Assembly (NCBI GenBank): GCA_016866785.1
Contig: VGLH01000035.1
Span: 1-33,510 of the forward strand
Direction of reading: 5' to 3'
DNA length: 33,510 nt
DNA from: Candidatus Poribacteria bacterium
GTDB lineage: Bacteria > Poribacteria > WGA-4E > GCA-2687025
A program made the position numbers and the translations under genes. Positions within the stretch are counted from its first letter, which is position 1, and each line of letters begins with the position of its first letter. The notes below the pieces were generated by a model. The model worked only from the letters and a program-made list of their open reading frames with translations. It was not told where the DNA came from and ran no database searches. Of the stretch, positions 1 to 33,510 are shown in pieces.

Positions 1-1054
1 AACGCGCCGGAGCGCTTTCCGGCAGGGCGTTGAGCCGGTCGACGAGACGCTGCCGTTGCGCGGGATCGAGTCGCTCCCAGGGGGCGAGCGGCTGCCTACG
101 CACGGCGCCGAACACGTCGCGCCACAAGGCTGCCTCCATCGTCGGCGTGCACGCGGCGAGCGGAACCCCGACGTAAAGCGCTCGACCCATGCCGATGTCG
201 CGGGCGGCGATGAGGGGGTTACCCTCGACGGTCAGGACGGATCGGGCCCCCGGTGCGAGCGTTCCGGTTCGGATCGAGACGGGAACGCGAAGGCTGTCGC
301 CCCTCGGCAGGCTCATATCGACCCAATTTGCCGGCGCGAGCGCCATGAGAGGAGCGAGCGGCGTGCCGTCCAACGTGGGCGTTCCAGCGTCTTCCAGCCA
401 GACGAAGGTTCCGCCGCGCCGGATCCATCGAAGCAACGCCGTCTGTTGGGCGGGAGCCCATGCGCTGGAGTTCGGGTGGAGCCCCCTCCAGACGACCACG
501 TCGACACCGCTCCACGCGAGCCAGTCGCTCGGTAGACTGCTGAGCGACCCCGTTTCCGATGGCTTGACTCGAACTCGTTGCGGCGAGTCGGGGTCCGCGC
601 CATCGAGGCGGATTTCGCCACCGACGTACGCCAGGGTTCCAGCCGTCGACGTCACGGCGAGTACGCCGAGGTCGTTCGGGGCGAGCGGAGCCGGGATCGG
701 GAAGGAGTAGGACGACTCCGCCTGTGCGGTATCCACCCATCGCACCGTGCCGTCGGTCGGGAGATCGGGCGTTCGTGCGACGGTTTCCCAGCGCGTTCTG
801 CCATTGCGCACCAACGCGAGCTCGATGCCGTTTTCCTCCGCTCCGAGCGAGACGTAGGCGGTTCCCTCGAACCCTTCGGTGTCCGTCGCCAACGTGACGG
901 CGAAGCGCGTCCAGCCGCCGCCGCGAACGATGCCGCCGACTCCGATGTCAACCGACTCGACGACCAGATCGGCGCGCGTCGAAGCCGCGCACGTCAGCGC
1001 GCACGCGCACGCCAAAGCGACGATATGAGTGTGGGCAGCGCAACGGTAGACCAT
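1..1054 (-). CDS. Secreted protein of unknown function, C-terminus outside window
   Basis: An open frame runs from the ATG at 1054 through base 1 with no stop, showing about 351 residues; the C-terminus is outside the window. The first ~28 residues form a signal peptide with an Ala/Cys/Leu core, a likely cleavage site being after STRA. Residues ~30-170 look beta-rich. From ~180 onward the pattern resembles a class I glutamine-amidotransferase-like (ThuA/BatA-associated) fold: a hydrophobic strand VDVVVWRG, then LLRWIRRGGTFVWL, then GMGRALYVGVPL. No catalytic Cys is evident in the expected nucleophile position, so a structural or binding role is more likely than an enzyme. There is no Shine-Dalgarno sequence before the ATG, and a predicted promoter ends only six bases upstream, suggesting a leaderless mRNA. 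The reading is supported by continuous sense coding, a clean signal peptide and sensible composition; competing frames give Arg/Pro/Ser-rich nonsense. The fold assignment is inference. Confidence 0.72.
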   Translation of the reverse strand, partial: MVYRCAAHTHIVALACACALTCAASTRADLVVESVDIGVGGIVRGGGWTRFAVTLATDTEGFEGTAYVSLGAEENGIELALVRNGRTRWETVARTPDLPTDGTVRWVDTAQAESSYSFPIPAPLAPNDLGVLAVTSTAGTLAYVGGEIRLDGADPDSPQRVRVKPSETGSLSSLPSDWLAWSGVDVVVWRGLHPNSSAWAPAQQTALLRWIRRGGTFVWLEDAGTPTLDGTPLAPLMALAPANWVDMSLPRGDSLRVPVSIRTGTLAPGARSVLTVEGNPLIAARDIGMGRALYVGVPLAACTPTMEAALWRDVFGAVRRQPLAPWERLDPAQRQRLVDRLNALPESAPAR

Positions 1055-1060
1055 GGGCTG

Positions 1061-1089
1061 AGCATACGGTCCGGTCTGCTTGCGATCAA
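1061..1089 (-). promoter_or_regulatory. Predicted sigma-70 promoter for the leftward secreted-protein gene
   Basis: Read on the minus strand, TTGATC (1089-1084) and TATGCT (1066-1061) are separated by 17 bases. The expected start point falls at about 1054, the A of the ATG, so the transcript would have little or no leader. The -35 box overlaps the -35 box of the rightward promoter at 1080-1108. This is a sequence match only. Confidence 0.4.
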
Positions 1090-1108
1090 GCCGCGACAGA
1101 CGTATACT
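1080..1108 (+). promoter_or_regulatory. Predicted sigma-70 promoter for the flagellin-like gene
   Basis: TTGCGA (1080-1085) and TATACT (1103-1108) are separated by 17 bases, about 47 bases before the ATG at 1156. The spacing is ideal and the -10 box is strong for such GC-rich DNA. It overlaps the predicted leftward promoter. Confidence 0.5.
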
Positions 1109-1155
1109 ATCGGTAACTCGTCGCGCCCCAATCGGTTCTGCGACAGGTGCAAGGC

Positions 1156-1947
1156 ATGGCAGTCTCAAGTCTCATTTCGCCAGCGGAAGTCGTCCTTCCG
1201 CGACCCATTGAAGCTCTGACCGTGGTGCGCACGCCCACCCCCGCGCCGTCGGAGAACGTGTCGGCGCTGCGCGACCTGGGATCGACCTCCGGCAGACCGC
1301 CTACGAAGAACCTTGCCGGTGGATACGACGCGGCAGACGAGCGTCGTCTGCGTGTCGAGGACGTGGCGCAGCGCAACGAGGAGCGGGTCCACGCCGAGGT
1401 CGTACGAGACACTCGCGAGGCGCTGGACCGCATCGCGGCGGAAGTGACGCGCATCGCCGACCTGGCGGCGAAGGCTCAGAGCGAGACGGTCTCGGCATCG
1501 GAGCGGACCGAACTCATGGTCGAGGCGCGCGAGATCGCAGAACGCGCCGAGGAGGCGTTTCCGGCTGCCGATCCGTTCATGAAGCCGGAAGTCGCCAGCC
1601 TCGCCGTGATCGCGTTGCGACCGGAAATCCTCGCGCTTGCCGACTCCGCTCGCGCCGCCGATGGGACGCCCGAGGCGGTTCGACTGGAGGAGCGCGCTGT
1701 CGAGGCGGTTCGGCGCATCGAATCTATCCGACGCGATATGTTGCCCCCTCCCCCTGAGCAGGAGCCCTTCCCCTCGCAGCAGGACGAAGTCGCGATGAGC
1801 GAACGCGAGCGCATCGAGAGCCCGGACGCCGCCGCGCAGGTCGCGCAAGAGGTGCGGGCGGAGGCGCGCGTCAACTCCGCCGACATGCTCTTGGCATTGG
1901 CGAACATTGTCCCCCAGACGGCGATCTCGCTGCTGGTCTCGACGTAG
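1156..1947 (+). CDS. Flagellin-like coiled-coil protein
   Basis: The product is 263 residues. Residues ~1-60 are Pro/Ser/Thr-rich and low in structure. Residues ~70-135 are helical, and REALDRI...RIADLAAKAQSETVSASERTEL resembles the flagellin D1 N-terminal helix pattern (R-x-LA-x-QA, a short turn, S-x-x-R-x-x-L). The last ~25 residues, NSADMLLALANIVPQTAISL plus a few more, match the flagellin D0 C-terminal helix pattern (ML-x-x-AN-x-x-PQ-x-x-x-SLL). The usual flagellin N-terminal D0 helix is absent and there is no signal peptide. No flagellar gene is nearby, so it may be a small flagellin-related filament or cap protein, or a helical protein that converged on the pattern. A GTG at 1147 is an alternative start; the ATG at 1156 was preferred because it has an AGG-type ribosome site about eight bases upstream. 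Confidence 0.7.
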   Translation: MAVSSLISPAEVVLPRPIEALTVVRTPTPAPSENVSALRDLGSTSGRPPTKNLAGGYDAADERRLRVEDVAQRNEERVHAEVVRDTREALDRIAAEVTRIADLAAKAQSETVSASERTELMVEAREIAERAEEAFPAADPFMKPEVASLAVIALRPEILALADSARAADGTPEAVRLEERAVEAVRRIESIRRDMLPPPPEQEPFPSQQDEVAMSERERIESPDAAAQVAQEVRAEARVNSADMLLALANIVPQTAISLLVST

Positions 1948-1997
1948 CCGCATGCGCTGTATGCCGCGTCGCGTCGGGGTTCGTTCCTCTCTCCGCA

Positions 1998-2027
1998 TTG
2001 ATTCCTCTAGGGCGCGGGTGGTAATAT
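1998..2027 (+). promoter_or_regulatory. Predicted promoter of the lolA-like / rimO operon
   Basis: TTGATT (1998-2003) and TAATAT (2022-2027) have an 18-base spacer and lie about 35 bases before the lolA-like ATG. It would drive the run of closely packed genes lolA-like, rimO, pgsA, thpR and possibly recA. Confidence 0.5.
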
Positions 2028-2062
2028 CGGGGCGTCGTCGCTGACGGCGCGGAGGGCTCTGT

Positions 2063-2800
2063 ATGCGCGCGAAACGTGGCTCGATACGGACCATCGTCCG
2101 GCGCTGTGCGTTCATCGCCGTGTTGTGCGTGCCAGCGTTCCCGGTGTCGACGGCGCGCGCGCAGGAGCTGACGGCGGAGCAGGTTTTCGGCAAGATGCAA
2201 GCCGTCTACGCGAAGATGAAGACGGTTGCCGCCGTCTTCGACGAGACGACGATCATGGACGGCGACCGCCGAACGGCGAAAGGTCGGCTCATTTTCGGGA
2301 AGCCGAATCTGCTCCGACAGGAGTACTTCGACCCCAAAGATGCCAAATCGGTGGCGCAGGTGATCGTTCTGGACGGCTCGATGTCGTGGTCGTTCACGCC
2401 GTGGCTGAACCAGGTGACGCGCAAGGAGATGGACACGAAGAGCTCGCGCGAGCTGCTTCCAGGAGCCGGCGAGAACCTGGAACTGGTTCCCAAGAGTTTC
2501 TCGCTGTCGCTCAAGAAGGATGACGCGGCTCGCCGGAAGGGCGTCTACCTGCTTCACATGGAACCGAAGCCCGGCACGCGCGGCGTGGGCGTCGGCGAGC
2601 ATCTCGAGATTTGGGTCAGCCAGAAAGACTGGCTTCCGGTGCAGGTGTCCTACACGAACACAGAGAACGACGTGGTCACGATCATCGCGTTCAACGACAT
2701 GAAGCTGGACGTGACTCCCCCGAAGAACGCCTTCAAGTTCGAAGTCCCGCCTGGCGTGGAGGTCGTCACGATCAAGGACGACTACAAGCGCGACCGGTGA
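2063..2800 (+). CDS. lolA: LolA-like outer-membrane lipoprotein carrier protein
   Basis: The product is 245 residues with a basic N-terminus and hydrophobic core typical of a signal peptide, probable cleavage after ARA or AQA (residues ~32-34). The mature part follows the LolA/LolB pattern: an N-terminal helix (VFGKMQAVYAKMKTVAAVF), strands around GRLIFGKPNLLRQEY, a VIVLDG strand turn, and a C-terminal half with W-x-x-LPVQVSY and MKLDVTPPKNAFKF. LolA shuttles lipoproteins through the periplasm from the LolCDE complex to the outer membrane, so its presence argues for a diderm envelope. The ATG at 2063 has GGAGGG at 2051-2056. The gene abuts or overlaps rimO, suggesting one transcript. Sequence similarity is by pattern; a LolA-fold protein of another role cannot be excluded. 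Confidence 0.85.
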   Translation: MRAKRGSIRTIVRRCAFIAVLCVPAFPVSTARAQELTAEQVFGKMQAVYAKMKTVAAVFDETTIMDGDRRTAKGRLIFGKPNLLRQEYFDPKDAKSVAQVIVLDGSMSWSFTPWLNQVTRKEMDTKSSRELLPGAGENLELVPKSFSLSLKKDDAARRKGVYLLHMEPKPGTRGVGVGEHLEIWVSQKDWLPVQVSYTNTENDVVTIIAFNDMKLDVTPPKNAFKFEVPPGVEVVTIKDDYKRDR

Positions 2801-2829
2801 TCGGCGAGCCGCACAAGGATTCCGGCCTG

Positions 2830-4200
2830 TTGAGTGACCGACGTGGCAAGGCGCAGTCTGTCAAGGTGATCACGCTCGGATGCCCCAAGAACTCCGTCGA
2901 CTCCGAGTCGATGATGGGGATTCTGAGCCAGTCGGGATACGAGCTCACCGACGATGAGAAGCGCGCCGATGTGCTTGTCGTCAACACGTGCGCGTTCATT
3001 GAGCCAGCCAAAGCCGAGTCCATCGAGACGATCTTGGGAGCCGCCGAGCTCAAGCAGGACGATCCGCGCAAGCGGCTGATCGTCACGGGCTGCCTGGCGC
3101 AGCGATACGTCAGCGAGCTCGCCGATGAGATGCCCGAGGTCGACGCGTTCGTCGGCACCAGCGAGTTCATGCACATCGGCGACGTCATCCGCGATACCCA
3201 GCGTCCGCGCGAGGACCGCGGCGCGCCGATCCAGCGCGTGTCGTCTCCTGCCTACCAATACACGCAGCCGTTTCCCCGGATACTCGCGACGCCCTGGCAC
3301 ACCGCGTACCTGAAGATCGGCGAAGGCTGCGACAATCGATGCACCTTCTGCGCGATCCCGTCGTTCCGCGGCGACTATGCCAGCCGTCCGATCGACATGC
3401 TTGTGCGCGAGGCGGATGTCCTCGCCCAGTCCGGCGTGAAAGAACTGGTTCTCATCTCCCAGGACTCGACGTTCTACGGGCGCGACCAAGGCGGGGACGG
3501 GCAGCTACCCGAACTGCTGCGGCGTCTCGCGCGCGTCGATGGGATCGAGTGGGTGCGCGTGCTCTACGCATACCCGACGCTAGTCGATGACGAGCTGCTC
3601 GACGTGCTGGCTGGCGAGGAGAAGGTGTGCGCTTACCTTGACGTGCCGCTGCAGCATGTCGATAATGACGTTCTGCGACGGATGGCACGTGCGACGAGAG
3701 AATCCGAAACGCGGGAGTTGGTGGTCCGGGCGCGCGACCGCGTGCCGGGGATCGCGCTCCGGTCGTCATTCATCGTCGGGTTCCCGGGCGAGACCGACGC
3801 GCACTTCGCCAAGCTGGTGGACTTCGTCGCGGAATCCCGGTTCGAGCACGCGGGCGTGTTCCGCTTCTCGCCGGAGGACGGGACGCCGGCGGCTTCGATG
3901 CCGGATCAGGTCTCCGAAGAGGTGGCCGAAGAACGGTTCATGGAGCTCGTCGCGGTCCAGACGGACATCGCCCGGGAGTTGCGCAGCGCGCGTGTCGGCA
4001 GCACGGTCCGGGTGCTGGTGGATGGGAAGAAGCCCAACACTCCGCTGACGGAAGCGCGGATGGAATCCCAGGCGCCTGAGATCGACGACGTCGTCTACAT
4101 CCGAGGCTCACGGCACAAGGCGGGCGTGTTCATCCACGTCCGCATCGTGGAAGCCTTTGAGTTCGACCTGTTGGCAGAACCAACTGAAGGACCCCTATGA
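2830..4200 (+). CDS. rimO: Ribosomal protein S12 methylthiotransferase RimO
   Basis: RimO is a radical-SAM enzyme that adds a methylthio group to Asp89 (E. coli numbering) of ribosomal protein S12. The N-terminal UPF0004 domain shows the three cluster Cys in LGCPKNSVDSE, VVNTCAFIEPA and VTGCLAQRY; LGCPKN-VDSE is diagnostic of RimO rather than MiaB. The radical-SAM motif is CDNRCTFC, with Cys at ~167, 171 and 174 when counted from the TTG at 2830. A TRAM domain follows at the C-terminus (VGSTVRVLVDG onward). Length is ~456 residues, normal for the family. The start is uncertain: TTG at 2830 has AAGGA ten bases upstream, while GTG at 2797 overlaps the lolA stop (GTGA) without an obvious ribosome site. 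The stop overlaps the pgsA start as ATGA, implying translational coupling. Confidence 0.95.
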   Translation: MSDRRGKAQSVKVITLGCPKNSVDSESMMGILSQSGYELTDDEKRADVLVVNTCAFIEPAKAESIETILGAAELKQDDPRKRLIVTGCLAQRYVSELADEMPEVDAFVGTSEFMHIGDVIRDTQRPREDRGAPIQRVSSPAYQYTQPFPRILATPWHTAYLKIGEGCDNRCTFCAIPSFRGDYASRPIDMLVREADVLAQSGVKELVLISQDSTFYGRDQGGDGQLPELLRRLARVDGIEWVRVLYAYPTLVDDELLDVLAGEEKVCAYLDVPLQHVDNDVLRRMARATRESETRELVVRARDRVPGIALRSSFIVGFPGETDAHFAKLVDFVAESRFEHAGVFRFSPEDGTPAASMPDQVSEEVAEERFMELVAVQTDIARELRSARVGSTVRVLVDGKKPNTPLTEARMESQAPEIDDVVYIRGSRHKAGVFIHVRIVEAFEFDLLAEPTEGPL

Positions 4201-4841
4201 AACGAGCCGAGTGGTCTCCATTCGGGCTGGCGAATGCGCTCACCGTTCTGCGCATCCTGATCACGCCGCTGTTCATGCTCGCGTTCTTCCATGGGTACCG
4301 TCACGCCGAGGCGGCTCAGGGCAGGGCGGCGTTCTACTACCTCGGAGCGCTGTTCCTGTTCGGGCTGGCGTCGCTGAGCGACTATCTCGACGGAAAGATC
4401 GCCCGGCAGCGCGGCGTCACGGAGTTCGGCAAGTTCTTCGATCCGATCGCCGACAAGCTGCTGGTCCTGACCGCACTGCTGTCGCTGCGTTACTACGGCG
4501 AGCTGATCCCCATCTGGATGGTACTGGTCATCGCCGGTCGAGAGATCGCTGTCACGCTGCTGAGATCCGCTTTAGTTGCGCGCGCGGGTCGAGTCGTCAG
4601 CGCGAACCTCTGGGGCAAGATGAAGACCGTATCGCAGATGACGATCCTCGTGGTCAGCCTGCTGCTGTTGAGCGTGAACAGCGCGGTCGGTTATCCCTAC
4701 GAAGGGCTGCGCACATCTCGGGGACCGATCTTCTGGATGATGCTGGTCCCGGTCACCTTGACGGTTCTCTCCGGGATCGAGTTCGTCTACAGCAACCGGT
4801 CCAACTTCCGGGCCCTGGCGACGGGCAGCGAGGTGGCATAG
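4197..4841 (+). CDS. pgsA: CDP-diacylglycerol--glycerol-3-phosphate 3-phosphatidyltransferase
   Basis: This 214-residue integral membrane enzyme makes phosphatidylglycerol phosphate from CDP-diacylglycerol and glycerol-3-phosphate, the committed step to phosphatidylglycerol. The CDP-alcohol phosphatidyltransferase signature is complete: DYLDGKIARQRG followed by GKFFDPIADK, giving the D-x2-DG-x2-AR-x8-G-x3-D-x3-D metal-binding pattern at residues ~62-84. Four to six hydrophobic segments surround it (for example IWMVLVIAGREIAVTLL and MTILVVSLLLL). The length is typical. It is translationally coupled to rimO through an ATGA overlap, an arrangement often seen beside thpR and recA in bacteria. PgsA is preferred over Pss or Cls-type paralogues because of the size and the rimO/recA context. 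Confidence 0.92.
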   Translation: MKRAEWSPFGLANALTVLRILITPLFMLAFFHGYRHAEAAQGRAAFYYLGALFLFGLASLSDYLDGKIARQRGVTEFGKFFDPIADKLLVLTALLSLRYYGELIPIWMVLVIAGREIAVTLLRSALVARAGRVVSANLWGKMKTVSQMTILVVSLLLLSVNSAVGYPYEGLRTSRGPIFWMMLVPVTLTVLSGIEFVYSNRSNFRALATGSEVA

Positions 4842-4876
4842 CCCAGTGCCGCTAGGGCGACCGGGCGAGGGTCACG

Positions 4877-5437
4877 ATGCGTCTGTTCATCGCGCTCGTG
4901 TTCCCTGAAGACGCGCAGGAGCACCTACGGTCGCAGTGCCGTCTCTGGCAGTCCGATCCAGCGCTTCGACGAGCCCGGTTCGCGTCTGACTTCCACATCA
5001 CCCTCCAGTTCCTCGGCGAAGTGCCGCCGAATCGGCTGGAGCCATTGACCGCATGCCTGGCGGAACCATACGGCGGGTACCCGACGTTCACGGTGAGGCT
5101 CGGGGCGCTGGGCGCGTTCCCCAGCATCCACCGGGCGTCTATACTATGGCAGGGCGTTGGAGAGGGTGGCGCGAACCTGACGACGCTGGCGAACCTGACC
5201 GGCGAGGCGCTCGCTCCCCTGGGCTTTGAGCCGGAACGACGACGGTTCGTGCCGCACGCGACGCTGGCGCGACTGCGGGTTCCAGTGAATCTGAGCCAGT
5301 GGGTCGCTCGATGCAACGCCGAGATCGATCTGCCCGATGCGTTCTCCGCTGGCGAAGTCTCGCTCGTTCAGAGCATCCTGAAGCCCGACGGACCCCTTTA
5401 CACCGCGCGCGCGTCGTACCCACTGATGTCCGTATGA
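4877..5437 (+). CDS. thpR: RNA 2',3'-cyclic phosphodiesterase (2H family)
   Basis: ThpR (formerly LigT) belongs to the 2H phosphoesterase superfamily and hydrolyses 2',3'-cyclic phosphates on RNA or reversibly forms 2'-5' RNA linkages in vitro. Both catalytic H-x-T motifs are present: HIT at residues ~40-42 in FHITLQFLGEV, and HAT at ~127-129 in HATLARL. Typical family features include the N-terminal MRLFIALVFP strand, the FLGEVPP turn and the C-terminal SILKPDGPLYT strand. The length of 186 residues is normal. GAGGGT at 4867-4872 serves the ATG. It lies 35 bases after pgsA and 36 bases before recA, with no cinA gene between, although cinA often sits in this cluster in other bacteria. Cellular substrate is unknown for the family. 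Confidence 0.92.
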   Translation: MRLFIALVFPEDAQEHLRSQCRLWQSDPALRRARFASDFHITLQFLGEVPPNRLEPLTACLAEPYGGYPTFTVRLGALGAFPSIHRASILWQGVGEGGANLTTLANLTGEALAPLGFEPERRRFVPHATLARLRVPVNLSQWVARCNAEIDLPDAFSAGEVSLVQSILKPDGPLYTARASYPLMSV

Positions 5438-5473
5438 GCCGATGTTGCAGGCATTCACCCTGGAGAGGTCACG

Positions 5474-6613
5474 ATGACAGCGAAGGCGGCGAGACCGGCG
5501 GCGGTGGCGCCGGAGAGTGACGACGCAGCAAAGAAGAAAGCCATCGAGCTCGCAGTGGCGCAGATCGAGAAGCAGTTCGGCAAGGGCACCATCATGAGCC
5601 TGACCGGCGACAACGTCCTGCCGGTGGAGGTGATCCCGACAGGCGCGTTGGCGCTCGATCTGGCGCTGGGCGTCGGCGGCGTGCCACGTGGTCGAGTCGT
5701 CGAGGTCTACGGTCCCGAGTCGTCGGGCAAGACGACGCTGTGCCTGCACATCCTTTCGGAGGCGCAGAAGCGCGGAGGCGTTGCCGCGTTTATCGACGCG
5801 GAGCATGCGTTCGACCGGTTCTGGGCGAAGAAGGTCGGCGTCGATCTCGACGCCCTGTTGTTCTCCCAGCCAGACGACGCGGAGCAGGCTCTGGAGATCG
5901 TCGAGACGCTGGTGCGAAGCGGCGCCGTGGACTGCATCGTGGTCGACTCTGTCGCGGCATTGGCTCCCCGCGTCGAGATCGCCGGCGAGATGGGCGATTC
6001 GCACGTTGGCGTCATCGCGCGGCTGATGTCGCAGGCATTGCGCAAGTTGACGGGTGTCATCAACAAGTCGCGGACGTGCGTCATCTTCATCAATCAGGTG
6101 CGCGAGAAGATCGGCGTGACGTACGGGAACCCGGAGACGACTCCCGGCGGGAGGGCGCTGAAGTTCCACGCCTCGATCCGCATGGAGATTCGACGCGGAG
6201 AGGCGCTGAAGGTCGGAACGGACACGGTCGGCTACCGGACGCGCGTCCGCATCATCAAGAACAAGGTGGCTCCGCCGTATACGCAGGCTGAATTCGACAT
6301 GGAGTTCGCCGGTGGCATCTCGCGCGAGGGCAGCATCCTCGACATCGCGTCCGACTACGGCATCGTGCAGAAGTCGGGTGCTTGGTTCTCGTATGGCGAG
6401 GAGCGACTGGGTCAAGGGCGCGAGAACGCCAAGGCGTATCTGCGGGACAACGCGGACATCGCGGCGCAGGTCGAAGCGAAGGTGCGCGAGTCGCTTACCG
6501 GGAGCGTCGTCGGCGCAGACCGCCCGTTGCCGGAAGACGCCGACGACGAGCTCGATCCTGATCTGGACGACGAACTCGGTGAGGTCGTCGAAGACCTGTC
6601 GGACGAGGTTTGA
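5474..6613 (+). CDS. recA: Recombinase RecA
   Basis: RecA is the ATP-dependent DNA strand-exchange protein and the co-protease for LexA-type repressors. The 379-residue product has the N-terminal oligomerisation helix ([14 protein letters not shown]), Walker A GPESSGKT at ~80-87, Walker [11 protein letters not shown], loop L1 ([21 protein letters not shown]), the RecA signature region around [13 protein letters not shown], and loop L2 ([15 protein letters not shown]). The sequence [12 protein letters not shown] resembles the Bacteroidetes-type variant of a motif usually read AEHALDP. The C-terminal tail, ~30 residues, is unusually rich in Asp/Glu, which in other RecAs moderates filament formation. 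Length is slightly above the common 345-355. GGAGAGG at 5462-5468 precedes the ATG. No LexA box was recognised upstream. Confidence 0.98.
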
Positions 6614-6638
6614 GGCATTGGGTCCGAGGAGGATCGCG

Positions 6639-7607
6639 TTGAGGCGAACGGCGTTCTTTGGCGCGTTGGTGGCGGCGACATCCCTGGTTCTCGCCGGATG
6701 CTTGGCTCCGGCGACGGGCCCGGTCATCGAGAAGCGGGGCGTCAAGCGAACCTACACGGTTCCGACCGTCAAGCCGGAGCACAGCCCCGACGGCTTCACG
6801 TTCCGTTCGCCGCACTTCGAGCTGCATTTCGACGAAGCCATCTCGAAGATGCGAGGGTACGAGACCCCGGACGACCGCATCTCGCGTGGTCTGGGCGCGA
6901 TGGTCTTTCTCGAGAGCCAGTACAACTTCCTCCGGGAGGTGCTGGGCATCGACGCGCTGGCGATGATTCCGATCTTCGTCGCCCCGAACATCGAGGGGAA
7001 CGAGCACGACGCGTACACGCGTTCGGGATGGCAGTCCGATGGCAAGGGCGCGATCCAGTATGCGGTGGCTGTCTACTTCGGCGCCGAAGCCTTCGCGAGC
7101 CCGAGCATCCGCGCGCATGAGATGACGCACGCGTTCACATCGATCTACGGCTTGCCGGCGTGGATGAACGAGGGCTTGGGTGTCTTCGTCGAGTCCGAGC
7201 TCGCAGGCGGGGCCGGCTGGGCGAGGAATAACCGCAGTCTCAAGCCGTTGGGATTCGACGAGAACGGATACAACGTGATCCAGCTCTGGAGGCGGGAAGG
7301 ATCGGCGCTGACATTCCGAAGCGTCGAGACGTACTCCTACTCCTATTCGGTCGTGACCGAGCTCAGCGACCGCCACGGGGATCCGCTGTTCCAGAGGTTC
7401 TTCCAGCTCATCAGCGAGGAGACGAAGGCCCAAGGACCTCGGATGCACACCGACGAGGACATCGTCTCGCTGTTAAGTCGGGCGGCGGGAACCGACCTGA
7501 CCCCGTTCTTCGAGAAGGAGCTTCAGTTCAAGCTGTCCGCGATGCCAGCCGCTGCAGCGTCGCCGACTCCGCGTGTGACACCCGGAGACATCCCTCCTTT
7601 GCGATAG
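6639..7607 (+). CDS. Lipoprotein zinc metallopeptidase (peptidase MA-like)
   Basis: The start is the TTG at 6639, placed there by a strong GAGGAGG at 6626-6632 and by the lipoprotein signal peptide that begins at once (LVLAGC lipobox, Cys at ~residue 23). The 322-residue product carries HEMTH at residues ~160-164 and, 14 residues later, WMNEGLG with Glu ~178, the HExxH...E zinc site of gluzincins of the peptidase MA group. The C-terminus is Pro/Ala/Thr-rich (AAASPTPRVTPGDIPP), like a disordered tail. The protein is likely tethered to the membrane facing the periplasm; its substrate is unknown. The gene follows recA by 25 bases and may be read from the same transcript. The metal ligands are intact, so activity is plausible. 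Confidence 0.85.
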   Translation: MRRTAFFGALVAATSLVLAGCLAPATGPVIEKRGVKRTYTVPTVKPEHSPDGFTFRSPHFELHFDEAISKMRGYETPDDRISRGLGAMVFLESQYNFLREVLGIDALAMIPIFVAPNIEGNEHDAYTRSGWQSDGKGAIQYAVAVYFGAEAFASPSIRAHEMTHAFTSIYGLPAWMNEGLGVFVESELAGGAGWARNNRSLKPLGFDENGYNVIQLWRREGSALTFRSVETYSYSYSVVTELSDRHGDPLFQRFFQLISEETKAQGPRMHTDEDIVSLLSRAAGTDLTPFFEKELQFKLSAMPAAAASPTPRVTPGDIPPLR

Positions 7608-7647
7608 CGACCTACCGGGCTTGGAGACCAAGCAAGAGAGGACAGCC

Positions 7648-8580
7648 GTGCCAGCAGTAGGGATCAAGCGTTGCGGTGTTCGTCGGGAGGCGGTGCGAGG
7701 CGCACTGGAGCACGTGCTGGACGAGATCGCGCCGAGGGTGAGCTCGCCTGTCCTCATCAAGCCGAACTTCCTGTCGAGCGGCAATCAGCTCGCGTCCACT
7801 CACGCCGATGCTGTTCGCGGCGTGCTCGACGTTCTGATGCAGTTGCCGAACGCGCCAGACGAGGTGCTCATCGCAGAGGGTGGGAACGAGAAGTACAGCG
7901 GAGAGGCGTTCGAGAATTTCGGCTACGGCGCATTGGCTGGCGAGTACGGCGTTGCGATCCGACTGATGGACCTGCATCAGGAGACGGAGTGGGAGGAGGC
8001 GGAGATCGAGCTCGCGGACGGCGGAACATGGCGCGTCGGCGTGCCGATGACCGTGCTCAGATGCCCCACTACGATCTCGGTGGCGGTTGCCAAGACGCAT
8101 GATGTCCTCTACACAACCCTGGCGCTCAAGAACATGATCATGGGGTCTGTCCGGCAGAACGATCGCGTCAAGATGCACGGGTACATGACGCATGGCGAGC
8201 GGCAAGTCGGACGAGAGTCCCAGATACTCAATCGGAACCTGATTCGCCTGGCTGCCTGGCTCACGCCGAGCATCGCGGTCATCGACGGCGTCGAAGGGCT
8301 ACAAGGGAACGGTCCCGGTGGAACCGACGTCGTCCGCCTCGGCACGGCGTTTGCCGGATCGGATGTGTGGGCGGTCGATGCGGTCTGTTCGCAGGCGATG
8401 GGGTTCGAGCCGCGCGATCTCGGCGTGTTCGTCTACGCGGCTGAGCGCGGCTTGGGAGTCGTCGATATCGCCGATATCGAGATGCGCGGAGACGGTTTGG
8501 ACGAGATCGCGCGGGCGTTCACCCCTCACGAGCGCTACCCGTTCCAGCGCCAATGGCGCGAGGAAGGCGTGCGGTTCTGA
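7648..8580 (+). CDS. DUF362 domain-containing protein
   Basis: The 310-residue product shows the DUF362 hallmarks: an early VLIKPNFLS strand-loop, EVLIAEGG, VAVAKTHDVLYTTLALKNMIMG, and VIDGVEGLQGNGP, followed by GSDVWAVDAVCSQAMGF. DUF362 proteins are often found alone or fused to ferredoxin domains; their biochemical role is not established. No 4Fe-4S ferredoxin Cys cluster is present here. The start is taken as GTG at 7648 because GAGAGGA lies at 7635-7641 with six-base spacing; an upstream TTG at 7621 would add nine residues without a comparable ribosome site. It follows the metallopeptidase by 40 bases and is followed 30 bases later by the SRAP gene, so co-transcription is likely. Confidence 0.85.
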   Translation: MPAVGIKRCGVRREAVRGALEHVLDEIAPRVSSPVLIKPNFLSSGNQLASTHADAVRGVLDVLMQLPNAPDEVLIAEGGNEKYSGEAFENFGYGALAGEYGVAIRLMDLHQETEWEEAEIELADGGTWRVGVPMTVLRCPTTISVAVAKTHDVLYTTLALKNMIMGSVRQNDRVKMHGYMTHGERQVGRESQILNRNLIRLAAWLTPSIAVIDGVEGLQGNGPGGTDVVRLGTAFAGSDVWAVDAVCSQAMGFEPRDLGVFVYAAERGLGVVDIADIEMRGDGLDEIARAFTPHERYPFQRQWREEGVRF

Positions 8581-8610
8581 GCCCGGAGCGCGTCGCGGAG
8601 GAAGACGGCG

Positions 8611-9294
8611 ATGTGCGGTCGATTCACCATGGCGACGCCCAGTCCAGAACTCGCGCGGCTGTTCGACCTCGAAGAGATGCCGACCGTGGCGCCGCGATAC
8701 AACGTATCCCCGACCCAGAACGTCCTTGGGATTCGGGCCCGGGGCGAGGACGGTTCCCAACGCGAGGCGGCATGGCTCCGTTGGGGATTGATCCCCGGCT
8801 GGGCGAAGGACCCGTCCATTGGCGCTCGGATGATCAATGCGCGGTCGGAGACCGCCGCCGAAAAGCCGTCGTTCAGAACGCCGTTGCGACGGAGGCGATG
8901 CCTGATTCCCGCCGACGGGTTCTACGAGTGGCGGCGGACGGGTTCCCAGAAACAGCCCTACCTGGTGCGAGTGCGCGGCGGCGAGCCCTTCGCGTTCGGC
9001 GGAATCTGGGATGTGTGGCGGCAGGGCGACGACGTTGTCATCGAGTCCTGCGCCATTCTCACGACCGAGCCGAATGACCTGATGGTGTCGATCCACGACC
9101 GGATGCCCGTCATCATCCGTCCCGAGGAGTTCGACCTGTGGATTGACCCATCCATGCAGAAGCCCGGCGATATCGCTCACCTCATGGCTCCCTTCCCAGC
9201 ATCCGAGATGGACGCGATTGCCGTGACCACGCGGGTCAACAATCCTGCCAACGACGATCCCCAATGCGCAGTGCCGGCTGCGGCGATCTCCTAG
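8611..9294 (+). CDS. SRAP-family abasic-site DNA-protein crosslink protein (YedK/HMCES-like)
   Basis: SRAP proteins crosslink through the N-terminal Cys2 to abasic sites in single-stranded DNA, protecting them from cleavage. All key residues are visible in this 227-residue protein: MCGRF with Cys2, the PRYNVSPTQ loop with Asn ~31, NARSET, CLIPADGFYEW with Glu ~106, and SIHDRMPVI with His ~162. Length is normal. GGAGGA at 8598-8603 serves the ATG. Its presence a few genes downstream of recA fits a DNA-damage role, though the intervening metallopeptidase and DUF362 genes have no obvious link to repair. It is the last gene of the long rightward run that begins with the lolA-like gene. Confidence 0.95.
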   Translation: MCGRFTMATPSPELARLFDLEEMPTVAPRYNVSPTQNVLGIRARGEDGSQREAAWLRWGLIPGWAKDPSIGARMINARSETAAEKPSFRTPLRRRRCLIPADGFYEWRRTGSQKQPYLVRVRGGEPFAFGGIWDVWRQGDDVVIESCAILTTEPNDLMVSIHDRMPVIIRPEEFDLWIDPSMQKPGDIAHLMAPFPASEMDAIAVTTRVNNPANDDPQCAVPAAAIS

Positions 9295-9475
9295 CCAGAG
9301 AGCGACGGCCCGCGTTCCCGGTTGCGTCGTCCTTGATCCGTCGGTCGCTGAATCGACGTCAGGCTCGCCGACAGCGCTCCATGTGAGGGATTCTCTCAGC
9401 CGCGTACGAGGCTCCCGTCGTCTGATATCATGTGGAGATGAACCGAGCTGCGGATCACCTCGAAGAGGCACACAC

Positions 9476-10333
9476 ATGAAGCGAATCGCCGTCGCGCTCG
9501 TCGCGCTTTCGGTCGCCATCGGTGCGCACGCCGATCAGGCTGCTGTCACCAAGAAGCTCGGGGAGTTCAAGGACCTCGTCGGCTACTGGACGCTCGACGG
9601 GAACCTGCAGGACTCCTCCGGTAACGCACATCACGGGAAGATCCAGGGAGACCCCGCCGCGTTCACGTGGGTCGAGGGCGTCAACGGAGGCAAGGCACTT
9701 CACGCCGACACCGCCCGTTTCGTGGGTTCCTACATCGACATCGCCGCGCCCATCGGCTCCAAGTTCGATTCCCCCAAGGCGAGCTGCGTCGTCTGGGCGA
9801 CGTTGGAGCCCAGGGCTGGCAACTACTGGCACTCCATCGTCGAGCGGAACAATCTGTGGTACGTCGAGACGGAAACCAAGCCCGCCGAATGGAAGGACAA
9901 CGCGGTCGTCGTGCGCCTGTACGACGTGGTTGCCGTCGGCGGCGGCGGGTCGGGTCAGATCCGCGACAACACGAACGTAACCGTCAAAGACGGCGTTTGG
10001 GCGCAGTACGGCTGGTCGTATGACGGATCGAAGATCCGCGTCTACCTGAACGGCACGAAGGTGCTGGAGGCAGCCTACGCCGGCGGGTTGGGCCCGACGA
10101 AAGACACTCCGAAGGCTCCTCCTGCCGACAAGGGCAAGAACTACAACCTGAGCATTGCCACGTGGCAGCAGCGCGACGACTGGTTCAAGGGAGCCATCGA
10201 CGCGTTCGCCTACATCACGGACGTGCTGACCGACGCGGACTTCAAGGCGCTGAATGACGCGATGAACGCCCCGCTTGCCGTCGAACCGAAGGGCAAGGCC
10301 GCCGCCGCATGGGGAGGGCTGAAGCAGCAGTAG
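9476..10333 (+). CDS. Secreted LamG-domain protein with conserved C-terminal tail
   Basis: The 285-residue product starts at ATG 9476, preceded by GAAGAGG. Residues 1-20 form a signal peptide (VALVALSVAIGAHA-D). A concanavalin-like LamG/Laminin_G_3 domain follows: LVGYWTLDGNLQDSSGNAHHG, then VWAQYGWSYDGSKIRVYLNGTKV, then WFKGAIDAFAYITDVLTDADF, which is the standard LamG ending. Such domains commonly bind glycans or adhesive ligands outside the cell. The last 17 residues, VEPKGKAAAAWGGLKQQ, match the tails of three other exported proteins here (genes at 15515, 30828 and 31661). A frame extension to 9383 was not used because it lacks a ribosome site and would bury the signal peptide. The ligand is not predictable. 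Confidence 0.9.
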   Translation: MKRIAVALVALSVAIGAHADQAAVTKKLGEFKDLVGYWTLDGNLQDSSGNAHHGKIQGDPAAFTWVEGVNGGKALHADTARFVGSYIDIAAPIGSKFDSPKASCVVWATLEPRAGNYWHSIVERNNLWYVETETKPAEWKDNAVVVRLYDVVAVGGGGSGQIRDNTNVTVKDGVWAQYGWSYDGSKIRVYLNGTKVLEAAYAGGLGPTKDTPKAPPADKGKNYNLSIATWQQRDDWFKGAIDAFAYITDVLTDADFKALNDAMNAPLAVEPKGKAAAAWGGLKQQ

Positions 10334-10370
10334 TTGGTGGAGCCCGCGTCGTGTTCGGAGATGGTAGCTC

Positions 10371-10416
10371 GCCGTCGCGTAACGCGTGCCTTGCGCGCCA
10401 CGCGACGGCGCGTTAC
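10371..10416. repeat. Two interleaved perfect inverted repeats (pseudoknot-like order)
   Basis: Arm A, GCCGTCGCG (10371-10379), pairs with A', CGCGACGGC (10401-10409). Arm B, GTAACGCG (10379-10386), pairs with B', CGCGTTAC (10409-10416). The order A-B-A'-B' means the two stems cannot nest: they form a pseudoknot or two mutually exclusive hairpins. It lies 38 bases after the LamG stop and ~115 bases before the small membrane-protein gene. No U-run follows. Confidence 0.6.
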
Positions 10417-10531
10417 CGTACTGGATGCCGAGTCCTGGTGAGGTGCGGGAGGCGCCATCGGTTCTCTCGGAGTCGGGCGGCCTCGCCTCGGTCAGCCGTC
10501 CGCCTCCCACACCGGGATAGGGGGTACGGCA

Positions 10532-10912
10532 ATGGGCATCGGGCAGCGTCTACTCACCGGTCTGTTCGCCGGTGCCATCATCGGCGTCGTGGTCGGAGCC
10601 ATCGCACAGGGTCTGGTTCCGTCGCAGGAGAGTTGGATCGTCGGCGCGATCGGCGGGGGCTTCATCGGCCTCTATGTCGGGCCCGTCGTCGGCATCCTTC
10701 TCGGCATCATCCCGTGGCTTCTGCGCAGCGTCCTGCACTGCCTCATCGGCGGAGCCATCATCGGAACGGTCGTCGGCATCGCGCTCTGGCAGGTTCAGTC
10801 TGAGGTCGATCGATGGCCCGTCAGCAGCCTGCCCATCGGCTTGGGCGTCGGGCTGGGAATGGTGTTTCTCGTCGGCACGTCGAAACGTCGCGCGCAGGAG
10901 CCGGCTGCCTAG
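10532..10912 (+). CDS. Small glycine-rich integral membrane protein
   Basis: This 126-residue protein is almost wholly hydrophobic, with about four membrane segments (near residues 7-27, 35-62, 66-90 and 99-118). They are rich in GxxxG and GxxxA spacings (FAGAIIGVVVGAI, GAIGGGFIGLYVGPVVGILLG, GGAIIGTVVGIAL, GLGVGLGMVFLVG), the glycine-zipper pattern used for tight helix packing. The C-terminus is short and basic (TSKRRAQEPAA), probably cytoplasmic. A run of G residues at ~10520-10524 can act as the ribosome site for the ATG. No family was recognised; the repeated GAIIG/GVVVG units suggest internal duplication of a two-helix unit. Role is unknown. Confidence 0.75.
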   Translation: MGIGQRLLTGLFAGAIIGVVVGAIAQGLVPSQESWIVGAIGGGFIGLYVGPVVGILLGIIPWLLRSVLHCLIGGAIIGTVVGIALWQVQSEVDRWPVSSLPIGLGVGLGMVFLVGTSKRRAQEPAA

Positions 10913-10922
10913 CCCGTCGGGG

Positions 10923-11771
10923 TCACAGCTTCTGCAGGTGGGTCTTCATCAAGACCGCCGATATCGTCGATGTCAGTAGCACAACCATCAGCATGGCGGA
11001 GTAGACCGGCAGGTCGATGAGACCTTTCTCGTAGCCGAACGACGCCGCGATGATGCCGAAGCTCAGCCGGTAGTTGAACAGCAGGCCGGCGAACAACGGG
11101 ATCGGCTTGGGCACCCTCGGCTTGACGGCGAGATACGTCGAGACGAACTTCCCACCGTACGCGACTGCCCCCAACGTGAGAGAGCGGAACCTACGAAGAG
11201 CGGCGCAGGGAGCACGAGCGTCAGCCAACTGACTCCTTCGAACATGAGAATCAGCGAGAGCATGTTCAGGACGTCGACGACCATCGCAGCGCTGAGGAGC
11301 ATCTGCGAGAACCGTCGGTCAAGCGCCTGCTTGTCTTTCAGGACCGCATAGACCAGCGCCAGCGAGGTCGTCGACAGGCCGATCCCAAGCAGCATCGAGG
11401 ACTGCCCCGACACGCGGAACACGTAGAGAGCAGTTGCCGCGACAAGCGCGAACGGCAGCATATACGATATCGCGCCGATGAACAGGCTCTCCCGCCAGTA
11501 CCGAGCGAGGAGCCGCGCATCGGTTTCGAAGCTCGCGAAGAACATGATGCCCAGCAGGCCGAAGTTGGCGGGAAGGTCATCCAGTCCGCCGGTGTCTCGG
11601 GATTCAGGTTCCCTGCGATCACGCCGGCGACGATCTCAACCATGGCGACACTGATACCGCCTTGATGGATATCACCGCGGCGAGCAGCACGAGCGCCACG
11701 ACCACAAATGAATGGGCTCCGAGCGTGGATCCCTCCGCGGCCCGTTCTGGTGGCTCCGGACGCGCGTTCAC
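10923..11771 (-). pseudogene. Decayed CPA2-type cation:proton antiporter
   Basis: Antiporter-like membrane segments continue across four reading-frame pieces on the minus strand. From GTG 11771, SFVVVALVLLAAVISIKAV reads to about 11645. A second frame gives MVEIVAGVIAGNLNPE to about 11595. A third gives LDDLPANFGLLGIMFFASF, through the ALVYAV and VVDVLNMLSLIL segments, to about 11180. A fourth gives TLGAVAYGGKFVSTYLA and LFAGLLFNYRLSFGIIAASF to the stop at 10923. Each junction is consistent with a one-base loss, so the final frame equals the first. In addition, roughly three membrane segments expected between the VLPAPLFVG and TLGAVAYGG regions are missing. The original would have belonged to the KefB/NhaA-like CPA2 superfamily, exchanging Na+ or K+ for H+. 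It is the last member of the leftward gene run. Assembly error is possible, but the internal deletion argues for real decay. Confidence 0.75.
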
Positions 11772-11809
11772 ATGATGGCTCAGTTGGGTGGTTCGTCTGT
11801 CTGACAGGT

Positions 11810-13216
11810 CTACGGCTGGGAGCCCGTCGCTGGACTCAGCCGGATGAAGACCGTCGTCTCGAGACGCTCGCGCAGTTCGCACGTGTGCTGACCGTCGTCG
11901 AAGCCGTCGGCGCGAAGCGTGATCCGGTACGTGCCCGTCGGGAGTCCGGTTACATGAGCCTCGGCGCAGGAGAATACCTCGCCCACGAGGCGGCCGTCCA
12001 GGAGCAACTTGATGCCGTCGGGAGGTCCGAAGGGCGACCAAACAACGACCAAGCGCGACGAGCCCGCTGAGCTCGGTGACAGCTCGAGGTCCGCGCGGAC
12101 CGACGGCGCGCGTAACTCCAGCGTGGATGCCTTGGCGAAGCCGACGAACTGTGCCTTGCCGGGAGCAGGACTCTCGCTGCGCCACGTCGCGACCTGGTAC
12201 TGCCCGTCCGGCAGGTTCCTCAGCACGAACTCTTGGGACCGCGTGTCTGTCTGACCCACCTGGTCGCGCCGGACCCCCGTCAGGCGTTGCGCGAGGATGC
12301 CACCCTTGGGTGGCAGATGCAGCAACGCGTCCAGCGGCAGCTCGTCTTGCGTGTGACGGACAGAGACCCACTGCCCCGGCTCCACGTGTGCCAACACGAG
12401 GTCTGCGGTGCCGGGCATGGATATGGGCAAAGGCTCCGAGTTGCCCGAGGACGGGACGGGACCGACGACGGACATCTCGGCGGCCGATCCAGCCGACACA
12501 TGGACGACCTGGCGACGTTCCGAGTCCGTGTCGAACCAGAAGGTCACCGCGTAGTCGCCCGGGAGCAGAGGCGGGGAGGTCAAGACAACAGCCCCAGACG
12601 CGCGGTCCGACACGCGCAGGACGCCCAGGGGCAAGGCACGGCCGTCGGAGCCGTCGTCGACGACCGCGACCAGCGCCGCTGACGGGACTCGGTCGGCGCG
12701 GACCCGAATGGTTCCAAGCGCTGATCCGACCACGCGGACGATCAACGACTGCACGACGATGCGGGCGTACTGCGACAGTTCGCGCCCGGCGGCACGGAAC
12801 CTCTGAACGTGCATGTCCGCGCGAGCATCGGGTTGGTAGAGCCGTACGGCGACGTCCGCGATACCAGGCGCTTCGCCCTCGGACTGGCGAAGAATCTGGG
12901 CGTAGATCACGAAGTCTGCGGGGGACTCGGACACGATCTGAGGAGTGTCCGCCTCGAGCGACGGTCCCTCGGTCGTCTTTACGCTTCCGTCGAACACGAT
13001 GTTGGGCTGCGTGGCGAGTTCGAGCGCCAGGGCAGCGCTCAGGTCCGTCGCGTATGCGTCGAACTCGGGTCGGAGGTCCGCCGGTACTGTGACGAACGCC
13101 GCAACGATAGGCGCATCGCGGGCTTCGAGCGCGTGCGTCGTGCCCGCCAGGATGGTCAGCGCAGCAGAACACGCGCATAGAGCGGCGAGCATCCGCCTCG
13201 GACTACGGGGAGCCAT
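11810..13216 (-). CDS. Secreted multi-domain beta protein of unknown function
   Basis: The 468-residue product begins with a signal peptide (LAALCACSAALTILAGTTHA). Residues ~35-165 alternate strand and helix with ADFVIYAQILRQ and VAVRLYQPDA, recalling the TolB-N/CsgG-type domains that build peptides from 'name plus variable' terms. The middle part carries several short beta modules (LLPGDYAVTFWFDTDSERRQVVHVSAG; LRNLPDGQYQVATW). The C-terminal ~80 residues resemble a PEGA/carboxypeptidase-regulatory repeat (DGIKLLLDGRLVGEV ... GLPTGTYRITLRADGF). Its start overlaps the end of the upstream lipoprotein gene by 14 bases, so the two are probably translationally coupled and act together at the cell envelope. 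No enzyme motif was seen. Confidence 0.82.
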   Translation of the reverse strand: MAPRSPRRMLAALCACSAALTILAGTTHALEARDAPIVAAFVTVPADLRPEFDAYATDLSAALALELATQPNIVFDGSVKTTEGPSLEADTPQIVSESPADFVIYAQILRQSEGEAPGIADVAVRLYQPDARADMHVQRFRAAGRELSQYARIVVQSLIVRVVGSALGTIRVRADRVPSAALVAVVDDGSDGRALPLGVLRVSDRASGAVVLTSPPLLPGDYAVTFWFDTDSERRQVVHVSAGSAAEMSVVGPVPSSGNSEPLPISMPGTADLVLAHVEPGQWVSVRHTQDELPLDALLHLPPKGGILAQRLTGVRRDQVGQTDTRSQEFVLRNLPDGQYQVATWRSESPAPGKAQFVGFAKASTLELRAPSVRADLELSPSSAGSSRLVVVWSPFGPPDGIKLLLDGRLVGEVFSCAEAHVTGLPTGTYRITLRADGFDDGQHTCELRERLETTVFIRLSPATGSQP

Positions 13217-15179
13217 TGGCGGCCGCTCCTGGCTGGGCGTTCTCGTCGTGCGCCGTCCACCGCCGTATCTCGCGCCCCGAGGCAGCGTCGATCACGCGGA
13301 ATGTCCATTGAACCGGCGTCGGGTTCTCCGGCGTCGCCGGTGACTCGAATGCGTATTCGAGCAGATGGGTCGCGCCCAGGGCACGAACGGCGGCGACGTA
13401 CGCCGCGTCGTCACTCGGCGCGGGCACGCGGTAGGTCGTCGCCATGGGTTCGACGACGGCGACGCCTGCGTCGGTAAGAGCCGATACGAGGCCGTCGTGC
13501 GCTTGGCTGAACGGCTGTATGGGCGCGGACCCGCTGGGCGACAGCCAGACGCGAGCATCGGGACCGAAGGCATCGATCCAGTCGGTTCCTGCTGCGGCGT
13601 CGCGCGCCAGGTCATGGAGTGATGGGTCGAGGTCCCCGGACAAGATGCGGTCCGGATCGATGAGATGTCCCGACCAACGGACGATTCCGTCCTGTGAGTC
13701 GACGAGCCGCATGTAGAGCCCATCAGGCTCCGAACGATACAGGAGCACCGACGTAGCCCCGGGAAGAGCGGCGCGAAGGGCGTTCCATGACGTGTACGCC
13801 AGCGGATCGCTGGGCGTACGGAGCATCGGGTAGAGCCAGCGCGGTTTCACCGTTGGCGCTCCGAGCTTCTCGACGACTGGCATGCGCGTCAGCACACCTG
13901 CTGTGACTGCCTCCTCGGCAATCTCGGTCTCCCAAGACTCGGCAGGCTCGCCGGGTTCATTGTCCACGCGCACTAGGAGAGTCGCCTCCGAGGCGGCCGC
14001 TTCGGGCAAGCCCTCGGCGAGCGAGCGAGTCTCCTCGAAGCGACGTTCCAGGAGATCGAGGGTCGCGAAAGCGTCGGAAGTCGGGTCCTCGGAGGTGAGC
14101 TCGATGGGCACCGAGTACGTCAGGAGCTTCGTGACGCCTTTGCCGACAACCAAATCCAAGTTGGGAGCCCACCGCAGCGGACTGGCTCCGAACGCCAGTT
14201 GCGCGAGCTCGTCTTCGCCCAGCAAGTCGCTGCGTTCGAGCGTGTCCACAACGGCAAAACCACGTCCTCGCAGCGTCGCAGAGAGGGCTCGACCGAAGGC
14301 TGCCGACGTTCGCGGATTGGCTGCTCGGGCGCGCGGGATCAGCCATAGCCGGTCAGACGAAGGCTGGATGAGGTGCAAAGGCAGAGCGTTCGTGACTCCG
14401 GGAGCGATGCTCTCCCAGATGAGCTCTGCCGGGGCGTCAGACATGCCCTTCAGGTCGACACCGACCGGTATGAGCCGAGAGTCGACGACCATGCCGGATC
14501 GCAGATCGACGAGTCGCGCCAGGATCACGGCACGGAACTGCGCGGCGAGCGCGCGGTAGTCGAGGGCGTCCGCCTGCCCGGCTCGCTCCTCCTGAGCCAT
14601 GCCGGCGAAGTTGACCAGCTCGACCAACGCTCGACCTTCGGCGTGTCGAGGCGCCTCGAACGTCAGCTCGGAAGACGACAGGCGAGACACCGAGGAGATG
14701 CGCGTGCCGTCGACATACACCTGTATCGTCGCGTCGAAGCCTGCGCCGCGGACTGTGACCGTCGTCCCTCCGTCCGGGGCTACACGCGCCGGTTCCACGG
14801 ACTCGACGCGGAGGGACGGCACGTATTCGAACGCGTCGGGCAGGCTGACGATGCGACGACCGGTGGTGACTCGGATGCTGACGCGCCCTGGGCGGCTGGG
14901 CGGCGCGAGGACGACCAGTTCGGCGTCTGTGGGCGTCGATGGGAAGACGCCGCGCACTTCCGCCGGGCGGTCTCCGAAGTAGACGGCGACGGGCGGCTGA
15001 ACTGGAATGCCTGCCAGCCGCATGCGGACCACGATGCCGCCTGCCTCTGTCGCGAAGCCGGGCACCAGCGGTCCTAGCCGCACCTGGGGCGCTGACGGCT
15101 CGATGATGATGGCGCTCTGTGGCGCGCATCCGATCAGGACGGTGGAGAGAATGAATGGCAGAACCGCGCGTGATCGCAT
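13203..15179 (-). CDS. IPT/TIG-domain lipoprotein with CsgG/TolB-like C-terminal part
   Basis: Counting from ATG 15179, the 658-residue product has a lipoprotein signal peptide (FILSTVLIGCAP, Cys at ~18). Two IPT/TIG immunoglobulin-like domains follow: residues ~30-120, and ~122-215 beginning VESVEPARVAPDGGTTVTVRGAGF. The rest is long and mixed; near the end GVAVVEPMATTYRV, AAVRALGATHLLEYAF and FRVIDAASGREIRRW follow the pattern of CsgG/LpoB-type periplasmic domains. A frame extension to 15260 adds an implausible N-terminus ahead of the signal peptide and was dropped. The ribosome site is weak. The gene lies 106 bases downstream of tRNA-Glu with no terminator seen, so it may be read from the tRNA promoter. 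Function is unknown; an envelope-bound scaffold is a reasonable guess. Confidence 0.85.
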   Translation of the reverse strand: MRSRAVLPFILSTVLIGCAPQSAIIIEPSAPQVRLGPLVPGFATEAGGIVVRMRLAGIPVQPPVAVYFGDRPAEVRGVFPSTPTDAELVVLAPPSRPGRVSIRVTTGRRIVSLPDAFEYVPSLRVESVEPARVAPDGGTTVTVRGAGFDATIQVYVDGTRISSVSRLSSSELTFEAPRHAEGRALVELVNFAGMAQEERAGQADALDYRALAAQFRAVILARLVDLRSGMVVDSRLIPVGVDLKGMSDAPAELIWESIAPGVTNALPLHLIQPSSDRLWLIPRARAANPRTSAAFGRALSATLRGRGFAVVDTLERSDLLGEDELAQLAFGASPLRWAPNLDLVVGKGVTKLLTYSVPIELTSEDPTSDAFATLDLLERRFEETRSLAEGLPEAAASEATLLVRVDNEPGEPAESWETEIAEEAVTAGVLTRMPVVEKLGAPTVKPRWLYPMLRTPSDPLAYTSWNALRAALPGATSVLLYRSEPDGLYMRLVDSQDGIVRWSGHLIDPDRILSGDLDPSLHDLARDAAAGTDWIDAFGPDARVWLSPSGSAPIQPFSQAHDGLVSALTDAGVAVVEPMATTYRVPAPSDDAAYVAAVRALGATHLLEYAFESPATPENPTPVQWTFRVIDAASGREIRRWTAHDENAQPGAAANGSP

Positions 15180-15284
15180 TCGTCGCAGAACCCATGTGAG
15201 ACCAGGATGGATGGTCGGGCACGCGACGGTACGGTAGCAGACGGGAAGCACAGCGCACAAGCCTACGCCGGTTGCGGAGCGGAA

Positions 15285-15362
15285 TGGCGTCCCCGACGGG
15301 ATTTGAACCCGTGTCGCCAGCGTGAAAGGCTGGTGTCCTGGGCCTGACTAGACGACGGGGAC
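15285..15362 (-). tRNA. tRNA-Glu (anticodon UUC)
   Basis: On the minus strand the acceptor stem is GTCCCCG (15362-15356) paired with CGGGGAC (15295-15289). The anticodon arm has stem CCAGC/GCTGG around loop CTTTCAC, with anticodon TTC at 15326-15324. The T-arm carries GGTTCAAAT, and the discriminator is G (15288). A CCA end is encoded at 15287-15285. All stems are intact. Confidence 0.97.
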
Positions 15363-15405
15363 GCGTGCGATGGGTCTGCCCAAACCAGGGTCTGAGCACG
15401 CGGCA

Positions 15406-15435
15406 ATTATACAGCGCGGCTGGAGAACCGGTCAA
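15406..15435 (-). promoter_or_regulatory. Near-consensus promoter of tRNA-Glu
   Basis: Read on the minus strand, TTGACC (15435-15430) and a perfect TATAAT (15411-15406) are 18 bases apart, about 43 bases before the tRNA 5' end. It is the best -10 box in the window. It may also supply the downstream lipoprotein and secreted-protein genes. Confidence 0.7.
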
Positions 15436-15465
15436 CACGATCGCCGTGACGACGCGGCAGCGAGC

Positions 15466-15502
15466 GCACGACGTCCTCCCCGCTTGGGGGAGGGCGTCGT
15501 GC
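15466..15502. terminator. Long hairpin after the secreted beta-protein gene (no U-run)
   Basis: GCACGACG (15466-15473), T, CCTCCCC (15475-15481) pair with GGGGAGG (15487-15493), G, CGTCGTGC (15495-15502), giving a 16-base-pair stem with one internal T/G position and a five-base loop. It lies 12 bases beyond the stop of the gene at 15515-16237. A U-run is absent, so it may be a factor-assisted terminator or a 3' mRNA stabiliser. Confidence 0.6.
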
Positions 15503-15514
15503 CGGGAAGTGGGG

Positions 15515-16237
15515 TTACCACTCGGACCTGAGCGCTCCCCACACAGTCGCGGCTTTGCCGGTCGGCTCGACGGGCGAGGCGTTCAGGAGCGCCTTGACCT
15601 CGGCGTCCTTCGGCGAATCCGCTGGGTCGAGTTTGCCGTAGTTGCGGACGATCACCGCATCGAACAGCGGAGCATTGGGCAGCGCGTCCGCCTCGCGCAC
15701 GCCGACGCGCAGGTAGTTGACGCCGACGGTTAGGATCGGGTCCACGGCTCCGTCGTTGCCGGTCAACTGGTTCTGCCAGTACCACTTGTTCGTGCCGTTC
15801 ATGCCGTCATCGTTGACGCGGTTGGCATTGGACATCGGGCTGGGTTTCCACGCCTTTCCGTCCGTCCCAAACTGCCAATAGAAGGAGTTGCGGTCGGTCG
15901 GGACCCGCATATGGAACCAGACCTGCCACTTCTTGCCGTCAGCCGTCGACTCGCCTGCCTTGACATTGACCGGCAGCTTGTAGATGAGGAAGGGCCCGTC
16001 TTCGAGCTGCGCGCCGAAGTCGTTGTCACCGGGCCCGGAGAGCGCGGTCCCTAGAAGCGATGTTGCGTCCTTGACCTCGACCCACTTGTTGCCCTTGACA
16101 TCGACGTTGAATTGGCTGGCTCCCTTGTCGAACCAGGTGGCGTGCACACCGATCATCTGGTCGGCGACCGCAGATGCTGTCACAACCACCAGTCCGAGCC
16201 CGACCGTGAAGAGCAACGATGCAAAGCGTACGCGCAT
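15515..16237 (-). CDS. Secreted carbohydrate-binding-like beta protein with conserved C-terminal tail
   Basis: The 240-residue product has a signal peptide (LLFTVGLGLVVVTASAVA-D). The body is a single beta-sandwich-like domain without a LamG pattern. Near its end, YLRVGVREADALPNAPLFD followed by AVIVRN echoes the terminal strand pair of galactose-binding/CBM domains (L-x-V-x-x-RE...D-x-I-x-x-x-N). The last 18 residues, VEPTGKAATVWGALRSEW, match the tails of the LamG proteins ending at 10333, 30828 and 31661, so the tail is shared by proteins with different ectodomains. A GGAG site lies about ten bases before the ATG. A strong hairpin follows the stop. The ligand is unknown, but a sugar-binding surface protein is plausible. 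Confidence 0.85.
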   Translation of the reverse strand: MRVRFASLLFTVGLGLVVVTASAVADQMIGVHATWFDKGASQFNVDVKGNKWVEVKDATSLLGTALSGPGDNDFGAQLEDGPFLIYKLPVNVKAGESTADGKKWQVWFHMRVPTDRNSFYWQFGTDGKAWKPSPMSNANRVNDDGMNGTNKWYWQNQLTGNDGAVDPILTVGVNYLRVGVREADALPNAPLFDAVIVRNYGKLDPADSPKDAEVKALLNASPVEPTGKAATVWGALRSEW

Positions 16238-16324
16238 TAGGGATGTCTCCTACTGGTTGACCGTCGCGAGAGCGAATCTGGGACGACAGCAGCCCAGAGC
16301 GTGATCCGGTGTCCGAGTCGCGTA

Positions 16325-16352
16325 GCAGCAGCCATACCTCCCTTGCTGCTGC
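16325..16352. other. Hairpin in the leader of the secreted beta-protein gene
   Basis: GCAGCAGC (16325-16332) and GCTGCTGC (16345-16352) form a perfect eight-base-pair stem with a 12-base loop. A smaller stem, GGTGA/TCACC (16357-16380), lies beside it. Both fall in the 338-base gene-free stretch 16238-16575 upstream of the leftward gene at 16237. A further weak stem, TGTCGC/GCGACA (16522-16551), lies just beyond the stop of the Gfo/Idh/MocA gene. No known riboswitch consensus was recognised here. Confidence 0.45.
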
Positions 16353-16575
16353 CGTGGGTGAGAGACAATCCTCCGTCACCTCGAAGACCGTGCGCGGAGC
16401 AGCACACTCCCCGGGTGCGAGTCGCGTGGTCTCTTCACAGCCGTTCGTTAAGGGGTCGTTGCAGAAGTGAGAAGAGAGTACATCAATCCGTCTTCGGACG
16501 CAAGAGCTCCGTACGACGCGCTGTCGCCGAGGAACCCGAGCAGGCGCGACACGAAGATCCAAGGTCTTTGCGAGG

Positions 16576-17634
16576 CTAGTCGATCTCGATAGGAACGTTC
16601 CCGTTGCGGTGCGACTCGCTGATCGCCAGATCGATCTGGCGGTCGATCCGCCCGTTGACCGCGCCGTACTCCGGCGGCACGCCCTCTCGCACCGAGCGCA
16701 TGATGCTTCCGAGCTGGCACGCGATGGTCACGAGCCCGTCGTTCAGCGGGTAGTCGCGGAACGGGTTCTCCCAGACGATCTCCGGGTCCGTGTCGGCGAC
16801 GAGTCGGTCGAGCGTCTCGACGCCCTTTGCCGTACACACCACTCGACGGATGTCGATCGGACGCCTCTCCGTCTCGCTGGCGAGTACAAAGAGCTGGTCG
16901 CCGACCGCCATTCCCTTCTCGCCGTAGAACTCGGTCGACGAGATGCCGCGCAGCGGCGACCCGAATGCCAGGCTCGTGAAGTGCGAGAACCCCAGCGCTC
17001 CGCCCTCGAAGAAGAAGATGGCGTGCCGCGACCGCTCGGCGTCGGTCCGCGTGCCTCGGTAGTCATGCGGTTGAACCGTGAAGGGAGCTTCGATGCCGAC
17101 GACGCGCCGGATGGGAACGTCGAACCCGATGTAGCTCCGCACCAGGCTCACCGCATGGTAGTTGTGTGTGCGGCTGTTGTTGTGACCCCGCAGCACGCGC
17201 CCGAACACGCCGTCTAGGATCAACTCGCGTTTGATGCGTTCCGACGGAGCCCGGTAGAGGTTCTCGGCGACTTCGAGGTGCGCTCCTGTCTCCGCAGCCA
17301 AGGCGATCAGCCGATCGGCATCCTCCAACGCCGACGCCACCGGCGTCTCGGTGACTACGCTGATGCCTCGCTCCAGGGCGGCTCCGGCGACGACGTGCGT
17401 CTGCGGCGGACTCACGATGACGGCGACGAAGTCGGGCTTCGTCTTATCGAGCATCGCTTCGACCGAATGGAACCACGGCGCGCGGTACCGGTTCGCCTGC
17501 TCCTCGCCGCGCGGCGCACCCGTGTTGCACACCGCCACCAGCTCGAGCTGGTCGGTGAGCGCGTCGATTGTGGGCAGCCAGGCTCCTGTAGCCCGGCGAC
17601 CCGCGCCGACCACTGCGACCCTGAGCCGATCCAT
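16576..17634 (-). CDS. Gfo/Idh/MocA-family oxidoreductase-like protein lacking the usual EKP lysine
   Basis: The 352-residue product has an N-terminal Rossmann fold (LRVAVVGAGRRATGAW) and a C-terminal alpha/beta dehydrogenase domain, as in NAD(P)-dependent sugar or cyclitol dehydrogenases. The conserved E-K-P motif, whose Lys assists catalysis, reads TETPVAS here (Glu ~96, Thr ~97, Pro ~98). This substitution occurs in some divergent members and may mean altered chemistry or a non-catalytic role. AAGGAG six bases before ATG 17634 fixes the start; the frame continues upstream to 18162 only as Arg-rich noise. It lies 188 bases downstream of the GH38-like gene on the same strand, suggesting a joint role in handling a carbohydrate. 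Confidence 0.9.
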   Translation of the reverse strand: MDRLRVAVVGAGRRATGAWLPTIDALTDQLELVAVCNTGAPRGEEQANRYRAPWFHSVEAMLDKTKPDFVAVIVSPPQTHVVAGAALERGISVVTETPVASALEDADRLIALAAETGAHLEVAENLYRAPSERIKRELILDGVFGRVLRGHNNSRTHNYHAVSLVRSYIGFDVPIRRVVGIEAPFTVQPHDYRGTRTDAERSRHAIFFFEGGALGFSHFTSLAFGSPLRGISSTEFYGEKGMAVGDQLFVLASETERRPIDIRRVVCTAKGVETLDRLVADTDPEIVWENPFRDYPLNDGLVTIACQLGSIMRSVREGVPPEYGAVNGRIDRQIDLAISESHRNGNVPIEID

Positions 17635-17775
17635 CGTTGACTCCTTCGGTGCGGGACGCTGTCGCCTCGGGGTTCGGCGCGTCCAGCGTCCACGTTCCCA
17701 CCCACGGGCGGGCTCACGTTCGTACGAGTCTTCGAGTTGGACTACGATCCGTCGATTTCGCCAGAACGAGCGGCT

Positions 17776-17812
17776 GCGGCGGGTTCGCGCTGAGCGCGTC
17801 GGAACCCGCCGC
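17776..17812. terminator. GC-rich hairpin between the GH38-like and Gfo/Idh/MocA genes
   Basis: GCGGCGGGTTC (17776-17786) pairs perfectly over 11 bases with GAACCCGCCGC (17802-17812), and the loop contains a further GCGC/GCGC pair. It starts 11 bases after the stop of the leftward GH38-like gene. No U-run follows on the minus strand, so termination would be incomplete or factor-dependent. Confidence 0.6.
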
Positions 17813-17822
17813 TCGCGGGTGG

Positions 17823-20390
17823 TCAGGTGATGCGGAGCGTCACGTTCGCGTCGGGCTCCACATGGAGGATGATGCGGTCGCCTATGACGGGAACCGGGGC
17901 CCCGTCGAGCTCCAAGGGCGACGTGGCGTTCGCGCCGCCGATTCTGGGCAGCTCGATGGACGCGACGGTCGAGCATCCACGAGTTTCGCGCAGCGACACG
18001 ATGTATCCGTTGCCGTCCTCCGCTCGCTTGAAGCCGGTCAGCGCGACGCCGGACGGCTCGACGCGGATCAGTGACGCGGAATCGTTGGGCAGTATGCCGC
18101 CCGCGTGAGTAGACAACTGGCGGGCGATCACATCCGTCGACGCCTCGCTGGCGAATCGCCATGCCGCCGCCGCGTCGAAATCGCCGGAGTGGCAGGTCAG
18201 TCGGTATCGGAGCGTCACGACGCCGGACTGGCTCGCCGGGAAGTTCGTGTTCCAGTAGTTACCCATCGCCCACGAGAAGAGCGTCGCGCTCTTAGGAACG
18301 AACTCGCGCTGCCACCGACCGGTGTTGATCCGTCCGAACTGGGCGAGCGGCGCGTCGGGCGTAGCCACGGTGACGCCGAATCCGCTGCTCGAGAAATCCA
18401 CGTAGCCCTGGACGGTGTGCCAGTCGTGGCAACTCCCGCGGAGCGTGTCGTGTCCTACCCGGACCGGGCCCGACGTGGAGTCGTAGCGCGCCGTGCAGCC
18501 GGGCACGAAGAACGGGAACACCACGTAGACCGACTCAGGGTCGGTGACGGCGAGTTTGTCGATGGTCAGCGTCACGTCGATCCACGGCAAGTGCTCGTGG
18601 AGCGTCACTTCCTGAGTGACTCGTCGGCATCCGTCGGCGGCGAGCTCGGAGACGATGCTCGCGGCGAGGGGCGACTGCCGTCCGCTGCGCACATGAGCGG
18701 CGACGGGGCTCGTGCGGACGAACGGCGTGCTGGATCGCGTCCGTCCGCCGCCGTTGCCGCCCGTGGGCTGCGAATCGTAGAGCGCGTCGCGCCCTTGCTC
18801 GTCGGATATCCGCTCGTAGAGGTACTGGCAGAGCCCGTATTCGCTGCGTTCGTCGAGCAACTCGCGGCTGAGCGTCTTGGAGAACCAGCTACGGACGACT
18901 CCCGTGGTCGAATCGACGACGATCCGGTGGTATCGATTCTCGAGTGTGGTTCCCTCTGTCCTCAGCGCGGAGTCGGGGAATGACGTCGGCGTGCCCCATC
19001 GGTAGACCTTGTAGCCCATTGGGGGGATATCCCGCGCGACGAACGAAATGCCCTGATCGGTGATCCACTTGGGAACCGGGACGCCCTCGCTGAGATCGAC
19101 GAGACCCAGCGAGGTGTCCAAGCCTCGACGGGAGACCTGAACGTAGGCGTCTCGTTCCCACGACAGCGGGTTGCAGACCAGGATGGCGTCCTCGGTCGCT
19201 GGGACGTACTCGATCAGTGTGTCGCAAGCTGCCGTGAGGGCGTCGGCGGCGATGTTCGCCGCTCGGAAGGTGAACCCGGCTTTGGCGTTCCACTGGGTCC
19301 GCGAAGCGAACGAATGGGGGAAATCGACGCTTTCTTCCGCGCCCCAGGTGTGTTCGTCGAACAGCGCGAGGTTCCAGTAAGCCTCGCGGAGATCCTCGGC
19401 GGGATACGGAGTGTCCGGCTCGACCATCGACAAGCCGGCTGAGACGCGCTCCGCCGTGTCGGCAACGATATGGGCCCGTCGCTGGACGGCGGTTTCATAG
19501 GCGGCGCTGGCGAGCCCGTCCGCCGCCCAGTCGCACCAGTCGCCTCGCATCGTCTCGAGGCTCGCGCCGTAGCGTTCCTCGATGTGCTCGAAGAGCGTCG
19601 ATACCAGCGCCAGCTCCATCCGGGGCAGCGTGTCCGGAGCCCGGTCGTTCCAGTCTCGAACGAACGCCGGCAGCGAGTCGTCGACACCCTCGTTGCAGTC
19701 CGCGCCGACGCCAGGCACGCGGAGCGCGACGAAGTCGTACGGATACTCGTGCTGGGACAGCCGGTCGAGGTATTCCGCGACCAGCTCTTGCGCGGTGTCG
19801 GTATCTCCGCCGATGCCGATCCGGCGTGCGTCTCCGGAGTCGGCGGCGTTCCACACCAGGAGACGATCCCCGGTCTTCAATTCCCACCACGCTGCCTGCG
19901 AGCGGGGCATCGGGGACGCCGCCCTGTCGCCGGGAGACTGGACGAACAGGTACGGCACGGAGCAACCGGTCAGCAGGTCGATCAGGCAGGACGCGATGCC
20001 CGTGACGCCGAGTGCCATCGCCGCGCGCACGGAGATACCACGCTGGCGCAACTCGCCGACGGGCTGCAGGTAGTGCGCGAGGGATGATGGCGTGGTCAAC
20101 GAGCTCAGGTGGAAGGGCATCGCGGTGACTTCGACGCGCCCTTCGTGAGCCAGGTGCGTCCAGGCGTCGGCGAACTCGCTGTCGAGGTTCGCCAGGGCGT
20201 ATTGGAGTGGACCCGTCGCGTCGCATGTCCAACGCATGCGCGCGGCTTCGGGCATGGACTCCGACTTCTGACATGCCGCGATGACATCCTGGAACGTTCG
20301 GCAGTGGGAGCGGAAGACGGTCTCTTGGTACGCCGTATAGCCAATCCGTGTGTAGCCGGAGTGGATGAGCAGGATTCGTGAGACACCCAT
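17823..20390 (-). CDS. GH38-like (alpha-mannosidase family) protein with degenerate active site
   Basis: The ~855-residue product follows the GH38 N-terminal layout: LLIHSGYTRIGYT at residues ~7-19, RWTCDATGPLQYAL, a TAMPFHLSS strand, YPYDFVALRV, a GDWCDWAADGLASAAYE segment, and DEHTWGAEES with His ~347, then a long beta-rich C-terminal half. GH38 enzymes normally coordinate zinc through H-x-D in HTDIGYT; here the aligned residues are Tyr and Arg. The nucleophile region (usually Asp before G-Y/G-I) reads AMALGVTGIAS. Of the expected metal ligands only the HTWG His is clearly kept. The protein may have lost glycosidase activity or use another mechanism. No signal peptide is seen. The ATG at 20390 is preferred over 20456 because homologues begin just before this strand, but neither has a good ribosome site. 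Confidence 0.82.
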   Translation of the reverse strand: MGVSRILLIHSGYTRIGYTAYQETVFRSHCRTFQDVIAACQKSESMPEAARMRWTCDATGPLQYALANLDSEFADAWTHLAHEGRVEVTAMPFHLSSLTTPSSLAHYLQPVGELRQRGISVRAAMALGVTGIASCLIDLLTGCSVPYLFVQSPGDRAASPMPRSQAAWWELKTGDRLLVWNAADSGDARRIGIGGDTDTAQELVAEYLDRLSQHEYPYDFVALRVPGVGADCNEGVDDSLPAFVRDWNDRAPDTLPRMELALVSTLFEHIEERYGASLETMRGDWCDWAADGLASAAYETAVQRRAHIVADTAERVSAGLSMVEPDTPYPAEDLREAYWNLALFDEHTWGAEESVDFPHSFASRTQWNAKAGFTFRAANIAADALTAACDTLIEYVPATEDAILVCNPLSWERDAYVQVSRRGLDTSLGLVDLSEGVPVPKWITDQGISFVARDIPPMGYKVYRWGTPTSFPDSALRTEGTTLENRYHRIVVDSTTGVVRSWFSKTLSRELLDERSEYGLCQYLYERISDEQGRDALYDSQPTGGNGGGRTRSSTPFVRTSPVAAHVRSGRQSPLAASIVSELAADGCRRVTQEVTLHEHLPWIDVTLTIDKLAVTDPESVYVVFPFFVPGCTARYDSTSGPVRVGHDTLRGSCHDWHTVQGYVDFSSSGFGVTVATPDAPLAQFGRINTGRWQREFVPKSATLFSWAMGNYWNTNFPASQSGVVTLRYRLTCHSGDFDAAAAWRFASEASTDVIARQLSTHAGGILPNDSASLIRVEPSGVALTGFKRAEDGNGYIVSLRETRGCSTVASIELPRIGGANATSPLELDGAPVPVIGDRIILHVEPDANVTLRIT

Positions 20391-20524
20391 GCGAAGGATG
20401 GCCTTTCGTAGGGACCTCGAGCCGAAGGCGCGTGCTCCTCGAAAGGGGTACGCCATCCCAGCATATCATGCCTGGCGACCGGCGGGCAACGCGTTCCCGG
20501 GCGATCTGAGCGCGCTGGGCACGC

Positions 20525-20553
20525 TTGAAACGACGCATGCCGTAGCGCATACT
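20525..20553 (+). promoter_or_regulatory. Predicted promoter of the CBS-korAB gene group
   Basis: TTGAAA (20525-20530) and CATACT (20548-20553) are separated by 17 bases, about 74 bases before the GTG start at 20628. It lies in the divergent gap between the GH38-like gene and the first CBS gene. Confidence 0.5.
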
Positions 20554-20627
20554 TCGACGTGGATTGAGCGATGCGCACCGCCCAGAATGGGCTATGGTTA
20601 AGGCGAAGGCGCCTGGAAGGGTGTTCG

Positions 20628-21065
20628 GTGGACGCAGAGACGCTTGAGCTTCCCATCTCACGGTTGCGTGTCCGAGAGCCCGTGTGTGTTCCTCACTCGA
20701 CGAAGGTGCGAGACGCGGTCAGGCTCCTCCAGGAGAAGCGCGCCGGCTGTCTGATGGTGACCGACGCCGGCAAGCTGGTCGGCATCTTCACGGATCGGGA
20801 CGCAATGAAGCGGCTGAGCCCGCTTGGCAAGGCTGGCGGCGACCGACCCCTTTCCGATCTGATGACGCGCAATCCCGCCGCGCTTCACCTCGAAGACAGT
20901 ATCCTGTTCGCGATGAACCGCATGCACGTCGGTGGGTACCGTCATATTCCGCTCGTGGACGCCGACGGAACGCCGGTCGGCATCATCTCCGTGCGTGCCG
21001 TCATCGACTACCTGGTCGAGCATTTCGAGGACACGGTCCTCGGTGAATCGGAGACCACGTCCTGA
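20628..21065 (+). CDS. CBS-pair protein
   Basis: The 145-residue product is essentially one CBS pair (Bateman module), the fold that binds adenosine nucleotides or SAM. The first CBS runs from ~10 to 65 (VCVPHSTKVRDAVRLLQEKR ... LVGIFTDRDAMKRL), the second from ~76 to 133 (NPAALHLEDSILFAMNRM ... PVGIISVRAVIDYLVEHF). GTG at 20628 is chosen because GGAAGGG (20615-20621) is six bases upstream; the longer frame from 20571 lacks this. It is followed 30 bases later by a second CBS-pair gene and then korAB, so a role in sensing energy charge for 2-oxoacid metabolism is suggested by context only. Confidence 0.92.
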   Translation: MDAETLELPISRLRVREPVCVPHSTKVRDAVRLLQEKRAGCLMVTDAGKLVGIFTDRDAMKRLSPLGKAGGDRPLSDLMTRNPAALHLEDSILFAMNRMHVGGYRHIPLVDADGTPVGIISVRAVIDYLVEHFEDTVLGESETTS

Positions 21066-21095
21066 CGCCTGTCGATATCAGCGGGGAATGAGAGT

Positions 21096-21632
21096 ATGGT
21101 TCACGATCCCGTCAGCGAGGACCTGCAGCGGTTCGAGGAGTTGCTCGAAGCCGACGTGCGATCCCTGCCCGAAGATGCGCTACTCGCTCCCGTCGCGGCG
21201 TTGTCGTTTCAACACCGTTCGACGGTGAGCCCGAACGAGTCGATCGCGACTGCCATGTCGCGGATGATCGCAGACGATGTCGGCTGCCTGGGCGTGCTCG
21301 ACGGACGAAAGCTGGTCGGTATCCTGACCGAACGCGACGTCCTGATGAAGGTCGCGCCCGACTTCGAGAACACGGACAAGCGTCTCGTTTCGGATCTGAT
21401 GATCCCGAAACCGAGCGCGGTGCGCGCCACCGCGACGATTGCCGATGCCCTGCGTTTGATGCATCTCGGTCACTTCAGGCATCTCCCAATCGTCGACGAT
21501 GGCGGCAACTACGTTGCCATGGTGTCGGTGCGCAGCATCCTCGAGTACGTCGTCGAGCACTTCCAGGCAGAAGTGCTCAATCTGCCACCGAACCCGATTC
21601 GAGGCCCGATGAACTCACGGGAGGGCGCCTGA
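21096..21632 (+). CDS. CBS-pair protein, second copy
   Basis: The 178-residue product has a ~30-residue acidic N-terminal helix (VSEDLQRFEELLEADVRSLPEDALL) and one CBS pair: ~38-95 (STVSPNESIATAMSRMIADD ... LVGILTERDVLMKV) and ~105-163 (KPSAVRATATIADALRLMHL ... YVAMVSVRSILEYVVEHF). It resembles the preceding CBS protein in layout (both contain LVGI-[FL]-T-[DE]-RD and end the pair with [DE]Y-[LV]-VEHF) and probably arose by duplication. The two might form a heteromeric Bateman disc. The ATG at 21096 follows GGGGAATGAGAG. The korA gene starts 72 bases downstream. Confidence 0.92.
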   Translation: MVHDPVSEDLQRFEELLEADVRSLPEDALLAPVAALSFQHRSTVSPNESIATAMSRMIADDVGCLGVLDGRKLVGILTERDVLMKVAPDFENTDKRLVSDLMIPKPSAVRATATIADALRLMHLGHFRHLPIVDDGGNYVAMVSVRSILEYVVEHFQAEVLNLPPNPIRGPMNSREGA

Positions 21633-21638
21633 GCTTCC

Positions 21639-21676
21639 TGGCAGGCATGGACGCATACGGGGCTCGTTGGCAGGCA
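21639..21676 (+). repeat. Nine-base direct repeat upstream of korA
   Basis: TGGCAGGCA occurs at 21639-21647 and again at 21668-21676, 29 bases apart, in the short gap before korA. The spacing is near three helical turns, as for paired operator half-sites, but chance is possible for a nine-base word. Confidence 0.3.
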
Positions 21677-21704
21677 GCGTGGTAGAAAACGAAGAGGCGT
21701 ACCC

Positions 21705-23543
21705 ATGACCCAACGGCTGGAGGTCGTCAACGAGGTCACGATCCGTTTCGCCGGGGACTCCGGCGACGGAATGCAGATCACCGGCGACCAGTTCACCAAT
21801 ACGTCTGCACTGGTCGGGAACGATCTGAGCACGCTGCCGGACTTTCCGGCAGAGATCCGAGCGCCCGCCGGCACACTCGCCGGCGTGAGCAGCTTCCAGG
21901 TTCACTTCAGCAGCTTCGATATCCACACCCCGGGCGATAGTCTCGACGTGCTGGTCGCGATGAATCCCGCTGCGCTCAAGGTGAACCTCGGGTTCGTCAA
22001 GCCGAACGGTATCATCATCGCGAACACGGCTCAGTTCGTCTCGAAGAACCTGAGACTCGCGGGCTATGCCGAGGATCCGCTGCAAGACGGGAGCCTGGCG
22101 TCTTACCAGGTGTTCCCTGTCAACATCACGGAGTTGACCGCCCACGCCTTGGCGGATATCCCCGACCTGACGGCGCGCGAGATCGAGCGGTGCAAGAACT
22201 TCTTCGCGCTGGGGATCGTCTTCTGGCTCTTCCATCGCCCGATGGAGCACACGATCCGGTGGATCGAGGACTACTTCACGAAGCGCAGGCGACCGAAGTA
22301 CGTCGCCGCCAACGTTTCCGCCCTCAAAGGCGGCGCAGCGTTCGCAGAGGCGACCGAGCTGTTCGCCACGACCTACGAGGTCCGTCCCGCGCCGCTACAG
22401 GCAGGGCTCTACCGGAACCTGACCGGCAACACCGGCTTGGCTCTGGGACTGCTCGCGGCGGCGACGCGATCCGGTCTCCAGCTCTTCTACGCCGGCTATC
22501 CGATCACCCCGGCGAGTGCCATCCTTCACGATCTGTCGGGTTACAAGAGATTCGGCGTACGGACGTTCCAGGCGGAGGACGAGATCGCCGCTGCGGGCGC
22601 TGCTTTGGGCGCTGCCTACGGCGGGGCGCTCGCCGTGACGGGAACCAGCGGTCCCGGCATCGCGCTCAAGCAGGAGACGATCAGCCTGGCGGTGAGCGTC
22701 GAGCTACCCATGGTCATCTGCAACGTGCAGCGAGGCGGGCCCAGCACGGGTCTGCCGACCAAGACGGAGCAATCGGACCTGTTCCAGGCGATTGTGGGCA
22801 GACACGGCGAAGCGCCGCTTCCGGTCATCGCCGCTTCACGTCCCTCCGACTGCTTCGACGCGGCGTTCGAAGCGTGTCGCGTCGCCATCAAGTACATGAC
22901 GCCGGTCATTCTCTTGTCCGACGGCTACATCGGGCAAGGATCGGAGCCGTGGCGCATCCCATCGGTGCCGGATCTGCCGAAAATCGATGTGCCGGAACGT
23001 CCCGCAGCGGAGGGGTTCGCTCCGTACCTACGCGACCCGGATACGTACGCGCGACCGTGGGCGGTTCCCGGTTCCCCAGGGCTGGAGCATCGTGTCGGCG
23101 GGCTGGAGAAGTCAGACGTCAACGGACACGTGAGCTATGCCCCGGATAACCACGAGACGATGACGCTCAACCGCTCCAAGAAGGTCGCGTTGGTGGCTCG
23201 TGAGATGCCGCCCCTCGAAGTTCACGGCGACCCGGACGGCGGCAAGCTGCTGGTGCTTGGGTGGGGCAGCACCTATGGAGCGATTCGCACGGCGGTCGAG
23301 CGGTGTCGCGAGGCTGGGCAGTCGGTGTCTCGCGCGCATCTTCGCTGGCTGAACCCGCTGCCGGAGGACCTCGGTGACACGCTTGCCAAATTCGAGCGCG
23401 TTCTGATCCCCGAACTCAACCTGGGGCAACTGCTCACCTTCGTGCGGGCGAAGTACCTGATCCCGGCGATTGGCTTGCACAAGGTCCAGGGCGTGCCATT
23501 CACCGCCTCGGAGATCCAATCGGCAATCGAGGAACTCCTGTAG
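21705..23543 (+). CDS. korA: 2-oxoacid:ferredoxin oxidoreductase, fused gamma-alpha subunit
   Basis: With KorB this enzyme interconverts a 2-oxoacid (typically 2-oxoglutarate) plus CoA with the acyl-CoA, CO2 and reduced ferredoxin. The 612-residue product joins a gamma domain (~1-190: IRFAGDSGDGMQITGDQF, LPDFPAEIRAPAGTLAG) to an alpha domain (~230-612: YAGYPITPASAILHDL, FQAEDEIAAAGAALGAAYGG, TSGPGIALKQETISLAV, RGGPSTGLPTKTEQSDL). This two-subunit form without a separate ferredoxin-domain subunit is the KorAB type known from Mycobacterium, Thermus and Hydrogenobacter-like enzymes. GAAGAGG precedes the ATG. Substrate is inferred; other 2-oxoacids are possible. Confidence 0.95.
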   Translation: MTQRLEVVNEVTIRFAGDSGDGMQITGDQFTNTSALVGNDLSTLPDFPAEIRAPAGTLAGVSSFQVHFSSFDIHTPGDSLDVLVAMNPAALKVNLGFVKPNGIIIANTAQFVSKNLRLAGYAEDPLQDGSLASYQVFPVNITELTAHALADIPDLTAREIERCKNFFALGIVFWLFHRPMEHTIRWIEDYFTKRRRPKYVAANVSALKGGAAFAEATELFATTYEVRPAPLQAGLYRNLTGNTGLALGLLAAATRSGLQLFYAGYPITPASAILHDLSGYKRFGVRTFQAEDEIAAAGAALGAAYGGALAVTGTSGPGIALKQETISLAVSVELPMVICNVQRGGPSTGLPTKTEQSDLFQAIVGRHGEAPLPVIAASRPSDCFDAAFEACRVAIKYMTPVILLSDGYIGQGSEPWRIPSVPDLPKIDVPERPAAEGFAPYLRDPDTYARPWAVPGSPGLEHRVGGLEKSDVNGHVSYAPDNHETMTLNRSKKVALVAREMPPLEVHGDPDGGKLLVLGWGSTYGAIRTAVERCREAGQSVSRAHLRWLNPLPEDLGDTLAKFERVLIPELNLGQLLTFVRAKYLIPAIGLHKVQGVPFTASEIQSAIEELL

Positions 23544-23591
23544 GTCGGGCGCGTCCGGGGCTTGGCACGAAGGCAACCAGAGGAACTGACG

Positions 23592-24638
23592 ATGCGATCC
23601 GCAGTTGCGAGCGCCGGTCCGGCGCTGACTCGAGACGACTTCCAGAGCGACCAGGACGTGCGTTGGTGTCCGGGCTGCGGCGACTACTCGATTCTCGCTC
23701 AGGTGCAGCGCGTTCTGCCGGAACTGGGAGTGCCGAAAGAGAACATCGTGTTCATCTCCGGGATCGGCTGCTCGAGTCGCTTCCCCTACTACATGAACAC
23801 GTTTGGGTTCCACACGATTCACGGTCGCGCGCCTGCGATCGCCACGGGTCTCAAGCTGGCGCGCCCTGAGCTGGATGTGTGGGTCGTCACCGGCGACGGC
23901 GACGCGTTGAGCATCGGCGGCAATCACTTCGTCCACCTGTTGCGGCGGAACCTGGACATCCGCGTTCTGCTGTTCAACAACCAGATCTACGGGCTGACAA
24001 AGGGTCAGTACTCGCCGACATCCGAGCAGGGGAAGGTGACCTACTCGTCGCCGATGGGCTCCATCGAGACGCCGTTCAACCCGATGCGCGTCGCGTTGGG
24101 CGCGAACGCCTCTTTGGTCGCCCGGTCGCTCGACCGCGATACGAAGCACTTGCAGATGGTGCTCAAGCGCGCCCACGAGCACCAAGGCACGGCGTTCGTC
24201 GAGATCTATCAAGACTGCATCGTGTTCAACAAGGACACGTTCGCCCCCCTGACCGACCGCGAGACGAAGGACGACAACGTCCTCTACCTGGAACACGGCG
24301 AGCCGATGGTGTTCGGCAAGGAGCGCGACAAGGGCATCCGCCTGGACGGGCTTCAGCCGCGGGTGATTTCGTTGACGGATGGGCAGCATTCGGTCGCGGA
24401 CCTGCTGATTCACGACGAGCACGACCGCTACGGGACGCTGTCGGACATCCTGGCGACGTTCCAAGAACGCGTTGGTTTCCCCCGACCGGTGGGCATCGTC
24501 CGCAATATCGAGCGCGTGTGCTACGAGGATGTGATGCTCGAGCAGATCGACAAGGCGATGGCTCGATCAGGACCGGGCGACCTGGCTGCTCTGCTGGCGG
24601 AGGGGGACACATGGACGGTGGGGCCCAACGGGTCCTGA
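23592..24638 (+). CDS. korB: 2-oxoacid:ferredoxin oxidoreductase, beta subunit
   Basis: KorB binds thiamine diphosphate and a 4Fe-4S cluster. In this 348-residue protein the cluster Cys are visible as WCPGC (26 and 29), GIGCSS (60) and YQDC (209). The TPP motif runs from GDGDALSIGGNH (~101-112) to FNNQIYGLTKGQ (NN ~129-130). The ATG at 23592 has GAGGAA seven bases upstream; an in-frame TTG at 23562 is less likely. The gap from korA is 48 bases, so the pair is one transcript. The stop is 18 bases from the convergent AEC-transporter stop, and a small CTGGT/ACCAG stem (24650-24663) lies across that boundary. Confidence 0.96.
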   Translation: MRSAVASAGPALTRDDFQSDQDVRWCPGCGDYSILAQVQRVLPELGVPKENIVFISGIGCSSRFPYYMNTFGFHTIHGRAPAIATGLKLARPELDVWVVTGDGDALSIGGNHFVHLLRRNLDIRVLLFNNQIYGLTKGQYSPTSEQGKVTYSSPMGSIETPFNPMRVALGANASLVARSLDRDTKHLQMVLKRAHEHQGTAFVEIYQDCIVFNKDTFAPLTDRETKDDNVLYLEHGEPMVFGKERDKGIRLDGLQPRVISLTDGQHSVADLLIHDEHDRYGTLSDILATFQERVGFPRPVGIVRNIERVCYEDVMLEQIDKAMARSGPGDLAALLAEGDTWTVGPNGS

Positions 24639-24656
24639 TGCCGCCAGCCCTGGTCG

Positions 24657-25577
24657 TCACCAGCGTGACAGAGCGAAGGCGATGACGCAGGTCGCGGTGG
24701 CGACGCTCGCCAGCGTCGAACAGAGAACCGCCTGAGAGGCGAAGTCCGACTCGGACTCGAACTCGATGCTGAGCAGGGCTGTGTTCACTGCCGTCGGCAC
24801 AGCCGAGCCGATGAGCAAGACCTGCGCCGCCAACCCGCTGATTCCCAGCATGTGAATGATGCCCAGCCCCGCCAGCGGACCACCCACCAGTCGAATCGCC
24901 GCGCTCGCTCCCAAGGCTGCGGGCTGATCCACGCGACGAACCGTCCCTATTTGCGCACCCAACGTGAGGAGCCCCATGGGAACCAGCGCCGTGGCGATCC
25001 GATGCGACGCGATGGCAACGAAGCTGGGAAGTTCCGCGCCGACGTAGCGCAGCAGCAGCGCGAGCATGAACGCCGGCAAGATGGGATAGCGCAGGATGTG
25101 GCGTACGGACTCGGATACGGACCGCTTGCCGGAGGCAATGACGAACGCGCCCAGCGTGAACGTCGTGACGTTCTGAGTCGTCAAGACGACCGCTTGGATG
25201 GAGGTCGCCGTCTCGCGGGCTTCACCGGAGAAGACGAGCTCCATCACCGAGAGCCCGTAGTTCCCGCTGTTGTAGAAGATGGTCGAAACGGCGAACGCCA
25301 CGGCGAGGGGACGCGACATGCGTCGCAGCCGTGAGAACGCCAATGCCGCCGCAAGCATCGCCGCCATCACCAGCCAGGTGTAGAGCGCGGTCGTCCCGGC
25401 GTCGGAGAGGCTGATCCCGGTTCGGTAAAAGTTGTCGAAGAGGAAGAAGGGAACGAGGACGTTGACGTTGAGCTTGGAGAGCGCTCGAACGTCAATGCCG
25501 ACAGTCCTCTGGAGGAGGAAGCCCACTCCTGCCATGAGCACGAGCGGGAGGATCACCTGCGATACGGCTCCCAGCAC
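24657..25577 (-). CDS. AEC-family (auxin efflux carrier-type) transporter
   Basis: The 306-residue product has about ten hydrophobic segments in the two five-helix halves typical of the AEC/bile-acid-arsenite-riboflavin superfamily, for example VILPLVLMAGVGFLLQ, LNVNVLVPFFLFDNFY, FYNSGNYGLSVMELVFSG (the NxGNxG-like family motif), and VLLIGSAVPTAVNTALL. Bacterial members often export malate or other organic anions, but substrate cannot be read here. The start is placed at GTG 25577 because GAGAGG lies ten bases upstream and the upstream gene ends at 25607; the frame itself continues to 26159 as a shadow. It is co-directional with the epimerase gene 29 bases upstream and may share its transcript. 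Confidence 0.88.
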   Translation of the reverse strand: MLGAVSQVILPLVLMAGVGFLLQRTVGIDVRALSKLNVNVLVPFFLFDNFYRTGISLSDAGTTALYTWLVMAAMLAAALAFSRLRRMSRPLAVAFAVSTIFYNSGNYGLSVMELVFSGEARETATSIQAVVLTTQNVTTFTLGAFVIASGKRSVSESVRHILRYPILPAFMLALLLRYVGAELPSFVAIASHRIATALVPMGLLTLGAQIGTVRRVDQPAALGASAAIRLVGGPLAGLGIIHMLGISGLAAQVLLIGSAVPTAVNTALLSIEFESESDFASQAVLCSTLASVATATCVIAFALSRW

Positions 25578-25606
25578 AGCGAGGGCGCCTCTCTGGGAGC
25601 GGCTTC

Positions 25607-26590
25607 TCAGCGAGTCAGGAAGAGGGGGGCGATTCGCGCAGCATGCCGCTGGTACCAGTCGCGAGTCGTCCGAAGTCCGTCGATGAGAGGAACCTGAGGC
25701 TCGTAGCCGAGGACGTCGCGCGCATGGCTGATATCGGGCACGCGCAGATGCACGTCGGACTGCTTGTACGGTACGAACGCGACGCCGGAGCGCGATCCGC
25801 AGAGCTCGATGATGTCGGACGCGAGCTGGTACATCGTGACCGTGTTGAGGGCGTTCCCGACGTTGAAGCACCGCCCGATGGCGTTCTCGTTTTCCAGAGC
25901 CCGAAGCGCGCCGTCGACGAAGTCGCTGATGTAGCACCACGAGCGGATCGCGGAGCCATCGTTGTGTACCGTGAGCGGGGCGTTGTTCAACGCCTGGTAG
26001 ATGAACCGCAAGATGGCGTGGTCGCCTAGGCGCTTGGGACCGAAGATGTTGAACGGTCTGAGGATGACCGTCGGGAGTCCGTACTCCCGGTGATAGGCTG
26101 CGACGACGTGCTCGCTGGCTACTTTGCTGACGGCGTAGCACCAACGCGGGTCGTCGCACGAACCGATAGGCGTCGGAGCCCCTTCGGACGCTGCGTAGGC
26201 GTGCGTTCCATACACTTCGCTGGACGAGAAGTAGACGAAGCGCTCGATTCGCTTCATCGGCAGAGCGTCCAGCACCGACTGGGTGCCGCGCAGGTTGACG
26301 CTCAGCGTGTCCACCGTGTTCATCTGGACTTGCTGAACACCGACGACGGCAGCGAGATGGACGACGATATCGACATCGGCGCAGGCGTTTCGGAGCTTCT
26401 CCGTGTCGAGAAGGTCGCCTCGCACACAGTGGACGTTGGGATTGCTTCCGAGGGATGAGTAGGAGAACGAGTTGTTCTGGAACTCAATGTCGTAGAGGAT
26501 CACTTGGTTCGTGGCGGCAAGCGCTTCGGCGAACACGGTGCCGATGAATCCCCCGCCGCCCGTCATCAAGATCCGACGACCGTGAATCAT
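25607..26590 (-). CDS. NAD-dependent epimerase/dehydratase (extended SDR)
   Basis: The 327-residue product is an extended short-chain dehydrogenase of the nucleotide-sugar epimerase type. The NAD-binding motif TGGGGFIG is at residues ~9-16; FVYFSSSEVYG provides the catalytic Ser region and CYAVSK the Y-x-x-x-K pair (~146-150). VILRPFNIFGPKRLGDHAIL is the substrate-binding RxFNxxG segment. Likely substrates are UDP- or dTDP-sugars, but the specific reaction cannot be assigned. ATG 26590 is supported by AGGAG six bases upstream; the frame extends to 26704 without a ribosome site. An inverted repeat lies just upstream (26642-26676). Confidence 0.9.
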   Translation of the reverse strand: MIHGRRILMTGGGGFIGTVFAEALAATNQVILYDIEFQNNSFSYSSLGSNPNVHCVRGDLLDTEKLRNACADVDIVVHLAAVVGVQQVQMNTVDTLSVNLRGTQSVLDALPMKRIERFVYFSSSEVYGTHAYAASEGAPTPIGSCDDPRWCYAVSKVASEHVVAAYHREYGLPTVILRPFNIFGPKRLGDHAILRFIYQALNNAPLTVHNDGSAIRSWCYISDFVDGALRALENENAIGRCFNVGNALNTVTMYQLASDIIELCGSRSGVAFVPYKQSDVHLRVPDISHARDVLGYEPQVPLIDGLRTTRDWYQRHAARIAPLFLTR

Positions 26591-26641
26591 GCCACACTCC
26601 TGGAGAGGATGTCGGAACTCGTCTCGGACAGTGAACCCTTT

Positions 26642-26676
26642 CCATTCGAGTGTGCAAAACAGCCCATCTCGAATGG
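26642..26676. repeat. Nine-base perfect inverted repeat upstream of the epimerase gene
   Basis: CCATTCGAG (26642-26650) and CTCGAATGG (26668-26676) are separated by 17 bases, 52 bases before the epimerase start. A second stem, GTTGGCGGA/TCCGTCAAC with a three-base loop (26793-26813, one G-T pair), lies in the same 336-base divergent gap 26591-26926. They could be operator or leader structures; no gene was found here. Confidence 0.45.
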
Positions 26677-26861
26677 CGCGCTCATCTGTTCGACGGATTC
26701 GCACGAGGCCCGCGCTGCCGGCTCATTACGAGACGACGCGAACGGCATGCCTCGGCCTCACGGGAAGCTGAGGATCGGGCAGAGCATAGCACGTTGGCGG
26801 AGTTTCCGTCAACTCTACCCGCGCCGGTGGAGTCGGACGAGACCGCGACGCCGCCCGCCCG

Positions 26862-26890
26862 TTGCGCGAAGGGCTGAGAGCCGCTAGACT
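26862..26890 (+). promoter_or_regulatory. Predicted promoter of the HTH/coiled-coil gene
   Basis: TTGCGC (26862-26867) and TAGACT (26885-26890) are separated by 17 bases and lie 36 bases before the ATG at 26927. Confidence 0.45.
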
Positions 26891-26926
26891 CGACGGTCGC
26901 CCGGCAACACGAGGAAGTGGGAGCCC

Positions 26927-27451
26927 ATGCAGGATACGTACACCGCCGTCGAAGCCGCCCGTGCGGTGAACGTCTCGGAAGCGACCATTCGCAACTACAT
27001 CCGAGCCGGGAAGCTCTCGGCGGAGAAAGACGGCACTTCGTGGTCGATCACGCGCGAGCAGCTCGAGGCGGCGTTCGGCTACGTCATGGAGCTCGACGAG
27101 CAAGAGGCGGAGCGTCCAGCGACCGGTGGGTTGCCGGTGCAGTCGGATGCCATCGTCAAGCTGGTCGAAGCCGCCACTCAGCCCGTGGGGGAGGCGATCG
27201 ACCTGTTGCGCGCCCAACTCGCCGTCAAAGACCAGCGGATCGCTGAGCTCGAAGCGCACATCGAGCGGCTGCAAGGTCAGGTCTCCCAACTCGCGACCCA
27301 AGTCGCCGAGAGCGCCTCGTCTCAGAACGCCGCGTGGCAGGAGTTCATCCGCCAGCACACAGAGCAGCTCGCCACGCTCGCCACCGCGCGGATGAACACG
27401 CGCGACGAGACTCCCCGCCGAAGATGGTTCCAGCGGTGGTTCTCGAAGTAG
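26927..27451 (+). CDS. MerR/excisionase-type HTH protein with coiled coil
   Basis: The 174-residue product has an N-terminal helix-turn-helix of the MerR/excisionase type (residues ~4-47: YTAVEAARAVNVSEATIRNYIRAGKLSA ... WSITREQLEAAFG). An acidic linker follows, then a long coiled coil (~80-150: LLRAQLAVKDQRIAELEAHI, heptad-like). The protein ends with a basic aromatic motif, RRRWFQRWFSK, similar in style to the short Trp/Phe-rich tails on some plasmid and phage HTH/coiled-coil proteins. It may bind DNA and self-associate, with the tail contacting membrane or a partner. GAGGAAGTGGGAG precedes the ATG. The following oxidoreductase genes may be its targets, but no operator repeat was identified. 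Confidence 0.88.
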   Translation: MQDTYTAVEAARAVNVSEATIRNYIRAGKLSAEKDGTSWSITREQLEAAFGYVMELDEQEAERPATGGLPVQSDAIVKLVEAATQPVGEAIDLLRAQLAVKDQRIAELEAHIERLQGQVSQLATQVAESASSQNAAWQEFIRQHTEQLATLATARMNTRDETPRRRWFQRWFSK

Positions 27452-27505
27452 AACCCGCGTCGCGTGGCTGCATCCCACGGTCGGCCGACCTAGACGGCGA
27501 TTCCC

Positions 27506-28606
27506 ATGCTGCGCTACGGCTTCGAGCATCCGGCTGAAGAGAAGGTCCGCGCTGGGTTCGTCGGGTGCGGCGGGCACTCCTTCCGCAACGTCTACCCGTG
27601 CCTTCGGTACGCTCCCGTCGATCTCGTCGCCGTGTGCGATCTGGATGAAGCCCGCGCGAACGCCTATGCCCGCGAGTTCGGTGCGGCGCGCGCCTATACC
27701 GACGTCGATCTCATGCTCGCCCACGAAGAGCTCGACGCCGTGTTCGTCGTGACGAACTACGACGCAGATGGGCTTCCTCGGTTCCCCGCCATCGCGATCC
27801 CGGCGATGCAGGCTGGGGCTCACGTGTGGATCGAGAAGCCGCCAGCCGGCACGTCTGCCGACATCGAGGCGATGATCCGAGTGTCCCAAGAGACGGGGAA
27901 GTTCGTGCAGGTCGGCTACAAGAAGATGTTCACGCCGGCGAACTCCAAGCTGCGCGAGATATCCCGGAGCGAATCCTTTGGAGCCATCACGTCCATCGCC
28001 GCCCGGTATCCCCAGGGTCTGCCCGACATGGATCGACGTACCGACTCGAAGGCGATGGTCGGGTTCCTGGATCATATCCACCACCCCGGATCGGTACTCC
28101 AGTTGCTCGCCGGGCCGGCGCGCACGCTCTACTACGAGCGAGCGCGGAACGGCGCAACCGTCGCGACGCTGACGTTCGGCGATGGGATCGTTGGGAACTT
28201 GCACCTGACGGCAGGTCAGTCGGGCACGAGCCCACTCGAGCGGACGGAGATCATCGGCGAAGGAGCGAACGCCGTCGTCGAGAACGGCGTCCGGCTCACG
28301 TACTACCGTCGGGGCGGCAGGGGACCCGGTGGCTACGGGAGATCACCGGACTTCATCGGCGACGAGGCGAGCGCTCCGCTCGTATGGGAGCCCGAGTTCT
28401 CGCTGGGGCAGCTCTACAACAAGGGGCTGTTCTTGATGGGCTACGCGCCGGAGATCACCGCGTTCGTCGAGTCGGCGCGGCACAACCGCCCGCCTGAGAA
28501 GGCGAACCTGGCGGACGCACTTGCGATCACTCGGCTGTACGAAGCCTATCGATACCATCCGGCGGGGGAAGTCATTCCCGTCAATCCCCGAACCGAAGGG
28601 GCATGA
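27506..28606 (+). CDS. Gfo/Idh/MocA-family oxidoreductase
   Basis: The 366-residue product has an N-terminal Rossmann domain (KVRAGFVGCGGHSFRNVYP at ~14-32, AVCDLDEARANAYA) and the family's WIEKPPAGTS motif with the catalytic Lys (~112). The C-terminal domain contains GFLDHIHHPGSVLQLLAG with candidate His residues. Members oxidise or reduce sugars and cyclitols with NAD(P); the substrate is not predictable. The ribosome site is weak. Its stop is three bases before the next ATG (28610), so the two oxidoreductase genes are co-transcribed and perhaps act on successive or related substrates. Confidence 0.92.
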   Translation: MLRYGFEHPAEEKVRAGFVGCGGHSFRNVYPCLRYAPVDLVAVCDLDEARANAYAREFGAARAYTDVDLMLAHEELDAVFVVTNYDADGLPRFPAIAIPAMQAGAHVWIEKPPAGTSADIEAMIRVSQETGKFVQVGYKKMFTPANSKLREISRSESFGAITSIAARYPQGLPDMDRRTDSKAMVGFLDHIHHPGSVLQLLAGPARTLYYERARNGATVATLTFGDGIVGNLHLTAGQSGTSPLERTEIIGEGANAVVENGVRLTYYRRGGRGPGGYGRSPDFIGDEASAPLVWEPEFSLGQLYNKGLFLMGYAPEITAFVESARHNRPPEKANLADALAITRLYEAYRYHPAGEVIPVNPRTEGA

Positions 28607-28609
28607 TCC

Positions 28610-29566
28610 ATGGATCGAGTACGCGCCGCCGTGGTCGGTGGCGGAAGTCTCGCGAACGCCGTCCACTACCCATCGTTGTCCGAGATGGAGGACGTCGAGA
28701 TCGTCGCCATCGCGGAACTCAACCCGGCGCGTCTGAACGCGACGGCGGATAAGTACGGCGTCGCAGGACGGTTCACCGACTACCGGCAGATGATCGCCGA
28801 AACGGAGCCCGATGCTGTCTATATCTTGATGCCGCCGTACCACCTGTTCGACATCACGATTCACGCGCTGAACGCCGGAAAGCACGTCTTCATCGAGAAG
28901 CCGCCGGGCGTGACGACCTATCAGACGACCGCCTTCGCCCGTCTGGCGGAGCAGAAGGGCGTCAAGACGATGTGCGGGTTCAACCGCCGGCACATACCGC
29001 TGCTCAAGTGGGCGAAGGACGAGGTGACAGCGAGCGGCGAGATCGTCCAGTGTGTCGCAACGTTCTACAAGTATCATACCGGCGGGAGATACTACGACGG
29101 CGCGATTGACATTCTTACCTGCGACGCCGTCCACGCGGTCGATACGCTCCGATGGATGGGCGGGGACGTGACGAAAGTCACGTCGCTCGTGCGCCGCTAC
29201 CACGCGGATTTCGACAACGCGTTCAACGCGCTCGTCGAGTTCGAGAGCGGGGCTACCGGTGTGCTGCTCACCAATTGGATGACCGGCGCCCGGATGCACG
29301 CCTTCGAGCTCCATGCGCCGGGGGCTTCCGCGTACGTGGACGGCGACCGCGAGGCGCGCCTGTTCGTCCAGAACGGGCCCGCCCAGGTGCGGACGACGCA
29401 GGATGCAGCAGGCAGCGCGTCGCAGCATCGATACTACGGGTTCTTGGATGAGAGCCGGCACTTCATCGACTGTATCCGTGAAGACCGTCTGCCGACCAGC
29501 CACTTCGGCGACGCCGTTAAGACGATGGAACTGGTGGATCGCATCTACGCGAACAACGTCGCGTGA
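28610..29566 (+). CDS. Gfo/Idh/MocA-family oxidoreductase
   Basis: The 318-residue product opens with the NAD(P)-binding strand VRAAVVGGGSLANAVHYPSL. HVFIEKPPGVTTYQ carries the conserved E-K-P (~95-97). CDAVHAVDTLRWMGGDV supplies the D...H...D-type residues of the active site. The length is at the short end for the family. GAAGGGG precedes the ATG at 28610, and the gene begins three bases after the previous oxidoreductase stops. It differs clearly from that neighbour in sequence, so it is a diverged paralogue rather than a recent copy. The MFS transporter follows 34 bases later and may import or export the substrate. Confidence 0.92.
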   Translation: MDRVRAAVVGGGSLANAVHYPSLSEMEDVEIVAIAELNPARLNATADKYGVAGRFTDYRQMIAETEPDAVYILMPPYHLFDITIHALNAGKHVFIEKPPGVTTYQTTAFARLAEQKGVKTMCGFNRRHIPLLKWAKDEVTASGEIVQCVATFYKYHTGGRYYDGAIDILTCDAVHAVDTLRWMGGDVTKVTSLVRRYHADFDNAFNALVEFESGATGVLLTNWMTGARMHAFELHAPGASAYVDGDREARLFVQNGPAQVRTTQDAAGSASQHRYYGFLDESRHFIDCIREDRLPTSHFGDAVKTMELVDRIYANNVA

Positions 29567-29600
29567 TACCGGATAACCCGGGCGCGCGGGAGGGTGAGGT

Positions 29601-30806
29601 ATGGGGCGGGGTGTGTCGGCTCGCGTACAGTTGCTGTGGCTGACCGTCGCGCACGGGACAGTCGATGCCTACGCCCTCATGGTTCCATTCCTGCTGCCCA
29701 TCCTGCTCGAAGGAACCGCTGGGCGTCCTGGCTTGTCTCCGCCGGGACAGCGGGAGCTCTACGCGGGCGTGTTCGCGGCGATGTCCGCGGCGTCCACGTC
29801 ATTGGGGCAGTTGGGGTTCGCCTTACTCGCCGACCGCGCTCGGAACGCGGCGTTCCTGTGGGGCGGGCTTGCGGTCGCCGCGTTCGGCATGTCGCTGGTC
29901 GGGCTGGCTCCTAACCTGCCCCTGGCGTTCGCCCTGGTGTTGATCGGTGGGATGGGCGTCGCGGCGTTCCATCCCCAGGCGACGGTGGCGGCGCGGCTGG
30001 TCTCCAAGGCTCAGGGGCTGGGCGTCTCGGTGTTCGTCACCGGCGGGAACATCGGGCAGTCGGTCGGTCCGTTTCTTCTGATCGTCGCGTTGTCGGCGTT
30101 CGGTCCGCGTGCGTTCGCCCCGGCGATGATTCCCGGGATCGCGCTCGCCCTGCTCCTGATCCCCACGCTCTCAGGCGTTGTCAACGGGAACGGCGAGACG
30201 CGCCGCGCAGAGCGTCCGACAGGACCGATCCCGTACCGGGCGCTCGGCGTGCTCTTTGCGCTCGTCGTCCTGCGTACGCTCGCGTTCACCGGCTTCCTGA
30301 ACTTCCTGTCGCTCTACCTGAAGGACCGCGGATTCGGCGACATCGCGAGGGCAGGCGCGATGTCGGGATTCATCTTCTTCGGGTCGGTGGGGATGCTGTT
30401 GGGCGGGCTGCTGTCTGACCGTCTGCCGCGAACGCCGCTCCTTCTGGCGTCGCTGTTGCTGCCATCGCCCGCGTGGATCGGCGTGCTCCACACGCAAGGG
30501 CTCGCCTTCTTCGGTCTGCTGTTCCTGGGCAATTTCCTGTTCCAGTTCTCGACGCCGATCTACATCGTCCTGGGTCAGGAGGCGATGCCCGAACGCGCGA
30601 ACGTGGCGACGAGCCTGATGATGGGAACCGCTTGGGGAACCGCCGGTCTGCTGGCGCTTCCGGTGGGAGCCATCGCCAACTCGATTGGCTTGACGCCGAC
30701 GCTCACGGGCTTGGCGCTGATCCCAGTCGCGGCGGTCGTGCTGCTGCTGGCGATGCCAAAGCAAAGCGACCACGACGCGAAGGTTTTGGAGCTCTCCGCG
30801 TCGTGA
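29601..30806 (+). CDS. MFS transporter, fosmidomycin-resistance (Fsr)-like
   Basis: The 401-residue product has about 12 membrane segments. HGTVDAYALMVPFLLPILLEG at the first helix, the ALLADRARN loop between helices 2 and 3, and GMGVAAFHPQATVAA in helix 4 follow the Fsr-like/MFS pattern, and LLSDRLPRTPLL is the second-half counterpart of the family loop. GGAGGGTGAGG lies right before the ATG. The substrate is unknown; homologues export drugs or move small metabolites. It is the last gene of the oxidoreductase group and ends 21 bases from the convergent LamG gene stop. Confidence 0.9.
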   Translation: MGRGVSARVQLLWLTVAHGTVDAYALMVPFLLPILLEGTAGRPGLSPPGQRELYAGVFAAMSAASTSLGQLGFALLADRARNAAFLWGGLAVAAFGMSLVGLAPNLPLAFALVLIGGMGVAAFHPQATVAARLVSKAQGLGVSVFVTGGNIGQSVGPFLLIVALSAFGPRAFAPAMIPGIALALLLIPTLSGVVNGNGETRRAERPTGPIPYRALGVLFALVVLRTLAFTGFLNFLSLYLKDRGFGDIARAGAMSGFIFFGSVGMLLGGLLSDRLPRTPLLLASLLLPSPAWIGVLHTQGLAFFGLLFLGNFLFQFSTPIYIVLGQEAMPERANVATSLMMGTAWGTAGLLALPVGAIANSIGLTPTLTGLALIPVAAVVLLLAMPKQSDHDAKVLELSAS

Positions 30807-30827
30807 TCGCTTGGGGTGAACGAAGCC

Positions 30828-31595
30828 TTAGCGCAGGACGTCGCTCTTGATGGTTCCCCACATGAGGGTCGCGCGGTCGCGCGGCTCGACGGCGGTCGTG
30901 ATGCCCGTCATCGCCTTGGCGACTTCGGCGTCTGTCAAAGCGCGATTGTACATCGCCATCTCGTCGTAGCTGCCGACGGTCCAGCGAACCGTGCCGCCGC
31001 GCGCTCCGATGAAGAGGGGACCCGTGTTCGTCCCAAGCGTCCCGACACAGTCGCGCTGACCCACGACCTTGCCATCGACGTAGATCTTGATGACCTTGCC
31101 GTCGAAGCTCGCCGCGATGTGGTGCCACGTCCCATCCAGGACCCCACCAGCTTCACCTTCGTCATCGCAGTTCTCCGGCAAGCCGAAGATCTGGAGCATG
31201 ACCTTGTTGCCGTAGTCGGGCAGCAGGTTGTACTCGCCAGCCTGCCACGACGGGCCCTTCTCGATAGCGCTCTGGTGGTCGCCTGTATCGGCGGCGATCT
31301 TGCACCAGGTCATCAGGGTCATCGACTGCAGGTTCAGCGAGGCGTTGTGCGCCACCTCGAGGTGGGCATTGGCGACCAGGTCGATGCCCTGCCCGTACTT
31401 GCCAGCGCCTCGGACCGCCTTGCCCTTGAGCATGGCGTCGTTGCCCTTGCCGCTCGAGTCGACAGCCTTCTCTCCGCTGCCCTCAAAGGAGAGCAGCATG
31501 ATGAGCGATGGGTCCGCCGCCGCATATGCCGAGACGCCATAAGACATCGCCACGCCTACCGCTCCTGCAAGGAGCCAGCGCGCGTTTCGTGCCAT
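30828..31595 (-). CDS. Secreted LamG-domain protein with conserved C-terminal tail
   Basis: The 255-residue product has a signal peptide (LLAGAVGVAMSYGVSAYA) and a LamG/Laminin_G_3 domain: LLSFEGSGEKAVDSSGKGND at the start, then GTWHHIAASFDGKVIKIYVDG, then VGSYDEMAMYNRALTDAEV, the usual final strand and turn. Two Cys (in LPENCDDE and QRDCVG) are shared in position with its neighbour and probably form a disulfide. The C-terminus reads VEPRDRATLMWGTIK plus five residues, matching the tail found on three other exported proteins in the window. AGGAGG precedes the ATG. It lies 65 bases downstream of a close paralogue; GCCCC/GGGGC (31617-31631) forms a small stem between them. Confidence 0.93.
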   Translation of the reverse strand: MARNARWLLAGAVGVAMSYGVSAYAAADPSLIMLLSFEGSGEKAVDSSGKGNDAMLKGKAVRGAGKYGQGIDLVANAHLEVAHNASLNLQSMTLMTWCKIAADTGDHQSAIEKGPSWQAGEYNLLPDYGNKVMLQIFGLPENCDDEGEAGGVLDGTWHHIAASFDGKVIKIYVDGKVVGQRDCVGTLGTNTGPLFIGARGGTVRWTVGSYDEMAMYNRALTDAEVAKAMTGITTAVEPRDRATLMWGTIKSDVLR

Positions 31596-31660
31596 TCGCT
31601 TCGCCTCCTGGTTGGTGCCCCGTACAGGGGCTGGTTCCTACGGGCGCTCGGGTCGCCGAT

Positions 31661-32425
31661 CTAGCGGTCCTTGAGCGCCGCCCACATGACCGTCGCGCGA
31701 TGGCGCGGATCGACGGCGAGATTGACAGGAATCTCCTCCATCGCCGTACGAATCTCCGCCTTCGTCAGCGCGCGGTTGTAGATCTTCATATCATCGTAGA
31801 ACCCGACGGTCCACCGCCCGCTTCCGCCGCGCGCGCCGATGTAGAGGGGCCCGTTGTTCGTCTGGAGCTTGCCTTCGCAGGGCCCGCCACCGACTTCGCT
31901 GCCGTCCACGTAGACCGTGATGCGCTTCAGATCGAACGTGCCGGTGATGTGGTGCCACTTGGTGTCGGTCACCGTGCCAGCCTGGAGCTCGTCGTTGCAG
32001 TTGTCCGGCAGGTCGAAGATCTGGAGCAGGACGTTGCCGCCGTAGACGGGCAGCAGGTTGTACTCGCCCTGCGCCCATGCGGGGCCCTTCTCGATGCCGC
32101 TCTGGTTGTCGCCCGTGAGTTCGGTGATTCGGACCCACGTCATGAGCGACATGGCTTGCAGGTTCAGCGAGTCGTGGTGCGGCACTTCGGCGTGGGCGTT
32201 CAGACCGAGGGCGAGCCCAGAGCCGTACTTGCCCTCGCCGAACTTCGCCTTGCCCATGAGCGTGGCGCTGTTCTTGCCAGCAGGACTGAGGTCCTTGGCG
32301 GTCTTGCCGCCGTCTTCGAAGTTCAGATACATGACCAACGAGGGGTCTTGGGCGGACGCCGTGAGGGCGGCAGCGGCGATCGCCAGGCATGACAGGAGCA
32401 CAACAGGTCGGAGTCGGCGCATCAC
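31661..32425 (-). CDS. Secreted LamG-domain protein, tandem paralogue
   Basis: The 254-residue product has a signal peptide (VVLLSCLAIAAAALTASA-Q) and a LamG domain similar to its neighbour throughout (for example SLNLQAMSLMTW, GIEKGPAWAQGEYNLLP, WTVGFYDDMKIYNRALT). Cys residues in LPDNCNDE and GGPCEG match those of the neighbouring paralogue. The C-terminus VDPRHRATVMWAALKDR carries the common tail. AAGGAGG five bases before the ATG is the strongest ribosome site in this part of the window, suggesting high expression. A weak -10-like TATAGA (minus strand, 32484-32479) lies upstream. These are surface or periplasmic binding proteins by analogy; the ligand is unknown. Confidence 0.93.
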   Translation of the reverse strand: MMRRLRPVVLLSCLAIAAAALTASAQDPSLVMYLNFEDGGKTAKDLSPAGKNSATLMGKAKFGEGKYGSGLALGLNAHAEVPHHDSLNLQAMSLMTWVRITELTGDNQSGIEKGPAWAQGEYNLLPVYGGNVLLQIFDLPDNCNDELQAGTVTDTKWHHITGTFDLKRITVYVDGSEVGGGPCEGKLQTNNGPLYIGARGGSGRWTVGFYDDMKIYNRALTKAEIRTAMEEIPVNLAVDPRHRATVMWAALKDR

Positions 32426-32708
32426 GACCTCCTTAGCGGGATGCAGGCGCCACGAATGGCGGCATAGGCGATGCGTGGTCTATACAACGGAAATGGGCAG
32501 GCATTGCGGTCGGCGGATGCGGACCAACGCCACCCATGCACCTCGAGCGACTCTCGAACGGATCGCCACACTGCGCCAGGGTTTGGGCAACGCAGCGTGC
32601 CATATCTTAGGCGACACGTCGGACAGCGTCAAGGCAAACTGCATCTGCCAGCCTGCGGGCTCCGTGATAACCGGCTCCGCGGTGGCGCGCGTCCGACTGC
32701 CCGAGCGC

Positions 32709-32737
32709 TTCCGTGTCCACTGGAGCTCGGGTACAAT
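32709..32737 (+). promoter_or_regulatory. Possible promoter of the nitroreductase gene
   Basis: TACAAT (32732-32737) is a good -10 box; the -35 candidate TTCCGT (32709-32714, 17-base spacer) is weak. The rest of the 360-base divergent gap 32426-32785 shows no gene or clear repeat. Confidence 0.35.
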
Positions 32738-32785
32738 ACGCCTATCGACGGTCGAACACCGAGCCCGCGGAGAGGACGCTGCCGC

Positions 32786-33406
32786 ATGAGCAAGACCGCC
32801 GCCTCCGACCACCCGATCCATGACTTGATCGCCGAGCGATGGAGTCCGAGGGCGTTTACCGAGCGGCCCATCCCGGACGAAGTCGTGCGCAGCCTTCTCG
32901 AAGCCGCGCGTTGGGCTCCCTCATCGCTCAACGAGCAGCCTTGGGCGTTCCTGATCGGCATACGCGGTAGAGACGACGAGCATGAGCGTATCGCGTCGTG
33001 TCTGTCCGAGGGGAATCGCCGTTGGGCCCCCAAGGCTCCTGTCCTGATGGTCGCCGTCGCACGGCTTCATCGGGCGCGAGACGGTCACTCGAACCGCCAC
33101 GCCCACTACGACACGGGCGGAGCGGTCGCGGGCTTGACGCTCCAGGCGACGGCGAGCGGTCTCTACGTGCACCAAATGGGCGGCTTCGACCGCGACCGAG
33201 TTCGCGATCTCTACGCTGTCCCCGAAGACTGCGACCCGATGGTCGCCGTGGCTGTAGGCTACCTCGACGAGCCGTCCTCTCTGCCTGAGGATTTCCGGGA
33301 TCGGGAGCTCGCTGCGCGCGTCCGAAATTCCTTGACTCACTTCGTGTTCGAGGGCAGATGGGGCTCGACATCGACTCTCGTGACGCCTTCGAAAGGAAGC
33401 GAATGA
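32786..33406 (+). CDS. Nitroreductase-family FMN protein
   Basis: The 206-residue product follows the nitroreductase fold: an N-terminal RWSPRAFTERPIPDEVVRSL with the FMN-binding Arg-Ser/Arg-x-Phe pattern, then AARWAPSSLNEQPWAFLIG, which lines the flavin site. The middle GGAVAGLTLQATASGLYVHQMGGF is the usual dimer-interface helix, and VAVAVGYLDEP the C-terminal strand. Members use FMN and NAD(P)H to reduce nitro compounds, quinones or flavins; the natural substrate is often unknown. ATG 32786 follows GGAGAGGA at nine bases. The frame upstream to 32471 is not supported by a ribosome site. The stop overlaps the next start as ATGA. Confidence 0.92.
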   Translation: MSKTAASDHPIHDLIAERWSPRAFTERPIPDEVVRSLLEAARWAPSSLNEQPWAFLIGIRGRDDEHERIASCLSEGNRRWAPKAPVLMVAVARLHRARDGHSNRHAHYDTGGAVAGLTLQATASGLYVHQMGGFDRDRVRDLYAVPEDCDPMVAVAVGYLDEPSSLPEDFRDRELAARVRNSLTHFVFEGRWGSTSTLVTPSKGSE

Positions 33407-33510
33407 CGCCATTCAACGGGCTCGGCATGCATCCGGGGAACCTGTGGCGTCTCTCGAACGCCCGTACGCGGTCGATCAGCGCCGAAAACCCCGGCGGCGC
33501 GAAGGGCAGG
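33403..33510 (+). CDS. DUF2961-like protein, N-terminal fragment at window edge
   Basis: The first 36 codons of a gene are visible, starting at the ATG that overlaps the nitroreductase stop (ATGA), with AAGGAAG just upstream. NLWRLSNARTRSISAENP, followed by GGAKGR, resembles the N-terminal region of DUF2961 proteins, which commonly have an R-S-x-S-x-E-N/D-type segment before a beta-rich body. These proteins are frequent in bacteria that break down polysaccharides. The fragment is too short for certainty; the rest lies beyond the right edge. Confidence 0.65.
   Translation, partial: MTPFNGLGMHPGNLWRLSNARTRSISAENPGGAKGR

Follow-up and report, generated by a model that had tools for sequence, protein, structure and literature searches.

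The window, a stretch of 33,510 bases that makes up one whole contig (C35) of a 4.35-Mb poribacterial genome assembled in 291 contigs, encodes four proteins that begin with a clear Sec-type signal peptide and share a C-terminal tail (Table 1). These genes lie at three separate loci, and both the signal peptides and the tails are encoded as the sequence-only reading had described them. Three of the four proteins match the Pfam family LamG (PF13385), while P0002 has no match in Pfam and its single-sequence fold model is unreliable (pLDDT 40). P0003 and P0004 are encoded by tandem neighbours and are 55% identical. A fold search with P0003 returned solely generic ConA/LamG-like jelly rolls, and the best relatives of this protein in named genomes come from Candidatus Poribacteria MAGs and have the same protein ending, for example VSPSDKVTTTWADIKKHP and VKPADKLTTTWGNIKAQ, which places the window in this phylum. 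Poribacteria are an uncultured phylum that dominates in sponges.

Other genes of the window are ordinary neighbours, namely those for a GH38-like mannosidase, a Gfo/Idh/MocA dehydrogenase, subunits of a 2-oxoacid:ferredoxin oxidoreductase, and recA. Adjoining the P0002 gene is a pair of genes (13203-15179 and 11810-13192, both on the minus strand) for tail-less, likely exported or lipoprotein products: one has an IPT/TIG domain and an N-terminus resembling a lipobox, the other is carboxypeptidase-regulatory-like.

Table 1. Tail-bearing genes and other features, with positions in the window unless a locus is named
Feature	Position	Strand	Remarks
LamG protein P0001, tail-bearing, 285 aa	9476..10333	+	N-terminal Sec signal peptide; PF13385
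P0001 C-terminal tail VEPKGKAAAAWGGLKQQ and stop	10280..10333	+	tail profile E=1.5e-9
Tail-bearing protein P0002, 240 aa	15515..16237	-	signal peptide; no Pfam match, not LamG
P0002 C-terminal tail VEPTGKAATVWGALRSEW and stop	15515..15571	-	
LamG protein P0003, tail-bearing, 255 aa	30828..31595	-	signal peptide; PF13385
P0003 C-terminal tail VEPRDRATLMWGTIKSDVLR and stop	30828..30890	-	
LamG protein P0004, tail-bearing, 253 aa	31661..32422	-	signal peptide; PF13385
P0004 C-terminal tail VDPRHRATVMWAALKDR and stop	31661..31714	-	
Ordinary neighbour genes	17823-20390; 16576-17634; 21705-24638; 5474-6613	-; -; +; +	
Divergent SprA/Sov translocon	L120:257-5278	+	same genome as the window, contig C144
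Divergent SprA/Sov translocon	L121:2892-9404	+	

A tryptophan-centred tail on exported proteins

The tail is about 15-18 residues long, is centred on a tryptophan and follows, at the stop codon, the consensus V-[ED]-P-x-G-K-[LA]-[AT]-T-T-W-[GA]-x-[LIM]-K. When genes were called from 1.2 Mb of the genome to which the window belongs and scored with a 15-column score matrix, 27 of the 1029 genes ended in the tail. The corresponding matches are without exception found 1-23 residues before the stop, with 26 proteins at 30.6-43.5 bits and a weaker relative (L044) at 23.9 bits; two more C-terminal matches (L017, 25.6 bits, and L042, 24.3 bits) were dropped by eye as unrelated. The best internal match among the 1029 proteins reached 10.8 bits and shuffled proteins yielded one window above 12 bits, and because of this clean gap in scores the tail is beyond chance. 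All nine matches in a hold-out of 389 kb outside the training sequence were likewise C-terminal. A six-frame search of 2.29 Mb returned 154 strong matches, of which 117 were C-terminal (at most 13 residues from the stop), one lay 23 residues from the stop, one ran off a contig end, and 35 preceded the C-terminal domain (CTD) of the type IX secretion system (T9SS); none was found at any other site.

As the sequence-only reading predicted, tail matches are enriched at the C-termini of proteins with signal peptides. Signal peptides, called by a heuristic of our own and not by SignalP, with start sites movable for all genes alike, were found for 26 of the 27 tail genes against 332 of the 1002 others (p=1e-11) in the genome of the window, and for 14 of 15 against 108 of 275 in another genome (G084). 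The tryptophan is invariant in all 114 terminal tails and is also present in 34 of 34 motif-matching gene ends from three unbiased samples in which its position was left free. Between LamG relatives that are just 20-30% identical, V, W and K are unchanged. Two degenerate tails of Poribacteria SP142 that lack the G-K pair, VDLDSTKFPVFWANMKKR and VNFQSSSLPVYWGKLKKE (L081:40-792 and 816-1631), show that the most persistent core is W-x-x-[LM]-K.

C-terminal sorting tags are already known, but this tail lies outside the known families: we found no curated family that covers it, no NCBIfam model describing it among the 25 commonest matches, and no paper describing it in the open-access literature. 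With the T9SS type A CTD (TIGR04183/PF18962) it shares its place as a module at the C-terminus of Sec-exported proteins that vary in their ectodomains, its many copies per genome and its occurrence in the same phylum, and in composite proteins it directly precedes that domain. However, the type A CTD is an Ig-like beta-sandwich of about 70-90 residues with motifs B, D and E and an ending of the type ..RKMxILK, whereas the much shorter, W-centred tail has none of these motifs and does not belong to the class; PF18962 is absent from the 25 commonest families of the 79 tail bearers considered below. Prevotella intermedia has shortened C-terminal signals alongside long ones in one organism, but its short CTDs comprise 40-51 residues and keep motifs B, D and E, and have been interpreted as the long CTD reduced to three strands (PMC11969387). 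PEP-CTERM, GlyGly-CTERM and MYXO-CTERM are also lineage-restricted C-terminal tags on many exported proteins, but they combine a motif with a transmembrane helix and a basic cluster, whereas the tails contain no hydrophobic segment. With LPxTG sortase signals the tail has in common the idea of a C-terminal sorting motif, but it has no LPxTG, no transmembrane segment and no basic cluster. An exosortase system for the tail was rejected as well: strong exosortase genes were detected in just three of 83 Poribacteria genomes (G016:C414, G014:C677, G003:C421) and are absent in the other 80.

That the tag is modular and carried by exported proteins whose ectodomains vary is well supported, with 55 Pfam families represented among 79 tail-bearing proteins. 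LamG was found in 37 of them, and about half have no LamG match; other families include CBM_4_9 (4 proteins), PD40 propeller (3), NPCBM, F5/8C, LDL receptor b and DUF4960 (2 each) and Kelch (1), and some bearers have unassigned ectodomains. Most of these ectodomains are of a sugar- or glycan-binding, surface type. AlphaFold2 models the LamG fold of P0003 as finishing close to residue 232, with a pLDDT below 50 for the tail (residues 233-255). As it is also present on non-LamG proteins, the tail does not belong to the LamG fold, in agreement with the sequence-only reading; the LamG Pfam matches of the window proteins end before it, too. An amphipathic-helix docking peptide was considered and rejected: the model places a helix at residues 241-253, but again with a pLDDT below 50, and the hydrophobic moment is 0.28 at 100 degrees and 0.38 at 170 degrees, compared with 0.30 for shuffled sequences in both cases.

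Tandem arrays of paralogous LamG proteins account for many of the bearers, as would be expected if the tail reflected shared ancestry only, being the C-terminal part of LamG or the remnant of a lost CTD with no function of its own. That explanation is highly improbable in view of the bearers that lack LamG, the end of the predicted fold before the tail, the invariant tryptophan, and the persistence of V, W and K while the rest of the protein diverges. A CTD remnant was found within 420 bases downstream in none of 114 tail genes, a result that also speaks against a lost CTD and led us to reject truncated CTD genes and stop-codon read-through.

Genome searches with a profile of 26 tails (A1) gave matches in all 85 Poribacteria genomes, from 31 to at least 99 in each at E<=0.1, and 90-150 matches in each of four named genomes of the phylum. 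None of 149 Planctomycetota genomes had a match at 1e-3, and eight named genomes from outside Poribacteria that encode similar LamG proteins yielded one match in all (E=0.026). Among 115 genomes from the phylum of a Roseibacillus MAG, one genome had four tail matches; because all four are on a single 16.7-kb contig (G292:C7, loci L230-L232), which encodes at least two LamG-like proteins, this is probably a misbinned poribacterial contig or a case of horizontal transfer. The tail can thus be used as a searchable signature for probable surface proteins, most of which can at present be recognised only by a LamG domain or go unassigned; each genome has from about 30 to more than 150 of them.

Coupling of the tail motif to the type IX C-terminal domain

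In the first composite, from G084, the motif lies 91 residues before the protein end and is followed by YPNPFNPETW..., the start of a T9SS CTD. A composite query revealed more than 150 such proteins across the phylum among the matches listed. In all 39 scored CTD proteins the motif lysine precedes YPNP by exactly 7 residues, while in 102 of 116 CTD-less proteins the stop follows 1-4 residues after this lysine, where the CTD would begin; nearly all tail-only proteins end 0-8 residues past the motif. Under a looser, anchored definition, the element is present in 61 of 79 CTD proteins from loci picked for it. In unbiased samples 1 of 13 CTD proteins was a composite, and no clear composite was found in the genome of the window (best E 6e-8), both of which count against an attachment role linked to T9SS.

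These observations modify two claims of the sequence-only reading. The motif is confined to the C-termini of exported proteins with the exception of internal copies, which occur only directly before a T9SS CTD. The tail does look unlike the type IX CTD, but its supposed lack of relation to the type IX signal needs correction because the two are physically coupled at a fixed spacing.

Composites carry ectodomains (WD40, FG-GAP, ASPIC/UnbV, PhoX, GSDH) that differ from those of most tail-only proteins. Hence the element is a module in both classes, and the composites are not simple fusions of a LamG protein with a CTD. Positions 6 and 10 distinguish the terminal from the pre-CTD form. The tryptophan that is invariant in terminal tails is found in 22 of 61 pre-CTD copies, and position 6 is hydrophobic in 111 of 114 terminal tails and Q, K or R in most pre-CTD copies. 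Given these systematic differences, the two forms may not be doing the same job, and there is room for a tag that works in a T9SS-independent pathway, for example by docking to a periplasmic or outer-membrane scaffold, with the pre-CTD likeness going back to old fusions of tail proteins with CTDs. The absence of composites from the genome sample of the window and of any general linkage between tail genes and sprA would agree with such a pathway. We nevertheless judge it improbable, as it would have to accommodate the distinct ectodomains of the composites, the fixed 7-residue spacing and the restriction of internal motifs to the site before the CTD.

In tail-less CTD proteins (L185, L186, L131, L144), the CTD is often preceded by a dockerin-like segment (VDVSDI..AY...), as if this segment and the tail were two alternative pre-CTD modules.

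Type IX secretion genes in Poribacteria

Kamke et al. (2014) described TIGR04183 domains from Poribacteria in a single-cell study, in which structural genes of the Por system were not found and the route of secretion was left undecided (PMC3909097). No later report of T9SS genes from this phylum was found in the open-access literature. We identified SprA (PF14349) in 77 of 83 Poribacteria genomes, usually as a single match in a frame of typically about 2,150-2,300 residues. Against TIGR04189, SprA from G022 scores 143 bits (E=6e-42) and that from the genome of the window 130 bits (E=7e-38), both below the curated cut-off of 200 bits. PorV (PF19572) was detected in 82 of the 83 genomes, in 78 of them above the cut-off, and C25 peptidases (PF01364, the PorU family; candidates for a PorU-type sortase) also in 82; all 83 encode T9SS CTDs. 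The genome of the window has SprA on contig C144, C25 on C22 and PorV on C10. Because SprA, PorV, C25 and the CTD are encoded in nearly all genomes, Poribacteria are likely, as judged from sequence, to have a divergent T9SS. The motor protein GldM (GldM_1st, PF12081) was detected in two of 59 genomes, both times below the cut-off, which counts against T9SS-linked attachment.

A possible role at the mature C-terminus

In type IX secretion, PorU cleaves the CTD off in the preceding linker and the cargo is attached at its new C-terminus (PMC4560394; PMC11969387). Since cleavage occurs before the CTD, the element would be the terminal segment of mature proteins of either class: in long cargo, a C25 (PorU-like) sortase would remove the CTD and leave the element behind. 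A putative surface or T9SS-associated receptor might then hold the protein at the cell surface by binding V, W and the two lysines of the element, and the simplest guess for the short, CTD-less proteins is that they would cross the outer membrane by the same T9SS. With such a role in surface attachment or retention, one idea would explain both locations of the motif. We tentatively propose, with a probability of about 0.45, that the tail is an undescribed phylum-wide C-terminal sorting or attachment element of the surface-protein pathway of Poribacteria, coupled to a divergent T9SS; we assign it to this pathway because the same tag sits exactly before the type IX signal in other proteins. As for the earlier suggestion of a modular signal read by an export or attachment machinery, the modular tag stands, and that a machinery recognises it is what we infer. 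The cleavage preference of P. gingivalis, X/(GSA)(VLI), fits 21 of 61 composite linkers; this counts against the attachment role, and the linker was rejected as a match to the cleavage consensus.

A more surprising and less likely reading is that the tail is a candidate minimal T9SS export signal, which would replace the CTD of about 80 residues and send small proteins across the outer membrane. After Sec export, the translocon or a PorV-like shuttle would recognise the tail in the periplasm; beside a CTD, the tail would be redundant and free to drift. This would account for a tryptophan that is invariant in stand-alone tails and relaxed beside the CTD, for the excess of tail-only over CTD proteins in the genome sample of the window (27 vs 7) and for the surface-type glycan-binding ectodomains, and the short signals of Prevotella intermedia offer a precedent (PMC11969387). 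However, the tail lacks motifs B, D and E, by which CTDs bind PorV, and corresponds in position to the cleavage linker and not to the shuttle-binding region, so that we regard this reading as unlikely. Somewhat more doubtful still is its full form, in which a peptide of about 15 residues would by itself, without the 80-residue CTD by which all known T9SS cargo is defined, be the export signal of a divergent T9SS that lacks the known GldM motor, and the most abundant secretion tag of the phylum.

Under the preferred reading of a T9SS-coupled attachment element, the tail ties probable surface proteins to a secretion system whose divergent SprA, PorV and C25 components occur in nearly every Poribacteria genome. 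Whether a 15-residue tail replaces the T9SS CTD or only accompanies it has thereby become a testable question.

Tail genes are not enriched near sprA, with 9 in 389 kb compared with 13 in 400 kb of background. At six loci (L213, L220, L223, L228, L229, L123), a gene for a tail protein (VEA-x-x-KL-x-V-x-W...) closely precedes sprA, with both on the same strand; its presence there in several genomes of genus g20 is one ancestral arrangement and not a general enrichment. The 38-kb contig G000:C22 carries a C25 peptidase (12088-13188) within a 2309-aa frame and a weak PorV-like gene (32577-33182), as well as at least four tail genes (5735, 26564, 27362, 28367), a possible clustering of C25, PorV-like and tail genes.
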